DNA of 64,000 bases from an uncultured Veillonellaceae bacterium (GTDB lineage Bacteria > Bacillota > Negativicutes > Veillonellales > Veillonellaceae), in assembly GCA_945867815.1 (NCBI GenBank), contig CAMBIX010000005.1:1-64000 (forward strand), read 5' to 3'. A model generated the notes under the pieces. It made no database searches. It saw only the letters and a program-made list of their open reading frames with translations, and had not been told where the DNA came from. The first letter of the stretch is position 1; the number at the start of each line of letters is the position of its first letter. This document shows positions 1 to 64,000 of the stretch, one piece after another. A program made the position numbers and the translations under genes.

Positions 1-2
1 AC

Positions 3-911
3 ATTGGTAATAGTAAGTATTTAATCATTGGCTACTATCCAACTAAAGAAGATGCTCTATCTGCACTAGTCGAATATAACAACGCCAAGCCTACCATTAG
101 CTCTATTACCCTTGGTCACGTATATAATGCATGGTTTCCTCATCACTCCTCTCTCGTAGGCAAATCAGCTATACAGTCTTATCAAAATGCCTATCGTCAT
201 ATAATCAGGCTTATATCAATGCCAATCGCTAATATTACTTATAAGCAATTACAAAACATTCTTGATACTATGCAACAACAAGGGTTATCGTACTCTTCAC
301 GCAAGAAAGTTAAGTCTTTGCTAAGCATGTTATTTAAATTCGCTATGATTAATGATTGGATTGAAAAGGATTACACCCCTTATCTACAACTCGGTAAGGA
401 TGAACACCCTTACCCTCATAAAGCATTTACTCGTCAGCAAATAAATAGAGTATGGGTGTCCAATCTTAATACAGACGGAACACTCATACTCTTATACACA
501 GGTTTGAGATGTGGTGAATTATTAGCACTCACTCGTAAAGATATTAATCTCAAATCTAAATATTTAATTGTTCGCAACTCTAAAACAGAAGCAGGGAGAA
601 ATAGAATTATTCCTATCCACAAACGAATATACCCAATAATTGAACGACTATACCACGCAACTAATAACCGCCTAATACCTCTAACTTATGCACAATTTAG
701 TGCCATATTTAAGCATTTAATGACATCTATTAACGCCAAGCACTCTACCCATGATTGCCGTCATACAGTCGCATCTCTACTCGATAGATATGGCGCTAAC
801 CCTACCGCCACACGATCAATACTAGGGCATAAAAACGGCGATGTTACAATTCGTGTATACACGCATAAAACTATATCTGAACTAAGAAAAGCAATTAACT
901 TACTCCCATAA
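3..911 (+). CDS. Tyrosine recombinase, 5' end outside window (candidate tail-fibre shufflon recombinase)
   Basis: The reading frame is open from the first bases, so the N-terminus is missing. The C-terminal catalytic domain is complete: the first catalytic Arg in YTGLRCGELLAL, the HxxR box in HDCRHTVASLL, the following His in ILGHKN, and the nucleophile Tyr in RVYTHK near the end. An N-terminal SAM-like core-binding domain precedes it. The enzyme is expected to cut and rejoin DNA at short paired sites. The prophage already has its own integrase at 37,320-38,405, and this gene lies against an array of alternative tail-fibre ends, so I infer that it shuffles those cassettes. The alternative is an integrase of a neighbouring element. 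The two recombinases share a similar C-terminal ending (VYTHKT..L..A.N.LP). Confidence 0.85.
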   Translation: MGNSKYLIIGYYPTKEDALSALVEYNNAKPTISSITLGHVYNAWFPHHSSLVGKSAIQSYQNAYRHIIRLISMPIANITYKQLQNILDTMQQQGLSYSSRKKVKSLLSMLFKFAMINDWIEKDYTPYLQLGKDEHPYPHKAFTRQQINRVWVSNLNTDGTLILLYTGLRCGELLALTRKDINLKSKYLIVRNSKTEAGRNRIIPIHKRIYPIIERLYHATNNRLIPLTYAQFSAIFKHLMTSINAKHSTHDCRHTVASLLDRYGANPTATRSILGHKNGDVTIRVYTHKTISELRKAINLLP

Positions 912-997
912 TGTTGCAAACTTGTTACAGATATTGTTATTATAGTTGCTTTTAATGGCAATGTATTGCATATATCGCTGTTACAAATCTGTTGCAA
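912..997 (+). repeat. Two pairs of octamer direct repeats behind the recombinase gene
   Basis: TGTTGCAA (912-919), TGTTACAG (923-930), TGTTACAA (979-986) and TGTTGCAA (990-997) are arranged as two pairs, each with an 11-bp start-to-start distance. They lie between the recombinase stop codon and the first cassette crossover site at 1,049. The arrangement resembles arm-type or accessory sites of tyrosine recombinases. Their role is inferred. Confidence 0.5.
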
Positions 998-1048
998 TTT
1001 ATCGATAATTCTATACTTTTTTCTTGTATGTATCCCTATCATTCATAT

Positions 1049-1058
1049 CCAGTGGGGA
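1049..1058 (+). repeat. Candidate crossover site 5 (CCAGTGGGGA, plus orientation)
   Basis: This is the head of cassette E. The 13 bases TATCCAGTGGGGA are identical to the site inside the expressed fibre gene (2,245-2,257, minus strand), but lie in opposite orientation. It is the natural partner for a whole-array inversion. Confidence 0.6.
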
Positions 1059-1298
1059 AACCGCAGTGTTATAACTGGAAAAGATAATATTGAACAGTTT
1101 ATAATTCCAACCAATTCATTGACTATTTTAGCAACTATTAAATGTCCATCTGAGAATCCAGGTAGTATTAACTTTCCACAGTTATATACATATGAAATCG
1201 ACAAAACATCATTTAAACTAGTTCCAGATGTTATGTCAGAAATCGATTTTAATAAGCAATTTGATTGTTGGTGGTTAGCTATAGGAAACTCCAACTGA
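1049..1298 (+). other. Silent tail-fibre C-terminal cassette E, inverted orientation
   Basis: An open frame starts at the crossover site (I-Q-W-G-N-R-S) and ends CWWLAIGNSN followed by TGA. The pattern QWG at the start, a central FP-type segment and a terminal W-x-AIG matches the gp53-like C-terminal domain of phage tail fibres. There is no ribosome binding site or proper N-terminus, so it is silent here. It is the only cassette on the plus strand. Inversion of 1,049-2,254 would join it in frame to the constant part of the tail-fibre gene, because both sites read ATC CAG TGG GGA. Confidence 0.75.
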
Positions 1299-1305
1299 CC
1301 AGTGG
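1299..1305 (+). repeat. Candidate crossover core 6 (CCAGTGG) between two cassette ends
   Basis: The 7-bp core sits exactly between the TGA stop of plus-strand cassette E (1,296-1,298) and the TAA stop of minus-strand cassette D (1,306-1,308). It encodes nothing, so selection on the Q-W-G amino acids cannot explain it. It lacks the GGA right arm of the other sites. Confidence 0.5.
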
Positions 1306-1606
1306 TTAAGATATGCCTATTGCAAGCCAATGAATCCATCTACTTATTCCTATTCGGTTAGATACAGTTTGAATGGTAAATGCATTACCTTGATAAGAAT
1401 CCGTTTCTCTATTTACAGAAACAGTTGCAATATAATCATCATATTGAATACCGCCCCACTGCGCACCTACCGTTTGTGCTATTGGACATAAATGCGATTT
1501 AAATTTTGTTTGGAAATTCACTAAATGCAATTGCGTATACATCACTTCACCTCCATGGACATTAGCATTATAGTTGCCTAATTTTGCTTCAAATAGTCCC
1601 CACTGG
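1306..1606 (-). other. Silent tail-fibre C-terminal cassette D
   Basis: Read on the minus strand from the crossover site, it begins N-Q-W-G-L-F-E and ends HWLAIGIS followed by TAA. It is the longest cassette (about 97 residues) and has a second internal QWGG. It follows the gp53-like pattern of tail-fibre tips but is divergent from the other cassettes. No start codon or ribosome binding site is positioned to express it on its own. Confidence 0.72.
1597..1606 (-). repeat. Candidate crossover site 4 (CCAGTGGGGA, minus orientation)
   Basis: This is the head of cassette D. It shares TAACCAGTGGGGA with sites 2 and 3. The stop codon of cassette C lies 9 bases upstream instead of abutting the core. 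Confidence 0.55.
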
Positions 1607-1615
1607 TTATAAAAT

Positions 1616-1817
1616 TTACCAACACAGTGCAATCCAACGAATATTTGTAGTATCAGAACAAATATAATTAAATCCACTAGTATTATGGTCAGAAACATTG
1701 ATTGATGTGATTTTTCCTAATGCATCGACTGTAGAGGCCACGCCTAAAGAGCCATGGGCAGTATTCGTTAAATAGGTAACAGTGCCTTGTTTAACATTAG
1801 CAACATATCCCCACTGG
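1616..1817 (-). other. Silent tail-fibre C-terminal cassette C
   Basis: The minus-strand frame starts N-Q-W-G-Y-V-A-N at the crossover site and ends IRWIALCW followed by TAA at 1,616-1,618. It is a short tail-fibre tip domain of the same QWG...W-x-A type. An ATG at 1,834 would give a free-standing reading frame, but it lies inside cassette B and has no good Shine-Dalgarno sequence, so I treat this as silent donor sequence. Confidence 0.7.
1808..1817 (-). repeat. Candidate crossover site 3 (CCAGTGGGGA, minus orientation)
   Basis: This is the head of cassette C. The TAA stop of cassette B (1,818-1,820) abuts the core directly. Seventeen bases (AAGTAACCAGTGGGGAT) are shared with site 2. Confidence 0.6.
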
Positions 1818-2040
1818 TTACTTCCCAATAGCAATGTATCTGAACCATATATTTGTTATGCCTGATATGCGCCTGCCGGCTATCACAAAAGATGCATTCG
1901 AATACTCATGAATCCCAAATACAATAGGGTCATTTTCTATGTTGGTATCAATTGCAATAACTGCAAAAGGCGACACCGAAAATGCAGTAGGAAAGTTTAC
2001 CTTATACTTGGAAGATACATTATATACAAATCCCCACTGG
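1818..2040 (-). other. Silent tail-fibre C-terminal cassette B
   Basis: The minus-strand frame starts N-Q-W-G-F-V-Y-N at the crossover site, contains VNFPTAFSVSPFAVIAID, and ends FRYIAIGK followed by TAA at 1,818-1,820. This is the most textbook gp53-like tip of the set (QWG, FP.aF, terminal IAIG). It has no start codon in frame. Recombination between sites 1 and 2, which are in direct orientation, would delete cassette A and express B in frame. Confidence 0.75.
2031..2040 (-). repeat. Candidate crossover site 2 (CCAGTGGGGA, minus orientation)
   Basis: This is the head of cassette B. The TAA stop of the expressed fibre gene (2,041-2,043) abuts it directly, so the end of one cassette and the start of the next are fused at the site. 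Confidence 0.6.
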
Positions 2041-2904
2041 TTACTTACCTACGGCGAACCACCAAAATACAACAGTATCATTCCCCTTATTTTCACGTCG
2101 GATTGTAAATTTGGATTTACTTATTGCATCAAATCCAAGATTGTAATTCTTGCCACCAGTATCTGTTGTTTGCGCACTGAGACATCGCTCCATAAAATCT
2201 ATATTAAATGTGTATGTCCATGAATCAACATTGATAGTAATCAATCCCCACTGGATAGTGAAGCCGCCCAAAAAGCCCATGCGCACGAAGCCATTAGTAT
2301 CTAGCTTAATCTGTGTATCTAATATTTCAGTTAGAGCATCTTTTACAACACCAATCACGGCTTCCTTAAATTTAGAAAAACTTTTATTAATCCACTTATT
2401 AAGGAGTGGTGTATGTGCATTTTCATTATTATCATGTTCATTTAAGTCTTTAAAAATTAGATATGTACTACCGGATTTAACAATTGTTACGTTTTCCGCA
2501 TCACCGATATTAATATCAGCTTCTATAGTTTGAGCATCGATCGGCGTGGACTTATCAGGAATATAGTCTACATAGTTACCACCATTAGTATAAGCAAATA
2601 AGACTTCTTCGCCGCCATCGATTTTGGCAAAAATGCCTACTTCACGAGCGTAAAACCCATTTTCTAATTCTTTATTATTGATTACAAAATCAAGTTGAAA
2701 TTGCCCATTTCCGATGTTACTAGCGTTATTGAAAAGGCATTCCATTTTAGTGCTAACTATGTCAGTTAAAGTGTCAATATTTCCGCTAAAAGAGCCGTCC
2801 CCCAATACAGCTTTTGTATAGGTGACGGCTTTATTTTGAACATTGGCCATTGATACTAATTCACGACCTTTGTTTGTGGTATGTAGTTTTGGATATTTAG
2901 CCAT
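2041..2904 (-). CDS. Phage tail fibre (tail-collar N-terminus, gp53-like switchable C-terminus)
   Basis: This 287-residue protein is the last gene of the tail operon. Residues 1-160 match the phage tail-collar/DUF3751 type (MAKYPKLHTTNKGRELVSMANVQNK opening, then AREVGIFAK), which anchors the fibre to the baseplate. A linker leads to GGFTIQWG, and the last 70 or so residues (ending FWWFAVGK) form the receptor-contact tip. The boundary between constant and variable parts is the crossover site at 2,245-2,254. The start follows a Shine-Dalgarno AGGAGG. The tip is probably exchangeable for cassettes B-E. Confidence 0.85.
   Translation of the reverse strand: MAKYPKLHTTNKGRELVSMANVQNKAVTYTKAVLGDGSFSGNIDTLTDIVSTKMECLFNNASNIGNGQFQLDFVINNKELENGFYAREVGIFAKIDGGEEVLFAYTNGGNYVDYIPDKSTPIDAQTIEADINIGDAENVTIVKSGSTYLIFKDLNEHDNNENAHTPLLNKWINKSFSKFKEAVIGVVKDALTEILDTQIKLDTNGFVRMGFLGGFTIQWGLITINVDSWTYTFNIDFMERCLSAQTTDTGGKNYNLGFDAISKSKFTIRRENKGNDTVVFWWFAVGK
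2245..2254 (-). repeat. Candidate crossover site 1 inside the tail-fibre gene
   Basis: CCAGTGGGGA on the minus strand encodes part of T-I-Q-W-G and marks the constant/variable boundary. It is in direct orientation to sites 2-4 and inverted relative to site 5. Confidence 0.6.
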
Positions 2905-2913
2905 ATTTTCCTC

Positions 2914-3540
2914 CTAAATTTTAAATTTGACATTTTTGATTGAAACGGTACCACCTATTATTGGCTCAGCTTTTAGTGGCTCAATGCTAAAGCCCATATC
3001 GGCTTCTATGTGGGTTACTTTTTTGAAATTAATAATTCCACCGATATATAAATCTTCAGTTACCTTCTTGACATTTTTGAAAAGAAGTTTTAAATTCTTA
3101 GGAACGATAATTTCTGCAAAATCATAAATTTCATTAATTTTGTAAGTAGTAGTAGTAGTTTCAAACCATAACTCATATTTATCATTGATGAGTTCTAGTT
3201 TTACTCCACCTTCCCCATACATAGCATCAAGCATATTTTGAAAGCTTTCCAATGTATATGGTCTAAGCCCCATTAATTCCCGCAATATTCGGTTTCTTCG
3301 AGTCTCGAAAGAGCCATTCGAAGATATATCAAGCATACTCTCCCACTGGGATAAGCCATATTCTGTGGCATATTTAATGAATTGATTTGAAAAGATATCA
3401 AGCATAACATCCCATAGTAGATTAAGTTCTACATTATGAATTCGCATGATTTCTTGAATATCAAGGCTATCTCTTGATACAGGGGTTAAGAGTTCAGATG
3501 CATCGATATCACGACCAAATGTTACTTTAATCTCGTTCAT
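2914..3540 (-). CDS. Baseplate/tail protein, XkdU-like (DUF2313, YmfQ family)
   Basis: This 208-residue protein stands between baseplate J and the tail fibre, the position of PBSX xkdU and functionally of P2 gpI. The N-terminal half is helical (LLWDVMLDIFSNQFIKYATEYGLSQWESMLDI, then SFETRRNRILRELMG), typical of DUF2313. The C-terminal half is beta-rich. It is expected to join the baseplate wedge to the fibre. Its QWES segment includes a CAGTGGG-like DNA match that is not part of the cassette array. Confidence 0.7.
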   Translation of the reverse strand: MNEIKVTFGRDIDASELLTPVSRDSLDIQEIMRIHNVELNLLWDVMLDIFSNQFIKYATEYGLSQWESMLDISSNGSFETRRNRILRELMGLRPYTLESFQNMLDAMYGEGGVKLELINDKYELWFETTTTTYKINEIYDFAEIIVPKNLKLLFKNVKKVTEDLYIGGIINFKKVTHIEADMGFSIEPLKAEPIIGGTVSIKNVKFKI

Positions 3541-3541
3541 C

Positions 3542-4618
3542 CTATACCTCCTGTTTTAGAGTTATATCACCAAGCACCGGAATAGCATCCGTTTCAAGGT
3601 CTATTTTTGTAGCGCCACCTGTGAAGGTAATATCAACATCTTTAACACCTTTGACATCAAGAATTTTAGATAAAATAAAAGCACTCCGAACGGTAATATA
3701 CTGCTTATCCGTTTGAGTGCTCCACTCTATTCGCTTGTCAGTTAAATATTCATTGACCTTTTCCTTAATGGACGTCATAAGTCCATTTAAAGTATATCCA
3801 CTATCAATAGTAGTGGTCCCTGTAATATTAATTGGCGTTTGAGTAGCCCCTACTACCGTTACAATATGACCAATTGGAGCCACCCCATAGCCTTTGCCAT
3901 CTTGAGTAGGATCTAACTCTTGTTGTACTTCATCAATCATTTCACTGTCAGGACTATTATATTGGGTATCGATGATAACGCATTTTACAGTACCGCCTCC
4001 ATTCCAACACCGATATGTTTTAACGCCACCAACGCCGTGAATTTTACGAACTTTCTCATCATAATCATCACCATTACCACCATAAGCTTTAGATTTTAAA
4101 GCCTTGATATACCGTTCTCGGAATACTTCCGTATCTTCTTCATCTTCGCCAGGGGTAATGAGTTTAGTAATTTTAGCCACTTCTAAACCGCCAATTTGAG
4201 TAATAGGTGTAATGTCTCCTATACAAGAATTACCACCTATGCCCGGTGTTTCACATTGTAATTTATACGTATGTTGCTTATCGTCAATAAGTTCAGTGAC
4301 AACAAAATTATACTTATCTGAGTTAAATCGTGTACCAATGTCAATTGATTTGTTAAATTGACCTTCTACTTCAGCAGGTGTTGCTTGTTCCGGATAAATA
4401 TTATATTCGGCGGCCCTCAGCTCTAACCCCCACCGACTAGCGGTAGATGCAAAAGTTTCTTTTAAAATAACTTCCGCCATGATATAGGCCTCTGCTAATT
4501 CAAAAGAAATAGGGGCGGTAGCATCAAATATAATACTGCCTTCTCGCTTATCAAACTGAGCCTTTACCCTATTGAGTATTCTCTTTTGAATACGTTCATA
4601 TGTCATATTTTCATACAA
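3542..4618 (-). CDS. Baseplate J-like protein (XkdT/gpJ)
   Basis: This 358-residue wedge protein is of the baseplate J family. The N-terminus has the family hallmark YERIQKRILNRVKAQFDKREGSIIFDATAPISFELAEAY. It also has NPEQATPAEVEGQF-like and GEDEEDTEVFRERYIKALKSKAYGGNGDDY segments, the latter the usual D-T-E-x-x-R-x-R-Y box. It overlaps the upstream XkdS-like gene by 8 bases and is followed closely by the XkdU-like gene, consistent with translational coupling. Confidence 0.88.
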   Translation of the reverse strand: MYENMTYERIQKRILNRVKAQFDKREGSIIFDATAPISFELAEAYIMAEVILKETFASTASRWGLELRAAEYNIYPEQATPAEVEGQFNKSIDIGTRFNSDKYNFVVTELIDDKQHTYKLQCETPGIGGNSCIGDITPITQIGGLEVAKITKLITPGEDEEDTEVFRERYIKALKSKAYGGNGDDYDEKVRKIHGVGGVKTYRCWNGGGTVKCVIIDTQYNSPDSEMIDEVQQELDPTQDGKGYGVAPIGHIVTVVGATQTPINITGTTTIDSGYTLNGLMTSIKEKVNEYLTDKRIEWSTQTDKQYITVRSAFILSKILDVKGVKDVDITFTGGATKIDLETDAIPVLGDITLKQEV

Positions 4619-5036
4619 TATCCCTCACCTCCTTCGATACATTCGTAATAATTCCATAATCAGTGACTACATCAAAAGTTACAAACACATCGCCACTTTG
4701 TGGGTTACTAAAATTAAAATTAGTAACATTGCTAATTCGGTCATCTGCTAACAAAGCCTCCGTTATACGACGCTGAATTTCAGCATATACATAAGGTATT
4801 GGTTGCCCATACAAATCAGCCAATTCAATACCATAATTCCACGAATAAATGAGATATTGATAGCGCTCTGTATTCAGTATTTTAAATACAGCTTGTTCAA
4901 TGGCTCTTCTCTCATCACAGTACCCTCTAATTTGACTGTCGTCATCATAGTCTAACTTCCATGTATAAGAAGGATATTGCCATGATGTAGGGGTAGTAAC
5001 GGTATTAACCCCTGTAGGAGTTAGTTGCTCACTCAT
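4611..5036 (-). CDS. Baseplate protein, XkdS-like (DUF2634)
   Basis: This 141-residue protein is homologous in pattern to PBSX XkdS and the gp25-like lysozyme-related wedge proteins. It contains RAIEQAVFKILNTERYQYLIYSWNYGIELADLYGQP, the conserved core of DUF2634. It lies between the XkdR-like and baseplate J genes and overlaps both by a few bases. Confidence 0.8.
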   Translation of the reverse strand: MSEQLTPTGVNTVTTPTSWQYPSYTWKLDYDDDSQIRGYCDERRAIEQAVFKILNTERYQYLIYSWNYGIELADLYGQPIPYVYAEIQRRITEALLADDRISNVTNFNFSNPQSGDVFVTFDVVTDYGIITNVSKEVRDIV

Positions 5037-5446
5037 TTAGTCGTACACCCCCTATTAGGATTATAGTAACGGTCCAGCGCAATATATCGTTGCCCACCAC
5101 TTTCACGTAATAAAATAACCTTGTCCCCAACTTGCAATTGGTTATGAACAAGATATAATTTACGACCGCTATAGTCATGGTTATGGCTTGCAAATTCAGC
5201 ATCTCCACCGCCACCAGCTCTATTTTCTGTCACATGGTCAACCGACATTTCCATAGTCCATTCACAAGTATTTTTAGTAAGGATAATGCTATCCTCATAT
5301 ATCGTTATCTTATCTTCTAGCTGAATCGCTAAAGGGTTTGCACTTGTAACTTCTCCAATCTCAATGTCAGAAAGTACAGAATCATGCATAACCCCTACCG
5401 TTATGTCTTTAATCGAGCGAACAATTTTATGATAGTCATTTTCCAT
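5033..5446 (-). CDS. Tail protein, XkdR-like (DUF2577)
   Basis: This 137-residue protein occupies the position of PBSX xkdR. It has an N-terminal helix (MENDYHKIVRSIKDITVGVMHDSVLSDIEIGEV) followed by a beta-rich OB-like part (TSANPLAIQLEDKITIYEDSIIL, VGDKVILLRESGGQRYIALDRY), as expected for DUF2577 baseplate hub components. It contains a His-rich loop, ASHNHDYSGR. Confidence 0.72.
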   Translation of the reverse strand: MENDYHKIVRSIKDITVGVMHDSVLSDIEIGEVTSANPLAIQLEDKITIYEDSIILTKNTCEWTMEMSVDHVTENRAGGGGDAEFASHNHDYSGRKLYLVHNQLQVGDKVILLRESGGQRYIALDRYYNPNRGCTTK

Positions 5447-6976
5447 CTATTGCACCCCCATTCTAATAATTTTAGTAGGTGGCTCACCATCACCATAAGC
5501 ATAATTAACGTCTGAATAGGAACGGGCATAACCAGCGCTAGAAGAATTGCCAAAGCACCCACCGGAGCCATCGGCAATGACAACATGATCATTATTACCA
5601 TAGAAAAGCAAATCACCTTTATTGGCAGTACCATTATAGGCTTCTACGGTATAACCTTTATTTTCTAAATCACTCATAAGAACATCACAGTTGGCGGTGC
5701 CTTTTCTATATTCTTCGGCCAAATCCTTATTATACCAACTACCAACCGCACATGCTGTATCGGCACAACCAACAGAACCATATGGGCTTACACGCCCTTC
5801 ATTCATAGCAAATGCAGTATCAACTTGCGCACTTGTACCACCTGCACTAGTTGGAACTCCCCCTAGTGTTTGGCTAGGTGCTTGTGCTTTCTGATTGGCT
5901 TGAATTTTAGCCACCGCTTCAGAATCTGTATTTTGTATAATTTGATAATTACCAATCGGCTCATCATATCTAAGGTCTAAATCCATGAGGTGTATGCCGT
6001 TTTTAAAAGAATGTGTGACACTTTCTACCATAACATAAGAATCAACGTTTATATCGCCAAAATTATGCTTTAAATAGACGATAGAACCGCCACGAACACG
6101 CACATCGCCTAAAACATTCTTAAGTCGTACATCTCTCGTTTTATGGTTCTTTTCCTTAATCATATTGACGGCCATATCAATGGCGTTGGTTACTTTATCT
6201 TCTGGTAGGTAAAGTTGTTGTAACCGCCCCCATTCTTTAACGTGGTCCTCATCAGCTACGATACCCGTTACTTGTAATTTCTTGCTTTTACCGTCAGGCA
6301 CATTTCTAACAACTTTAATATAGTTATAGGTGTCTTTGTCGATAGAGCTTTCGCAAGTGAAATCATCAAAAGTTTCAGTATCAATATAGAGGTCCAATTT
6401 CATTGACTCATCAGAAGCTAGCATGATCTTACCCGCATCGTCATAAACTTGGTAAAGCTTATGGCTATTGATATGTGTAAGATATAAAGCAGTATTCATG
6501 ATATCGGTCAACGTTTTATCCCGTTCTATCCGCTTTTTGATTTTAAATTCAGTATTGGCCACATCACCAAGTGTGAGTTTAAAATCATCGGCAATCATCT
6601 TAAGTACCTCTGTAGCTGTTTTATCCATATAGACATAACAGTCTTTGTTCTTAAAGTACCTCAATTGGTCATAGCAAGTAACAGTGATGATATTCTTCTT
6701 GTCCCTTGCTTTACTAAATATAAAGCCTTTAAATACAGGGACTTCATTCACATAAAATGTAACAGCATTACCTTCTGTAATATCTAGTATTTCATCTTTA
6801 ACAACTTTAAAAGTCATTTTAGATGGTACACAGTCCATATTACGAGTAATCTTAACATCTTCTTCAATAGCTAAGATATATTCAGTATCCTTATTTCTAA
6901 CAATCATCTTATAGGAAAGGTCGAAAGGGGCAACTGCGCCATTACTTAATGCGTATGCGTATGTATCAGCCATCAA
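5447..6976 (-). CDS. Baseplate hub XkdQ-like protein fused to an NlpC/P60- or CHAP-like hydrolase
   Basis: Residues 1-340 resemble XkdQ/gpD-type hub proteins (KITRNMDCVPSKMTFKVVKDE, then VRVRGGSIVYLKHNF). A low-complexity linker at about 360-385 leads to a cysteine-hydrolase-like domain. That domain has a candidate catalytic Cys in SVGCADTACAVGSWY, and GDLLFYGNNDHVVIADGSG supplies the G-D-hydrophobic and DHV/His box of NlpC/P60 or CHAP enzymes. PBSX XkdQ is about 325 residues, so the extra 180 residues are an added peptidoglycan-cutting tip. It is probably used to breach the wall during DNA injection. Confidence 0.78.
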   Translation of the reverse strand: MMADTYAYALSNGAVAPFDLSYKMIVRNKDTEYILAIEEDVKITRNMDCVPSKMTFKVVKDEILDITEGNAVTFYVNEVPVFKGFIFSKARDKKNIITVTCYDQLRYFKNKDCYVYMDKTATEVLKMIADDFKLTLGDVANTEFKIKKRIERDKTLTDIMNTALYLTHINSHKLYQVYDDAGKIMLASDESMKLDLYIDTETFDDFTCESSIDKDTYNYIKVVRNVPDGKSKKLQVTGIVADEDHVKEWGRLQQLYLPEDKVTNAIDMAVNMIKEKNHKTRDVRLKNVLGDVRVRGGSIVYLKHNFGDINVDSYVMVESVTHSFKNGIHLMDLDLRYDEPIGNYQIIQNTDSEAVAKIQANQKAQAPSQTLGGVPTSAGGTSAQVDTAFAMNEGRVSPYGSVGCADTACAVGSWYNKDLAEEYRKGTANCDVLMSDLENKGYTVEAYNGTANKGDLLFYGNNDHVVIADGSGGCFGNSSSAGYARSYSDVNYAYGDGEPPTKIIRMGVQ

Positions 6977-7713
6977 AATTCCCCTTTCTTATGCATTTGT
7001 AACACTTGTCCCACGGCTAATACACCAGGAACCGCAATCTTATTTAAGGCTTTAATCCTAAACAAATTGTTAGTGTTACCAAATTCTTTTTTAACCATCC
7101 GCTGTAGAGTTGTTTTAGTAGATACTTTAGCCGTTGCACTTGGTAATTTATTCCCAGCCACCCTATTTTGTTCAGCAGTACCAGTAACATTACCATTTTG
7201 GTCAGTTTGAAGCATTACCTTTTTAGTGCCATAGTCTCGCCACTGCTTAAGAGTGATATCAGCATAGGCGTCAAACCCCTCTTCCGCATCCTCAATAATC
7301 TTGTAATCCTCTAGGGTTACTTTCATATTAGTCATTTGTAGCATTTCGCCGTTTGGTTTCATGCGAACTACTATAAATTGAAATTTTCTTTTATCAAGCA
7401 TACCAGCTAAACCGCTATATCCCGCCGCACTAGCTAAGTCGCCTAACATAGAACCGCCATTTTTAAGTTCTTCTAATTTGTCAATATAATAAGACGCCTT
7501 TCTCCCTTTGAACAACATAGACTCATTAAAAGGATAGTTACTGTTAGGCAACATCATTTTAAAAGAAATTTCACTAAGCCCAGGGGGCTTTAATACATTA
7601 ACTTCCCCTAAGCCTAGTAAATCTATAGTTGAATTCTTGTTATTAATAGTAGTAGTAAGGCTAGCTGGAGGAATTGGTATTTGCATGGTATCCATGTACA
7701 TGTAATAAGCCAT
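6973..7713 (-). CDS. Tail protein with LysM-like C-terminus (XkdP-like)
   Basis: This 246-residue protein follows the tape measure, the place of PBSX xkdP. The first 160 residues form the conserved part (MQIPIPPASLTTTINNKNSTIDLLGLGEVNVLKPPGLSEI). The last 40 or so (TTLQRMVKKEFGNTNNLFRIKALNKIAVPGVLAVGQVLQM) look like a LysM module, which could bind peptidoglycan or assist hub assembly. It overlaps the next gene by 4 bases. Confidence 0.75.
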   Translation of the reverse strand: MAYYMYMDTMQIPIPPASLTTTINNKNSTIDLLGLGEVNVLKPPGLSEISFKMMLPNSNYPFNESMLFKGRKASYYIDKLEELKNGGSMLGDLASAAGYSGLAGMLDKRKFQFIVVRMKPNGEMLQMTNMKVTLEDYKIIEDAEEGFDAYADITLKQWRDYGTKKVMLQTDQNGNVTGTAEQNRVAGNKLPSATAKVSTKTTLQRMVKKEFGNTNNLFRIKALNKIAVPGVLAVGQVLQMHKKGEF

Positions 7714-9782
7714 TAAGCAAGCACCCCTTCCCCTTGTACTTTAATTGTTTCTCGTAAACCTTTAGCAAAGTTGCTAGTAAATACGTCTAAGTCCACATCG
7801 CTATTAGCGGTAATAGTATTATCAACATTAATTACAACATGTTGACTTTGCCATTGTTGAAGAGTATCAGACAGGGCACTGTCTCTAAGGGCCTTAATAT
7901 CCTCATCTGCTAATTCAATAGCTTTAGCCATTTTCTCCGTATTCTTAGCCGTTTTACCATGGTTTTTAGCATTTTCCTTGGCATTAGGGTCACGACTTTC
8001 TACGGCTGGATTTTTAGATGGATCATATTCCTTAGGTAGCTTTTGTTTCATCTGTTCAATCATGTCACCAGGTCCATTAACAATACCTTTTACAGCATTA
8101 ACGACACTGTCTTGAACATTCTTACCAGCATCATATCCAGCGGCACCATAAGCACTAGGGTCATAATCACCAAAGCCAGCATTCATTTTATAATCTGACA
8201 AATCAACCATATCATCACTATACGATTTACTCATATGTAATGCTTCGGCCCCAACGGAATCAATGTTAATGCCTGGTATTTTATTGACCATACCTATAAT
8301 TTGGTTGATAGCAACTTTTACCAAGTCAACAACACCATTCCAAATATCAGCGAATAAGTTAGCTATCGCTTGCCCTGGATGTCTAAATACATTGGCCATA
8401 AATTCAGCTAAAGATACGAATCCATTCCAAGTATACGCAATCCCAGCGCGAATCATGCCCCATAACCAAGCAAAAGTACCCGCTATAATACCGGTAGCAC
8501 TAATGGAAGTTCCAGCGAAGTAATTAACCACCGCAATAGCCCCATAGAACATGGCAATAAGTAGAATTACAAGCCCTACTATCCAAGTAAGTGGACAAGC
8601 ATATAAAGCAGCATTTAAACCTTCTTGGGCATAAGCACTCGCGACTTTTGCAGCCGTAAGACTTATTTCTGCCGCAGTGGCAGCTATGGTTTCTCCTGCT
8701 GAAATTGCCATTTGAACCGCATGGGCCGCCCACATGCCAACTGTAAATGCTAAATACCCACCTAATACAGTAAATGCTCCATAAACTAGCCACGTATTAT
8801 TACGGAGGAAGTTAATCGCACCACCCAAAGTATTCGTAATAACCCCAGCTAACCATACTGCATTATTCACCAAGAAATACATGCCAGCGGCCACATAATC
8901 AATAGCTGTATCAATACCTTGTAATAGGGTTTCCATGGTGTCACTATTAGCCATATTACTTAAGGCATTAAATACACCACCAAACTTCATAATAGCTTGG
9001 TTTTCTATCCAAGTAAGGTTATCGCCCCATTGCTTAGGTACTTGATTAAACTGAGCATTAATTTCATCCATATTATCTAATACGGCTTTTTTAATAACTT
9101 CGGCGGTAATCTTACCTTCCGACGCTAAGTTTTTTAATTCCCCTCGAGATACACCCATAGTCTTAGCTATCATATTTTCAATGATAGGAGCATTTTCAGC
9201 GATAGATCTAAACTCATCACCCATCAACGCCCCGCTAGCTAAGCCTTGTGTTAATTGCAATGTAGCAAACTTACGATTTTCTTGGCTAGTGCCCCCAATG
9301 GCATATAGCTTATTGATACCTTCCATAAAGCTTACAGCCTCTCTAGGGTCTGGGAATGCATCTTTAGCTGATAACGATAATTGAGATACAGCATGAGCCA
9401 TATCTAGGTAGCCACCCCTAGCCCTTTGAGCGCTCTCAAATATCTTTTGATTAAGATATATAGCATTCTCTTGACTACCGGCCACTAAGTTTAATCGAGC
9501 ATTAATACCAGCATATTCATCTGCCGTATCAATTAATGCACCAATGCTTTGAGTCATTTTATCAAAGGCTCGCATGGCAATATCAGCGCCTAGGCTACCG
9601 GCAAATATAGCTCCCATAGTACTACCTTTATTACCAGCGGTTTCAAATCCATCGCCGGCACGATTAGCCGCACCGCCTACTTGCTCTAGCTTATTAGCTA
9701 CAGTATCTGTAGCCCTACTAATTTTTTCGAGAACAGGAGAAAAGCCATCACGTAACGATATATAATTATCAATCGTTGCCAT
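7713..9782 (-). CDS. Tail tape measure protein
   Basis: This 689-residue protein sets tail length and helps DNA passage through the host membrane. The N-terminus (YISLRDGFSPVLEKISRATDTVANKLEQVGGAANRAG) and the RARGGYLDMAHAVSQLSLSAKDAF...GLASGALMGDEFRSIAENAP segment are the tape-measure N-terminal domain. Hydrophobic segments occur at about 285-310, 325-350 and 390-425. It is short compared with many contractile phages, predicting a fairly short tail. It follows the tail-chaperone frameshift product by 1 base. Confidence 0.9.
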   Translation of the reverse strand: MATIDNYISLRDGFSPVLEKISRATDTVANKLEQVGGAANRAGDGFETAGNKGSTMGAIFAGSLGADIAMRAFDKMTQSIGALIDTADEYAGINARLNLVAGSQENAIYLNQKIFESAQRARGGYLDMAHAVSQLSLSAKDAFPDPREAVSFMEGINKLYAIGGTSQENRKFATLQLTQGLASGALMGDEFRSIAENAPIIENMIAKTMGVSRGELKNLASEGKITAEVIKKAVLDNMDEINAQFNQVPKQWGDNLTWIENQAIMKFGGVFNALSNMANSDTMETLLQGIDTAIDYVAAGMYFLVNNAVWLAGVITNTLGGAINFLRNNTWLVYGAFTVLGGYLAFTVGMWAAHAVQMAISAGETIAATAAEISLTAAKVASAYAQEGLNAALYACPLTWIVGLVILLIAMFYGAIAVVNYFAGTSISATGIIAGTFAWLWGMIRAGIAYTWNGFVSLAEFMANVFRHPGQAIANLFADIWNGVVDLVKVAINQIIGMVNKIPGINIDSVGAEALHMSKSYSDDMVDLSDYKMNAGFGDYDPSAYGAAGYDAGKNVQDSVVNAVKGIVNGPGDMIEQMKQKLPKEYDPSKNPAVESRDPNAKENAKNHGKTAKNTEKMAKAIELADEDIKALRDSALSDTLQQWQSQHVVINVDNTITANSDVDLDVFTSNFAKGLRETIKVQGEGVLA

Positions 9783-9783
9783 A

Positions 9784-9959
9784 TTACTTTCCTTTCATCT
9801 TTTTAACAGCTTTTGCTTCTTCTTTTGCGTGAAGTTGCATGGCCGCTATTACAAAAGCTTTTTCGTTTTCCGGTAAAGACAAGAGCGTACTAGGCAATAT
9901 CTTTAACTTGATAAGTGCATAGTACGCCAAGACTGATTCTGAGTCTTTACCTTCAATTA
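9784..9959 (-). CDS. Frameshift extension of the tail assembly chaperone (T part of G-T)
   Basis: This is the -1 frame continuing directly from the slip site at 9,960-9,966: L-I-E-G-K-D-S-E-S-V-L-A-Y-Y, ending KAVKKMKGK and TAA at 9,784-9,786. It gives 58 uninterrupted codons with no start codon of their own, ending 1 base before the tape measure ATG. This is the standard layout of phage tail chaperone pairs, where the long G-T form coats the tape measure during tail assembly. Confidence 0.75.
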
Positions 9960-10385
9960 GTTTTTTGCTTGCTTAATTTTTTGATCCATACCAACTTCAA
10001 AATCACTAGCTTCATTTACCGCTAGGAACAAATCTTGAAGTTCACCAGGTGTAAGCATGGCATTAAGCAAGCTATCAGCACCAACTACACCATAGGATTC
10101 TTGTAATTGAGCATCGTCAAGAGGTGGGAATTCAATGGCAGTAGTAGCCATTTCCATTGTGAACCCCTCTTTGTCAAAGATTTTTTCTGATTTTTGCGTC
10201 ATTTTATTTTTAACGCGTTTTGTAAAACGATCGCGAAGATTATCCAATTCTTCATTTGTTAAAGGGCGAATTTTCCAAGGAATTGGATTACCTTCACTGT
10301 CTACAAAGTCTTTACTAGCCACATATTCATAGGCTTCACGTTTAATTTTGTTTTCTTTTAAAAATGCACTTAATGTTTGTTCCAT
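9957..10385 (-). CDS. Tail assembly chaperone, XkdN-like
   Basis: This 142-residue protein lies between the tube protein and the tape measure. The opening EQTLSAFLKENKIKREAYEYVASKDFVDSEGNPIPWKIRPLTNEELDNLR is characteristic of XkdN. The charged middle and the C-terminal LTPGELQDLFLAVNEASDF fit the chaperone G role. Its last codons are GCA AAA AAC TAA, which form a canonical -1 slippery heptamer, so a fraction of ribosomes should produce a roughly 200-residue fusion. Confidence 0.85.
   Translation of the reverse strand: MEQTLSAFLKENKIKREAYEYVASKDFVDSEGNPIPWKIRPLTNEELDNLRDRFTKRVKNKMTQKSEKIFDKEGFTMEMATTAIEFPPLDDAQLQESYGVVGADSLLNAMLTPGELQDLFLAVNEASDFEVGMDQKIKQAKN
9960..9966 (-). promoter_or_regulatory. 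Programmed -1 ribosomal frameshift site (A AAA AAC)
   Basis: The heptamer A-AAA-AAC sits in the correct reading phase immediately before the UAA stop of the XkdN-like gene. After slippage, the -1 frame is open for 58 codons to the tape measure start. The stop codon directly after the slip site may add to the ribosome pause. Confidence 0.75.
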
Positions 10386-10401
10386 AATTGGATAACCTCC
10401 A

Positions 10402-10899
10402 TTACTTAGTCATACCATCCAAGATTTTAAAGTTTTCAGGAATTTTAAAGCCTTCAAACGTAAAATCAATATCATCTGTAAGCCAATCACCATCAGCATC
10501 AAAAGCAGCGATAGTAGAAGAATCAATATTACAATTAAGAAGTGTAATAGTTCTTCGACCCGCGTCAGATGTAGGGTCAGAGTTAGATACTTGCATATCA
10601 AAATAGGTATCTACCCCTTCATTAGTAAGCTTTTCCATCATTTCATCGAATAATGGCGTGTTTTTGTAAATTTTAAGCTTGCCAGAGCCCTTAACAGAAG
10701 TCGCTTTATTACCTTTTTGCATACGGCCCAAGATAGCAACTTCTTTCTTTTCTTTATCAAGCTTAGCTTCCAAAGAAACCGCTTGGAATAATTTATAGCG
10801 GTTACCATTTACTGTAATATATGCCATTGCCATTTTAGAGCTAACAACATCCTTAGCAAGCATGGTTTCCACGGCGTTAATTACTGCAGCATCTGCCAT
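10402..10899 (-). CDS. Tail tube protein, XkdM-like
   Basis: This 165-residue protein is the inner tube of a contractile tail. It contains the XkdM pattern of a metal-free beta barrel (VNGNRYKLFQAVSLEAKLDKEKKEVAILGRMQKGNKATSVKGSGKLKIYKN, then DGDWLTDDIDFTFEGFKIPENF). It lies directly downstream of the sheath gene, but an intrinsic terminator lies between the two. Confidence 0.88.
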   Translation of the reverse strand: MADAAVINAVETMLAKDVVSSKMAMAYITVNGNRYKLFQAVSLEAKLDKEKKEVAILGRMQKGNKATSVKGSGKLKIYKNTPLFDEMMEKLTNEGVDTYFDMQVSNSDPTSDAGRRTITLLNCNIDSSTIAAFDADGDWLTDDIDFTFEGFKIPENFKILDGMTK

Positions 10900-10927
10900 A
10901 GTTTTATGTCCTTTCCATATAAATCAA

Positions 10928-10951
10928 AAGGACGGTATTATACCGTCCTTA
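10928..10951 (-). terminator. Intrinsic terminator between sheath and tube genes
   Basis: The minus-strand hairpin AAGGACGGTA-TAA-TACCGTCCTTTT is a perfect stem of about 10 bp followed by a short T run. It probably attenuates read-through from the sheath gene into the tube gene. Confidence 0.7.
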
Positions 10952-10970
10952 TAGGTCAAAATATTAAGTT

Positions 10971-12326
10971 CTATGCAACCGTGCAGGTGCAATACAACTT
11001 GGTCATAGCCACAACAGGGTTTACTTCGAGATTAAGAACAACATCGCCTTTATTATCCCCTTCATATGGCATTTGAACGTCTTTATCATCAAATTCCTTA
11101 ATTGCCCGAATTCGTTGATATTCAGTTAAGAGCTTAACTATATCCGTCCATAAAGCGGTAAAGCCGATAGAGTCGGTGCCCTCTTTACCTAAGTAAGTAC
11201 GATTGAAAAGACGAGCAATATCATAAGCTAAGTTATCCAATACACGAATAACTTGGTTTTTAGAGAAGTCTTTGGACTTATCTTTAGTAAATTCCGTGAA
11301 AGAGTTTACATCTTCAAGCACACGCACATCACCTTCAATGTTGCCACTAGCACCATCAGTTACACGGTGCATAACCAACTGCCCATCTTTAATAGCTTGT
11401 TCTAGTTCGTATTGTTTGAAGTTTGTATCCACATCATACTCACCATCATATAGCTTATTAGTACAGGATTGGTTAATTTCACAAGATGCCTCTGCGCCGG
11501 TTACCCAGTACACAAGAGAACCGACTTCGGCGCCTTTGTCCTTAACTTTATTAAGAACAGATATAACACCTTCATAGTTAGCTTTAGCCTTGTTATAACA
11601 TACGACTTGGAATTTAGCCCCTGTATCTTCACGACAACGTTTAGCAAAGGACTGTAGTAATGTTTTGATAGTGTCATCAGAACCAACATAACCCAACGCA
11701 TTAAAATAATAAGGCTCGATATATTGGATATACTTTTGATACTCAGCGGCCGTGATTTGTTCGCCGTTTGTACCGCCTGTAAGTTGTGTACCAACCGCCA
11801 CTACAAAAGCACCGTCTTTTTTAAATACTACAAATTCGTTATCCACCAAATCAGCTGGAGTAGAAAGGCCTGTTTGTTTATCAACTGCTTTCTTAACCCC
11901 ATCGGTAGTAAGATATGTAGTTACCATATACTTGCTATCTTGGTCGATATCCGCTTGTACGGAAATGGAAATATCATTACCACGCACACCACCAAATTTA
12001 GCCGTTGCAATATCACATTTAGCTCTTTCAGCACCGCTATTCAAGCGATACAAGTACAATGTTTTAGCATTCAAGAAAAGGTCACGTAAACCTTTCATTT
12101 TTTCATGTGCATAGTCATATCCAAAGATAGCTTGGCAATTTGTTTGGAATTCATCTTTTTCCACGCGAACAATAGAATCAGATGCACCCCAATCTAAATC
12201 GAGCGCCATAGTACAATAGCCACGATCTACACTATCAAACTGCGCTTTTCGTTTAGACACAAAGTTAATATAAGCGCCTGGCAAGACTTTATTCATCTTA
12301 AGCCAAAAGCCACCACCTAAAGCCAT
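10971..12326 (-). CDS. Contractile tail sheath protein, XkdK-like
   Basis: This 451-residue protein is of the PBSX XkdK type. The N-terminus (GGGFWLKMNKVLPGAYINFVSKRKA) and the C-terminal domain (RVLDNLAYDIARLFNRTYLGKEGTDSIGFTALWTDIVKLLTEYQRIRAIKEF) are the conserved sheath ends that swap between rings. Its presence shows that this is a contractile-tailed (myovirus-type) prophage. The length is close to XkdK (about 466). Confidence 0.92.
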   Translation of the reverse strand: MALGGGFWLKMNKVLPGAYINFVSKRKAQFDSVDRGYCTMALDLDWGASDSIVRVEKDEFQTNCQAIFGYDYAHEKMKGLRDLFLNAKTLYLYRLNSGAERAKCDIATAKFGGVRGNDISISVQADIDQDSKYMVTTYLTTDGVKKAVDKQTGLSTPADLVDNEFVVFKKDGAFVVAVGTQLTGGTNGEQITAAEYQKYIQYIEPYYFNALGYVGSDDTIKTLLQSFAKRCREDTGAKFQVVCYNKAKANYEGVISVLNKVKDKGAEVGSLVYWVTGAEASCEINQSCTNKLYDGEYDVDTNFKQYELEQAIKDGQLVMHRVTDGASGNIEGDVRVLEDVNSFTEFTKDKSKDFSKNQVIRVLDNLAYDIARLFNRTYLGKEGTDSIGFTALWTDIVKLLTEYQRIRAIKEFDDKDVQMPYEGDNKGDVVLNLEVNPVVAMTKLYCTCTVA

Positions 12327-12336
12327 TTAATCACCC

Positions 12337-12534
12337 CTATTCATTTACTTCTACTTTGACTGGTGTAGCCAAAGTCTTCTTTAATAATTTGTCAATTTCG
12401 TTAAAAGAATATTCCTTATCTGGTTCGAGAATGGAATCAAGCAAGTTAGCATATTCTTTATATCGTTCAGATGTGACAATAGTAACCGCATCAAAACGGT
12501 TAACAGTAGCATCTGCTTTTTTAGTTGCCATCAT
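12337..12534 (-). CDS. Small phage protein of unknown function
   Basis: This 65-residue acidic protein (starts at MMATKKADATVNRFDAV, second Met equally likely) lies just before the sheath gene. Many PBSX-like clusters have a short unannotated gene here. It overlaps the upstream tail-terminator-like gene by 14 bases. No motif is recognised. Confidence 0.65.
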   Translation of the reverse strand: MMATKKADATVNRFDAVTIVTSERYKEYANLLDSILEPDKEYSFNEIDKLLKKTLATPVKVEVNE

Positions 12535-12961
12535 TTTTTACTCCTTCGTTTAAATCCAAAGATTGCATAGGGTCACTATGTACAATGCGTTCAATGAAAT
12601 GGTTGTAATGGACGGTAAACTCTAGCACATCGTCTACAATCTCATATTTCATATCAGTACCACGAATTTTAGAACCATTTACATCGATGTATTCCAATGC
12701 CCAAAATAGCTTTTCAGCCCAATCATGTAAGGCCCTACTATTGGTAATTTCTCCATTTTCTGACATGAAAAAAGAGACGGTATATTTACCCTCTCTGAAA
12801 TATCGTGTATTTAGTTTTTGTTCGTGGTCTATGTCTTCACATTCAACATACCAACAAGGGAATTTGGCTTTTTGCTTTTTAAAATCAACATAAATGGGAA
12901 AATCAGAAATTTTATGTAATTGTGCTGAAATTCCATTGATAAAATCGCTTGTATATGCCAG
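12521..12961 (-). CDS. Tail terminator-like phage protein, probable CUG start
   Basis: The frame is open from the TAG stop of the gp10-like gene (12,965-12,967) to 12,521 and reads L-A-Y-T-S-D-F-I-N-G-I-S, later KAKFPCWYVECEDIDHEQ and NTRYFREGKYTVSFF. The first ATG (12,766) would remove the conserved first half. A CTG at 12,961 has an AAGGGGG Shine-Dalgarno sequence about 8 bases upstream, so CUG initiation is the best reading, giving about 146 residues. Its position between gp10-like and sheath genes and its sequence pattern suggest the DUF6838/phage tail terminator family. Stop-codon readthrough from the preceding in-frame gene is the alternative. Confidence 0.65.
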   Translation of the reverse strand: MAYTSDFINGISAQLHKISDFPIYVDFKKQKAKFPCWYVECEDIDHEQKLNTRYFREGKYTVSFFMSENGEITNSRALHDWAEKLFWALEYIDVNGSKIRGTDMKYEIVDDVLEFTVHYNHFIERIVHSDPMQSLDLNEGVKNDGN

Positions 12962-12964
12962 TTT

Positions 12965-13522
12965 CTACACCCCCTTAGTATGTTTACTTATGACATTCCT
13001 AAAAACTCTACACTGTGCCCTTTTTACGGCTTTTTCAGCTTTATCAGTAATTTTAAGACCTTTTACATAATTACCAACTAACTTTTTTCCCAAAATAGGA
13101 ACAAATCGCCCAGGTGTTTGCCTGTGTCCCTTGTCCACAAAAGTCGCATAGGATGCACTATTGGAAACTTTGATACGATATTCATTACCATGCTTTTCAA
13201 CTGTGCCTATTTGCCATGACCTTCGCATATGTTCGGAAGAAGATAATAGCTTATAATTCTTGTTAATTTTACGGAGGTTCTTTTTACCGCCCACTAAATC
13301 CGCTCTAGCTTTAACCCATTGACCTTTTTTGCCAGTTTCTTTATCAACAGCCTCACTATCAAAGGCTTTTGCCGTGCCTACTGGCGTATTCCTCTTAGCA
13401 CTAGCAAGATAAACCGCCCCCAATTGAGTAACGGCTTCTTTACACATGCTATCAGTTGGAATGGCATTTAGTTGTTTGGCAAAATCCCGCAATCCCCTAA
13501 AATCAACCTTTACATTAGCCAT
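12965..13522 (-). CDS. HK97 gp10-like neck/minor tail protein
   Basis: This 185-residue protein has the HK97-gp10 family start (VDFRGLRDFAKQLNAIPTDSMCKEAVTQLGAVYLASAKRNTPVGTAKA) and the later SNSASYATFVDKGHRQTPGRF box. This family sits at the head-tail interface. It overlaps the upstream gene by 8 bases and shares its reading frame, across the TAG stop, with the downstream gene. Confidence 0.8.
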   Translation of the reverse strand: MANVKVDFRGLRDFAKQLNAIPTDSMCKEAVTQLGAVYLASAKRNTPVGTAKAFDSEAVDKETGKKGQWVKARADLVGGKKNLRKINKNYKLLSSSEHMRRSWQIGTVEKHGNEYRIKVSNSASYATFVDKGHRQTPGRFVPILGKKLVGNYVKGLKITDKAEKAVKRAQCRVFRNVISKHTKGV

Positions 13523-13886
13523 GATATTTAACCCTCTCTTCTAGTGGTATCTCTTGATGAGATTGGAATACCATAGGAACACCGCTAGCCTTATACTGTA
13601 GAGTTCGCCCATTTTGAATAACATCCACATCAGAGCCAGGTGGAATGATTATGTCAGGAGCTAAGAATAAAGTTACTGTTTGTGTGGTCGTTGCGATTTT
13701 ATCGCCACTAGAAGGAGTGCTAGTTTTGTAAGATATCCTACACGGATATTCTGTACTTATCTTCTTCCCCTCAGTCACAATACCAGTTACCTCATCCACG
13801 GCATCATCTTCATAGGTATATACCACACAGGTCGAGGTATGGAGCTTAAATAAGGCTTTCTTTACCATTTGAATTTTCGGTAACAT
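13515..13886 (-). CDS. Head-tail joining/stopper-like protein
   Basis: This 123-residue, mostly beta protein (CVVYTYEDDAVDEVTGIVTEGKKISTEYPCRISYKT, then IIIPPGSDVDVIQNGRTLQYKASGVPMVFQSHQEIPLE) lies between the gp6-like connector and the gp10-like protein. The RTLQYKASG..VFQSHQEIPLE part is typical of stopper proteins at this locus. It overlaps both neighbours. Confidence 0.65.
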   Translation of the reverse strand: MLPKIQMVKKALFKLHTSTCVVYTYEDDAVDEVTGIVTEGKKISTEYPCRISYKTSTPSSGDKIATTTQTVTLFLAPDIIIPPGSDVDVIQNGRTLQYKASGVPMVFQSHQEIPLEERVKYHG

Positions 13887-14221
13887 GCCATATCACGCCC
13901 CCTATCCCTAAGTAGGCTATCAATAATACGATGTAGTCTAACTTCTGCGCTCACATCGCCAAATTGAACCTCTGTATCGCCTTCCTTGATTGATTTAACC
14001 ACGGTAAGGTCTTCATCACTCAACACATCCTTAATTTTGAGTTCTAAGTACCGCCCGGCAGTACGTTCAATAACGACATACTCCAATGCGGACGGTAACT
14101 CATCAAGGTTGCAATTATTAAGGATATGCTGTTTTTCAGAATTGAAAATAAACTCTAGTAAGGTATTGTCATCAACATCATAACCAATAAGGGATTTGAG
14201 TAATTCATTTACCTTATCCAT
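13862..14221 (-). CDS. Phage head-tail connector, gp6-like
   Basis: This 119-residue helical protein (MDKVNELLKSLIGYDVDDNTLLEFIFNSEKQHILNNCNLDELPSALEYVVIERTAGRYLELK) has the pattern of Phg_2220_C/gp6-like adaptor proteins that cap the portal. The start ATG overlaps the stop of the 44-codon gene upstream (TAATG), implying translational coupling. Confidence 0.72.
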   Translation of the reverse strand: MDKVNELLKSLIGYDVDDNTLLEFIFNSEKQHILNNCNLDELPSALEYVVIERTAGRYLELKIKDVLSDEDLTVVKSIKEGDTEVQFGDVSAEVRLHRIIDSLLRDRGRDMACYRKFKW

Positions 14222-14355
14222 TATTTATCCTCTTTCTTAGTGCGAGAACGACGAGGTTTTTTCACTTCCTCGTCTTGAGGCTGATTAGGCTCTTGAGTTT
14301 TCACTTCCTTGTCTTGAGGTTTCGCATTTCGATATCGATTAAGCAACATACCCAT
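14221..14355 (-). CDS. Small charged phage protein (44 residues)
   Basis: An ATG with a strong AGGAGGTG Shine-Dalgarno sequence opens a 44-residue frame directly behind the major capsid gene: MGMLLNRYRNAKPQDKEVKT, ending RTKKEDK. It contains two near-identical units (PQDKEVKTQEPN and PQDEEVKKPRRS) from a DNA duplication. It ends TAATG into the connector gene. The function is unknown. Confidence 0.65.
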   Translation of the reverse strand: MGMLLNRYRNAKPQDKEVKTQEPNQPQDEEVKKPRRSRTKKEDK

Positions 14356-14369
14356 AATTACACCTCCTA

Positions 14370-15248
14370 TTAAGCAGTAAAGGATACTTTTACAACTTTA
14401 GAATCATTAGTTAATGCAACGCCATAATGTTCATCAGCTGTAATAACAGTGGTTTTTCTGATGATATCACGATCAGTTTCAATAGCCACATCACGTTTCA
14501 TGTAAATAGTAACGGCTGGTAATACTGGAGTGCCATCTGTAGGTTCTGCAGTCGCACATACAATAAAGTTATCGAATTTAGTACCACCATTATCAGGAAC
14601 ACGACGAGATACAACAACACGAACGCCAGCAATCATACCGATTTCACCAGTAGCCATTACATCGTTGCCATATTTCGTTTTATCAATGAATTGTTCATCT
14701 TTACGAAGAGTAGTAATTTGTTTTGGATGGATAAAGATATATTTTTCTGTATCAGATTCTTCTGCGAATAAATCAACACCATCAACAATGCCAGCATAAG
14801 AAATAGCAGCACCCGCGTCTTTTGTAAGGGTGGCACCACTTAAAGCAGTCACAACATCATCTTCAATGCGAGAAGCGATAGAAAGTGCAATTTGTCGTGC
14901 CGCTTCACCTTGAGGGTCTCCATATCCGGATAATTGTGCTTCATCGGTGATTTCAACGCCTTTACCCGCTTTAACAATGGACATTTTAGCAACGGAAGTT
15001 TTCATTTGAGATAAATCAATTGCTTCACCTTCGCCTACTACAGTGGCATCGCCAATGTATTCCCATTTAGGAATCGTAATTGTATTACCAGCTTGCCCCA
15101 CCAATGTTGTATCAACCTTGGCAAAATTAGTAAATTTGATAGCTTTTGGCAATGCAGCTGATACCATATCAGCCATTACTTGAGGGATAACCACATTAGT
15201 GGTTTTTGTTTGTGCGAAAGTTTGTAAATCAAATGTAAATTTGTTCAT
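14370..15248 (-). CDS. Major capsid protein (N4-gp56 type)
   Basis: This 292-residue protein contains the family core TTNVVIPQVMADMVSAALPKAIKFTNFAKVDTTLVGQAGNTITIPKWEYIGDATVVGEGEAI. It has an HK97-like fold by family. It follows the scaffold gene and precedes the connector genes, as in other head modules. There is no obvious N-terminal delta domain; the separate scaffold protein at 15,252-15,845 fits that. Confidence 0.88.
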   Translation of the reverse strand: MNKFTFDLQTFAQTKTTNVVIPQVMADMVSAALPKAIKFTNFAKVDTTLVGQAGNTITIPKWEYIGDATVVGEGEAIDLSQMKTSVAKMSIVKAGKGVEITDEAQLSGYGDPQGEAARQIALSIASRIEDDVVTALSGATLTKDAGAAISYAGIVDGVDLFAEESDTEKYIFIHPKQITTLRKDEQFIDKTKYGNDVMATGEIGMIAGVRVVVSRRVPDNGGTKFDNFIVCATAEPTDGTPVLPAVTIYMKRDVAIETDRDIIRKTTVITADEHYGVALTNDSKVVKVSFTA

Positions 15249-15251
15249 AAA

Positions 15252-15845
15252 TTAATTGTCTCCTTTCAATTCGTTGTACAATTCTTGATTTTCGTTGTAC
15301 AAATTAGCCCTTTCTGCATAAGACATCTTGTTAAATTGTTCTTTTGTAATAGTTTTAGCGCCACCTTCAGGAGTACCTGGTACTGTACCAACCTTACCTA
15401 AGTCAAATAAATACGCATCAGACTTTTGTAAGGCTTTAATTTGGTCATCTAGTCCTTTAATATTATCTCCATCGATTTCCGCATTTTCCAAATTCAACAA
15501 GGCTCTTACAGATTTAGAATTTTTAGCTTTAGCACTAGCTAATTGACGTTCTACAATGCTATTAATTTGCATTTTCTTAATATTCGCATTGTATTCATCG
15601 TCACGAGCCTTAGCATCCGCTTTCATTTTGTCGATTTGAGCGACCAATTCGGCATTATCCTTGTTGGATTTCTTTAAGCCGTCGATTTCGCCCTTAAGAG
15701 TATCAACTTCCCCTTTGACTTGTTTGAGTTCATCGTTCTTCTGATTAAATTGAGATTTAGGAACATAATTCTTACCATAATCCTCAACTACTGCAGTAAT
15801 TTGTTCATCAGAAAGCCCCAATGCCTTCAATTCGTCTTTTGTCAT
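15252..15845 (-). CDS. Capsid scaffolding protein (GP20-like)
   Basis: This 197-residue acidic protein is dominated by a coiled coil at about 30-100 (QFNQKNDELKQVKGEVDTLKGEIDGLKKSNKDNAELVAQIDKMKADAKARDDEY). Its C-terminal segment (FNKMSYAERANLYNENQELYNEL) is the common capsid-binding end of GP20-type scaffolds. It sits immediately upstream of the capsid gene. Confidence 0.82.
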   Translation of the reverse strand: MTKDELKALGLSDEQITAVVEDYGKNYVPKSQFNQKNDELKQVKGEVDTLKGEIDGLKKSNKDNAELVAQIDKMKADAKARDDEYNANIKKMQINSIVERQLASAKAKNSKSVRALLNLENAEIDGDNIKGLDDQIKALQKSDAYLFDLGKVGTVPGTPEGGAKTITKEQFNKMSYAERANLYNENQELYNELKGDN

Positions 15846-15952
15846 GGTTAAATACCACCTTTCTAAAATCTCGAATCCGCTTTATTATCGTGAGCTACAC
15901 CTCACATATCTACCCTTGTTAGTTATCGCCCAACAATACTAAAATGGCATGA

Positions 15953-15979
15953 AAAAAGCACCCACATAAGTGAGTGCTA
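15953..15979 (-). terminator. Intrinsic terminator upstream of the scaffold gene
   Basis: The minus-strand hairpin AGCACTCAC-TTAT-GTGGGTGCT is followed by TTTTTT. It ends transcription of the 15,977-16,366 gene and separates packaging genes from scaffold-capsid genes. Confidence 0.75.
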
Positions 15980-16366
15980 TATAAATCTTAATTTTCGTAG
16001 CATATTTTCAGAACACTGTATTTCAAAAGTACACTGTCCCTCATCGGTTAGATCCAAATCAGATACCAATAAGCATCTATCAAATGTTACCGACTCATAT
16101 ATGCCATCGCTCCGAAGTATATCTCCTTGAAATCCAATGGCTACCAGTGAATGTATGTCTACCAATCGCCATATATGATTAAAGGTAATTAGCATAGATG
16201 CCAAACGACGTGTAATTATATTACCTGTTCCTAAAGTAGGAATGTTTTCAGAATGTTCAATTATCTCAATTTTGGCTTCACAATCAGCTAGTTTATATCG
16301 GTTAGTATCTACAATACCAAACAACTTGCCGTTTGTAACATCAATTGTTTTAACTACTTTCTGCAT
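15977..16366 (-). CDS. Hypothetical phage protein in head module
   Basis: This 129-residue protein is counted from the ATG preceded by AGGTGG; an ATG at 16,381 lies inside the end of the previous gene and has no Shine-Dalgarno sequence. It is a beta-rich sequence (KTIDVTNGKLFGIVDTNRYKLADCEAKIEIIEHSEN, then GFQGDILRSDGIYESVTFDRCLLVSDL). I do not recognise the family. Confidence 0.6.
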   Translation of the reverse strand: MQKVVKTIDVTNGKLFGIVDTNRYKLADCEAKIEIIEHSENIPTLGTGNIITRRLASMLITFNHIWRLVDIHSLVAIGFQGDILRSDGIYESVTFDRCLLVSDLDLTDEGQCTFEIQCSENMLRKLRFI

Positions 16367-16374
16367 TTTGCCAC

Positions 16375-16569
16375 CTACCATTCAGGATGAGTGGTAATTT
16401 TAGTAATAATATCAGCCGCGATGCCATAATCTTCATAACCGAGATTATCTACTATCTTTTCTGCCAAATCAACATCAAGATTATTAGATGCATCAAAGCC
16501 TTTACTTTTCATAAAATTCAATTCTTCATTAGTGAATTTTAACTTTAATACATTACTCATATCACTCAC
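16375..16569 (-). CDS. Small hypothetical phage protein
   Basis: This 64-residue acidic protein (MSDMSNVLKLKFTNEELNFMKSKGF...DLAEKIVDNLGYEDYG) is coupled to the gp7-like gene by a 4-base overlap. If the C-terminal nuclease-like domain of that neighbour is toxic, this small acidic gene directly behind it could be tested as its partner; that is speculation. Confidence 0.6.
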   Translation of the reverse strand: MSDMSNVLKLKFTNEELNFMKSKGFDASNNLDVDLAEKIVDNLGYEDYGIAADIITKITTHPEW

Positions 16570-17891
16570 TCCTTCTTTTTATACTTACGAATAGTTCTTT
16601 TACCAGTGCGCCAAGATGTAATAATAACTCCTGTTTCTGGATTAATATTTACTGTAATCGTATTTCCTATAAATCTTTGCGATGGTCCTTTTTCATCAAC
16701 TTTTATTTCAGATATATGTAAAGGCTTTAATATGGCATCTTTAAGGCCTTCTATATCTACCTTACGTTCATCAGCTCTGTCTTGTTGATGAATGGACACA
16801 CTAGATATAGTAATACCATTACTAGTTTTTAAACCAACTAAACTATCCGTATCTTTATTTCTTACATACTTATTATACCATTCATCATAACTTAATGTCT
16901 CGTCTGTATAGGCAGTTTTACCATCTTCATCACGATAAGCACGGCTATCTTCTTTACTGTCCGTAATACCTTTAATATAGGGTATGGTAGTAGTACGACA
17001 ATAGCAGTGAAAAGGTGGAGCCGTAACCCCCGCCTTATAGTCTTTCATATCGACTATCTTACCGTCCAAATGCCTACAAGTGGAGCTAGTGCGATTATCC
17101 AATGTTGCTAATATTTCGTACTGTTCAATACCATTATTTTCGTACTGCTCTTTACTTGCTAATTCTTGCACATGAGCCATTTCCGTCTCAGCCAATCGTC
17201 TAGCATTATTAAACGATACATTGTACCGCTTAGCTATCCTATCAGCTAACTTACCACTGCCCTCACCGATAATCAGGGAGCGTGTAATTTCAGATTGTAG
17301 AGTATCAACAAGATTTTGACGATTATCCCAAATTCGACTAGAGAACTCTTTACCATCATTGGTCCATGGTTTAGAAATTGCTTGTTCTACGGCTGTTTTA
17401 TTAAGTAATGGTACATCTTTATACTTACTTGTCATTAACTGCGTCTCATAGGCGATTTTATAAGTACTAGATTCATAAGCATCGGATAAAGCCTTAGTTA
17501 AAATCTCTTGTTCATTATTTGCCAATAGGGCTGTGTGTTGTAAAACTTGGATATAAAGTTGTTGAGCCCTATCCAATCGCACCCTAGTAGAAGCATTTTG
17601 TAGCATTTTGACATGTTCTTTTGATAGTTCCTTTTGTTGTGCTAGTCTTTCGTACTGCTTAAGAGTTAACTTAAAATCTTTCAACTCTCTAGCATCTAAC
17701 TGCTTTCTAGCATCGGCTAAAGCTAAGTTATTATCGCTAGCATATCGATGATACCAATGATCTATATCGGCTTGTAGTCGCTGTAGTGAATAGGCATATA
17801 CATCTTCTAAATCAGATATAGTTGTATCAACTCGGTTCATCTCATCAAGTTTTAACTTCTCGAACCTATTTGTCCAATACTTTGTTGCCAT
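16566..17891 (-). CDS. Head morphogenesis protein (SPP1 gp7/Mu gpF type) with C-terminal BECR-nuclease-like domain
   Basis: This protein has about 441 residues. The central part, roughly residues 220-300 (RYNVSFNNARRLAETEMAHVQELASKEQYENNGIEQYEILATLDNRTSSTCRHLDGK, then TAPPFHCYCRTTTIPY), is the gp7/gpF head-morphogenesis domain. After a YDEWYNKYV linker, the last 85 residues (SIHQQDRADERKVDIEGLKDAILKPLHISEI, SQRFIGNTITVNINPETGVIITSW) resemble the PBECR/DUF4258 ribonuclease-like domains fused to such capsid proteins. Residues H and R of SIHQQDRADER and the NP-TG-TSW strand are the likely active-site region. An upstream GTG (17,903) is an alternative start. Confidence 0.8.
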   Translation of the reverse strand: MATKYWTNRFEKLKLDEMNRVDTTISDLEDVYAYSLQRLQADIDHWYHRYASDNNLALADARKQLDARELKDFKLTLKQYERLAQQKELSKEHVKMLQNASTRVRLDRAQQLYIQVLQHTALLANNEQEILTKALSDAYESSTYKIAYETQLMTSKYKDVPLLNKTAVEQAISKPWTNDGKEFSSRIWDNRQNLVDTLQSEITRSLIIGEGSGKLADRIAKRYNVSFNNARRLAETEMAHVQELASKEQYENNGIEQYEILATLDNRTSSTCRHLDGKIVDMKDYKAGVTAPPFHCYCRTTTIPYIKGITDSKEDSRAYRDEDGKTAYTDETLSYDEWYNKYVRNKDTDSLVGLKTSNGITISSVSIHQQDRADERKVDIEGLKDAILKPLHISEIKVDEKGPSQRFIGNTITVNINPETGVIITSWRTGKRTIRKYKKKE

Positions 17892-19275
17892 CCTCAGCAC
17901 CACCTACTACAAAATCACCCATATGGGTTCGCTCTTCTTCGTCTAGTCGCTTAAGTTCTTCCTCTGTGTCCAAAGTCCAAGGATGATTAGCGATAATAGT
18001 TTCACGAGAGATAATGCCCACACTGTTTTTACAGTTATTAATGACCTCACCCTGATTGATAGGTAAGTCACGATTGAATATGAATTGGGCTGTAATAGTT
18101 TGTCCTTTATACTCAGAAATAAACTCCATAAGTAGTTCTAAAGATGCTTGGAATTCACTTTCCATATCGTTAGCATCCAAATCAATATCCGAATACATAG
18201 ATTGAATATTCATCTGATTGGGGTTATTACTCATGCGTTCATCTTTAGCATCGAACCCGCGGCCATTTTCAACAATAGACCTCTTGAGCATCTTGAGGAT
18301 AGTTTCATAATTAGATGCGTCCACCTCAATTTTGAGAGCTTCAACGTCACCTTCAACACCATCAATAGATTCAACTTTAATAGCCCCATAAGTAGCTAGC
18401 TTTTGTCTAAATCCGTTAAGGTCCTCACCAGCATAGTTCTTAATTACTAAGATAGTAGAACGAATATCCTCTTGCATGTTGTCAGCGAAGTTACTCATTA
18501 ATGTATTTAAGGCATCTTGTAAGGATTTAACTTGCAAGATAATACTTAATTCTGCTGAGTTTCGTTTGAAAGGAATAAGCGGTACATGTTTCCACGACCT
18601 AGGCTCTTCCCCTTCCATATAATGAGGTTGAGCCTCTCGGTCCTTATCAACTTCCAAGCCTAAGTGATTCCAAATGTAATACTGAACACCCTCACGAGTG
18701 TAATATTCCACTTTATGGATAATCGTCTTAATTGACCCGGCTCCATACACTTCAATTGGGTACATATAAATAAACGCATCCAATATGGTATGCTCATCAT
18801 CAGCCCAAAACGGTAAAATGTTTTCAGGTAATGCCTTTTTGAGTTTAAAGTTACCTTCCCCATCAATATAAGGAATAAGGTACCCTACACCGCCGATAAT
18901 GGCATCACGACCAACATTCTTTAATTGGCGATTAAAGCGATTGTTAAATATGTCATCTAGTTCTGCATCACATTGAACATCAATCGGCTTAGCTAATAAG
19001 TAATTAGCTTTTTGGTCCACTAGATCATCAACCTTATTATCTAAGATGATGTTATTAGGTGCGTTGTTTAGTTCGCTAGGTTGTCCGTTTTCGTCATAAA
19101 CCAGCCGTTTCTTATTCCGGATATCTTGCTTACCTAAGTAATACTCCCTAGCGGTAATCATATCTCTATGGTGTTTAGATTGTAGCCACGCATTGATTTC
19201 AGCATTCAAAAATTGTAATTCCGTGATACCAGCATGACCGTATAATATTCGGTTCCATAATTCATTTAATCTCAA
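17866..19275 (-). CDS. Phage portal protein (SPP1 gp6 type)
   Basis: This 469-residue protein forms the dodecameric ring at the head vertex. It has family features: REYYLGKQDIRNKKRLVYDENGQPSELNNAPNNIILDNKVDDLVDQKANYLL near the N-terminus, the central stem/wing, then RTTIL-type SLQDALNTLMSNFADNMQEDIRSTILVIKNY and a C-terminal helical crown. It follows the terminase and overlaps the gp7-like gene. Confidence 0.9.
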   Translation of the reverse strand: MRLNELWNRILYGHAGITELQFLNAEINAWLQSKHHRDMITAREYYLGKQDIRNKKRLVYDENGQPSELNNAPNNIILDNKVDDLVDQKANYLLAKPIDVQCDAELDDIFNNRFNRQLKNVGRDAIIGGVGYLIPYIDGEGNFKLKKALPENILPFWADDEHTILDAFIYMYPIEVYGAGSIKTIIHKVEYYTREGVQYYIWNHLGLEVDKDREAQPHYMEGEEPRSWKHVPLIPFKRNSAELSIILQVKSLQDALNTLMSNFADNMQEDIRSTILVIKNYAGEDLNGFRQKLATYGAIKVESIDGVEGDVEALKIEVDASNYETILKMLKRSIVENGRGFDAKDERMSNNPNQMNIQSMYSDIDLDANDMESEFQASLELLMEFISEYKGQTITAQFIFNRDLPINQGEVINNCKNSVGIISRETIIANHPWTLDTEEELKRLDEEERTHMGDFVVGGAEDGNKVLDK

Positions 19276-19279
19276 TTCA

Positions 19280-20521
19280 TCACCACCCTATTACTGACGG
19301 AGTATTAATTTGTTCCATTGCATACCGCATGGCATCCATTAAATGGTTGTTAGCATCTTCAGGCTTACCAGTGTATTGGCCAAACCTATCCTTTTCCCAT
19401 TGATATTGGCTGATTTCGGTCAAAAAATTAACGCATCTAGGATGTATGATAATTTCATAATCCTGAATGCGTTGAATACCATTCAATATGCTGTCCTTAC
19501 CCTTACGGGACCTTTGGACGTTATATAAGCCATATTCTCTTAACTCTGTAATTGATTTAGGTTCAGCACTATCAGCTACTATCTTTTCTTTCATGTAACC
19601 CATAGCCATAACTCTATCAGCTATCATCTTGTTAGTGAGAGCTCGTTCATACAATTCATCAAATACATATAATTTCTTATTGTCTTTATCCACAACCGCA
19701 CAAAATAGAGTTGTAGGATCTGTAGTATAACCAAAGTCCATACCAAATACCGCTTGAGCATAAGGAAGTTGTCTAATCTCGTCTAAATCAAATTGTTGTT
19801 CTTTCCAATTTTCATAAACTAGACCATCAACAGCGCCCCACTCACCTAAACCGGCTGTACGGTACCGCTTAGGATTCTTCTTCATCTCCTCAAATAATAC
19901 GAGGTCACTCTCACCCAAGAACTCATTACACATGTAATTAGTAGTAATTGCCAACACATTAGGACTTGGTTCATCAAAGAATCGCTTTTTAATCCAATGC
20001 CTATCTGACCAAGGATTAAGGGTTAATGTGACCTGGTGAAACAATCCATTAGGTAAAGGACCACGGATAGATTCATCTAGCCTATCAAAGTCTTCTTCAT
20101 TCATAACTTCATAGGCTTCTTCTATCCATAAAAAACAAAGCACACCAACATCTACAGTAACAGATGTTACTTTCAATGGATCATCAAGCCCCCTAAACAA
20201 AATCTTTTGACCTGTGGGAATGTATGTTATTTCCAGTGGTGACTCAGTGCATTTAAACCACCGCTCCACACCCAATCGTCTCATGGCCCATTTTAACTGT
20301 GCAAAACAACTATCCTTAAGAGTTCTATACGTTTTACGAACAACCAATAAATTAGCAGCAGGATATTTCATCATGCTAACAATACACCACAAAGCCATAG
20401 TAGCGGACTTCTTACTAGCACGGGACCCCTTAACAACTCGATAACGACCCTTCCACCGCCAAAAGGAACCATAGCCACCACCAACTATATCGGGGAGCGA
20501 TATATTAATCTGAGAGCTCAT
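19280..20521 (-). CDS. Terminase large subunit (PBSX type)
   Basis: This 413-residue DNA-packaging motor has a Walker A variant in VVKGSRASKKSATMAL, a Walker B in VLCFLWIEEAYEV, and an RNase H-like nuclease part with AVFGMDFGYTTDPT, IVADSAEPKSI and NNHLMDAMRYAM carrying the acidic residues. It overlaps the small subunit by 17 bases. Confidence 0.92.
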   Translation of the reverse strand: MSSQINISLPDIVGGGYGSFWRWKGRYRVVKGSRASKKSATMALWCIVSMMKYPAANLLVVRKTYRTLKDSCFAQLKWAMRRLGVERWFKCTESPLEITYIPTGQKILFRGLDDPLKVTSVTVDVGVLCFLWIEEAYEVMNEEDFDRLDESIRGPLPNGLFHQVTLTLNPWSDRHWIKKRFFDEPSPNVLAITTNYMCNEFLGESDLVLFEEMKKNPKRYRTAGLGEWGAVDGLVYENWKEQQFDLDEIRQLPYAQAVFGMDFGYTTDPTTLFCAVVDKDNKKLYVFDELYERALTNKMIADRVMAMGYMKEKIVADSAEPKSITELREYGLYNVQRSRKGKDSILNGIQRIQDYEIIIHPRCVNFLTEISQYQWEKDRFGQYTGKPEDANNHLMDAMRYAMEQINTPSVIGW

Positions 20522-20942
20522 CTTCTCCTCCTATGACAACAGGTTTAACTGTCGCATCCAAATCAACCTTATCAGTAAAGAGGGAATTACGCTTGCCGAT
20601 AAGTTCAGCCGCCTTGATGCGGTCCTTAGCGGAAATGCGTTTTTTGACAATGCGAGCCTCACTGCAACCTTCGCCTACGCCCTCAGTCACGACTACCTCT
20701 TCTTCAATATCGCCACGCATGGCTCTAGCAAGAAAGGCTTCAGCTTCTTCTGCCGTTGCAATGGTAGCCTTAAATTCTTTCTTGCGTAATTCGTTGATGC
20801 GATTTTTAATCTCTGTATTTCTCAGTAAATTATAAGCCGTTGCGTCTGCTCTAGTAGGAGCATATCCAGCTCTAATAGCTGCCTGCGTCCCGTTCAAATC
20901 TACCAGGTACTCTGCACAAAACTTTTCTTGTTTCGGTGTCAC
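20505..20942 (-). CDS. Terminase small subunit
   Basis: This 145-residue protein has the Terminase_2 (XtmA) N-terminus MTPKQEKFCAEYLVDLNGTQAAIRAGYAPTRADATAYNLLRNTEIKNRI, a helix-turn-helix DNA-recognition fold. It binds the packaging start site. It is the first gene after a terminator and thus the head of the late operon. Confidence 0.9.
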   Translation of the reverse strand: MTPKQEKFCAEYLVDLNGTQAAIRAGYAPTRADATAYNLLRNTEIKNRINELRKKEFKATIATAEEAEAFLARAMRGDIEEEVVVTEGVGEGCSEARIVKKRISAKDRIKAAELIGKRNSLFTDKVDLDATVKPVVIGGEDELSD

Positions 20943-20997
20943 GTAATCACCTCCTTATTTTCCTAACAAAGTACATTTACCCGCATAATTTCATACC

Positions 20998-21033
20998 AAA
21001 AAGACACCGCCATTAAATGAACGGTGTCTCTTT
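20998..21033 (-). terminator. Intrinsic terminator between early/middle and late genes
   Basis: The minus-strand hairpin AGACACCG-TTCATTTAATGG-CGGTGTCT is followed by TTTTT. It closes the middle operon ending in the ArpU-like gene, so the late operon from the terminase onward should have its own promoter or be reached by antitermination. Confidence 0.72.
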
Positions 21034-21139
21034 GGTTACATTTGGAGTGTTTTGGTGAATAATCCGCGAGAATTAAAAGGGGCGTTCTGCTTATTTTCCC
21101 TTCTTCTCACAGCTTACACTATATCATGTCAAGAGGGTG

Positions 21140-21730
21140 TCATTCTATGTCATCCTCAATTTTTCCGTAGCACTCAAGAGCTTTAGCATGAAGCCTATGT
21201 ATCTGCTTCCATGAATAGCTTAACGCCACGCATACCTGCCCCCATGTCTTGCCGCAGATATAATACTCAATCAGCAAAGACTGATAGATAGGCTTATCCA
21301 GCTGTCTAATTTTAAGGATTACCCGTGTACGTTCATCAATAAGCCTATCCCATAATCTGTCAGCTTTATATTTTAGCTCGGTAAGCCGGCATATCTTATC
21401 GGATAAATCGCTATGGCTGAAGGTCTGTACTTTGTCCTTGCTATAGTCTGTTGCCTGCAAGCTGTATATATCAGACCGGTAACGGCTAATTTCATCTTCT
21501 GCCGACTTTAACGCCTTATCAAGGCTTCTAACGTAGTGCAGTTCTCTTTTTGCCTCATCGACTGTCATCATCGCTGCCCTCCTATAAGTCTTCCATAACT
21601 TGGGCGCCGCAATCGTTACCGACTCTCCAGTTTGTGGATTCACGCCTTGCCGTTCAGGCACATCCTTGGTGTCAAAAGTCCCACGATTTTTTAAAGTTTC
21701 AGCTAATACAGATTTAGTAATTACTTCCAT
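21140..21730 (-). CDS. ArpU/RinA-like late regulator with in-frame HU-like N-terminal extension
   Basis: The main gene starts at ATG 21,571 with AGGAGGG just upstream (MMTVDEAKRELHYVRSLDKAL) and gives 143 residues. It has a coiled coil and a sigma-70 region-4-like C-terminal helix-turn-helix (YYICGKTWGQVCVALSYSWKQIHRLHAKAL), as in DUF1492/ArpU-type late transcription regulators. The frame is open upstream to ATG 21,730. That extension (ETLKNRGTFDTKDVPERQGVNPQTGESVTIAAPKLWK) resembles the DNA-binding arm of HU/IHF proteins. The extension may be a relic of an HU gene or a separate weakly expressed form. Confidence 0.7.
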   Translation of the reverse strand: MEVITKSVLAETLKNRGTFDTKDVPERQGVNPQTGESVTIAAPKLWKTYRRAAMMTVDEAKRELHYVRSLDKALKSAEDEISRYRSDIYSLQATDYSKDKVQTFSHSDLSDKICRLTELKYKADRLWDRLIDERTRVILKIRQLDKPIYQSLLIEYYICGKTWGQVCVALSYSWKQIHRLHAKALECYGKIEDDIE

Positions 21731-21734
21731 AACG

Positions 21735-22082
21735 TTAATCCCCCACAAAGCTAATAATTTCGATTGCAACGATAAGGCGGGATAGCTCATAGCTATCAAA
21801 GGATTCCGCCCCGATTCTGCACACTATGTCGCCGTCATCGGCTAAAAAGTCGACATCGATGCCGTCGCAATCCTCGTTATATCGAAGTTTTAAATGGTCG
21901 TATTCCATTCGGGCCATATCAATTTCATCGAGTACGTCGAATACATCAGAATCCATCATTGCGGATCCCTTACAATTACCGCCCAAAACTCGGGTAAAAC
22001 TCCCTTTATAGGCCCCGGATTGCAATGTATACTTCACACGATGGACCCCTGTTCCACGCTCTAATGCAGGATAGTTATTCAT
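21735..22082 (-). CDS. DUF5406-like phage protein
   Basis: This 115-residue acidic protein contains HRVKYTLQSGAYKGSFTRVLGGNCKGSAMMDSDVF, which fits my memory of DUF5406 proteins of Gram-positive-type phages. The function is unknown. It lies between the SNF2 helicase and the late regulator, separated from the helicase by 2 bases. Confidence 0.6.
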   Translation of the reverse strand: MNNYPALERGTGVHRVKYTLQSGAYKGSFTRVLGGNCKGSAMMDSDVFDVLDEIDMARMEYDHLKLRYNEDCDGIDVDFLADDGDIVCRIGAESFDSYELSRLIVAIEIISFVGD

Positions 22083-22084
22083 AA

Positions 22085-23443
22085 TTAAGCCTCCAATCGA
22101 TATTTAATAGCTTCTAGTAGGGCCTCTTGCCCTACTTCTTTTCGTTTCAACGCACGCATGACCTGCTCGTCAATCGTGCCTTTAGTAATTAAGTGGTGAA
22201 TAATCACCGGTTCCGTCTGCCCTTGCCTGTGTAGGCGGGCATTCGCTTGTTGATAGAGTTCTAGGCTCCAGGTTAGCCCATACCATACGATAATGTGCCC
22301 GCCCGCTTGCAGGTTCAACCCATAAGCAGCTGATGCGGGGTGGGCTAGTAACATAGTTACCTTGCCATTGTTCCAAGCCTTCACATCATCGTCGGTCTTG
22401 AGTTCCCTAGCTTTAGGGAATGCTTTTAAAATGGCATCCCGGTCGTGTTGAAAGTTATAAAACACTAACATTGGCTTACCCTCGTTAGTATCGACTAGCT
22501 CTTTCAATCTGTCTAACTTTTGATGATGGACTTCTAATACAGCGCCGTCGTCGTTATAGATTGACCCGTTGGCCAACTGTAATAACTTATTCGCAACGGC
22601 TGCGGCATTGGTGGCCGTGACATCGCCGTCATCGATAATACTTAACACGTTGTCGCGTTCCATTTCTTTATATAAGGCCTTTTCTGCCTTAGTCATTTCC
22701 ACAACGACCTCGTTATCGATTCGAGGTGGTAGTGTCAAATAGCCCTTAGCTTTTAGGCTCATACAAATATCCTGGATACGACTGTAGATCCTCTTATCGG
22801 CATCGGGTAACAGTCGATAACTGTACACTACATGTCCGTCGGTCTTATCGGGTGCAAAGTAATTCATGCGATAGGCTGTTATCGTTTTCCCCAGCCGTTC
22901 TCCGCCATCTAGTAAGTAGATTTGAGCCCATAAGTCCATCAAGGTATTAGGTGCGGGGGTACCGGTTAGAATAACTATCCGATTAAAGCTGCCTCGCTTT
23001 TTCCGAAGTTCCTTGAATCGCTTCGCTTGCGGATTCTTAAAGCTAGAACTTTCATCAATGACCAGCATATCAAATGGCAACACCTTCTTATAGTATTGGC
23101 ATAGCCATTGCACATTCTCCCGATTGATAACGTATACATCGGCATCGGATTCCAATGCTCTGATACGCTGCTTCTCACTTCCCAATACGGCTATAACTCT
23201 CAAATTTCGCGTCTGTGCCCATTTCTGTGCTTCTTGCATCCAAGTACTCTCGGCAACCTTTTTAGGGGCCACCAGCAACACTTTTTGCACTTCAAATCGG
23301 TCATATATTAATTGGTTGATAGCATATAGGGTGGTAATTGTTTTCCCAAGGCCCATATCCAATAAAAGCCCATAATGCGAATGCGTTAATAATCGGTCAA
23401 TCGCTACTTTTTGATAAGGATGAGGTACAAAATTCATAGCCAT
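22085..23443 (-). CDS. SNF2-type DEAD/DEAH helicase
   Basis: This 452-residue superfamily 2 helicase has Walker A GLLLDMGLGKTITTLYA, a Walker B-type LVIDESSSFKN, motif III LTGTPAPNTLMDLWAQIY, and C-terminal motifs V/VI in GLNLQAGGHIIVWYGLTWSLELYQQANARLHRQGQ. It probably remodels replication or recombination intermediates. It overlaps the VRR-NUC gene by 10 bases, the usual pairing in VapE-type phage replication modules. Confidence 0.9.
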   Translation of the reverse strand: MAMNFVPHPYQKVAIDRLLTHSHYGLLLDMGLGKTITTLYAINQLIYDRFEVQKVLLVAPKKVAESTWMQEAQKWAQTRNLRVIAVLGSEKQRIRALESDADVYVINRENVQWLCQYYKKVLPFDMLVIDESSSFKNPQAKRFKELRKKRGSFNRIVILTGTPAPNTLMDLWAQIYLLDGGERLGKTITAYRMNYFAPDKTDGHVVYSYRLLPDADKRIYSRIQDICMSLKAKGYLTLPPRIDNEVVVEMTKAEKALYKEMERDNVLSIIDDGDVTATNAAAVANKLLQLANGSIYNDDGAVLEVHHQKLDRLKELVDTNEGKPMLVFYNFQHDRDAILKAFPKARELKTDDDVKAWNNGKVTMLLAHPASAAYGLNLQAGGHIIVWYGLTWSLELYQQANARLHRQGQTEPVIIHHLITKGTIDEQVMRALKRKEVGQEALLEAIKYRLEA

Positions 23444-23763
23444 GTTCCTGTCGGGTTAAAATCGGGATCTACCTTTTCCCTCGCCTTAGCATATCGTATA
23501 TCCGCGACCAATCGCTCAGCATCTGCCCGGCCCTTGACGACTCTAACAGGTGCCCCGACTCTTTGAAGTCGTTTGATTTGTACGTCCTGGATAGCGGAGG
23601 TCCGGCCCTTATCCGTTTTAAGTTCGACAAATATCGTGACTCCGGGGGGAAACACAATGATGCGGTCCGGCACTCCCCGGTTCCCTGGCGATACAAACTT
23701 GTAGTACAGGCCCCCCATGTTAGTGACTTGGTCACCTAACCATTTTTCAATATCCTTTTCCAA
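23434..23763 (-). CDS. VRR-NUC domain nuclease
   Basis: This is a PD-(D/E)xK-type nuclease of about 110 residues: EKDIEKWLGDQVTNMGGLYYKFVSPGNRGVPDRIIVFPPGVTIFVELKTDKGRTSAIQDVQIKRLQ, with the active site in G-V-P-D and E-L-K. I chose TTG 23,763, which follows GAAGGTG and leaves the family-typical start LEKDIEKWL. Upstream ATGs at 23,793 and 23,832 extend the frame but have no Shine-Dalgarno sequence and would cross an iteron copy. It probably acts as a junction or flap nuclease with the SNF2 helicase. Confidence 0.8.
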   Translation of the reverse strand: MEKDIEKWLGDQVTNMGGLYYKFVSPGNRGVPDRIIVFPPGVTIFVELKTDKGRTSAIQDVQIKRLQRVGAPVRVVKGRADAERLVADIRYAKAREKVDPDFNPTGTWL

Positions 23764-23797
23764 CAACTCACCTTCTTCTATTAATTCGCACATATGT

Positions 23798-24121
23798 GTG
23801 TATCCGATGTTGCATTGATTTTTCCAAAACATATATATACGCGTTTACGCGTTTTTACGTGTATATATATACGCGTATATATACATATTTCTTTATTTTT
23901 TAATTAATAATAAATAATTGGATACACTAGATACAATATCTATATAACATAGATTTTATAAGGCTTTTAGGTGTATCCGAGGGTGTATCCGATAGGTGTA
24001 TCCGTATCCGATTTCTTGCAGTAAATCGAATTGTGTCAATGTATAGGGCTGTATACTCTAATTTGATAAACTTAGATATAGAGAATTGGATACACCATCG
24101 GATACACTAATTGGATACACC
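23798..24121. repeat. Iteron-like array GGTGTATCCGA, candidate phage origin
   Basis: There are about eight copies of GTGTATCC(GA). Plus-orientation copies are at 23,798-23,807, 23,970-23,980, 23,982-23,992 and 23,995-24,004 (followed by a partial TATCCGA). Minus-orientation copies are at 23,920-23,927, 24,088-24,096, 24,098-24,107 and 24,113-24,121. The array fills the only long non-coding gap of the replication module, next to the VapE-type primase-helicase. It also spans an A+T-rich zone with the 20-bp palindrome at 23,864-23,883. Origin function is inferred. Confidence 0.6.
23864..23883. repeat. 20-bp A+T-rich palindrome centred on ACGCGT
   Basis: TATATAT-ACGCGT-ATATATA is a perfect palindrome. 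Further ACGCGT-like words lie at 23,839-23,851. It sits at the promoter side of the VRR-NUC gene and the left part of the iteron region, so it could be a DNA-unwinding element or an operator. Confidence 0.5.
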
Positions 24122-26536
24122 TTTTTCCGTATTTAATAACATACGATCAAGGTCGCTCATCCTAGGGACGAACGCTTTTTGCACCCCGTACAGCTTCCCA
24201 AATCGCACTCGACCGGTCCCCTTGTTATACGGCTCCCAACCTTCCAAGGACTGCAGCACATCAATGATTTCCCGCGCCCGTGCATTCGTGAGACCCTTTC
24301 GGTCCCCTCCCATCACTTCGCACCAGATTTCTAGTGCGCAAACGCGTTCGCGAACCACGTGCCCTGCTGGGTCATCCGGATCATAATTCTCTAGGTATTC
24401 ACGCCTATCATATATGTCCTTATTGTTCCAGTCATCCGGTAATAACTTAGATAAGTAGTCCTCAATAAGCCCTGTAATCTCGGAGCCCTCGGTGTGCGAT
24501 TGTTGCACTCGGATAGCTTCTTTTTCGATTTCAGGGTCAAGGACTAAGCTTTCTCCGTTAGCCCATAGCTGGAAGGCTTCCGCCCAAATTTGGTCGATAT
24601 CCCCGCTCGTCATATTCCAACTGTAGTGCTTACGGTCAATCACTCCTCCGGTAATTGGCCAAAAGCGACGGTTGCCTGTCCGGTCCTTTAAGAATAAAAG
24701 ATTATTCGTGGAACCGGCGAATACGCATTGGCGCGGATATTCTTCGGTCCGCCTACCATATGGCGCTCGGAAACGGTCTGTAGTCCTACTAAGGAAAGAT
24801 TTAACGACTTCGTTGTCCTTCTTGTAAGTCGGTGCCAATTCCGCTAATTCGTTAATCCAGGAGCCTTGGATTTGTTCTAAGGCATCCTTGGACTGCACAT
24901 CGGCGAGGGAATCGTTGAACCACTCTTTCCCAAGTTTCGACAGGATGATTGACTTACCTAAACCTTGGCGCCCGTATAGCACGATAGCGTTATCAAATTT
25001 AATACCCGGCTCCATAATGCGGGCTACCGCCCCCGTAAGCCATTTTCTCGTTACCGACCGTACATATGGGGTATCCTCTGCACCGATGTAGTCGATGAAT
25101 AAAGTCTCCGCTCGTTCGGTACCGTCCCATGTAAGATGGGTTAGGTAGTCACGCACGGGATGGAATTTGTTGAGGTTCATCACCTCTTGGAGCGCATCAT
25201 CGATTATGCCTTTACCGCTAATGCCGTATACCTGCGCAAAATAATTACGTAGGCAAGCATCGTCGTTATCCGTCCAAAATCGTGATACGTCCATCGTCCG
25301 CCAAGGCAAGTCAGCTAGGCACACAAGCCGGTGAGCGAACTCATCAAGGCCGAAACGCTGTTTGAGCCAAGAATCATTCTTGAGGATGAGCAGGCAATTC
25401 GGAGCGGTGGAGCGGGCTATACCATTTCGGTCGCGGGATAACTGCTTCCGCCAATCCTCCTTTTCCTTATCCCCCACTAACTCGTCGTCAAAGCCCGCTA
25501 GCTTTTCCTGGTCGAGTAGAACAGGTGCTTCGCCGTCCTCTACAACGAAGTCCAGCATAGCCTTCATAGAAGGTAAATCATTCACCCGCGTTCCCGTGTC
25601 ACAGTCCTCATCGAGTGCGCCGAATTTGTGAATCCGGACCAAGTCGAATGCATTGACGAGTAGCCCCGATATAGGGTCCGTGCCGTGATGGCTGTACGCG
25701 AAAGTATCGTTATCGTACACCACTAGCCCCGCTACTGCGGTGCCTTGTTTATAGGTGTATCGGCCTTCCTTGTCACAAGGCTCGTACACATCGGATAAGA
25801 ATTTCTCGATGGCTGCCGATATGGAGTAGCGGCGGTTAAAAGCCCCGATAAGACCAGGTCGTGCTAATGGGTCGCCTTGCTTATCGGCCATTTTGGCGCG
25901 TATCGTATCCGCTTTTGAGCTTGTTGGCCAAAGGCTGATATCGCGCCAATTCTTATAACGGGCTAATGTGTCATCGACCCCTATTACCATGCCCATGTTA
26001 TGGTCAAATACCGGCTCCACATCGCGCGGAGTACTTGGCCAATACATAAGCCGTTCCGGCTCATGCGTTGACGGATCAAAGGAATCTATACCAAGGTCAT
26101 CGGCTATCTTACGCGATACCGCTTCAAATTCGTCCGGTAGCATAGGTCTGTCGACCGGCATGATAAGACGATAGCGAGGGGCCTCTTCCGTGTGGCTGTG
26201 GGTCGAATATAGCACATAGTCCGTTCCGCCAAACATTAGGTCAAGGTCAATCATGAAGTCGTCGCTAGGGTTATCGGCGTCAAGCGTTATTAGGTACCGC
26301 TCTTTTACGGCCCCCTTTACCCGCCGACCATTATTAGGGATATACCCGCCGACGAAACCGCCGACGTCCTTGATTTCGCCTTGCTGTTTCTTTGACATTT
26401 TGCGATATTGAGCCGCCGTTTCTTGCGTCACCTGGACTTTACTTAGCCGCTCGACTAAGTCGTCCCAGGTAAGCGATTCAGCTTTCCACGACTTCGCGTA
26501 ACGACTGGTGCCAGTCGATATTATTAATTTGTCCAT
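24107..26536 (-). CDS. VapE-type primase-helicase
   Basis: This 809-residue protein has an N-terminal archaeo-eukaryotic-type primase part (YLITLDADNPSDDFMIDLDLMFGGTDYVLYSTHSHTEEAPRYRLIMPVDRPM, with acidic pairs and the H-x-R-L-I strand). Its C-terminal virulence-associated E superfamily 3-like ATPase contains YGRQGLGKSIILSKLGKEWF (Walker A) and GSWINELAEL (Walker B). It is the likely replication initiator and fork helicase of the prophage. Its stop codon lies inside the iteron array, and the last iteron is part of its 3' coding end. Confidence 0.88.
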   Translation of the reverse strand: MDKLIISTGTSRYAKSWKAESLTWDDLVERLSKVQVTQETAAQYRKMSKKQQGEIKDVGGFVGGYIPNNGRRVKGAVKERYLITLDADNPSDDFMIDLDLMFGGTDYVLYSTHSHTEEAPRYRLIMPVDRPMLPDEFEAVSRKIADDLGIDSFDPSTHEPERLMYWPSTPRDVEPVFDHNMGMVIGVDDTLARYKNWRDISLWPTSSKADTIRAKMADKQGDPLARPGLIGAFNRRYSISAAIEKFLSDVYEPCDKEGRYTYKQGTAVAGLVVYDNDTFAYSHHGTDPISGLLVNAFDLVRIHKFGALDEDCDTGTRVNDLPSMKAMLDFVVEDGEAPVLLDQEKLAGFDDELVGDKEKEDWRKQLSRDRNGIARSTAPNCLLILKNDSWLKQRFGLDEFAHRLVCLADLPWRTMDVSRFWTDNDDACLRNYFAQVYGISGKGIIDDALQEVMNLNKFHPVRDYLTHLTWDGTERAETLFIDYIGAEDTPYVRSVTRKWLTGAVARIMEPGIKFDNAIVLYGRQGLGKSIILSKLGKEWFNDSLADVQSKDALEQIQGSWINELAELAPTYKKDNEVVKSFLSRTTDRFRAPYGRRTEEYPRQCVFAGSTNNLLFLKDRTGNRRFWPITGGVIDRKHYSWNMTSGDIDQIWAEAFQLWANGESLVLDPEIEKEAIRVQQSHTEGSEITGLIEDYLSKLLPDDWNNKDIYDRREYLENYDPDDPAGHVVRERVCALEIWCEVMGGDRKGLTNARAREIIDVLQSLEGWEPYNKGTGRVRFGKLYGVQKAFVPRMSDLDRMLLNTEKGVSN

Positions 26537-26540
26537 GTCG

Positions 26541-28196
26541 TTACACTCCTATATCCCTAGCGCACTGTATCTCGAGCTTGTGCATAGTCGCCCAAGTCGT
26601 TACTGCTTGCTTAACTAATTGATTCCTAGATACAGGCGCGTTATTCTTAAGCTTAGCCTGGTTAAGAACGGCGAATCGGCCGTTCGTAACCTTCGGATTA
26701 ATCTCGAGGCAAGCAACCGCCTGCCCGTCCTTTTGTACTTCGACGATTGCCGTCTTGCCTTCTTTAACACGGCCACAGTAGGTTCTTACACAGTTATTTA
26801 GCTGTAGGCCCACTTTAGCGATTGCATGCGTCGATTCCGGTGCGTAAAATGTAAAGCCCTCAATCGTATCCTCGAGCGCTTTATAACGCTTAGTAAGTTG
26901 GACAGGTACATCCTCGATTTCTTGTAACTTAACCTTGGAGTCTAAGTAGTCATGCAAGTTCTTGCGTTGGATTCGAGTCCCTGCCCATAGCGCTTTACGC
27001 GATGACCGATTTAATCGGCTATACAGGATAGCTGTATCTCGAATATCTCTAAAATCTCTACCATTGAGAATATATTGCATAGCTGCCTTTTCGCCCCAGT
27101 TAGCGCGGATAATTTTTACAAATTGGATCATTTCCGGTATGCCGTATCCATCGAGACTAAAATGCGTGCGCCACGAATAGCCTCTGTGCGCTATTTCGGC
27201 GAAGAAGTCGGATAGCTGGTGAGCATAGTTTGGGTTATCCGTTAACTGCTGCACAAGGGCGATGTTAATGGCCGCGAAGAATGGTCGTTTAGTAACGGCC
27301 CTTCTGTTAGCCCGTGATTGCTTAATCTCGAAGGCATCCATAAAGGCATTGACCCACGACTCGCCGCTTACTGTGTTAGCTATGATTTCTCGCATTTTAA
27401 AGCGAAGACTTGAGCCATATGTATCACGCGCCTCATTGATAAGCTTGGAAGTAACCGCTGGAGCGTCAGGGGCAACCATGCGCCACACTAGGTTATCGAG
27501 TACACCACCAAGAGCACCCGATGGCCCTTGGGTCGCAACCGCCTTTTGACGAATGGCTTTAGACTTATACCCGATTCGCTTATCCAGTTCTTCGGCGAAG
27601 GCTCGTTTCAATTCAGATACGAGCATATTAAGTTGCCCGCGGTGCTCTTGCAAATAGCTGCTATCGTTGAGCTGTAGGTGGGAGAATGGGGTCGATGTCC
27701 AATCACAAGAAGAGAAGAAAGGCTCAATCTCTTCGATGATAGCCCTGCGCGATACACCTTTTCTGATATAGAACGATTTGCGCTTCCTAAAATCGAAGCG
27801 GATAATATCCGTCCGGCAGGGCTTAGTACCTTTTGAGATATCTCGGAAATCTCCATCGTACAATACCGAGTCGTATTTCATCTGTAAGTCAAGACTACCA
27901 GGGCGCTGGATGACGGATAAAGTACAGGATATAGGGACAGGCAAGCTAAGGCCACGCGCTTCCGCCGTCAAAATTGTGGCATCTAAATTCCTACCACAGC
28001 AAGGACAGTAGAAGTGATCCGAATATTCTGTGTCAACATATGCGCCTAGCCCAGCAGTACGCATTGGCCATAGCGCCGAAAAAGACTGTCCGCAATCAAC
28101 GTGGTAATTGACGCTAGGGGTATATGAGTTAGTTTGACGGGTTCGCACGATGCCAAATAATCTTGGCACCGTGAATTCGTATAATACTGTACTCAT
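26541..28196 (-). CDS. PcfJ-like protein
   Basis: This 551-residue protein has an N-terminal zinc-finger-like pair (HFYCPCCGRNL, and an upstream VDCGQS). Its C-terminal PcfJ-like domain is recognisable by APESTHAIAKVGLQLNNCVRTYCGRVKEGKTAIVEVQKDGQAVACLEI. PcfJ-type proteins occur in conjugative elements and phages; their biochemical role is not established. The ATG is preceded by a run of eight G residues acting as Shine-Dalgarno sequence. Confidence 0.72.
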   Translation of the reverse strand: MSTVLYEFTVPRLFGIVRTRQTNSYTPSVNYHVDCGQSFSALWPMRTAGLGAYVDTEYSDHFYCPCCGRNLDATILTAEARGLSLPVPISCTLSVIQRPGSLDLQMKYDSVLYDGDFRDISKGTKPCRTDIIRFDFRKRKSFYIRKGVSRRAIIEEIEPFFSSCDWTSTPFSHLQLNDSSYLQEHRGQLNMLVSELKRAFAEELDKRIGYKSKAIRQKAVATQGPSGALGGVLDNLVWRMVAPDAPAVTSKLINEARDTYGSSLRFKMREIIANTVSGESWVNAFMDAFEIKQSRANRRAVTKRPFFAAINIALVQQLTDNPNYAHQLSDFFAEIAHRGYSWRTHFSLDGYGIPEMIQFVKIIRANWGEKAAMQYILNGRDFRDIRDTAILYSRLNRSSRKALWAGTRIQRKNLHDYLDSKVKLQEIEDVPVQLTKRYKALEDTIEGFTFYAPESTHAIAKVGLQLNNCVRTYCGRVKEGKTAIVEVQKDGQAVACLEINPKVTNGRFAVLNQAKLKNNAPVSRNQLVKQAVTTWATMHKLEIQCARDIGV

Positions 28197-28211
28197 AGTA
28201 ATCCCCCCCCG

Positions 28212-28535
28212 TTATAACAAGTCGTCTAAATCTAAATCATCGGTAGTAAGTTCAGGTGCTGCAGGAGCTTCTTCCTTAACAGGTTCTTCTGTAGAAGTAG
28301 GCTCCTCAGCTTTGGCTTTTTTAGTGGTCCGTTTTTTCTTAGGCTTTTCTTCCGCTGGTGCGTCGGCTTCCTTCTTCGCATTTAACTGTTCGAGTGCTAA
28401 TTCGCAAGCGTCGATACAGCCATTGCAGTAAGCCAAGGCGCGTTCTTTTTTCTCGGAATCGGCTGCCTTTTCCGCTTCTTTTTTTAAGTCCGAGATAGCG
28501 GACTTTTGTTGCTTTATTTGACTTTCAGATATCAT
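28212..28535 (-). CDS. Acidic low-complexity phage protein
   Basis: This 107-residue protein has a helical N-terminus (KQQKSAISDLKKEAEKAADSEKKERALAYCNGCIDACELALEQLNAKKEAD), a Lys/Pro/Glu-rich linker, and an acidic tail ending TDDLDLDDLL. Such tails resemble the C-terminal acidic tips of single-stranded DNA-binding proteins. It lies next to the DNA polymerase. The function is unknown. Confidence 0.65.
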   Translation of the reverse strand: MISESQIKQQKSAISDLKKEAEKAADSEKKERALAYCNGCIDACELALEQLNAKKEADAPAEEKPKKKRTTKKAKAEEPTSTEEPVKEEAPAAPELTTDDLDLDDLL

Positions 28536-28545
28536 AGTAGGTCTC

Positions 28546-30486
28546 CTAATCTTTCATATAGTAAGGATTCTCAAATCCCGCAGCATTGAGGATAAGCCCC
28601 TCTGTCCAGGATTCAGGAATACACATAATTCTAATTACATCGTCGAGACATCCCTCGCCGATAGGCGCTTCGATAACGACCTCATCGTGAATGTGGGCGC
28701 ATATCTTGTATCCTGCTTTCGTTAATCGGAGCATGGCTGCTGCTAAGCAGTCCCGCGCCACCGCTTGTACGATGTTTTCGACAAGCTTGCCGCCGTAGGT
28801 CTCAAGACGCATCCATTTATTAGCAGTTTGGCTCAGCCCCATGTAGGTGATTGACTCCCCGCCAAATCGGTTAGTGCCAATTTTAGGGTGGATATAGGCT
28901 AGTCGCCTACCGCTAGGCAAGACTACGAATAGTGCGCCTTTTTCGCGCTTGAATACGATTCCGCCCTGCCTAATCTTGACCGGCTTAGCGGTTGTGATTG
29001 CCTTTTTAGCGGCGTTGTCGACGTCGTACCAAAATCGCACGATATGCGGGGATGCCTTGCGCCACAACTGCACGATTTCCGGTAGCTCGTCTTTGGGAAT
29101 GCCACCTTCTAAGGCGCCCATAGCAATGAGGGCTGAAGGTCCGCCACCATAGCCTAAGGCTAATTCGGCGACTTTACCTTTTTGGCGAAGGTGTCCATTC
29201 ACGCCGTGCTTTTCCACCGGAACGTGAAACATGCTAGACGCTGACGCACAGTATATGTCTCCGCCTTTAGCGAATACATCTTGGCGCCACTGTTCGCCCG
29301 ATAGCCACGCGATAACGCGGGCCTCGATGGCTGAGTAGTCAGCTACGATAAACCGCTTACCAGGCTCCGCCACTAAAGCGGTGCGGATAAGCTGGGATAA
29401 GGTGTCCGATACATCGCCGTACATAAGCTCCATCATATCGAGGTCGCCCGACTTAACCATGTCACGGGCTAAATCTAAGTCCTCGATATAATTCCGGGGA
29501 AGATTTTGCAATTGCACGATACGACCGGCCCAGCGACCGGTGCGCATAGCGCCGTAGAATTGCAGCATGCCGCGGATGCGTCCATCGGAACACATCGCAT
29601 TCTGCATAGCCACATATTTTTTGATGCTTGTTTTACCTAGCATTTGGCGAAGTTCTAACACACGGCGTACATTGGCAGGAATGTCAGACTTGAGTAAGTC
29701 TTTAACGACAACTTTCGTCATGCCGTCAATCTCATAGCCAAGTTGATCTTCTACCCACTCTTTTAGCTGCATAGGAGCATTAGGGTTAGCAAGCCCTGTA
29801 AGCTCTTGCGCTTCTGCTAATAGTTTGGCTTTAAATTCCTCATCCAGGCGAAGTGCTTGACGAATCATATCCTTATCAACCGCTATCCCGTTCCGGTTGA
29901 TTTGAAGGTCCATAAGCCAATAATCGTGCTCTACCTTAGGGGGCTTGAGTGCGATTAGGCGCTTACGAATTCCAATCTCAACCACTACGTCTTGCCGGTT
30001 GTACTCGATGAACTCTGCCCATTTATCCGGTGCATGTTCCGGCAAGTTCCGAGTACGGCCACCATTGGCCGCCGTCGGCTTACACGGAACACTGAAATAC
30101 TGGATAAGTGCCTTACCACGACGGTCCTTTTGGGCGTCCATGCGCAAGGCTTTTGCTACCCCGTCAAGGCTCGTCGGTAAGGAATTATATAAAGCAAGAA
30201 CGGAGGAGCATTCCCAATTCTCGAAGTCGGCATCGGGGAAATACTTCCTAAGAGCCGTCATTTCGAAGTTGGCATTGAATGCTGTTTTAGTGATAGTTGA
30301 GTCATATAGGGCGGCCTTAACATTATCGGGAAGGTCGTCCTTAGTCATATCGACCACTTCCACAGGAGCGCCGTCAAAGCTATAAGCGAATAGGAGAATC
30401 TCGAACGATGGATCATCGACGTATCGCTGCGCCCCATATTTAATGGGGCACTCACCATACGTTTCCAAATCGATACTGAGTTCCAT
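28546..30486 (-). CDS. Phage DNA polymerase, family A
   Basis: This 646-residue protein has an N-terminal 3'-5' exonuclease-like domain starting SIDLETYGECP (D-x-E). Polymerase motif A is VADYSAIEARVIAWLSG, motif B is RQKGKVAELALGYGGG, and motif C is AHIHDEVVIEAP. There is no 5' nuclease domain. It is the replicative polymerase of the VapE-type module and lies 11 bases from the DUF2815 gene. Confidence 0.92.
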   Translation of the reverse strand: MELSIDLETYGECPIKYGAQRYVDDPSFEILLFAYSFDGAPVEVVDMTKDDLPDNVKAALYDSTITKTAFNANFEMTALRKYFPDADFENWECSSVLALYNSLPTSLDGVAKALRMDAQKDRRGKALIQYFSVPCKPTAANGGRTRNLPEHAPDKWAEFIEYNRQDVVVEIGIRKRLIALKPPKVEHDYWLMDLQINRNGIAVDKDMIRQALRLDEEFKAKLLAEAQELTGLANPNAPMQLKEWVEDQLGYEIDGMTKVVVKDLLKSDIPANVRRVLELRQMLGKTSIKKYVAMQNAMCSDGRIRGMLQFYGAMRTGRWAGRIVQLQNLPRNYIEDLDLARDMVKSGDLDMMELMYGDVSDTLSQLIRTALVAEPGKRFIVADYSAIEARVIAWLSGEQWRQDVFAKGGDIYCASASSMFHVPVEKHGVNGHLRQKGKVAELALGYGGGPSALIAMGALEGGIPKDELPEIVQLWRKASPHIVRFWYDVDNAAKKAITTAKPVKIRQGGIVFKREKGALFVVLPSGRRLAYIHPKIGTNRFGGESITYMGLSQTANKWMRLETYGGKLVENIVQAVARDCLAAAMLRLTKAGYKICAHIHDEVVIEAPIGEGCLDDVIRIMCIPESWTEGLILNAAGFENPYYMKD

Positions 30487-30497
30487 AATTCAAGCTC

Positions 30498-31061
30498 CTA
30501 GAATACATCGTCCTCAGCATCTTCTACCAAATCGTCGTCGAAGTCATCCACTTTTACAGTAGTGCCGCCTAGACGGTCGCCGTCGGCTACCTTGCGTACA
30601 GCTTCAAGGCCAACACCTACACCCTTATTCCCGTTTGCGTTATATACATACAAGGATAATTGGACTTGCGCGTAGCAGCCGGAGTAGAGTTGCTCTTCAA
30701 TGTCGAATGGCGCAAGGTGTTCTTTGCTTTTACCCAAGCACAACACTTTACGCTTGTTCTTAGCATTTACGAAATACTTGCCATCGTATACATCCGGCGC
30801 ATTCGCAACGGAGTCCGCTGTATCAGTATCTCCGTCGCGGAACGGAATAGCGATAGCTTTTGCGTTGTTATTGACTTTTGCCAAGGCTTTAGGATCTTGG
30901 CGAAGTTGTTCGATTGCTTTTTCGAAAGCTTGGACAGTTCGTTTGTCTGTCTTATCAATGATAATTTGTGCACTATAGAACGGGTTGCCCTGCATATCGT
31001 CCTTGGGCTCCGCCAAATTTACGAAAGAAAGTCGTACTTTACCTGTAATTACTTTTGCCAT
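30498..31061 (-). CDS. DUF2815 family, SSB/annealing-like protein
   Basis: This protein is about 187 residues, starting at MAKVITGKVRLSFVNLAEP after AAAGGAG; a GTG/ATG 7 codons upstream overlaps the previous gene end. DUF2815 members have an OB-like fold and occur beside family A polymerases and DUF2800 nucleases. They are thought to bind single-stranded DNA. The acidic C-terminus (DDFDDDLVEDAEDDVF) supports an SSB-like protein-interaction tail. It echoes the end of the DUF2800 protein (VDDFDDTLVD). Confidence 0.82.
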   Translation of the reverse strand: MAKVITGKVRLSFVNLAEPKDDMQGNPFYSAQIIIDKTDKRTVQAFEKAIEQLRQDPKALAKVNNNAKAIAIPFRDGDTDTADSVANAPDVYDGKYFVNAKNKRKVLCLGKSKEHLAPFDIEEQLYSGCYAQVQLSLYVYNANGNKGVGVGLEAVRKVADGDRLGGTTVKVDDFDDDLVEDAEDDVF

Positions 31062-31074
31062 TGTTATTTCTCCT

Positions 31075-32220
31075 TTAATCAACTAATGTGTCGTCGAAGT
31101 CGTCGACGTTAACTTGTTTCATTTCAAGCGGTTCGCGCTTGTCAGAAAGCGGCACCAAAGTAGGCTTACCTTCCGGCTTTTCAATGAACTTTCCAATAAG
31201 AGTGTTGAGCTCTTTCTTACCGACTAGCTTAGTAAGGTCGGTAATGCCCTTGAGCTCCTGGGGCTTGTAGATGTCTTGATAATCCGCATCAAGGAGCGCT
31301 TTGGCTGCCGATTCGGGGTCTACAATCTTGCGACTCGACCGCCCTTCTACTAATTTGTAGCCTGGCCAAATCTTGCCTTCATTGACCGCCATATTAAATG
31401 CGTAGTCCTTGATATCCTTGGCCCACTTGGTAATCATATCGACTAGGTCTAGGATTTCCGCTACTTCGGTATCAAGAAGAAGCTTTGGCTCCTTATCGCA
31501 ATGCGCCCTGTATTCGGCCATGCACTTATCAGCTAATGCCCTGCAATTATGCCTTGCCTTACAAAAGCCACAGTGCTTGCCGGGGTTACATTTCCCTTTT
31601 CCGTCGAACGCGGCAAGGGCTGTATCCTTGATGGAGTCGCCCCAAGCTAGCAGGTCCTCGATTGAGATGAGGTCGGAGCTAATGGAGTCCAATCTAGGTT
31701 GGACAATTGTCATCCGTACCTGTTCGATGTCGTAAAAGAGGTTGTTAGCCTCATAAGCACCTAAGGCGTATAAGCGCATTTGCGGGTTATTTTCCGCCGA
31801 TACGGGAACCCCTTTGCCATATTTCAGGTCAACAATTTCTAGGACCCCGTCGGCTACGATAACCATGTCGCCTGTGCCGAATCCTTCCGGCACCCACCGA
31901 CTAAAGTCAACGCGTGCCTCGACTTGAATGTCGGCATCCTGCGTGCGAGCTCTAGCCTCATTGACCTTCTCTAGGCAGATATCGACATAGCGCCGTACCG
32001 CGTTTTCCATCTCCTTATCGTCAAAAGTTGGCGCGTCTTGCGGAAATGCCTTCTCTGGCCATATCTCACGGACAAGAATATGTTCCGCTGCGGCATGGGC
32101 CCGCGTCCCTTCCGCAGCATAAGGCGACTGTTCGTCCTTAAATTGCTGCTCTAGTCTAGCGGACGGGGTGCAAGCTAACCATCGGTAAGCGCCCGACGCG
32201 GATAGTATTGCGTGAGCCAT
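31075..32220 (-). CDS. DUF2800 family, RecB/Cas4-like nuclease
   Basis: This 381-residue protein has the PD-(D/E)xK exonuclease pattern with EIVDLKYGKGVPVSAENNPQMRLYALGA (D-L-K active-site strand) and a C-terminal cysteine set, CNPGKHCGFCKARHNC, likely holding an iron-sulfur cluster as in Cas4/AddB. Together with DUF2815 it is the probable recombination pair of the phage. It overlaps the next upstream gene by 1 base. Confidence 0.85.
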   Translation of the reverse strand: MAHAILSASGAYRWLACTPSARLEQQFKDEQSPYAAEGTRAHAAAEHILVREIWPEKAFPQDAPTFDDKEMENAVRRYVDICLEKVNEARARTQDADIQVEARVDFSRWVPEGFGTGDMVIVADGVLEIVDLKYGKGVPVSAENNPQMRLYALGAYEANNLFYDIEQVRMTIVQPRLDSISSDLISIEDLLAWGDSIKDTALAAFDGKGKCNPGKHCGFCKARHNCRALADKCMAEYRAHCDKEPKLLLDTEVAEILDLVDMITKWAKDIKDYAFNMAVNEGKIWPGYKLVEGRSSRKIVDPESAAKALLDADYQDIYKPQELKGITDLTKLVGKKELNTLIGKFIEKPEGKPTLVPLSDKREPLEMKQVNVDDFDDTLVD

Positions 32221-32633
32221 TAGTTAGCCCCCACAAATTCAATAATGCGAGGGTACACATCAGCTGGCGCTTCCGTGATAGATTTAACGCCTAGTTCGTT
32301 GTGCAAGAATTCAGCGATTTTCTTCTTATTAGCTGGATCCTTTTGCGCGAAGTCCTTGGCTGCAGCCCGTACTTCATCAACTGTGTAAGTCTTTTCTTCT
32401 GCAGCTTTAGCTGGTTCTTCAACTTTAGGCGCTTCTTCGACCTTAGGTTCTTCTGCTACTTTAGTAGTAGCCTTCGCTTTAGCTTTCTTAGGTTTTTCTT
32501 CGGGAAGTTCGACTTTTGTGCCTACTGCTCCAATGTTTTCGACCATAGGCGCGCCTACGATTTTTTGATACAAATCCTTTACATCTGCGGATAATTCTTC
32601 TGCGGTAGTGGCTGTAATTTTAAGTTCAATCAT
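32220..32633 (-). CDS. Lys/Glu/Ala-rich phage protein
   Basis: This protein has about 137 residues, starting at MIELKITATTAEELSADVKDLYQKIVGAP after GAAAGGA. It has a long Lys-Ala-Glu-Pro linker and a C-terminal TVDEVRAAAKDFAQKDPANKKKIAEFLHNELGVKSITEAPADVYPRIIEFV domain that looks like a small helical (rRNA-dimethylase-like or SAP-like) module. Similar proteins precede DUF2800 in other phages. An upstream GTG at 32,750 would add 39 residues but has a weaker context. Confidence 0.68.
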   Translation of the reverse strand: MIELKITATTAEELSADVKDLYQKIVGAPMVENIGAVGTKVELPEEKPKKAKAKATTKVAEEPKVEEAPKVEEPAKAAEEKTYTVDEVRAAAKDFAQKDPANKKKIAEFLHNELGVKSITEAPADVYPRIIEFVGAN

Positions 32634-32742
32634 GGTATTTTTTCCTTTCGGTGTAACAATGTGGTATACTTTAGGTGTCTGAATAAATTGACCGTTAACC
32701 TTTGCCGAGGTTGCGGTCTCTTTTTTTTGTTCGTCCTGCAAT

Positions 32743-32808
32743 TTAATCACCCCCTAAGCAATCGTCGGGAACACAATAATCCTTGTAAGGACATTCACTA
32801 CAACCCAT
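32743..32808 (-). CDS. Tiny cysteine-rich peptide (21 residues)
   Basis: A strong AGGAGGTGATGAAC Shine-Dalgarno sequence precedes ATG and the frame MGCSECPYKDYCVPDDCLGG, then one Asp and TAA. Four cysteines in C-x2-C-x5-C-x4-C spacing suggest a small zinc knuckle. It is short, but the ribosome binding site is better than those of several neighbours. Confidence 0.5.
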   Translation of the reverse strand: MGCSECPYKDYCVPDDCLGGD

Positions 32809-32827
32809 GTTCATCACCTCCTTTCAC

Positions 32828-33160
32828 TTATACAGATTTGAGTATCATCCGAATTTCTTGGCCGACTTGTAGCCTGTCTTTAAAAGTGCTTTGTGTGCGG
32901 AAGTCTTCCATATATACCTCAAGCATTTCGCGGTATATGTCGCCCTTAAAATCTTCCCTAGGGTCGATATTCTCCCGCATCTTTTTCAGAAATACGATAC
33001 GACCGTCATAATCAGTATCAATAAAGCCCTTTCTTTTAAGCCGGCTTTTCATTTGACGGACCTTATCGTTATCCCACCCTAGTAAATTTTGTAGGTCCTC
33101 ATTCTTATATAGCCCTGAATCGCGATACGCGTTATACAGGACTTCTTGATCAGTAATCAT
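32828..33160 (-). CDS. Winged-helix-like early phage protein
   Basis: This 110-residue protein has an N-terminal half (YNAYRDSGLYKNEDLQNLLGWDNDKVRQMKSRLKRKGFIDTDYDGRIVFLKKM) that reads like a winged helix-turn-helix. The C-terminal half is acidic and helical. It abuts the membrane protein gene (1-base overlap). A regulatory role is possible but unproven. Confidence 0.62.
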   Translation of the reverse strand: MITDQEVLYNAYRDSGLYKNEDLQNLLGWDNDKVRQMKSRLKRKGFIDTDYDGRIVFLKKMRENIDPREDFKGDIYREMLEVYMEDFRTQSTFKDRLQVGQEIRMILKSV

Positions 33161-33432
33161 TAATTATCTCCTCTCTTGTAAACCGCTCCCGTACTAATCT
33201 CGTCAGGTAAGCAATCGGATAGTTTATTATTTTTAAATACTTTTTTAGGAGGCTGTTGCCGGGGTACCTTTTTAGAGAGCAGCTTCGCTATTTTCTTTCG
33301 ATTAAGGAAAGCCATACAAGTTAGCATGACTAAAGCCATGTAACCCATTCCTTCCCAGGTAGTTTCCGGTCCGACGAATGCCATTGCCGCGAAGACTAGG
33401 ACAAGGACCGCTACCTCATCTTTCTTTTTCAA
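33160..33432 (-). CDS. Small phage membrane protein
   Basis: This 90-residue protein starts at TTG after TAGGAGGTT. It has two hydrophobic segments (VAVLVLVFAAMAFVG and MGYMALVMLTCMAFL) forming a hairpin in the membrane, followed by a basic cytoplasmic tail (NRKKIAKLLSKKVPRQQPPKKVFK). The function is unknown. It could be a superinfection or membrane-associated early protein. Confidence 0.6.
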   Translation of the reverse strand: MKKKDEVAVLVLVFAAMAFVGPETTWEGMGYMALVMLTCMAFLNRKKIAKLLSKKVPRQQPPKKVFKNNKLSDCLPDEISTGAVYKRGDN

Positions 33433-33433
33433 T

Positions 33434-33631
33434 CTAGTAACCTCCTAACTGGTCCTGAATAAAATCGTTTAATGCTTTAGGGAATATTTTGTAGGAATAC
33501 CGCTTAGAGCCTTTTGCTTTTACGGCTACCCCAAAGGGATACTTATCTTGCTGCAGCCCAACGCGTAAGAAGCTGACATCCCAGCCAAGCATTTTAGCCG
33601 CTTGCGCGACTGATATCGTCTTAGAATACAT
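33434..33631 (-). CDS. Small helix-turn-helix/excisionase-like protein
   Basis: This 65-residue protein starts at ATG 33,631 after AAAGGAGGA. SKTISVAQAAKMLGWDVSFLRVGLQQDKYPFGVAVKAKGSKRYSYKIFPKALNDF reads as a MerR/excisionase-type winged helix. In this position it could be the excisionase or an early regulator. Confidence 0.68.
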   Translation of the reverse strand: MYSKTISVAQAAKMLGWDVSFLRVGLQQDKYPFGVAVKAKGSKRYSYKIFPKALNDFIQDQLGGY

Positions 33632-33652
33632 ATCAGGTCCTCCTTTCTTTGC

Positions 33653-33677
33653 TATAATCACCTTGAAGGAGGCGATT
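33653..33677 (+). promoter_or_regulatory. Extended -10 promoter plus Shine-Dalgarno module (copy 1)
   Basis: TGC-TATAAT (extended -10; hexamer at 33,653-33,658) runs straight into AATCACCTTGAAGGAGGCGATT, shared with copy 2 at 34,298-34,323. It drives the lone plus-strand gene at 33,680 inside the leftward early operon. Confidence 0.6.
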
Positions 33678-33679
33678 AT

Positions 33680-33958
33680 ATGGGCACTAATATTGAGCGT
33701 TTAACTGATTTGTCTATTGGTAGACAAGAAGACTTGCTTTCCTATATTCGTCAGAATTTTACTTACCGAACAACCATAAACACTAAAGCGTCGGAATACG
33801 GGTTAAAGCAAAAATTTACAAGACTATTTCCCAGTAAATCCGAGCACATCACAACTCAATGCTTTAAAGAAGCTATGGAGTATGAAGGCTATTCTTCTAA
33901 ACCAGTTAAAGGACATATAAGTAATTGGCACTTCAACGTTAAAGTATTACGACGCTAG
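33680..33958 (+). CDS. Hypothetical plus-strand phage gene (moron-like)
   Basis: This 92-residue basic protein (MGTNIERLTDLSIGRQEDLLSYIRQNFTYRTTINTKASEYGLKQKFTRLF, then SEHITTQCFKEAMEYEGY) has a strong Shine-Dalgarno sequence and its own extended -10 promoter. It runs against the surrounding early operon and overlaps the P-loop gene end by 12 bases. The helical sequence with a YGLKQKF segment suggests DNA binding. No family is recognised. Confidence 0.65.
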   Translation: MGTNIERLTDLSIGRQEDLLSYIRQNFTYRTTINTKASEYGLKQKFTRLFPSKSEHITTQCFKEAMEYEGYSSKPVKGHISNWHFNVKVLRR

Positions 33959-34270
33959 CCAATTCTCTATATCCGTCTTTGATGGGGCTCCTTGTTGCTC
34001 TGTGCTCACATTTTGGCGAGTTAAACACAGGGCAACAGCCCCTTCTTTAACCCCGACAGCTAGCGAGCCAAGTACTCCGCTAGGGCTCACATCCATAGGT
34101 TCTTTTACACAGCCATAGCCACCCGCTTTGAAAATTTCGGAAATAAAGCTTTTACCAGTGCCCTCTTGGCCATATAGATAAACCGTTACGTTATTTTGTA
34201 TGGCCTGCTTTAGTATCCCAATTTGAAAATCGGTCATTGACCAGCTGAGAAATTTTTGTAAATTATTCAT
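33947..34270 (-). CDS. Small P-loop protein
   Basis: This 107-residue protein starts at MNNLQKFLSWSMTDFQIGILKQAI after AAGGAG. It holds a Walker A motif YLYGQEGTGKSFISEIFKAGGY but ends soon after (VALCLTRQNVSTEQQGAPSKTDIENWLAS), too short for a complete ATPase. It resembles the first part of D5/superfamily 3-type helicases. It may be a truncated helicase relic or a stand-alone nucleotide-binding protein. Confidence 0.65.
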   Translation of the reverse strand: MNNLQKFLSWSMTDFQIGILKQAIQNNVTVYLYGQEGTGKSFISEIFKAGGYGCVKEPMDVSPSGVLGSLAVGVKEGAVALCLTRQNVSTEQQGAPSKTDIENWLAS

Positions 34271-34297
34271 GTAATTCTCCTTACTAATTATTTTTGG

Positions 34298-34323
34298 TAC
34301 AATCACCTTGAAAGGAGGTGATT
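34298..34323 (+). promoter_or_regulatory. Extended -10 promoter plus Shine-Dalgarno hairpin module (copy 2)
   Basis: TGG-TACAAT (hexamer at 34,298-34,303) overlaps AATCACCT-TGAAAGG-AGGTGATT, an 8-bp inverted repeat whose right arm is the Shine-Dalgarno sequence. It shares the TAATCACCTTGAA-GGAGG layout with copy 1 at 33,653. Confidence 0.6.
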
Positions 34324-34326
34324 GCG

Positions 34327-34575
34327 ATGAAACACATATACGCTAACTTGCTTGGGAACTGGGTTAACTTAACTAGTGCGCCAGACTGTGTTATTGGTGA
34401 AAGTCGTCTTAGCCCTAATGCTTGGTATGAAGAAAATGCGGAAATCTTTGCCCCTATTAACAGAACAAGTAAAGATACCCTCTACCAATTCCCCTATGTC
34501 CATATTTACTATCAAGGTAAGGACTACAAGATTAACCCAACCGTTCACATTCAAATTGTCACTGAAACTAATTAA
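34327..34575 (+). CDS. Hypothetical plus-strand phage gene (moron-like)
   Basis: This 82-residue protein (MKHIYANLLGNWVNLTSAPDCVIGESRLSPNAWYEENAEIFAPIN, then QFPYVHIYYQGKDYKINPTVHIQIV) is beta-rich and has no signal peptide. It has its own promoter module and a strong AAAGGAGGTG Shine-Dalgarno sequence. It is convergent with, and overlaps by 8 bases, the gene at 34,568. The function is unknown. Confidence 0.65.
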   Translation: MKHIYANLLGNWVNLTSAPDCVIGESRLSPNAWYEENAEIFAPINRTSKDTLYQFPYVHIYYQGKDYKINPTVHIQIVTETN

Positions 34576-34759
34576 TCCAATCACGTTGGATACTCTTTTT
34601 AATTAGTTCCAAATCAGAGCCGTCTAGTTTGCACTGGGCGGCTTTTTTACTGAATGCCATTTCAATATTAGATACGAGCCAATGCCAATCACTCGGCTTC
34701 AAGCCTTCCAACAGTGGAATAAGCACATCTAATATTTTTTGTTTTTCTGTATTTTCCAT
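34568..34759 (-). CDS. Small hypothetical early phage protein
   Basis: This 63-residue helical protein (MENTEKQKILDVLIPLLEGLKPSDWHWLVSNIEMAFSKKAAQCKLDGSDLELIKKSI) has an AAAGGAG Shine-Dalgarno sequence. It is part of the leftward early operon. No family is recognised. The 89 bases between it and the next upstream gene have an open stretch without a start codon and nothing else I can name. Confidence 0.6.
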   Translation of the reverse strand: MENTEKQKILDVLIPLLEGLKPSDWHWLVSNIEMAFSKKAAQCKLDGSDLELIKKSIQRDWIN

Positions 34760-34848
34760 TCACTCAACTCCTTTATTTTTTCGGATTAGGACCACTTATT
34801 AATTTTTCGTAATATTTACGATTACTGTCTTCAGGAAACCATTGTTTA

Positions 34849-35067
34849 CTAGAGCTCTTTTTCTCTTTCTATCACTTTCATGTACAGCTCAATTTCTTTT
34901 TCAAAATCTAAAGATAGAGCATCAAATACTGCAAATAACATTGCCCGCTGATAATCTTCATGACAATCAGCATTCATAATGTGACCGTTGATACTAACTT
35001 CCGGCTTATAATTTGGATCATTACAAAGTTTTGCTTGCGCTTTAGCCCATTCGATGCCAAATTGCAC
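34849..35067 (-). CDS. Small hypothetical early phage protein
   Basis: This 72-residue acidic protein starts at GTG after AAAGGAGGAAT. The sequence QFGIEWAKAQAKLCNDPNYKPEVSINGHIMNADCHEDYQRAMLFAVFDALSLDFEKEIELYMKVIE gives no recognised family. It lies between cro and the rest of the early operon. An operator copy at 35,086-35,099 lies just upstream. Confidence 0.62.
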   Translation of the reverse strand: MQFGIEWAKAQAKLCNDPNYKPEVSINGHIMNADCHEDYQRAMLFAVFDALSLDFEKEIELYMKVIEREKEL

Positions 35068-35085
35068 CTATTATTCCTCCTTTAA

Positions 35086-35099
35086 TACGGAAAACCGTA
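35086..35099. promoter_or_regulatory. Repressor operator copy 1 (TACGG-AAAA-CCGTA)
   Basis: A perfect 5-bp inverted repeat with a 4-bp spacer (extended AATACGG...CCGTATT) lies between cro and the next early gene. It matches the operators in the cro-cI intergenic region. Confidence 0.7.
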
Positions 35100-35100
35100 T

Positions 35101-35316
35101 TTATTGATTAAAAAAAAGACGATTAATATCATCTGCGTTTAATTTATTAGCTTCAACGGTTTTAAAGATTTCACGTTGAGTAAACGGAGTCTTATTATTA
35201 AGCTTTTCGTACAAAGTTGTTACGCCGATTCCAAGGAAATCTGCATAATCTTTATTTGTTTTATACACCTCCTTTATAAAGCCTCGTAAATAAGCATAAT
35301 TAAATTTAACACCCAT
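35101..35316 (-). CDS. Cro-like repressor
   Basis: This 71-residue helix-turn-helix protein (YLRGFIKEVYKTNKDYADFLGIGVTTLYEKLNNKTPFTQREIFKTVEANKLNADDINRLFF) is of the Cro/DUF739 type. It is the first gene of the leftward lytic operon, starting after AAAGGAGGTGG downstream of a consensus promoter. It is expected to bind the same TACGG/CCGTA operators as the CI repressor and to set the lytic course. Confidence 0.85.
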   Translation of the reverse strand: MGVKFNYAYLRGFIKEVYKTNKDYADFLGIGVTTLYEKLNNKTPFTQREIFKTVEANKLNADDINRLFFNQ

Positions 35317-35337
35317 GCTTCCACCTCCTTTTGTTGG

Positions 35338-35351
35338 TACGGTTTTCCGTA
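35338..35351. promoter_or_regulatory. Repressor operator copy 2 (TACGG-TTTT-CCGTA)
   Basis: A perfect inverted repeat immediately downstream of the -10 of the leftward promoter, where a bound repressor would block transcription start. Confidence 0.75.
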
Positions 35352-35356
35352 TTCAC

Positions 35357-35385
35357 AATATAGCATCTCCCAAAATACATGTCAA
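35357..35385 (-). promoter_or_regulatory. Leftward lytic promoter (PR-like)
   Basis: On the minus strand, TTGACA (35,380-35,385), 17-bp spacer, TATATT (35,357-35,362). It drives cro and the early operon and is flanked by operators 2 and 3. Confidence 0.85.
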
Positions 35386-35398
35386 CGGGTTTCCGTAT
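35384..35398. promoter_or_regulatory. Repressor operator copy 3 (ACGG-GTTT-CCGT)
   Basis: AACGGGTTTCCGTAT is an imperfect copy overlapping the -35 hexamer of the leftward promoter. Confidence 0.6.
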
Positions 35399-35415
35399 AT
35401 TTTTTTATTTTTCTG

Positions 35416-35444
35416 TTGATTTTTTACGAATTTCCGTATATTAT
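35416..35444 (+). promoter_or_regulatory. Repressor maintenance promoter (PRM-like)
   Basis: TTGATT (35,416-35,421), 17-bp spacer, TATTAT (35,439-35,444) on the plus strand, driving the CI-like gene. Operator 4 fills the spacer, implying autoregulation. Confidence 0.75.
35425..35440. promoter_or_regulatory. Repressor operator copy 4 (TACGA-ATTT-CCGTA)
   Basis: A near-perfect copy of the operator inside the spacer of the repressor promoter. Together with copies 1-3 it defines the consensus TACGG-N4-CCGTA. Confidence 0.65.
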
Positions 35445-35487
35445 AGAGACATAAAAGAATTAATATACTAGAAAGTAGAGTGTTATT

Positions 35488-35877
35488 ATGAACATCCTAT
35501 TGATTAAAAGAATTAAAAAAATGTTGGAAAAGTTAAACTTAACACAAGCAGATTTAGCTAAAGCAACAGGCATAAGAGCCTCTTCCATTTCCGACTACCT
35601 ATCCGGCAAGTATGACCCCAAACAGGACAAAATATATCTTATTGCTAAAGCATTGAATGTCAGCCCAGCTTGGCTTATGGGGATTGAAGACGATTCGGAC
35701 GCTTCTTCGGGTGGATATTATACGGATCCAGAGGTGGCGCAATACGCGGAAGAGCTCCGGACTAACCCTAACATGCGACTTCTCTTCTCTGCGGCAAAAA
35801 ATATATCTAAGAAAGATATGGAAAAGGCAGTTGAATTCGTAGAGTTTTTAAAATCGCAATCCAAGGGAGGCGAATAG
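35488..35877 (+). CDS. CI-like phage repressor (helix-turn-helix XRE type)
   Basis: This 129-residue protein has an N-terminal HTH_3 domain (IKKMLEKLNLTQADLAKATGIRASSISDYLSGKYDPKQDKIYLIAKALNVSPAWLMGIED). The C-terminal 60 residues lack the LexA-type peptidase fold, so induction must work without self-cleavage, for example through the HExxH-type gene downstream (36,830). It is followed after 1 base by the PemK/MazF-like gene. Confidence 0.85.
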   Translation: MNILLIKRIKKMLEKLNLTQADLAKATGIRASSISDYLSGKYDPKQDKIYLIAKALNVSPAWLMGIEDDSDASSGGYYTDPEVAQYAEELRTNPNMRLLFSAAKNISKKDMEKAVEFVEFLKSQSKGGE

Positions 35878-35878
35878 C

Positions 35879-36667
35879 TTGGATTTTAAAGACCCAAACA
35901 ATCAGCAAGAATTACAAAAACGATATAATCAATTATGGAGTAAATTCAAAAACTTAACCAATACTTTAATTGCTGACCCACAAGGAGACCCGGTCAATTA
36001 TAAAAGAGGGGCACTATTATTTTACTGGCTACAACAATATCATGGGTATATAAAAGGAGAGCAAAAGTTTAATCCTAGATACCGCCCAGCACTTTTAAAA
36101 GGGAATGTCGTAAAAGTAAACTTTGGCTTTAACCTTGGCAATGAGTTTGGAGGGTTACATTATGCAATCGTAATGAATGATAGCGCAGCCGGCAACGGGG
36201 TTGTAACTGTTATCCCCCTCCGATCACTAAAAGAATCTGAAGATCCTTCTCGGTTACGAGGAAATGATGTATTCTTAGGAAGAGAATTATACAATCTGCT
36301 CCAAGGGAAGTTAGTAGGGTTACGAAGTAACTACTCACTACAATTAGATGAAGCACGTAAAGAGTTAGAAGAGGCGGAGCATTGGAGAAGCAATAACCCA
36401 GGTAAAATTTTACCAACAACTACCATAAAGAAACTAACAGATAAGGTCGAATTTATAAAGCAACAGCAAGCCCTTATCGAAAGAACATCTAAAGAAATTA
36501 AAAGTTTAAAACTAGGCTCAATTGCTATCGTTAATCAAATTCGCACAATTAGTAAAATGCGCATAGAAGACCCCAAAGACTCACTTGGCATTTTATATGG
36601 TTTACGGTTAGGCAGGGATAAAATGCAACTAGTAAAAGCCGAATTAATGAAATCATATGATATGTAA
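35879..36667 (+). CDS. PemK/MazF-like protein with coiled-coil insertion
   Basis: This 262-residue protein starts at TTG after AAGGGAGGCG. After a 70-residue helical N-terminus come the MazF-type strands (KGNVVKVNFGFNLGNEFGGLHYAIVMNDSAAGNGVVTVIPL) and later SIAIVNQIRTISKMRIEDP, both typical of PemK/MazF toxins. Between them is a helical, highly charged insertion at about 150-205. It is the next gene after the repressor in the same operon, so the repressor could act as its antitoxin or it could be an exclusion factor. No separate antitoxin gene is visible. Confidence 0.75.
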   Translation: MDFKDPNNQQELQKRYNQLWSKFKNLTNTLIADPQGDPVNYKRGALLFYWLQQYHGYIKGEQKFNPRYRPALLKGNVVKVNFGFNLGNEFGGLHYAIVMNDSAAGNGVVTVIPLRSLKESEDPSRLRGNDVFLGRELYNLLQGKLVGLRSNYSLQLDEARKELEEAEHWRSNNPGKILPTTTIKKLTDKVEFIKQQQALIERTSKEIKSLKLGSIAIVNQIRTISKMRIEDPKDSLGILYGLRLGRDKMQLVKAELMKSYDM

Positions 36668-36674
36668 AATATAA

Positions 36675-36703
36675 TTGACATCTACTTACTAAATTCATAT
36701 AAT
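36675..36703 (+). promoter_or_regulatory. Consensus promoter of a small RNA/attenuator
   Basis: TTGACA (36,675-36,680), 17-bp spacer, TATAAT (36,698-36,703): a perfect sigma-70 consensus, the strongest promoter I see in the prophage. Confidence 0.88.
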
Positions 36704-36709
36704 AGAGTA

Positions 36710-36808
36710 ACAAAGAGGTTTAGCCTCGAATTAAAATTATTACAAGTGGCGTAGGCCACAACTAAGCGAAAAGCACTGTTGCTCTATTATAGGGTAACAG
36801 TGCTTTTT
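36710..36808 (+). ncRNA. Probable ~100-nt small RNA or attenuator leader
   Basis: Downstream of the consensus promoter lie three hairpins. The first is GAGGT-TTA-GCCTC at 36,715-36,727. The second is GTGGC-GTAG-GCCAC at 36,736-36,749. The third is a 12-bp terminator stem (36,773-36,784 with 36,792-36,803) followed by T5. No credible reading frame exists between promoter and terminator. It is either a stand-alone regulatory RNA or a transcription attenuator for the peptidase-like gene that starts 22 bases later. Confidence 0.65.
36773..36808 (+). terminator. Terminator of the small RNA
   Basis: GCACTGTTGCTC pairs with GGGTAACAGTGC across a 7-base loop, then TTTTT. The stem is strong with two G-U pairs. 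Confidence 0.85.
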
Positions 36809-36829
36809 GTATTTATTGGAGTGATGTGT

Positions 36830-37096
36830 ATGAATATTAATATAATTCTCGCTAGGCTACCAAGACGCGTCCACGCGATGACAAAGTTAAACGAGGACGA
36901 TACCTATACAATATTGCTTGATGCCAATTTATCGCGAGAACAAGCAATCAAAGAGTTGCTTCATGAACTGTCACATATAAAAGGGAATGACTTTTCCAGC
37001 GAAACACAAGCAACATTATTAGAAGGCATGGTTCGTCAATCCAATTTTATTAGCGATGGTTTTGAAGATATAAACTTTTATTATCATGTTGTTTAG
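36830..37096 (+). CDS. ImmA/IrrE-like HExxH metallopeptidase (short)
   Basis: This 88-residue protein starts at ATG 36,830 with GGAG 8 bases upstream. LSREQAIKELLHELSHIKGNDFSS contains the zinc-binding H-E-x-x-H of ImmA/IrrE peptidases, which cleave phage-type repressors. It is shorter than usual ImmA proteins and lacks a second domain. A role in cleaving the CI-like repressor is inferred from the family and location. Confidence 0.72.
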   Translation: MNINIILARLPRRVHAMTKLNEDDTYTILLDANLSREQAIKELLHELSHIKGNDFSSETQATLLEGMVRQSNFISDGFEDINFYYHVV

Positions 37097-37108
37097 GGAG
37101 GTAAAAGC

Positions 37109-37174
37109 GTGAAAAGAGTGATTAGTATTGTGTTGATACTAAAGCTCAAGCGGGGCTCAAATAACAACAAATAA
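37109..37174 (+). CDS. Tiny basic peptide (21 residues)
   Basis: GTG start after GGGAGGTAAAAGC gives MKRVISIVLILKLKRGSNNN, then one Lys and TAA. A hydrophobic core flanked by basic residues is reminiscent of small membrane peptides. It is supported only by the ribosome binding site. Confidence 0.35.
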   Translation: MKRVISIVLILKLKRGSNNNK

Positions 37175-37213
37175 AAAATAGCCCCCTCACCTGCGCCAAC
37201 AGATGAGAGGGCT
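37174..37213 (-). terminator. Minus-strand terminator upstream of the integrase gene
   Basis: On the minus strand, AGCCCTCTCA (37,213-37,204) and TGAGGGGGCT (37,189-37,180) form a stem followed by ATTTTTTATTT. It faces transcription coming from the host rpsR side and would shield the repressor region from antisense read-through. Confidence 0.65.
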
Positions 37214-37273
37214 GTAACACAATTCCATATCCCTAGTGAGGTATAGAATCACGTTAATACTCTTTGATTATAC

Positions 37274-37312
37274 CACCTCCTAGGGTCTATTTTCTATACC
37301 CTTCAGGAGGTG
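37274..37312 (+). promoter_or_regulatory. Hairpin sequestering the integrase Shine-Dalgarno sequence
   Basis: CACCTCCT (37,274-37,281) pairs with AGGAGGTG (37,305-37,312), extended by AGGGT with ACCCT, leaving a 2-base bulge and an 11-base loop. The whole Shine-Dalgarno sequence of the integrase is in the stem, so translation should be held off in the default fold. Confidence 0.7.
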
Positions 37313-37319
37313 TTTTATT

Positions 37320-38405
37320 TTGAAACGAGCTAATGGAACGGGTTCCGTTTATAAAAAATCAGATAAAAAACGGCGCAAGCCGTACTTCGCTATGGTGACC
37401 GTAGGATTTAACCCCGAAACAGGGCGCCAAATACGTAAGTCGTTAGGCAGCTTTGAAAAAGCCGCCGATGCGTGGAGGGCCATCGAGCAATATAACGCAG
37501 GGCCACAGCTCTATTTGGCCAAGGATATAACATTCGGTAGAATGTGGGATCTTATGATTGAACAAAAGAAAAACCTCGGTGTCTCCGGGGCAGCGAATTA
37601 CAACATGACGAAGAGCCGATGCCTACATATTTGGGACACCCCTATTCAAGACTTACGTCTAGTACACTTACAGGATATCGTCGATAAGAGCGGACTATCT
37701 CCGGCTAGCAAGCGCCAAATTAAGGTAACACTCAATGCAGTATTCAGCCTCGCCTACTCGAATGATTTTATTCAAAAGAATTATGCCGAACTAATTCAGC
37801 TACCGGCCTTAGGACAATCCGATTTGCACAAGCCATTTACTACCGCGGAAATGCAAAGACTATGGCAACACTCCGATGATGAAGTCGTGCAAATGTTACT
37901 GACCTATTGCTACACCGGAGCCCGCCCAGTGGAATTATACGAGATGCGCGTCGAGAATGTACATCTAAAAGAGCGCTATATGGTTGGCGGGGTTAAGACC
38001 GAGGCCGGCAAGGACCGAAAAATTCCTATCGCGGATTGTATATACCCTTTCATAAAGAGGTGGTACGAGGCCAATGCCTTTAAAGGCGGAGCCCTTTTCC
38101 CAATAAAGAATAGCTCGACTATGCGCCTAAAGTTAAAGCGCGTAATCGAGGAATACGGAATTGGGAAGCACCGACCTCATGACGGGCGGCACACATTCAT
38201 TACTATGGCCAGTAACTATAAAATAGACGAGGTCACTGTAAAAAGGATCGTCGGTCATGCTAGAGGTAGAAACGTAACCCAAGCTGTCTACACACACAAA
38301 ACACAAGAGCAACTTTTGCAAGCGGTAAACGCGCTCCCATGGGGGCGAAATATGACGATGTCGCCTGGTGAAAAAGTGGGTGCTACCGCCACCCTCGAAG
38401 CCTGA
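37320..38405 (+). CDS. Prophage integrase (tyrosine recombinase)
   Basis: This 361-residue protein starts at TTG after AGGAGGTG. It has an N-terminal AP2-like arm-binding part (RANGTGSVYKKSDKKRRKPYFAMVTVGFNPETGRQIRKSLGSFEKAADAW), a core-binding domain, and a catalytic domain with CYTGARPVELYEMR (Arg), HDGRHTFITMAS (H-x-x-R), IVGHARG and AVYTHKT (Tyr). It sits at the right prophage end beside direct repeats that look like its arm sites. It catalyses integration and, with a partner, excision. Confidence 0.92.
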   Translation: MKRANGTGSVYKKSDKKRRKPYFAMVTVGFNPETGRQIRKSLGSFEKAADAWRAIEQYNAGPQLYLAKDITFGRMWDLMIEQKKNLGVSGAANYNMTKSRCLHIWDTPIQDLRLVHLQDIVDKSGLSPASKRQIKVTLNAVFSLAYSNDFIQKNYAELIQLPALGQSDLHKPFTTAEMQRLWQHSDDEVVQMLLTYCYTGARPVELYEMRVENVHLKERYMVGGVKTEAGKDRKIPIADCIYPFIKRWYEANAFKGGALFPIKNSSTMRLKLKRVIEEYGIGKHRPHDGRHTFITMASNYKIDEVTVKRIVGHARGRNVTQAVYTHKTQEQLLQAVNALPWGRNMTMSPGEKVGATATLEA

Positions 38406-38430
38406 AAAATGGGTGCTACCGGGGTGCTAC
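38378..38430 (+). repeat. Three direct repeats GGGTGCTAC, candidate integrase arm sites / prophage end
   Basis: Copies lie at 38,378-38,386, 38,411-38,419 and 38,422-38,430; the last two are 11 bp apart. They straddle the integrase stop codon, the usual place for arm-type sites next to attR/attL. The attachment core should lie to the right, within about 38,431-38,475, but cannot be fixed without the other prophage end. Confidence 0.5.
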
Positions 38431-38470
38431 AAACTCAATCTATCCCCGTTTATCTCCGTTTTACAAAACA

Positions 38471-38505
38471 AAGAACCCAGTAACCACCGCGGTTACTGGG
38501 TTCTT
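38471..38505 (-). terminator. Terminator of rpsF-ssb-rpsR
   Basis: A perfect 15-bp inverted repeat (AAGAACCCAGTAACC, 5-base loop, GGTTACTGGGTTCTT) lies just after the rpsR stop. It works in both directions. The prophage boundary lies against it. Confidence 0.85.
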
Positions 38506-38518
38506 GTCATCGTATCGA

Positions 38519-38749
38519 TTATTCAGCTGTGAACGGCAATAAAGCGATTGCACGTGCACGTTTGATAGCTAGCGTCAATTTACGCTGATGTTTAGCACAA
38601 GTGCCAGAAATACGACGAGGTAAGATTTTGCCACGTTCTGTCGTAAAACGACGAAGCTTAGCAGCGTCTTTATAATCGATTTCTTCTACATGATCAACGC
38701 AGAAATTGCAGACCTTTCTTCTAGGTCTTCTGCCTCTATCTCTTCTCAT
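38519..38749 (-). CDS. rpsR: 30S ribosomal protein S18
   Basis: This 76-residue protein contains [64 protein letters not shown], the S18 signature with two early cysteines. It is the last gene of rpsF-ssb-rpsR. S18 pairs with S6 on the 30S platform. Confidence 0.97.
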
Positions 38750-38790
38750 TGCGAATCCTCCCTTCGAATCCGTAGGGCACTACACCTTAA

Positions 38791-39210
38791 TTAAAACGGA
38801 ATATTTTCATCATCATTAGCATTCTTTTCTGCAGGACTTGCTCCAAAACTATCAAAGTTAGAAGCACCGCCCATAGCACCAGCAGTTGATAAGTCTAACG
38901 ATTGTCCTACGAAGTTAGCAACCACTTCTGTTACATATCGTTTTTGACCATCCTGCGTCTCATAAGAACGCGTATTCAAACGACCTTCCACGAAGCACCG
39001 GTTACCTTTACGAAGACCACCTGCCGCTTCACCTAATCGACCCCAAGCTACGCAATTAATAAAAGCTGTTTGTTCTTTCGCTTCATTTGTAGTGGAATCA
39101 ATATACGTATTAGTTGCTGCTACAGTAAATGTAGCAACTGCACGACCGGTCTTTGTATACCGAACTTCTGGATCACGAGCCAAATTACCTAAGATTTGTA
39201 CACTATTCAT
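38791..39210 (-). CDS. ssb: Single-stranded DNA-binding protein
   Basis: This 139-residue protein has an OB fold (NSVQILGNLARDPEVRYTKTGRAVATFTVAATNTYIDS, then AFINCVAWGRLGEAAGGLRKGNRCFVEGRLNTRSYETQDGQKRYVTEVVA) and the acidic tip DDENIPF that recruits repair proteins. It lies between rpsF and rpsR in the normal arrangement. Confidence 0.96.
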   Translation of the reverse strand: MNSVQILGNLARDPEVRYTKTGRAVATFTVAATNTYIDSTTNEAKEQTAFINCVAWGRLGEAAGGLRKGNRCFVEGRLNTRSYETQDGQKRYVTEVVANFVGQSLDLSTAGAMGGASNFDSFGASPAEKNANDDENIPF

Positions 39211-39227
39211 AGTTTCCTCCCAGGCTC

Positions 39228-39512
39228 TTATTTTTCGTGTTTAACAATCAGGTGTTTAAGGATTTCATCGTTGATTTTCATAACACGGTCAATTTCCTGA
39301 ATTTCAGTCGGTGCTGCTTGGAAGTTAACCAATACATAAAAACCATCTGTAAATTTCTTTACAGGATAAGCAAGATGACGCTTGCCCCAACGATCAACCT
39401 TTTCTACTGTGCCGCCTACACGAGCAATTAAAGCCTCAATTTTTTCAATTACAGCATTCGTTGCTTCTTCTTCGGCTGGTTTCACAATAACCATGACTTC
39501 GTATTTATTCAT
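39228..39512 (-). CDS. rpsF: 30S ribosomal protein S6
   Basis: This 94-residue protein (MNKYEVMVIVKPAEEEATNAVIEKIEALIARVGGTVEKVDRWGKRHLAYPVKKFTDGFYVLVNF) is first in the operon. A leader of about 80 bases with a CCTACC/GGTAGG-type hairpin precedes it. In other bacteria the S6:S18 pair binds such a leader to repress the operon; that control is only inferred here. Confidence 0.96.
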   Translation of the reverse strand: MNKYEVMVIVKPAEEEATNAVIEKIEALIARVGGTVEKVDRWGKRHLAYPVKKFTDGFYVLVNFQAAPTEIQEIDRVMKINDEILKHLIVKHEK

Positions 39513-39592
39513 ACAAAATCACCTCCTCTGTTGGACATAAGCCCCTACCTGTCTATAGGGGTAGGAAGTGCTCATCATTAATAAGCTTTTTA

Positions 39593-39621
39593 ATTATACA
39601 CGATTTCAGGTTTGACTTCAA
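39593..39621 (-). promoter_or_regulatory. Promoter of rpsF-ssb-rpsR
   Basis: On the minus strand, TTGAAG (39,616-39,621), 17-bp spacer, TATAAT (39,593-39,598). Confidence 0.8.
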
Positions 39622-39710
39622 GACTTACTTTATAGCTATCTTACCAAGGACAAAATAAGACCAAACCTTATTTACTTATGGAAGTAGTACCATCTACTCT
39701 AGATACTACT

Positions 39711-39742
39711 ATCTACCCATAATCTACCCATAATCTACTCAT
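39711..39742. repeat. Short tandem repeat ATCTACCCATA x3
   Basis: Three copies of an 11-bp unit (the third with one change) lie between the LysR terminator and the rpsF promoter. No function is suggested. Confidence 0.6.
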
Positions 39743-39748
39743 AAAAAA

Positions 39749-39778
39749 AGCAGAACAGGTCGCTACCTGTTCCGCTTT
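39749..39778 (-). terminator. Terminator of the LysR-type gene
   Basis: On the minus strand, GCGGAACAGGT-AGCG-ACCTGTTCTGC is followed by TTTTTTT, directly after the regulator stop codon. Confidence 0.85.
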
Positions 39779-39795
39779 CTCTATTATATATATAA

Positions 39796-40722
39796 TTATA
39801 GTACTTCCTTACGACCAGCCTTAAAACGTTGATCTGTTTGATAAGCCACATAATTAACAAAGACCTTCATGGTTTCCCACTTAGAATTATTATGACGGTA
39901 AGCAAAACTTACCTGCAAATTTAATGGTTTATGTAAGATATAAATACCATCTTTCTTACCTAATACTTCTAACAAATGTTTAGGCACTAAAGCGCCTGCT
40001 TCATTACTCTGACAATAGTTAATCATCGTATACGGATTAGATAAACGCAGTGTATTAATAGCTGGCTGACGACCTTCTTCTCCAAAATAAGTCCGCAAAC
40101 GCTGACTCATAAAGTATTTTGGTGGATACATAACAAACTGATTATCCAAAATATCGGCCACTGTCGCTTCTTCATGGCCTAACTGGCAATTAGGTGCATA
40201 ATACACAATTTCTTCTTCATGAAGAGCTACACTTTCATAAGCACTCATATCTTTATTATTAGGCAAATACAATAAAGCAATATCAATACGGTTTTCTCGA
40301 AGGTCTAACAGTACTTCTTCTTCTTCCATATCATAAACAGACACGGAGAATTCCGGATGACAGCTCTGAAAATATTTTACATATTCATTTAAACGAATAT
40401 CACCAATACTACGTAAAATACCAATATTCAAGATTGGTTTTTCTAATTTATTAGCCAAACGGATTGCATGAATGGCCCGTTCTAAACTTTCTACAATATG
40501 TTCGACTTCTGGTAAAAACTTTTCACCTTCTGGCGTTAATCGACTGCCTCTAGTAGACCGCGAAATTAATCGCACACCTACTAAATTTTCTAACTTCTTC
40601 ATTTGCGCACTAAAAGCAGACTGCGTAATATTTGCCGCCTGCGCTGCCAATGTAAAGTTCCCTGTTTTGCTATAAGTAATAAAGCTCTGTAATTCCTGTA
40701 GGGTCGGCAGTTTTTCAATCAT
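39796..40722 (-). CDS. LysR-family transcriptional regulator
   Basis: This 308-residue protein has an N-terminal winged helix (LPTLQELQSFITYSKTGNFTLAAQAANITQSAFSAQMKKLENLVGVRLISRSTRGSRLTPEGEKFL) and a LysR substrate-binding domain from about residue 92. It is monocistronic with its own terminator. Its target and effector are unknown. It is a single LysR gene with no divergent neighbour sharing its promoter except the distant rpsD. Confidence 0.93.
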   Translation of the reverse strand: MIEKLPTLQELQSFITYSKTGNFTLAAQAANITQSAFSAQMKKLENLVGVRLISRSTRGSRLTPEGEKFLPEVEHIVESLERAIHAIRLANKLEKPILNIGILRSIGDIRLNEYVKYFQSCHPEFSVSVYDMEEEEVLLDLRENRIDIALLYLPNNKDMSAYESVALHEEEIVYYAPNCQLGHEEATVADILDNQFVMYPPKYFMSQRLRTYFGEEGRQPAINTLRLSNPYTMINYCQSNEAGALVPKHLLEVLGKKDGIYILHKPLNLQVSFAYRHNNSKWETMKVFVNYVAYQTDQRFKAGRKEVL

Positions 40723-41069
40723 TTCTAAATCCCTCTTTGCTGCAACAATCTTTTTTATTTATACATCTGAGTAATAACCTTACTCATCAAAAAAATCTAC
40801 CACAATTATTATCCATGGCTTCATGTATGTTATTCTATCACAAATTAAGATTCTGTATAGGTATTTTCTCATCTTTTTCTATAAGCAACTGTTATTGTTT
40901 ATTCATCACTTTATTTAACTTATCAGAATATCTGCCCAAGTATACTTTTAGTTGCTACCTTCTTATCTAATACCTATAAAAAATACTACCTTTAGATTTT
41001 TCCTCTTAAAAGAGCTACGTCCTAGCACTGACTTAGTTACCACTTATCCTATTTCATATTCATATATAA
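40723..41069. other. Intergenic region, no gene recognised
   Basis: A strongly A+T-rich stretch between the divergent LysR and rpsD genes. Short open frames here lack ribosome binding sites and composition typical of genes. I see nothing beyond the rpsD promoter at its right edge. Confidence 0.6.
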
Positions 41070-41099
41070 TTGACAGGCTCCTTATAAGAATGCTAAACT
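41070..41099 (+). promoter_or_regulatory. Promoter of rpsD
   Basis: TTGACA (41,070-41,075), 18-bp spacer, TAAACT (41,094-41,099), about 60 bases before the start codon. The leader could host S4 autoregulation. Confidence 0.7.
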
Positions 41100-41157
41100 A
41101 TAACAGTATTGGCATAAGCCATACAGTTTTATATTTATATAAGAGGTGATAACTCAC

Positions 41158-41745
41158 ATGGCAACGAGAAGAGAAGCACGATTTAAGTTATGCCGTCGTT
41201 TTGGTGTGAACGTTTTCGGTCACGCTAAGGCTTTAAAACGTGTAAAGAAAGATCAAAGACAACGTAAAATGTCCGAATACGGTTCCCAGTTATTGGAAAA
41301 GCAGAAAGTTAAAGCTTACTACAATCTTTTGGAACGTCAATTCGTACGTTACTATGACAAAGCTAAAAAAATGCAGGGCGTTACTGGTCAAAATATGTTG
41401 ATTCTTTTAGAACGCCGTTTAGATAACTTAGTATATCGTGCTGGTTTTGGTAATTCAATTCGTCAGGCACGCCAAATGGTAAACCATGGTCATATCTTGG
41501 TTAACGGTCGTCGTGTAGACATTCCTTCCTATCAGTGTAAACCTGGTGATGTTATTGAACTTCGTGAAGCATCCCGCGACAATGAAATGTTCAAAACTAA
41601 CTTCCAAGAACTTGGTTCTTTCGATTTACCTTACATCGAAAAAGACTTGGATAACTTCAAAGCTACATTCTCCCGTCTTCCTGTACGCGAAGAATTACCT
41701 ATCGAAGTTAACGAAACGCTTATCGTCGAATTGTACAGCAAATAA
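41158..41745 (+). CDS. rpsD: 30S ribosomal protein S4, displaced from the alpha operon
   Basis: This 195-residue protein starts at ATG 41,158 after GAGGTG. The S4 core is clear ([90 protein letters not shown], the S4 RNA-binding domain). The N-terminus lacks the zinc-binding CxxC set. It is a single-gene unit here and is absent from its usual place between rpsK and rpoA. Confidence 0.96.
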
Positions 41746-41758
41746 TAATTTATTCTCA

Positions 41759-41797
41759 AGAGAGAGCTTGCCCAAAGGCAGGCTCTCTCTTTTTTTC
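41759..41797 (+). terminator. Terminator of rpsD
   Basis: AGAGAGAGCTTGCC-CAAA-GGCAGGCTCTCTCT is followed by a T run. Confidence 0.9.
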
Positions 41798-41812
41798 TAA
41801 GGAGTTTTACTT

Positions 41813-42026
41813 ATGAAACGTTTATTATTTAGTCATTTATATTCTTAGACTCACATAGGATTATTAATCCTACGTATCTTATTAGGTGCCATCCTAATCT
41901 ATCATGGATATATAAAAGTTGCTGGTGGCTGGGCAAAATCGAATCTACAGGCGCTGCCATGCAATATTTAGGACTTACAAGTGGCTTTTTATTTTGGGGC
42001 CTAGCGAAAAGAGCCTCCCATCTATG
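41813..42026 (+). pseudogene. Broken DoxX-like membrane protein gene
   Basis: ATG with AAGGAG opens MKRLLFSHLYS, then a TAG at codon 12. The frame continues LLILRILLGAILIYHGYIKVAGGW, the DoxX first membrane segment with its G-Y-x-K box. A one-base shift near 41,938 leads to ESTGAAMQYLGLTSGFLFWGLA in another frame, and the rest of the gene is missing. A nonsense codon, a frameshift and a truncation make it a relic. Confidence 0.7.
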
Positions 42027-42042
42027 ATAGGAGGCTCCTTCT
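42008..42042. terminator. Bidirectional terminator between DoxX relic and MFS gene
   Basis: GAGCCTCC-CATCTATGATA-GGAGGCTC has short T runs on both strands. On the minus strand it follows the MFS gene. Confidence 0.75.
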
Positions 42043-42058
42043 TGTATTTTATTTGTAA

Positions 42059-43315
42059 TTAATGCTGTTGTTTTGTCAAACGACGAGCTTCTGCTCCATT
42101 CTGACGACCTGTTGTGCGGCCATACATAAAATGATACATAAAGAAACATACAAGAGCAATAACAGCCGTTATTGCGAAAATATCAGAGAAGCTAAAGGCT
42201 GGACGTAAGAAACCTAAGATATAAGGCCCAACACCTAAACCTAAGTCTAGGGCAATAAAATAAGTAGATGTAGCAACCCCGACACGTTCAACAGGAACAA
42301 GTTTAATACAAACAGCCTGTCCATTGGACATGTAAGTCCCATACCCTAATCCAACAAAAATAGCCGATACCAATAATACCCAGCTAACATGAGCAATAGC
42401 GATTAAATACAAGCCAATAGCTAAACAAATAAAGCACGGATACAAAACAGGATTTTCTCCACGACGGTCAAATAAAATACCTAATAGTGGCCGCGTTAAA
42501 GTAATAATTCCAGCATAAACAACGAAGAAGAAGGTAGCCGCTGTTACCAAGTTCAATTGGCGAGAATAATCAGCTAGAAAAGCCAAAACACCAGAATAAG
42601 CAAAAGCTACGAAGAAGCCAACAATACAAATAGATGAAACAGCCGGTTCTAAATAATCAGAAATCTTGAATTTCTTTTCTGTCTTAACTTCGGCTAATTC
42701 TTCATCTTCTACTTCTTTCATTAACTTAGCCACTGGTTGTTTAAAGCGTAAGAACACAGTTCCCAACAAGCAAAAGACAACAAGGCCAATACAGAACCAA
42801 ACGATAAAGGTAAAGCTCGTTAATGTCATTAGCAACATACCAATGAAAGGTCCTATAGCAGCAGCCAAGCTCGTACTTAGGCCATAATAATTAATACCCC
42901 GACCACGTTGACTAGCCGGAATAATTGTTGCTACAATCGTACTCGTTGCTGTAGAAGCAATACCGTAACCAGCCCCATTTAAAAAGCGAACCGCATACAA
43001 GGTCCACAAATTAGGCAACCACAAATAAGCAATCGACGTAAACAAATAAATAAATAAACCTAAATACAAGGTTCGTTTATAACCAAACGGTTCGACACAA
43101 TGGCCAGCCCACATCCGCGCAAACAATGTACCTATAATAAAAATACCTGTAGCCAAACCCGCTTCACTCATAGAAGCACCTAATTGGTCTTTAGCTACCA
43201 AAGTAATGATAACTACTAAAATGTAATAAACTAAAAATATAATCCAGTTTATGACCGTGTCTAACATAAAAGCCGCGGTCCAGAGTGATTTTCCATCTGA
43301 CGCATCACTGCTCAT
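42059..43315 (-). CDS. Major facilitator superfamily transporter
   Basis: This 418-residue membrane protein has 12 predicted segments and a cytoplasmic charged loop in the middle (MKEVEDEELAEVKTEKKFKISDYLEP). MFS hallmarks are present: ARMWAGHCVEPFGYKRTLYLG after segment 2, and TRPLLGILFDRRGEN in the second half. The substrate is unknown; drug or metabolite efflux is equally possible. Confidence 0.9.
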   Translation of the reverse strand: MSSDASDGKSLWTAAFMLDTVINWIIFLVYYILVVIITLVAKDQLGASMSEAGLATGIFIIGTLFARMWAGHCVEPFGYKRTLYLGLFIYLFTSIAYLWLPNLWTLYAVRFLNGAGYGIASTATSTIVATIIPASQRGRGINYYGLSTSLAAAIGPFIGMLLMTLTSFTFIVWFCIGLVVFCLLGTVFLRFKQPVAKLMKEVEDEELAEVKTEKKFKISDYLEPAVSSICIVGFFVAFAYSGVLAFLADYSRQLNLVTAATFFFVVYAGIITLTRPLLGILFDRRGENPVLYPCFICLAIGLYLIAIAHVSWVLLVSAIFVGLGYGTYMSNGQAVCIKLVPVERVGVATSTYFIALDLGLGVGPYILGFLRPAFSFSDIFAITAVIALVCFFMYHFMYGRTTGRQNGAEARRLTKQQH

Positions 43316-43357
43316 TTACTATCGTCTCCCTTTTATATAATCTTTAGAACGATAGTG

Positions 43358-43386
43358 ATTATAGTACTTCACCCTTACTTTGTACA
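43358..43386 (-). promoter_or_regulatory. Promoter of the MFS gene
   Basis: On the minus strand, TGTACA (43,381-43,386), 17-bp spacer, TATAAT (43,358-43,363), about 40 bases before the start codon. The rest of 43,387-43,651 holds no convincing gene. Confidence 0.6.
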
Positions 43387-43651
43387 GCCATAATTATTAG
43401 AACTCTATTATCATTTTTTATGATGATACCGTTGCAACACCTTTTATTCTGTATATTTGTTATAAGCGCGTTTATATCATTACCTTTTATCAAAAGAAAG
43501 TCATATACAAGAATCTATTTTCGCTGCATAAACAATACTCTTCATGTAATATTTATAATTTTCCTCCTTTTATACAAAGAAAGACTACTAACAGAAAAAA
43601 GCCTCATTGACTCTCTTCCATTAGTAGTCATTTTTATTATATTCACTTTCA

Positions 43652-44146
43652 CTACCGATAAGCTACCCGTTCTGGCACTGTGTCATGAAAATGCAAGCGT
43701 TTATGAGCTGTTTCTTCCCAGTCTGTCCCTGGCTTTCCATAATTAGCAAACGGGTCAATGGATATGCCACCACGTGGCGTAAATCGGCCCCATACTTCAA
43801 TATACTTAGGAGATAATAGCTTAATCAAATCCTTCATAATAATATTGACGCAATCTTCATGAAAATCACCATGGTTACGGAAACTAAACAAATAAAGCTT
43901 CAAAGACTTACTTTCCACCAATCGCTGATCTGGTACATAGGAAATATAAATCGTCGCAAAATCCGGTTGTCCCGTCATTGGACACAATGAGGTAAACTCT
44001 GGACAATTAAATTTTACAAAGTAATCATTATCTGGATGTTTATTAATAAACGATTCCAATACATCTGGTGCATAATCTGTTGGATACTCTATTTTATGAC
44101 CTAAACCATGTACCCCTTGTAATTCTTCTTTTGTACGTCCTGTCAT
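43652..44146 (-). CDS. queF: NADPH-dependent 7-cyano-7-deazaguanine reductase
   Basis: This 164-residue protein starts at [11 protein letters not shown] after AAGGAG. QueF of the short type reduces preQ0 to preQ1 in queuosine synthesis. The active-site Cys is in [30 protein letters not shown], with the QueF motif [24 protein letters not shown]. It is monocistronic here, with no queC/D/E next to it. I saw no preQ1 riboswitch upstream. Confidence 0.95.
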
Positions 44147-44354
44147 ATGTATACTCCTTATCACTACATCCTTTAATACAATACGCTTAATTTCAGTGTC
44201 CTCATTGTACCATACTTATAAAATATTACTAGCTCAACAGCTATGACTTTACCTCACCATTTCCCCCGTCTTATATACACCTATATCCCCTATCCTTAAA
44301 TTCATAAGATAAAGAAACCTAGCGCGCCTACTCTTACCAATAACGTGAAAAACC

Positions 44355-44389
44355 AAAAAAGGCCTAAGCAAAAAGCTTAGGTCTTTTCC
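44355..44389 (-). terminator. Terminator of the 2-oxoacid oxidoreductase operon
   Basis: On the minus strand, GACCTAAGC-TTTTT-GCTTAGGCC is followed by TTTTTT. It lies about 55 bases after the beta subunit stop. Confidence 0.85.
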
Positions 44390-44442
44390 TATACAAGTGA
44401 CTAACCTTGTCTACTAACAAGAAAAGAAGTTAGACACTCCTA

Positions 44443-45318
44443 TTATTTAAATTCTTGACACAAACTAGCAAACAGTTCCGCACTTGGCTTTTCAACCGTC
44501 TTAACTAAAGCCTGTGCATGAGCCCCGTTAACCGAAGCCATCGCTTCTTCAAAGGAACCACGGTTATCTTCATGATAAACAAGACCGGTTAATAGGCCAT
44601 CATATTTATGCAAGGTGGCCATAGCTAGGCTACGGTCACTCGAATCATAACCATCTACATCAGCTAAGGATGTTAGATGTTCCTTAAACCAGTCATAGCT
44701 ATTTCGTTTATTATAAGTTACACAAGGGCTAAAGACGTTGATAAATGAGAAGCCATCATGCTGAATCCCTTTCTTAATCAAATCAACCAATTCTGCCCGA
44801 TTAATCATATAACTCTGGGCTACAAAAGTAGCACCAGAAGCAATAGCTGTTTCACAAATAGGAAGCGGTGTTTCAAAAGAACCTTTTGGTGACGTCTTTG
44901 TTACAAAGCCAATATCAGACCGCGGGGATGTCTGCCCTTTAGTCAAGCCATATACATGGTTATCCATAACGATGTAAGTAATATTTACATTACGTTTAAT
45001 GGCATGAACCGTATGCCCCACGCCAATAGCGTAAGCATCACCATCACCACCAGCAACCAATACGGTTAAATCATCATTAGCTAATTTTACCCCTTGTGCA
45101 TAGGGTAAAGCACGGCCATGTGTAGTATGGGACCCATAGGTATAAAAATAACCACCAATACGGCTAGAACAGCCAATCCCAGAGATAAGAGCCATCTGTT
45201 CTGGCGCAATATTAAGTTCCGTCAAGGCATCTGTAATCGCTGCCTGCACGCCATAGTGACCACAACCTGGACACCAATTCGGACGAATATCATTTTTATA
45301 ATCTGCAGCAACAGTCAT
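44443..45318 (-). CDS. 2-oxoacid:ferredoxin oxidoreductase, beta subunit
   Basis: This 291-residue subunit carries thiamine diphosphate and an iron-sulfur cluster: RPNWCPGCGHYGVQAAI has the C-x2-C-G-H start, and VLVAGGDGDAYAIGVGHTVHAIKRNVNITYIVMDN is the thiamine-binding G-D-G-D box. It is coupled to the alpha subunit gene (1-base gap). Together they oxidise a 2-oxoacid such as 2-oxoglutarate to the acyl-CoA with reduction of ferredoxin. Substrate choice cannot be read safely. Confidence 0.93.
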   Translation of the reverse strand: MTVAADYKNDIRPNWCPGCGHYGVQAAITDALTELNIAPEQMALISGIGCSSRIGGYFYTYGSHTTHGRALPYAQGVKLANDDLTVLVAGGDGDAYAIGVGHTVHAIKRNVNITYIVMDNHVYGLTKGQTSPRSDIGFVTKTSPKGSFETPLPICETAIASGATFVAQSYMINRAELVDLIKKGIQHDGFSFINVFSPCVTYNKRNSYDWFKEHLTSLADVDGYDSSDRSLAMATLHKYDGLLTGLVYHEDNRGSFEEAMASVNGAHAQALVKTVEKPSAELFASLCQEFK

Positions 45319-45319
45319 A

Positions 45320-47086
45320 TTAGAGTACCTCCTTCACTGCGTTTACCACATAGGATGCTGTAAATGGATTCCCATCATATTTTAAACAGCTAGCAATTTT
45401 ATCTTTATCCGGCATATGGATACGGAACATGTCTGTTAACTGTTCTGTTGCATTTTGTTCGCAAATAACAACCTTTTTAGCCTTTGTATAGAATGGCAAT
45501 AATTGCTTGGTTGGGAATGGTTTAATTAAGCGAAGTTGCAAGTGATTTACTTTTACCCCATCGGCTTCTAAACGTACTTTCGCTTCTTCCAAGGCACCAC
45601 GGCTAGATGCAATACCAATGAGCAAGACATCACATGCATCATGGTCTGCATTATTTAAGAATGGATCATAGTAATCAGCCACCGTTTCTAACTTACGAAA
45701 CCGTTTATCTGTTTGACTTACGTGCATGGATGGTGCTTCCGCTGGTTTCCCTTCTTCATTATGTTCTAAACCTGTTGACAAGAATAGGCCATTCTTCATA
45801 CCAGGGATAGTCCGTGGAGAGATACCATCTTCTGTCAATTCAAAGCGTTTGAAATAATGAGGCCGTTCCAAAGCAGGTAGATCGGCTTCTTTTACTAATT
45901 TACCTCGTTCAATAGGTACGCGATTTAAATCAAAGCTTGGTACTGACTGTTTATTTAGTCCCTGCTGTAAATCCGGCATAAAGATGACTGGACATTGATA
46001 CCGTTCCGCTAAGTTAAAGGCCTTCTGAATTTCATAGAAGCATTCTTCAATACTGGTTGGAGAAATAACGATATTCGCATAGTCACCATGAGCATTATGA
46101 CAAGCTGCATTAATATCAGACTGTTCTACCTTTGTCGCCATACCTGTAGATGGACCAGACCGCTGTACATCAATAACAACAACTGGAATTTCTGCCATAG
46201 ACGCCATAGATAGGGATTCAGCCATCAAGCTAAGACCTGGACCTGATGTACAAGTAAAGGCACGAACCCCAGCATAAGCGGCCCCCATAGCTGTCATACA
46301 AGAAGCAATTTCATCTTCTGTCTGTTCAACAGTAGCATCAATTTTATCCATCTTCTTAATCATATATTCCATAACTTCCGAAGCTGGTGTAATAGGATAA
46401 GACGCCATAAAACGTGAACCAGCCGCAATAGCTCCTAAGGCAATAGCTTCGTTACCTAAGAGGAACATCTGATCCTTCTTTTCTGGTACTGGTAACGTAT
46501 CTGGTTCAGCGCCTAATTGTTCTTTTTGTTCTAGTACAAGTGCATAACCATCTTCAAAAGCCTGCAAGTTCTTATCTACAATTTCTTGTGACTTCTTCTG
46601 GAACTTAGCTGCAATGGCATCACGGAATGGTGCTTTTTCAAAGCCAAGCAATGCCACAGACATCCCTAAAGATACAATGTTACGCATCAACAAAGTACCC
46701 TGCTTTAAGGCCGTTTCAGAAATTGGTAAAGCCAAGCAGTGAATTGGTTTACCATCAAACTTTGAGAAGTCTGGTTTTACCTTGCTATCACAGATAATAT
46801 AACCACCATGACGGACTTCATCACCATGCTTATCTACCGTTTCCTGGTCTAAAGCGACTAAAAAATCAACCGATTCGCCAACCGTCATGATTGGTTCTAA
46901 CGCAATGCGAAGGCCAAAGGTTGTATGCCCTCCTTTAATACGAGATGCAAACAAACGCTGGCTGTATAAGGAATACCCTTCTTTCGCAAGAATCGTAGCC
47001 ATAATTTCGCCACAAGACTCGATTCCTTCCCCTTGTTGTCCGCCCATTTTCCAGATAAAATCTTTACGTTTCTCCAAGAAATTCAC
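45320..47086 (-). CDS. 2-oxoacid:ferredoxin oxidoreductase, fused gamma-alpha subunit
   Basis: This 588-residue protein has residues 1-190 forming the gamma domain (KMGGQQGEGIESCGEIMATILAKEGYSLYSQRLFASRIKGGHTTFGLRIA). From about residue 205 the alpha pyrimidine-binding domain follows (LGNEAIALGAIAAGSRFMASYPITPASEVMEYM, then AFTCTSGPGLSLMAESLSMASMAEIPVVVIDVQRSGPSTGMATKVEQSD). The C-terminal domain closes the protein. Such gamma-alpha fusions are common in KorA-type enzymes of anaerobes. A perfect 22-bp palindrome lies upstream at 47,204-47,225. Confidence 0.93.
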   Translation of the reverse strand: MNFLEKRKDFIWKMGGQQGEGIESCGEIMATILAKEGYSLYSQRLFASRIKGGHTTFGLRIALEPIMTVGESVDFLVALDQETVDKHGDEVRHGGYIICDSKVKPDFSKFDGKPIHCLALPISETALKQGTLLMRNIVSLGMSVALLGFEKAPFRDAIAAKFQKKSQEIVDKNLQAFEDGYALVLEQKEQLGAEPDTLPVPEKKDQMFLLGNEAIALGAIAAGSRFMASYPITPASEVMEYMIKKMDKIDATVEQTEDEIASCMTAMGAAYAGVRAFTCTSGPGLSLMAESLSMASMAEIPVVVIDVQRSGPSTGMATKVEQSDINAACHNAHGDYANIVISPTSIEECFYEIQKAFNLAERYQCPVIFMPDLQQGLNKQSVPSFDLNRVPIERGKLVKEADLPALERPHYFKRFELTEDGISPRTIPGMKNGLFLSTGLEHNEEGKPAEAPSMHVSQTDKRFRKLETVADYYDPFLNNADHDACDVLLIGIASSRGALEEAKVRLEADGVKVNHLQLRLIKPFPTKQLLPFYTKAKKVVICEQNATEQLTDMFRIHMPDKDKIASCLKYDGNPFTASYVVNAVKEVL

Positions 47087-47203
47087 CCTCCTTAGGATTA
47101 ATAAGTATCATTACTCCTGTGAATTTACTTCTTCACTCAAACGCATTTCCGTTCTTACCTTTATCATACCATTTTTGCGCCTTAATAACTACGCTCACCA
47201 AGA

Positions 47204-47225
47204 TGTATATTCTATAGAATATACA
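47204..47225. promoter_or_regulatory. Perfect 22-bp palindrome upstream of the 2-oxoacid oxidoreductase operon
   Basis: TGTATATTC-TATA-GAATATACA is fully self-complementary over 22 bases. It lies about 120 bases before the operon start and roughly 40 bases upstream of a TATGAT -10 (47,163-47,168, minus strand). It is a likely operator for a dimeric regulator of unknown identity, and could also serve truA's 3' side as a weak hairpin. Confidence 0.6.
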
Positions 47226-47249
47226 ATTCTGATACTCCATCCATAACCC

Positions 47250-48095
47250 TTATGAATCACACCTATCTAACATGTAAATCCGTTCCTGAAGTCGCTGCTC
47301 TGTAAAAAACACTTCTTCCAAACACAGTCCCTGCGCTGGTGCTGTTTTGCCAATGGCCCGACGGTCTTTTCGAGCAAACAAATCGGGTATCTGCTCATAG
47401 CAAATTCGTCCCAAACCTACATCAACTAATAGACCGGCTATATTACGCACCATATGGTAGAGAAAGCCATCACCAATAACATGAATTTTTAACTGATGCC
47501 CCCCTTCATCTAATCGCACCCGCACGGCATACAGCGTCTTAATCGGTTGAGCTGGTGTAGAATTCGTCCCTCGAAAGGTGGTAAAATCATGTCTCCCTTC
47601 TAATAATTGACAAGCTTTTTGCATATCTTCTAACTTTAAGGCCTTACGTAGATGCCAATGAAACCGTCGATGCAAAGGGTCATCTACCTCATGATTATGA
47701 ATGGTATAAACATATTCCTTTCCCTTTATCTGCCAACGAGGCTTCCAATCAAGCGGTATTTCTTCCGCCTTGGTCACTACAATATCTGGTGGCAATAACC
47801 CTAGTAAGGCTCGGGTTAAATGGCTAACTGGGATACGTCCCCGTGTAAAAAAAGTTACCACTTGAAAACGAGCATGCACACCCGCATCCGTCCGCGACGA
47901 CCCATAAATCAAAATCGGTTCTGCACACACTGTACTTAAAGCCACTTCTAAACAAGCTTGTATAGTCCGCCCATTCGCTTGTCGCTGATAGCCTTTATAA
48001 TCTGTTCCATCATAAGCCACAATCAATCGTATATTACGTAAGGGTCTATGTTCTTTTTTTCTTCTTATCGTTTTACTCTCTTGTTTAGCTTCCAT
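47250..48095 (-). CDS. truA: tRNA pseudouridine synthase A
   Basis: This 281-residue protein has IRLIVAYDGTDYKGYQRQANGRTIQACLEVAL at the start and IYGSSRTDAGVHARFQVVTF with the catalytic Asp in R-T-D-A-G-V-H. FLYHMVRNIAGLLVDVGLG is near the end. It modifies U38-U40 of tRNAs. It is the last gene downstream of the ECF module, the common order in Firmicutes-type genomes. Confidence 0.95.
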   Translation of the reverse strand: MEAKQESKTIRRKKEHRPLRNIRLIVAYDGTDYKGYQRQANGRTIQACLEVALSTVCAEPILIYGSSRTDAGVHARFQVVTFFTRGRIPVSHLTRALLGLLPPDIVVTKAEEIPLDWKPRWQIKGKEYVYTIHNHEVDDPLHRRFHWHLRKALKLEDMQKACQLLEGRHDFTTFRGTNSTPAQPIKTLYAVRVRLDEGGHQLKIHVIGDGFLYHMVRNIAGLLVDVGLGRICYEQIPDLFARKDRRAIGKTAPAQGLCLEEVFFTEQRLQERIYMLDRCDS

Positions 48096-48138
48096 TATCT
48101 TTTACCCAAAATTATATAAAAAATGCTGTGCAAGCAAC

Positions 48139-48942
48139 TTACACAGCATAAAAACGCATAACTAAAATAATTAGAACAACCAAAATAAGTATAGACATAC
48201 TTACTGTATCTAAACGCGTATAACACAACTCTTTCATACGGGTTCGGCCTTCACCGCCTCGATAACAACGAGCTTCCATAGCTACCGCCAAATCATCAGC
48301 CCTACGAAAAGCACTAATAAATAAAGGTACTAATAAAGGCACCATGCTTTTAGCCCGTTTTACCAAACTACCAGTCGTAAAATCAGCTCCGCGTGACTCC
48401 TGCGCCTTCATAATGCGGTCTGTTTCTTCTAACAAAGTCGGAATAAATCGCAAAGCAATCGTCATCATCATAGCCAATTCATGAGACGGTACCCCTAACC
48501 GTTGAAAAGGTCTAAGCAAGCGTTCAATACCATCCGTTAACCGAATCGGTGATGTAGTATACGTTAACAAGGAAGAAAATAAAATCAAATAAACCAAACG
48601 AGCTGTCATGAGCACCCCCATTTGGAGACCTTCCTTAGTAATATGAATGAAACTCCATTGCCACAATACCGTTCCTGTTGATGTAAATACATGAATGGCT
48701 AACGTGAAGACAATAATAATCCATAAAGGCTTAAGTGCATTCCATAATAAACGGACAGGCAATTTAGACATCCAAATAACCCAAACTGTAAAAGCCGTTA
48801 CAAATAAATAAGACACCACAGTCTGTGCAAAAAAGATAGCCACAATATAAATAAGTGTCGCCAATATTTTAGTCCGTGGATCCATGCGGTGTAATAAAGA
48901 ATCGCCAGGAAAATACTGACCGATTGTTATGTTTCCTAACAT
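48139..48942 (-). CDS. ecfT: ECF transporter transmembrane protein EcfT
   Basis: This 267-residue membrane protein has coupling motifs with Ala-Arg-Gly type: MKAQESRGADFTTGSLVKRAKSMVPLLVPLFISAFRRADDLAVAMEARCYRGGEGRTRM. These are the two cytoplasmic helices that contact the ATPases. It forms the shared energy module for vitamin and metal S-components encoded elsewhere. It is 2 bases from ecfA2. Confidence 0.94.
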   Translation of the reverse strand: MLGNITIGQYFPGDSLLHRMDPRTKILATLIYIVAIFFAQTVVSYLFVTAFTVWVIWMSKLPVRLLWNALKPLWIIIVFTLAIHVFTSTGTVLWQWSFIHITKEGLQMGVLMTARLVYLILFSSLLTYTTSPIRLTDGIERLLRPFQRLGVPSHELAMMMTIALRFIPTLLEETDRIMKAQESRGADFTTGSLVKRAKSMVPLLVPLFISAFRRADDLAVAMEARCYRGGEGRTRMKELCYTRLDTVSMSILILVVLIILVMRFYAV

Positions 48943-48944
48943 AA

Positions 48945-49799
48945 TTACCTCTTTTTTAATGATTCTATAGATGCCACTACATCATCGACAGTAATCGCCT
49001 CTTCTGATACGGGCAGTCCTCTCTGATTTAAATAGGCCGTAAGTTGTGATACAGGTGGTACATCTACGCCTGCCTTTTGTAATGTCTCTCTATACTTCAT
49101 AAAAATATCTATAGGCTTCCCATCTAGGAGCACCTTACCATCATCAATAACCAATAAGCGAGTCGCCATTTTAGAAATATCTTCCATATTATGTGATACC
49201 AATATAACGGTAACCCCTTGTTCCTTATGAAGCCGCATAATCTCAGCAAAAATTTCCTCACGTCCTGCTGGATCAAGCCCTGCTGACGGTTCATCAAGAA
49301 CTAAATACTTAGGCTTCATAGCCACCACACCAGCAATCGCTACCCGCCGCATTTGTCCTCCAGACAAATGAAAGGGTGACCGATCCGCATACGTCTTATA
49401 ATCTAGCCCTACAAAGTCCATCGCGTCTTTAACCCGTTGCTCTATTTCTTCTTGTGTAAGTCCTAAATTAGTCGGCCCAAAAGCAATATCCTTAGCAATA
49501 GTTTCTTCAAAAAGCTGATGCTCTGGGTACTGAAAGACCATACCTACCATATGACGGCTCTGTTTTGCTTCTTCTGTTTTATCAGCAAGATTTATACCAT
49601 TAACAGTTACCTGGCCCTCCGTTGGATGCAAAAGGCCATTTAAATGTTGTACCAATGTCGATTTACCTGACCCAGTATGTCCAATAATACCGATAAATTC
49701 ACCTTCATTAATCGTAAGCGATATACCCGTAAGAGCCTGTTTTTCAAAAGGCGTCCCCTGTCCATATGTATATGTAACCGAATCTAATACGATAGGCAT
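48945..49799 (-). CDS. ecfA2: ECF transporter ATPase EcfA2
   Basis: This 284-residue ATPase has Walker [18 protein letters not shown], the Q-loop [23 protein letters not shown] (Q-Y-P-E-x-Q typical of EcfA2), the signature [17 protein letters not shown], and Walker [17 protein letters not shown] with switch His in LVSHNMEDI. It overlaps ecfA1 by 16 bases. Confidence 0.95.
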
Positions 49800-50653
49800 A
49801 ATGCATCTCCTAATTCTTTATCCGTAACGATACCTTCTGCTATAGCATAACCATCCTTACGTAATTTATCTGCTACCTCAGCCGCTACGGGTACATCTAA
49901 GCCTAACTCTTTTAAGCTTTCTACCTGTTTAAAAATATCTGCCGGCCGTCCTTCTTGTAAAATATGTCCATTCTTCATAACAACAATACGATCAGCCGTC
50001 ATAGCTTCATCCATAAAATGAGTAATATAAACCACAGTCATATGCTCCTCCTTATGAAGAGCATGTACAGTCTTTAATACATCTTTTCGCCCCATAGGAT
50101 CTAACATAGCCGTTGGTTCATCTAAGACAATACAATCAGGGTTCATAGCCAATACACCCGCAATAGCTATCCGCTGTTTTTGCCCTCCTGATAATAAATG
50201 CGGCGCATGATGTCTATAGGCTTGCATACCTACTACATCTAAAGCTTTATCCACACGCTTTCGAATCTCTGCTGGTGGAACACCTAAATTTTCTGGCCCA
50301 AAAGCTACATCTTCTTCAACAATAGCCGCCACTATCTGGTTATCAGGATTTTGAAAAACCATGCCTACATGACTTCGAATACCCCATAACTTCTCTTCAT
50401 CCTTCGTATCCATCCCCAATACGGATACTGTACCTTCCGTCGGCTCTAATAACACATTAAAATGCTTAGCTAACGTACTTTTACCACTACCATTAGTACC
50501 AATAATAGCTACAAATTCACCTTTATTAATGGTCAAATTAATTTGATCTAATGCCTTCACTTGATTGCCCATTTCATCCTCATATGAATGACTCATACGA
50601 GAAACAACAATCATCGGCTCTCTTTCTCTCGTCTGCATTTCTTCTAGTTCCAT
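49784..50653 (-). CDS. ecfA1: ECF transporter ATPase EcfA1
   Basis: This 289-residue ATPase starts at [12 protein letters not shown] after GGAG. It has Walker [19 protein letters not shown]-loop [27 protein letters not shown], signature [17 protein letters not shown], and Walker [14 protein letters not shown] followed by [10 protein letters not shown] longer frame upstream has poor initiation context. It sits directly after rplQ behind a terminator-like hairpin. Confidence 0.94.
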
Positions 50654-50749
50654 CCTATGCTCCATACATAACGAATCTATCCCCTTGATAATACGAAAGG
50701 AAAGGCAATTCGTCAACCTTTTTATAGAGAATATGGTTATCAAATATAA

Positions 50750-50792
50750 AAAAAATAGTGCCTCCCTTAGAAGACACTACTCTTTATAGAAA
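50750..50792 (-). terminator. Terminator-like hairpin after rplQ
   Basis: On the minus strand, AGTAGTGTCTTC-TAA-GGGAGGCACTATT with G-U pairs is followed by TTTTTTTT. It probably ends most transcription of the ribosomal super-operon before the ECF genes. Confidence 0.7.
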
Positions 50793-50797
50793 TTAGA

Positions 50798-51136
50798 TTA
50801 AACTAATTCAATAATAGCCTGCGGTGCTGCGTCACCTTTACGTAAGTTTGTTTTAATAACGCGCGTATAACCGCCTTGACGATCTGCATACTTTGGTGCA
50901 ATTTCATCAAATAATTTTTTTACAATGCTTTCATCCATGATATAAGCCAATACTTGACGACGAGCATGTAAGTCGCCACGTTTAGCTAACGTAATCATCT
51001 GTTCAGCAAGACCACGTAATTCTTTAGCCTTTGCTTCCGTTGTTTCGATACGATCATATTGGAAGAAAGATGTTAACATGCCGCGGAATAATGCTTTACG
51101 AGCAGAACTATTACGGCCTAATTTTCTATAAGACAT
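50798..51136 (-). CDS. rplQ: 50S ribosomal protein L17
   Basis: This 112-residue protein ([60 protein letters not shown], then [23 protein letters not shown]) is a complete L17. It is the last ribosomal gene of the super-operon, 11 bases after rpoA. Confidence 0.97.
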
Positions 51137-51147
51137 CTCTAATCCTC

Positions 51148-52149
51148 CTATTCACCTTTTTGCTTTAATGTAAATCCACCCTGCGGATGATTCTGAAGTT
51201 TTTCTTCAATTTCATCAATTGATTTAGAACCTAAATTACGAACTTTACGTAAATCATCAATTGACTTATCTAACAAGTCCGCAATTGTATTAATACCAGC
51301 ACGTTTTAAGCAGTTATAGGCACGTACTGACAATTCTAAATCATCAATTGGAATCTGAGCTGGGCCTTCGTCAACTGGTTCTGCTTCTTCTTCACCGTTA
51401 ACGATTTCCCCTTCATATTCATCAGCGTTCAGACTAATCATTTCAGCAGAATGCGCCAATTTAGTAAAGTTCCCCAAATAGCTAATCATAATAGCTGCCG
51501 ATTTTGCAACAGCATCCGCTGCTGTAATAGAACCATCTGTCCAAACTTCTAAAGTCAACTTATCAAAGTCCATTTCGTTGCCGACACGAACATCGCCGAC
51601 TTCATACTTAGCACGAAGAATAGGAGAATAAATGGAATCAATTGGAATCTGACCAATTACATCATCATCCCGCTTATTCTTTGTTGATGGAACATATCCT
51701 TTGCCTCGGTCAATGCGAATGTCCATAGACAAATGACCTACTTCATCCATAGTGGCAATAACCAAATCTGGATTTAGTATTTCCACTTCTGGTGGAAATT
51801 GGTTAGCAAAATCATCAGCCGTTACTACACCATCTTTTTGAATATCTACATGGATATCCAATGGTACCTGTGCTTCGCTATCTAAGCGAAGACGCAATTG
51901 CTTAAGATTTAGGATTATATCCGTAACGTCTTCACGAACTCCTGTAATCGTCGAGAATTCATGTAAAACACCATCGATTTTAATGGACGTAATCGCTGCT
52001 CCATCCAAGGATGAAAGCAAAATCCGACGTAAGCTATTACCGAGTGTAATACCATAACCACGGTCCAATGGTTCACATACGAATTTACCGTAGCGGCCAT
52101 CCTCGGTCATATCGACTTTCTCGATTCTAAGTTTTTTTTCTTCGCTCAT
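51148..52149 (-). CDS. rpoA: RNA polymerase alpha subunit
   Basis: This 333-residue protein has an N-terminal assembly domain ([50 protein letters not shown]) and a C-terminal domain for promoter and activator contacts ([51 protein letters not shown]). An acidic linker joins them. Confidence 0.98.
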
Positions 52150-52227
52150 TAGGACAATCCTCCTGTAAATCCCGTCACTACTATGTATTTACGGCTCAAT
52201 TCTAATAACTGAATTGTCTGCACTGGA

Positions 52228-52617
52228 TTATACACGACGACGTTTAGGCGGACGGCATCCGTTATGAGGGATTGGAGTTACGTCTTTAATACTTGTTACT
52301 TCAAGACCAGTAGCCTGCAAAGCACGAATAGCAGCTTCACGACCAGCACCAGGGCCTTTTACGTATACTTCTACCTGACGAAGACCATGTTCCATAGCGG
52401 CTTTAGCTGCTTGTTCTGCTGCCATCTGAGCTGCAAATGGTGTGCTTTTACGGGAACCACGGAATCCTAATCCACCAGCAGATGCCCAAGAAAGAGCATT
52501 ACCGTTCGTATCTGTTAACGTTACAATTGTATTATTGAAAGTGGAACGAATATGAGCCGCACCGGATTCAATGTGTTTTTTTTCTTTTCTTTTACTTCTA
52601 ACTACTTTTTTAGCCAC
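52228..52617 (-). CDS. rpsK: 30S ribosomal protein S11
   Basis: This 129-residue protein contains [81 protein letters not shown] and ends [13 protein letters not shown]. Only about 80 bases separate it from rpoA, leaving no room for rpsD, which stands here in many bacteria. Confidence 0.98.
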
Positions 52618-52634
52618 GCGTTATCCCTCCTTTA

Positions 52635-53003
52635 TTATTTCTTTTTACCAGCTACCGCTTTTCTAGGGCCCTTACGAGTTCTAGCATTTGTCTTTGTCCG
52701 CTGTCCACGGCAAGGCAATCCCATACGATGACGGCGGCCACGATAGGAGTTGATTTCAACTAAACGCTTAATATTTAGAGCTTCTTCACGACGAAGATCC
52801 CCTTCTACTTTGTATCCATCATCCAATACTGTACGGATTTTAGCTACTTCATCTTCTGTTAAATCACGTACACGAGTATCTGGGTTGATACCTGTCTTAG
52901 CCAAAATTTCTTTGGATAAAGTCAAGCCAATACCATAAATATAAGTCAATCCGATTTCAATACGTTTGTCGCGTGGTAAGTCTACACCGGCTATACGTGC
53001 CAT
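52635..53003 (-). CDS. rpsM: 30S ribosomal protein S13
   Basis: This 122-residue protein ([111 protein letters not shown]) is a complete S13 with the canonical basic tail. Confidence 0.98.
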
Positions 53004-53025
53004 CTATCAATCCACCTCCTTGCAA

Positions 53026-53139
53026 TTAACCTTGTTTCTGTTTATGTTTCGGATTTTCGCAAATAACCATTACACGGCCTTTACGTTTAATAATTTTACA
53101 CTTTTCACACATCTTTTTTACTGACGGTTTAACCTTCAT
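53026..53139 (-). CDS. rpmJ: 50S ribosomal protein L36
   Basis: This 37-residue protein starts [20 protein letters not shown] and ends NPKHKQKQG. The zinc-binding set C-x2-C...C...H is intact, so this is the C+ form. It lies between infA and rpsM after AGGAGGT. Confidence 0.96.
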
Positions 53140-53167
53140 TAGTACCTCCTCTGTGGATGTCTTTCAC

Positions 53168-53386
53168 TTATTTAAAGCGATAAGTAATACGACCACGATT
53201 CAAATCATATGGCGTTAATTCCATAGTCACTTTATCACCGGGAAGAATACGAATAAAATTCATACGCATTTTACCGGATACATGAGCTAATACCACATGA
53301 CCATTTTCAAGTTCAACCTTGAACATAGCATTCGGCAATGCTTCAAGTACGGTACCTTCCACTTCAATAACGTCTTCTTTTGACAT
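53168..53386 (-). CDS. infA: Translation initiation factor IF-1
   Basis: This 72-residue protein ([72 protein letters not shown]) has the standard OB fold. It starts at the ATG typical of the family; a longer frame adds nine unrelated residues. Confidence 0.97.
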
Positions 53387-53409
53387 ATCATTAATCCTCT
53401 GGCAGCCTA

Positions 53410-54180
53410 TCAATCTATCAAACGCGGTTTACTCCGCATGGTCAAAATCTCTGGGCCATTTTCTGTAATCACTATTGTGTGTTCAAAATGAGCTGCCGGT
53501 TTACCATCTAAAGTAACCGTTGTCCAGTCATCACGAAGCACTTCTACTTCATATGTTCCCATGGTAATCATTGGTTCAATACATAAAACCATACCTGGTT
53601 TTATCTTAGGTCCGTGTCCAGCAGACCCATAGTTAGGTATTTGTGGATCTTCATGCATATCACGACCAAGGCCATGACCTACGAAATCCCTTACAACGCC
53701 ATAGCCAAATCCTTCACAATACGTTTGTACTGCATGAGAAATATCGCCGATATGGTTGCCTGGTACGGCCTGTTCAATTCCCTTAAACAAGCTTTCTTCC
53801 GTAACCTTCAATAATTTAGTAACCGCTGGTTTTACATGTCCTACAGGAACTGTTATAGCAGAATCACCTTGATACCCATTTACTGCAGCCACTAAATCAA
53901 TACTAATGACATCGCCATTTCTCAACTTAGTCTTTGCATTAGGAATTCCATGAACAACAACATCATTAACTGACGCACAAATAGTTGCCGGAAACCCGCA
54001 GTAACCTTTACAACTTGGCACACCGCCATGGCTGCGAATATACTCTTCAGCTAACCGATCCAATTCCAAGGTACTAACCCCTGGTTTAATGGCTTTAGTT
54101 AGCATCTCAAGTGTATCTGCCGTCAAACGACAAGCCTGTTTTATATATTCAATCTCTTCGGGTGTCTTAAGGATAATCAT
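53410..54180 (-). CDS. map: Methionine aminopeptidase
   Basis: This 256-residue type I enzyme has metal ligands in [26 protein letters not shown] (two Asp), [21 protein letters not shown] (His), [13 protein letters not shown] (Glu) and [13 protein letters not shown] (Glu). It removes initiator methionine from new proteins. It is 5 bases from adk. Confidence 0.97.
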
Positions 54181-54185
54181 ACGTA

Positions 54186-54749
54186 TTACCGTCCCAATGC
54201 ATTAACAATATCTGTAAACACATCATCAACATCTTGTAAGCCATTAATATCTTTATAAATACCACTATTGCGATAATAATCAATCAATGGTTTAGTTGAC
54301 TCTTCATAGACAGTCAGACGCTTCTGTACTGTTTCCGGTTTGTCATCATCACGGTTTTCAAGACGTGCGCGTTCACTGATACGACGAACCAATTCATCTG
54401 ATGGAACATTCAAATTAACTACGGCATCTAAGGCAATACCCATTTCTTTTAAGATAGCATCTAAAGAAACAGCCTGTGCGGTTGTCCGTGGGAAGCCATC
54501 AAGAATAAAACCTTTTTTGCAGTCGTCTTTAGCTAGCCGTTCTTTAACGATACCAACAGTAACGCTGTCAGGTACCAATTGACCAGCATCCATATACTTC
54601 TTAGCCTCAAGTCCAAGGGGCGTCTGTTCCTTAACTGCTGCACGGAACATATCGCCAGTTGAAATTTGAGGGATATTATACTTTTCAATTAAACGAGCTG
54701 CCTGAGTGCCTTTACCTGCACCAGGAGGTCCCATTAATAAAATATACAT
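54186..54749 (-). CDS. adk: Adenylate kinase
   Basis: This 187-residue protein has a P-loop in [38 protein letters not shown], the lid start [37 protein letters not shown], and [14 protein letters not shown]. It is the short-lid form without the zinc cysteines found in many relatives. Confidence 0.97.
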
Positions 54750-54761
54750 ATAGTTTCCCTC

Positions 54762-56024
54762 CTATTTAACAAACCCTTTATAATGTCTTGTTAAAGCCAT
54801 GGACTCAGCTTGCTGCATTGTATCAAGAGCTACACCTACGACAATCAAAATAGCCGTACCGCCAAAGTAAACACCTTGTACGTTGGTAATATATCCCATG
54901 AAGTTTGGTAACACAGCAATAAATGCCAAGAAGATAGCACCTGCCAATGTAATACGTGTCATAACACGATCAATATATTGAGCCGTTGGTTTCCCCGGAC
55001 GAAGCCCTGGAATAAAACCACCTTGCTTTTTCATATTGTCAGCTACATCATTGATATTTAAAGAAATAGCTGTATAGAAATACGTGAAGAATATGATTAA
55101 AGCTACATACAACACTGTATTTTCCCATGTACCCCAAGCAAATAAATCAGCAAACCACTTAATCGTTGCATTCTGAACAAATTGTGCCAATGTTACAGGG
55201 AACATCAAAATAGATGATGCAAAGATGATAGGCATAACATTAGCTTGGTTAACCTGTAACGGTAAAAAGCTAGTGTGACCACCATACATTTTACGCCCTA
55301 CAACACGCTTAGCGTATTGAATAGGAATACGACGCTGTCCACGAACAACAGCTACAACTAAAACAACAAGGGCTATAGCCATAACTGCAAATAAAACAGC
55401 TTGGAATAAATTAATTGTCCCTACCTTCAAGTACTGATAAATTGTTTCCATACCAGAAGGAAAACGAGCTACGATACCAGCAAAGATAATCAAAGAAATA
55501 CCATTACCAATACCATACGCTGTAATACGTTCACCGACCCACATCAAAAATACGGTGCCGGCTGTTAGAATAATAGCTACCACAAAAACAGATAAAATAC
55601 TGTTATCTAGTAGGGCATTATTCATACGCAAAGCATAAGCCATACCAAAAGCCTGAACAAAGCCAAGGCCAACGGTAGCATATCTCGTTATAGCTGTAAT
55701 CTTACGTCGCCCTTCTTCACCATCTTTACTCCATTCTTCAAAGATCGGCACAACAGCTGTTAACAACTGCATAATGATAGCCGCATTGATATAAGGAGTA
55801 ATACTCATAGCGAACAAGGAAAATTTACTTAAAGCACCACCAGAAAACATATCCAACAAACCAAACAAACTACCGCTTGAGAATAAGCTTTCTATAACAT
55901 TTGGGTCAACGCCTGGCACTGGAATATAGCAGCCAAGGCGGAAAACCACAAACATTAACAGTGTGTATAAAACTTTATTACGCAGCTCACGTACTTGATA
56001 GAGATTCAAGAGGCCTTGTAGCAC
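54762..56024 (-). CDS. secY: Preprotein translocase subunit SecY
   Basis: This 420-residue protein has ten membrane segments: RNKVLYTLLMFVVFRLGCYIPVPGVDPNVIESLF at the start, INAAIIMQLLTAVVPIFEEWSKDGEEGRRKI, and VRGQRRIPIQYAKRVVGRKMYGG in the long cytoplasmic loop. FIPGLRPGKPTAQYIDRVMTRITLAG is near the end. It forms the protein-conducting channel with SecE/G encoded elsewhere. Confidence 0.98.
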   Translation of the reverse strand: MLQGLLNLYQVRELRNKVLYTLLMFVVFRLGCYIPVPGVDPNVIESLFSSGSLFGLLDMFSGGALSKFSLFAMSITPYINAAIIMQLLTAVVPIFEEWSKDGEEGRRKITAITRYATVGLGFVQAFGMAYALRMNNALLDNSILSVFVVAIILTAGTVFLMWVGERITAYGIGNGISLIIFAGIVARFPSGMETIYQYLKVGTINLFQAVLFAVMAIALVVLVVAVVRGQRRIPIQYAKRVVGRKMYGGHTSFLPLQVNQANVMPIIFASSILMFPVTLAQFVQNATIKWFADLFAWGTWENTVLYVALIIFFTYFYTAISLNINDVADNMKKQGGFIPGLRPGKPTAQYIDRVMTRITLAGAIFLAFIAVLPNFMGYITNVQGVYFGGTAILIVVGVALDTMQQAESMALTRHYKGFVK

Positions 56025-56025
56025 C

Positions 56026-56466
56026 CTAAATCACCTCTACTTTTCCGCCTGCTGCCGTAATTTTTTCTTCTGCAGATTTCGTAAATCCGTTAGCAATAAC
56101 CGTTAATTTCTTTTCTAATGTGCCATTGCCAAGAATACGAATGCCATCACGCACGTTCTTTAAGATACCAGATTCAATTAATGCAACTGGATCAACTGTA
56201 TCGCCATCGTTAAAACGATTCAACTGAGAAATATTAACTTCTGCATATTGTTTAGCGAATACATTTTTAAAGCCACGTTTCGGCAAACGACGATAAAGAG
56301 GCATTTGTCCGCCTTCAAAACCAGTACGAACACCGCCACCAGAACGAGAATTCTGACCTTTCTGACCACGACCAGCTGTCTTACCTAAACCAGATCCTAA
56401 GCCACGACCACGACGAGTTCTGCTTTTCTTCGAACCTTCTACTGAAACTAATTCATGAAGTTTCAT
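56026..56466 (-). CDS. rplO: 50S ribosomal protein L15
   Basis: This 146-residue protein starts at [66 protein letters not shown] after AGGAGGTG. It is typical of L15, with the Gly/Arg-rich extension at the front. Confidence 0.97.
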
Positions 56467-56486
56467 TCGGTGCACCTCCTTATCTA

Positions 56487-56666
56487 TTATAATTCTTCTA
56501 CAGTAACTAAATGTCTAACTTTTTGAAGCATCCCTTTAATCTGAGGAGTAGCTTCTTTTACAACTTGGGAATTTGTCTTTGTTAATCCCAACGCTTTTAC
56601 TGTCGCCCGTTGATCTTCAGGACGACCAATTAAGCTACGAGATAATGTAACTTTTACCTGTGCCAT
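56487..56666 (-). CDS. rpmD: 50S ribosomal protein L30
   Basis: This 59-residue protein starts [20 protein letters not shown], continues through [20 protein letters not shown] and ends HLVTVEEL with TAA at 56,487-56,489. It is a complete L30 between rpsE and rplO. Confidence 0.96.
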
Positions 56667-56683
56667 ATGTATCGATCTCCCTA

Positions 56684-57184
56684 TTATTCAAAAATTTCAG
56701 CAACAGTCTTACCGCGAAGTGCTGCTACGTCAGCAGCGCGTTTTAACTGACTTAAACCTTCAATTGTTGCACGAACCATATTATTAGGGTTAGAAGAACC
56801 TAATGATTTGGTTAATATATTACGGATACCTGTTAATTCAAGTACCGCACGAACTGGACCGCCTGCAATAACGCCAGTACCTTCAGCAGCTGGTTTCAAG
56901 AAAACACTGCCTGCACCAAAACGGCCAGTTACAGTAAACGGAATCGTACCGTTCTTGATTTCTACATGAATTAAATTTTTCTTAGCATCATCAATGCCTT
57001 TGCGAATTGCTTCTGGTACTTCGGCTGCTTTACCTAAACCTACGCCAATATGACCATTGCCGTCACCGACAACAACCAAAGCGCTGAAGGAAAAACGACG
57101 ACCACCTTTTACAACTTTGGCAACACGGTTGATGAATACAACTCTTTCTTTAAGATCAAGACTTGTGTAGTCAATTCTTGCCAT
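56684..57184 (-). CDS. rpsE: 30S ribosomal protein S5
   Basis: This 166-residue protein contains [62 protein letters not shown] and [49 protein letters not shown]: both S5 domains are complete. Confidence 0.98.
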
Positions 57185-57202
57185 GTATAACGTTCCTCCC
57201 TC

Positions 57203-57574
57203 TTAGAATTTAAGGCCAGCTTCACGAGCACCTTCTGCAAGGGCTGCTACACGACCATGATAAATATAACCGCCACGGTCAAATACAACCGTGTCAATTC
57301 CTTTAGCGATAGCACGTTTAGCTACTAATTCGCCAACAGCTTTAGCAGCAGCTACGTTACCACCATAATTTAAGTTTAATTCTTTATCCAATGAGTTAGC
57401 GGATACAATTGTATTACCTGCTACATCATCAATAATTTGTGCATAAATATTGCTTAAACTGCGATATACGTTCAAACGCGGACGTTGTGCTGTCCCCGAA
57501 ATGTGACGGCGTAAACGAAGATGACGTTTTGCACGAGCAATATTTCTTTTGGACTTACGAGCCAAGGTGTTCAC
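57203..57574 (-). CDS. rplR: 50S ribosomal protein L18
   Basis: This 123-residue protein has [50 protein letters not shown], then [26 protein letters not shown]. It is a complete L18. An in-frame Met near the front ([11 protein letters not shown]) is the likely start. Confidence 0.97.
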
Positions 57575-57593
57575 TCCTTCCTAATAGCTTCTA

Positions 57594-58139
57594 TTATTTA
57601 CCCTTTGCGCCAGCTTTACCAGCTTTACGACGAACAAATTCGCCTTGATAACGGATACCTTTACCTTTGTAAGGTTCTGGTTGTCTCCATTTACGAATAT
57701 TAGCTGCTACTGCACCAACAACTTCCTTATCTGCACCAGATACAACAATCTGATTAGCAGCTGGAACATCAATTTTAATTCCTTCTGGAGCATCCATTTC
57801 TACTGGGTGAGAGAAGCCTAGAGTCAACACTAGTTTTTCACCTTTTTTTGCTGCTCTGTAACCAACACCGTTGATTTCCAAAGTTTTAGAGAAACCTTCG
57901 GTTACGCCTTTTACCATATTAGCAATAAGAGCGCGCGTTAATCCGTGCAACGAACGATGATTCTTATCATCACTCGGACGGGACACCGTGATTACATTCC
58001 CTTCCACAGCAATATTGATTTCTGGATGTAAGCTGCGAGATAATTCCCCGTTAGGACCTTTTACGGTCATATGATGATTATCATATGTTACCGTAACGCC
58101 AGCAGGAATCTCGATAGGCATTCTACCGACACGTGACAT
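57594..58139 (-). CDS. rplF: 50S ribosomal protein L6
   Basis: This 181-residue protein ([43 protein letters not shown], then [34 protein letters not shown]) is a complete two-domain L6. Confidence 0.98.
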
Positions 58140-58162
58140 TCTACTTTCCTCCTATTGCTTAA

Positions 58163-58561
58163 TTACCAAACGTAAGCAATTACTTCGCCGCCAAGACCTT
58201 CTTTACGAGCTTTCTTATCGCTCATAACGCCTTTAGACGTAGAAATAATAGCCACACCTAAACCGCCTAATACACGAGGAAGTTCTTCTTTCTTCGCATA
58301 AATACGCAAGCCCGGCTTAGAAATACGTTTAATACCGGTAATTACTTTTTCACCATTTGCGCCATATTTTAACGTTACTTTTAACGTAACTAATTTACCG
58401 TTTTCTACTGATTCAATATTCTTAATGAAACCTTCTTCTTTAAGAATAGTAAGGACTGCTGCCTTAATTTTAGATGCTGGAATTTCCACTGTTTCATGAA
58501 GTGCCGCATTTGCATTACGAATACGTGTAAGCATATCCGCAATTGGATCAGTCATTGTCAT
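58163..58561 (-). CDS. rpsH: 30S ribosomal protein S8
   Basis: This 132-residue protein ([45 protein letters not shown], then [52 protein letters not shown]) is a complete S8. In other bacteria S8 represses the spc operon at the rplE start. Confidence 0.98.
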
Positions 58562-58588
58562 ATTCTAAAAACCTCCTCTCGTAAGTTA

Positions 58589-58858
58589 TTACCAACTAGC
58601 TTTTTTAACGCCAGGAATTTGTCCTTTATACGCCAATTCACGGAACGCGATACGGCTAATACCGAATTTACGCATATATCCATGAGGACGACCGGTCAAA
58701 TTGCAACGATTATGCAAACGAGTAGGAGATGCATTAGCCGGTAACTGGGATAAAGCTTCATAATCGCCAGCTTCCTTTAACGCTTTGCGTTTTGCGGCAT
58801 ATTTTGCAACGATTCTAGCACGTTTCTTTTCACGTTCGATCATAGACTTTTTAGCCAT
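58589..58858 (-). CDS. rpsN: 30S ribosomal protein S14 (zinc-free type)
   Basis: This 89-residue protein starts at [36 protein letters not shown]. It lacks the two CxxC zinc pairs of the short S14 form, so it is the long C-minus type. The end [34 protein letters not shown] is canonical. Confidence 0.97.
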
Positions 58859-58874
58859 CTGTGTGTTCCTCCTA

Positions 58875-59414
58875 TTATTTTTCGAAAGGCATACCAAACA
58901 ATGTTAATAATTCACGAGCTTCTTCATCAGTTTCAGCCGATGTTACTACGATAACATCCATACCTGTAACTCGTTCTACCTGATCATATTCGATTTCAGG
59001 GAAAATCAATTGTTCTTTTAGCCCTAATGCATAGTTACCACGACCATCAAAAGCCGTTGCACTTACACCGCGGAAGTCACGCACACGAGGTAATGCGATA
59101 TTAACTAATTTATCCAAAAATTCATACATGCGTTCACCACGAAGCGTTACCTTCGTACCTAATGCCATGCCTTCACGAACTTTGAAGTTTGCAATGGATT
59201 TTTTAGCTTTAGTAATAACTGGTTTTTGGCCAGCGATAATTGTCAAATCCTTAACAGCAGAATCTAACGCTTTCGCATTATTAACAGCATCACCAACGCC
59301 AATATTAATAACGATCTTTTCTAACTTCGGAATCTGCATTACATTATCATATTTGAACTTATTCTGTAATGCTTCACGAATTTCAGATGTATATTTTTCA
59401 CTTAAACGAGACAT
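58875..59414 (-). CDS. rplE: 50S ribosomal protein L5
   Basis: This 179-residue protein ([96 protein letters not shown]) is a complete L5, which binds 5S rRNA. Confidence 0.98.
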
Positions 59415-59435
59415 TCGTAGAACCTCCTTTCCCTA

Positions 59436-59756
59436 TTATTTATCGATTACAGCGCCACTTTTTACTGCTGCACGAACGAATTTCCCATCTTTTTCAACTT
59501 TCTTAATGCGAGTTGGTTCTTTTGTTTCTGGATCAACAAGCATTACATTAGATGCATGGATAGGTGCTTCCTTCGTAATAATACCGCCCTGCGGATTTGC
59601 TTGGGATGGCTTCGTATGGCGTTTTACCAAATTAATCCCTTTTACAATAACGCGTTGTTTTTTCGGTTCAGCAGCGATAATTTCACCTTTTTTACCTTTT
59701 TCTTTACCGGAGATAACAACAACGGTATCGCCTTTTTTTACATGAAGTTTAGACAT
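59436..59756 (-). CDS. rplX: 50S ribosomal protein L24
   Basis: This 106-residue protein ([69 protein letters not shown]) has a complete KOW domain and tail. Confidence 0.97.
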
Positions 59757-59772
59757 GCTGTAGTTCCTCCTA

Positions 59773-60141
59773 TTACAATACTTCAGGTGCTAGTGAAATA
59801 ATTTTCATGAAGTCTTTTTCACGAAGTTCACGAGCTACTGGTCCAAAAATACGAGTGCCGCGAGGACTCTTGTCATCTTTAATAACTACAGCAGCATTTT
59901 CGTCAAAACGGATATAGGAACCATCAGCACGACGAATTCCTTTACGTGAACGAACGATAACTGCCTTAACTACGTCGCCTTTCTTGACAACGCCACCGGG
60001 TGATGCATCTTTTACAGAAGCAACGATTACGTCCCCGATATTGCCGAATTTACGATAAGAACCACCCATTACCTGGATGCACATAATGCGTTTAGCACCA
60101 GTATTATCGGCAACATTCAAAATTGTTTGTTGCTGGATCAT
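59773..60141 (-). CDS. rplN: 50S ribosomal protein L14
   Basis: This 122-residue protein ([87 protein letters not shown]) is a complete L14. Confidence 0.98.
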
Positions 60142-60165
60142 CGTTTTTCCTCCTTACATCCCTGA

Positions 60166-60426
60166 TTATTGTTGTCTTTCCAAAATTTCAACAACTCTCC
60201 AACGTTTATCTTTCGATAATGGACGAGTTTCTTCCATTTTTACAATATCTCCAATTTGGCATTCATTGTTTTCATCATGAGCCTTATATTTTTTATTAGT
60301 TACCATTGGCTTGTTATATAATTCGTGTTGCACTTTACGTTCAACAGAGACAACAACAGTTTTATCCATTTTGTCACTAACTACTTTGCCAACACGGACT
60401 TTGCGTACATTTCTTACTTCTGCCAC
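60166..60426 (-). CDS. rpsQ: 30S ribosomal protein S17
   Basis: This 86-residue protein ([75 protein letters not shown]) is a complete S17. Confidence 0.97.
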
Positions 60427-60464
60427 GACCTTAGCCTCCTTTTCAATCCAAACAAAATTTGTTA

Positions 60465-60665
60465 TTATGCGTTTCCTTTAATTTCTTCTTCGCGCTGAAC
60501 AGTCTTGATCCGCGCAATAGTCTTCTTTACTTCACGAATACGCATCGGATTTTCCAATTGACCAGTTGCAAGCTGAAAACGGAGGTTAAATAACTCTTCT
60601 TTAAGTCCAGCAATTTTTTCTTCCATTTCGGCAGCGCTCATGTTGCGGATTTCATTAACCTTCAT
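60465..60665 (-). CDS. rpmC: 50S ribosomal protein L29
   Basis: This 66-residue protein ([59 protein letters not shown]) is a complete L29. Its start overlaps the rplP end by 11 bases. Confidence 0.97.
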
Positions 60666-61092
60666 TTACGTCACCACCCAATTCTTTACCCTTAACAACG
60701 AATTTCGTCTTGATTGGTAGTTTATGACCAGCCAAACGCATAGCTTCACGAGCGATTTCTTCCGTTACGCCATCCATTTCAAATAAAACACGGCCTGGTT
60801 TTACTACTGCAACCCAATATTCTGGATTCCCTTTACCAGAACCCATACGAGTACCAGCTGGTCTTGCTGTTACTGGTTTATCAGGGAAAATCTTAATCCA
60901 TACTTGACCACCACGTTTAATATAACGTGTCATGGCAATACGGGCAGCTTCGATTTGACGGTTTGTAATCCATGACGGTTCTAATGCAACCAAACCATAT
61001 TCACCATGGGCTACTTTATTGCCACGCATAGCACGGCCTTTCATACGTCCGCGGAATTGCTTACGATGTTTTACACGCTTTGGGATTAGCAT
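60655..61092 (-). CDS. rplP: 50S ribosomal protein L16
   Basis: This 145-residue protein ([100 protein letters not shown]) is a complete L16. It overlaps rpsC by 1 base. Confidence 0.98.
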
Positions 61093-61757
61093 TAGTTGTC
61101 ACCTTCTTCCTTTTTGGAGCTTTTCTTAGCTTCTGGGAGAACTTCACCTTTATAAATCCATACTTTTACACCAATACAACCATATGTTGTATGTGCTTCT
61201 GCTGTACCATAATCAATATTGGCACGTAATGTATGCAATGGAATACTGCCTTCACGATAAGATTCGCTACGAGCGATTTCAGCGCCGCCTAAACGACCGC
61301 TAACCATGATTTTAATACCCTTTGCACCTAAACGCATTGTACGGCCTACAGCCTGCTTCATAGCACGACGGAAACCAATACGGCGTTCCAACTGACTAGC
61401 AATATTTTCAGCAACCAAAACAGAATCCATATCTGCTTGTTTAATTTCTGCAATATTTACGTCAATTTGTTTGTCAGTAAAACGTTTTAACGCTTTACGC
61501 ATATCTTCGATACCTGCACCACCACGGCCGATAACCATGCCTGGTTTAGCTGTATGAATTGTTAATTTGATACGTTTATTTGTACGTTCAATTTCAATGC
61601 GAGAAATGCCTGCACTGAAAAGCGTTTTCTTCAAGAAGTTACGGATTTTAACATCTTCATGAAGATTGGCAGCGAAATCTTTATCAGCATACCATTTTGC
61701 GTCCCAATCTTTTACAATACCGACACGCAAGCCATGTGGATTAACTTTTTGACCCAC
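61092..61757 (-). CDS. rpsC: 30S ribosomal protein S3
   Basis: This 221-residue protein has [26 protein letters not shown], the KH domain with [22 protein letters not shown], and a C-terminal domain ending [14 protein letters not shown]. Complete. Confidence 0.98.
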
Positions 61758-61775
61758 TATATATCCCTCCTTCTG

Positions 61776-62111
61776 TTATGCTCTTTCAGAAACTACAACG
61801 GTAACGTGGCTAGAACGTTTCAAAATTTTGAAAGCCTGCCCACGGGAACGGGGATGAACGCGCTTCATTGTTGGTCCTTGATCAACTAAGATTTGAGACA
61901 CATAAAGATTGTCGACATTCATATCAAAATTATGTTCAGCATTTGCTACTGCTGAACGTAATACCTTTTCTACTATATCAGCGCCAACTTTCGGAGTGAA
62001 CTTCAAGATGGCAAATGCTTCGCCGATATTTTTGCCACGAACCAAATCAGCAACAATGCGAATTTTGCGAGGCGCAATGCGAATATGTCTAGCGACTGCT
62101 TTTGCTTCCAT
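61776..62111 (-). CDS. rplV: 50S ribosomal protein L22
   Basis: This 111-residue protein ([61 protein letters not shown], then [26 protein letters not shown]) is complete, with the exit-tunnel loop present. Confidence 0.98.
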
Positions 62112-62127
62112 TATTTACTTCCTCCTA

Positions 62128-62409
62128 CTATTGAGCAACTGTAGCTTTTTCACTCTTAACATGGCCTTTAAAAGTACGTGTTGGAGCGAATTCACCTAAC
62201 TTATGTCCTACCATGTCTTCTGTAATAAATACAGGCACATGTTTACGTCCATCATGAACAGCAATCGTATGTCCTACAAAAGCTGGGATAATGGTAGATG
62301 CACGGGACCAGGTTTTAACAACTTTTTTATCATTTGTTTCGTTTAATGCATCAATCTTTTTAACAAGAGATGCTGCAACGAAAGGGCCTTTTTTTATAGA
62401 TCTGGACAC
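62128..62409 (-). CDS. rpsS: 30S ribosomal protein S19
   Basis: This 93-residue protein ([83 protein letters not shown]) is a complete S19. Confidence 0.98.
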
Positions 62410-62432
62410 TATATTATCTCCTTTCCGCTATC

Positions 62433-63263
62433 CTATTTTGTACGACGTTTTACGATTAAGCTATTAGAAGCTTTTTTCTTATCACGAGTCTTAACACCAT
62501 GTGCAGGTTTGCCCCAAGGAGTAACTGGATGTTTACGACCAACTGGAGATTTACCTTCCCCACCACCATGTGGATGGTCACAAGGGTTCATAACAACACC
62601 ACGGTTGCCTGGGCGAACACCCATCCAACGATGACGACCGGCTTTACCGATTGTAATGTTTTCGTGATCAATGTTACCAACTACACCAACTGTTGCACGG
62701 CAGTTAATGTGTACACGGCGAAGTTCGCCAGATGGTAAACGAAGTAATGCATAGGAACCTTCTTTAGCCATAAGCTGTGCAGAAGTACCTGCGGAACGAA
62801 CGATTTGTCCACCCTTACCGATTTTCATTTCTACATTATGTACTTGTGTACCTAATGGAATGTTAAGAAGTGGCAAGCAGTTACCTGGTTTAATATCAGA
62901 TTCTGGACCACTATATACTACGTCACCAACTTTTAAGCCATTTGGTGCCAAGATATAACGTTTTTCGCCATCAGCATAGTTTAACAATGCAATGCGAGCC
63001 GTACGGTTTGGATCATATTCAATGCTAGCAACGGTAGCCGGAATATTATCTTTTGTACGTTTAAAGTCAATAATACGATACTGACGTTTATGACCGCCGC
63101 CTTGATGACGGACTGTCATTTTACCAGTGTTATTACGACCACCCTTTTGAGAAATTGGTGCAAGTAAAGATTTTTCAGGTTTGCTTGCTGTAATTTCAGT
63201 AAAGGCGGACACTGTCATAAACCGACGACCAGCGGAGTACGGTTTAAATGATTTTATTGCCAT
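62433..63263 (-). CDS. rplB: 50S ribosomal protein L2
   Basis: This 276-residue protein contains [66 protein letters not shown] and [35 protein letters not shown] with the peptidyl-transferase-near His. Complete. Confidence 0.98.
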
Positions 63264-63284
63264 TATTGGGCCTCCTTACCAGAC

Positions 63285-63569
63285 TTATACACCTTCAAAG
63301 AATTCAATGGATTCGCCTGCTTTAAGCGTAACAATTGCTTTTTTATAATCGCTGCGTTTACCTTGCGTACGGCCCATGCGTTTTACCTTACCTAACACAC
63401 GAATCGTTGCTACTTTTTCCACTTTTACATTGAAGATTTTTTCAACAGCTTGACGAACCTGTACTTTAGTTGCCGTCAACGGTACTCGGAATGTATATTT
63501 ACCATCTTCCATTAAGATTGTAGTTTTTTCCGTGATAACCGGACGAATTAATACATCGCGTAATTCCAT
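63285..63569 (-). CDS. rplW: 50S ribosomal protein L23
   Basis: This 94-residue protein (LRDVLIRPVITEKTTILMEDGKYTFRVPLTATKVQVRQAVEKIFNVKVEKVATIRVLGKVKRMGRTQGKRSDYKKAIVTLKAGESIEFF) is a complete L23, the exit-site docking protein. It ends against rplD's stop. Confidence 0.97.
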   Translation of the reverse strand: MELRDVLIRPVITEKTTILMEDGKYTFRVPLTATKVQVRQAVEKIFNVKVEKVATIRVLGKVKRMGRTQGKRSDYKKAIVTLKAGESIEFFEGV

Positions 63570-64000
63570 TTATCCGAGCACCTCCTCAATTTTTGCTACG
63601 GCTCCTTCTGTAACGAAGAGTTTATCGCAATTAAGAAGATCAAAGATATTCATATTTTCGCAAGCCAATGCTTTAACGCCAGGGATGTTGCGTGCAGAGC
63701 GTTCTACATTTACATCGCCTTCTGTAATGAATAATACTTTAGTACCTTCTACTTTGAAGTTATTCAAAAGAGCTACCATATCTTTTGTTTTTGGTGCATC
63801 AAATGTAATTTGGTCAACTACGAATAATTCATTTGTATTAACTTTATCACTAAGAGCAGATTTTACTGCTAAACGTCTAGCTTTACGAGGCATAGCCTTA
63901 TAATAGCTGCGAGGTTGTGGTCCAAATACAGTACCACCACCAACCCATAATGGGCTGCGAGTAGAGCCTACACGAGCACGACCTGTACCTTTTTGTCTCC
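63570..64000 (-). CDS. rplD: 50S ribosomal protein L4, 5' end outside window
   Basis: The frame runs from the right window edge ([53 protein letters not shown]) to the stop at 63,570. An internal Met at 63,893 is not the true start. The L4 loop R-x-K-G-T-G-x-A-R is visible. The remaining N-terminus and rplC/rpsJ should lie to the right. Confidence 0.95.

Follow-up and report, generated by a model that had tools for sequence, protein, structure and literature searches.

Shufflons in which a tyrosine recombinase exchanges the ends of phage fibres have previously been described for two actinobacterial groups (PMC6109161, PMC8778435). The Rin shufflon is known from the dnaJ2 prophages of Bifidobacterium breve and Bifidobacterium longum, where it uses 11-bp rix sites and where sequencing reads have given evidence for inversions in both the prophage and the virions (PMC6109161). 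In Eggerthella lenta, clade 1 prophages carry a Rin shufflon with an 8-bp repeat (PMC8778435).

Here we consider a locus at the left end of the window, i.e., the whole 64-kb stretch of DNA that was analysed. The window is the first part of a 172-kb contig (C5) from a genome of 1.97 Mb in 17 contigs; the source genome is assigned to the Veillonellaceae, and Veillonella species are its family-mates. With a probability of roughly 0.93, the locus is the tail-fibre shufflon of a prophage, in which the recombinase encoded at 3-911 would recombine inverted pairs of CCAGTGGGGA. Shufflons of this kind are already known; what is new is a widespread branch in the Negativicutes, together with its host range, its site, and the size of the family. 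No shufflon paper naming Veillonella or its relatives was found in the open-access literature; subscription papers could exist.

Layout of the locus and its crossover sites

Read from the contig edge, the features are:

3-911 (+): tyrosine recombinase, PF00589 (E 2.9e-18), 5' end cut by the contig edge
1046-1058 (+): crossover site 5, TATCCAGTGGGGA, in the opposite orientation to the other four
1049-1298 (+): tip E, silent, 82 aa; AF2 pLDDT 81; top Foldseek matches (E-values >0.01) R1 pyocin fibre, phage tailspikes, and AP22 gp53
1306-1606 (-): tip D, silent, 99 aa, tail-to-tail with E; weak similarity to phrog_28473, a tail-fibre family
1597-1606 (-): crossover site 4, exact copy of CCAGTGGGGA
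1616-1817 (-): tip C, silent, 66 aa; AF2 pLDDT 91; top Foldseek match (E-values >0.01) R2 pyocin fibre, probability 1.00
1808-1817 (-): crossover site 3, exact copy of CCAGTGGGGA
1818-2040 (-): tip B, silent, 73 aa; PF21882 (Gp53-like_C), E 5.4e-9
2031-2040 (-): crossover site 2, exact copy of CCAGTGGGGA
2041-2254 (-): tip A, expressed, 70 aa, forming the in-frame end of the fibre gene; PF21882, E 7.4e-9, at fibre residues 213-286
2245-2257 (-): crossover site 1, TATCCAGTGGGGA, located in the fibre gene as part of T-I-Q-W-G
2041-2904 (-): tail-fibre gene, consisting of a constant N-terminal part (2255-2904) and tip A; phrog_7037 tail fiber, E 1.1e-34
2914-4618 (-): baseplate genes (Mu Gp48-like, baseplate J) upstream of the fibre gene
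37320-38405 (+): prophage integrase, adjoining host genes and lying outside the shufflon-recombinase clade

On recheck, the coordinates that the initial annotation had given for the fibre gene and the cassettes were exact to the base; the recombinase, which adjoins cassette E, had been missed. The fibre gene has a Shine-Dalgarno sequence, AGGAGG, at 2910-2915, 5 nt ahead of its ATG, and the baseplate of the prophage is of the Mu type (contractile).

Exact copies of CCAGTGGGGA begin at 1049(+), 1597(-), 1808(-), 2031(-), and 2245(-), and the window holds no sixth. Identity among the sites spans 10-13 bp and no more, with sites 5 and 1 forming a 13-bp perfect inverted repeat. As had been claimed, the identical 10-mer opens all five tips in one codon phase, C-CAG-TGG-GGA, which is read as QWG at every site. 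When the 1.9-kb region was simulated with a first-order Markov model, any 10-mer reached at least five copies in 2 of 2000 simulations, a test that did not require the copies to share a codon phase or position. Genome-wide, there are eight exact copies: the five in the window and single copies in a second prophage fibre, in a CRISPR spacer, and in a gene that we read from its translation as histidine-kinase-like. The core is nearly confined to the shufflon system within its own genome.

This layout suggests how the system may work. The constant part of the fibre always ends at site 1, where Q-W-G is encoded in frame; consequently, any inversion of site 1 with an opposing site would add a new tip without a frameshift. 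Each inversion would place another receptor-binding tip of 66-99 aa behind the constant part. When inversions alone are enumerated from the order found in the window, 48 arrangements can be reached, and each of A-E can become the expressed tip. By analogy with the known Rin, Min, and Rci systems, and given the architecture, the recombinase at 3-911 would be the catalyst of inversion and the choice of tip would set the host range by switching receptors. The prophage can probably swap its host-recognition tip, and we infer that the window copy still inverts.

The recombinase belongs to the shufflon system. Its reading frame is open for 302 aa from the contig edge; the N-terminus is absent, and the nearest full-length homologue is longer by about 25 aa. 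The tyrosine-recombinase residues R169, K194, H250, R253, H276, and Y286 are invariant in the alignment of homologues. In a tree of 59 tips, 49 of them with sites, the shufflon recombinases form a single clade (support 0.998) that excludes the integrase at 37320-38405. V. parvula-type recombinases (281-283 aa) are without about 40 N-terminal residues; homologues of 324-336 aa have extra residues, with no Pfam arm-domain match, and the window copy is truncated. A role for 3-911 as the integrase of the prophage was considered and rejected, the integrase being the gene beside the host genes.

Sequence and predicted fold of the tip cassettes

Each of the five tips ends in a stop codon, and the fibre gene is joined to tip A only. 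Their interiors, described at the outset as divergent, share a pairwise identity of only 12-29%. The accompanying statement that none of B-E has a usable start was nearly right, except that three of these cassettes are preceded by in-frame starts: C by TTG 1834, D by ATG 1698, and E by TTG 966. Inspection by eye, for D only, revealed no AGGAGG upstream of the ATG at 1698. Cassette D also contains an internal QWGG at about 1461(-), where CAGTGGGGC replaces the core; this may be the remnant of a site or the result of a fusion of tips.

The Pfam gathering threshold for PF21882 is passed by A and B, with C, D, and E below it. A cassette profile built from 172 cassettes of other loci gives A and B about 30 bits; without the QWG, the scores are 15.6 bits for D, 10.8 bits for E, and 11.2 bits for C. 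The number of shuffles scoring as high, out of 1000, was 1 for C and 0 for both D and E; these matches are weak. Of 57 cassettes, 29 match PF21882 at E 0.01. The AlphaFold models of tips E and C are all-beta. For tip E, the top Foldseek matches also include R2 pyocin fibre ends and snail H-type lectins, again with E-values >0.01, and a second look with VIA-align gave Z scores up to 6.2, which is moderate. Taken together, the PF21882 matches of A and B and the resemblance of the C and E models to pyocin/gp53 tips are in keeping with the earlier suggestion of gp53-like tips: the tips would be gp53-like or compatible with the gp53/pyocin-fibre tip fold.

Related loci and the window's own genome

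Homologues of the recombinase were drawn from genomes of the same family, from named genomes, and from IMG/VR, yielding 51 loci that have a related recombinase and at least two sites of the pattern [AC]CA[AG][GT]GGGGA. Adjacency to the recombinase is built into this selection. Within 3.5 kb downstream of the recombinase genes there are 219 sites across the 51 loci; the upstream controls contain 1. Among the named hosts are Veillonella parvula SKV38, V. seminalis, V. ratti, and V. montpellierensis, and further Megasphaera, Acidaminococcus, Allisonella, and Gallibacterium. The cassettes have a median length of 73 aa. The loci obey an orientation rule: the recombinase-proximal site is directed toward the fibre, and the fibre site back toward the recombinase. 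A long open reading frame encloses a site in 39 loci, and this is always the one most distant from the recombinase. TAT precedes the core at 38 of these 39 sites; at 103 of 180 silent sites, the preceding triplet is TAA, TAG, or TGA.

One 10-mer is common to all sites of a locus in 49 of the 51 loci, a within-locus identity that rests on three free positions, as the pattern fixes 7 of the 10; across loci there are five main 10-mers. Changes at two of the three variable positions (0 and 3 of the core) leave the amino acids of the expressed frame unaltered, and the first of these two positions falls outside the Q-W/G-G codons of the silent tips. Consequently, the simplest reading of these sequences would be that the constraint on the core acts at the DNA level. 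It could be argued instead that the 10-mer is merely a conserved coding motif, the Q-W-G of gp53-like tips, and that the tips arose by ordinary duplication, since QWG or QGG is indeed encoded at the start of Gp53-like_C domains. However, silent sites are conserved too, as is the base that precedes their frame, and sites are identical within a locus but different between loci. Furthermore, the orientation of cassettes is swapped between members of three pairs of loci (L110/L111, L104/L106, and L152/L153), which contradicts this explanation and leaves it hardly credible.

The initial annotation had proposed comparing the same locus in related genomes. The order does vary, and near-identical prophages differ by inversions at the core. 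L110 and L111 show 100% identity in their flanks, over 281 and 3818 bp; between two sites, a 437-bp segment with 99.5% identity is inverted, so that a different tip is expressed. Judging from the junctions, the exchange took place within CCAAGGGGGA and no more than a few A next to it. A single genome carries the prophages L104 and L106; their flanks are 100% and 99.97% identical, and cassettes are inverted at ACAGTGGGGA in one relative to the other. Other pairs in differing inversion states at the core are L152/L153, L064/L100, L076/L158, and L051/L052. For seven clusters of cassettes, an expressed member in one locus has a silent counterpart in another. For orthologous cassettes, dN/dS is 0.03-0.27 in 10 of 11 pairs and 0.56 in one, and by this measure the cassettes, including silent-silent pairs, are under purifying selection. 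The idea that fibre tips are swapped at short sites by a shufflon is thus supported by the inversions in comparative loci, by a dedicated recombinase, and by tips that are gp53-like or compatible with the gp53/pyocin-fibre fold. A system in which whole tips are exchanged at a fixed core does not look like a diversity-generating retroelement.

Inversion might also be carried out by another recombinase acting in trans, with 3-911 having a different role. A report on bifidophages describes a second inversion locus that lacks a recombinase of its own (PMC6109161). Yet a recombinase lies beside the sites in 51 of 51 loci, which is itself a selection criterion, and the site-bearing recombinases fall in one clade, so action in trans is very unlikely.

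Several related loci have features of their own. The arrays of L117, L122, L107, and L124 are bigger than the one in the window: they comprise 7-11 sites, and cassettes in them lie back to back (divergent). Three Gallibacterium loci (L059, L061, L082; Pasteurellaceae) have recombinases of the same clade and CCAAGGGGGA sites; these hosts are far from the Negativicutes, a distance that points to movement of the module or phage between phyla. The pattern recognised no sites for the clade members L058, L063, and L075. In V. seminalis (L044/L058), a close relative of the recombinase is accompanied by tips reading SQGVN or similar, and L058 contains the repeat CACCTTGGCTA three times, possibly a variant or diverged core.

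The window's own genome contains a second prophage fibre (L003, C9:80652-81320) with 61% protein identity, whose contig ends at the last base of CCAGTGGGGA; the cassettes of this fibre are absent from the assembly. IMGVR_UViG_3300010270_000012 likewise ends at the core, and a V. montpellierensis contig begins at it. An assembly would not be expected to break at a 10-bp repeat as such, but it would where several continuations compete. The break in C9 is as expected if the site had rearranged in culture, although this is indirect evidence. It bears on the possibility that the locus was once a shufflon and is now inactive, its silent tips being relics and its recombinase broken. The 5' end of the recombinase gene does lie beyond the contig, and the window locus is known in a single arrangement. 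However, the 302 aa are open with all catalytic residues present, the five 10-bp sites are identical, the five tips are open, and the contig with the sister prophage of this genome is cut at the core. An inactive locus is, accordingly, unlikely, and a working shufflon is preferred.

Relatives of the window array were sought in other ways as well. A scan of genome contigs with the constant part of the fibre found none. Scans of viral contigs with cassettes D and E also found none, and therefore no second copy of the window array. A distant DNA search of plasmids returned nothing.

Contig C8 of the same genome carries a CRISPR array of 17 spacers beside cas genes, which from gene order we read as a probable type I-E locus. 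The spacer nearest cas2 (G000:C8:90876-90908; L176:1501-1533), CCAGTGGGGACAGGCTAACGACATTTCCAAAGG, begins with an exact CCAGTGGGGA and is open as QWGQANDISKG in the tip frame, as if it came from a shufflon tip. Its source was not found in viral contigs, in family genomes, or in the rest of its own genome. A link between CRISPR immunity and the shufflon can be put forward as a hypothesis; if spacers against the core are real, shuffling might also bear on escape from CRISPR.

Implications and comparison with known systems

The recombinases of the Negativicutes and Gallibacterium loci belong to one clade, which comes with five main variants of the core. It offers many natural pairs of enzyme and site, with which site specificity and the control of inversion versus deletion are testable. 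The shufflon also predicts that the host range of these prophages is a property of the population, hidden by short-read assemblies or broken at the core. The broadest version of the idea joins a large cross-phylum family of fibre shufflons, one recombinase clade, a core that is at the same time a crossover site and a piece of coding sequence, and spacers that host CRISPR systems acquire against that core; as a whole, it is unlikely.

Among known systems, the shufflon of R64 resembles the locus in having a tyrosine recombinase beside an array of opposed sites and in swapping the C-terminal ends of an adhesin, but this adhesin is the PilV pilus adhesin and the system is plasmid-borne. The sfx sites of R64 are longer, with about 19 bp conserved, versus about 10-13 bp for the window site, and Rci is only 22% identical to the window recombinase, over the generic tyrosine-recombinase core. 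Thus, the label Rci-type, used initially for this locus, is a loose one. Mu Gin, P1 Cin, and p15B Min also switch the ends of phage tail fibres by inversion, but they are serine recombinases, whereas the window enzyme is a PF00589 tyrosine recombinase.

Of the systems described so far, the phage Rin shufflon comes closest; it is likened here by its plan and not by the sequence of its recombinase. The window locus shares with it a constant N-terminus of the receptor-binding protein followed by several startless C-terminal cassettes, some of them reversed; a short asymmetric repeat at each cassette and one inside the fibre gene; and a tyrosine recombinase at the far end of the array, separate from the integrase. 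The inversion states with breakpoints at the repeat that characterise Rin are seen here in relatives of the window locus. The two differ in the phyla of their hosts and in the core, which here has the pattern given above and is read as Q-W/G-G. In addition, the fibre here is of the baseplate type with gp53-like tips, whereas Rin tips are TP901-1-like or annotated as H-type lectins, and some enzymes of the present family are longer at the N-terminus.
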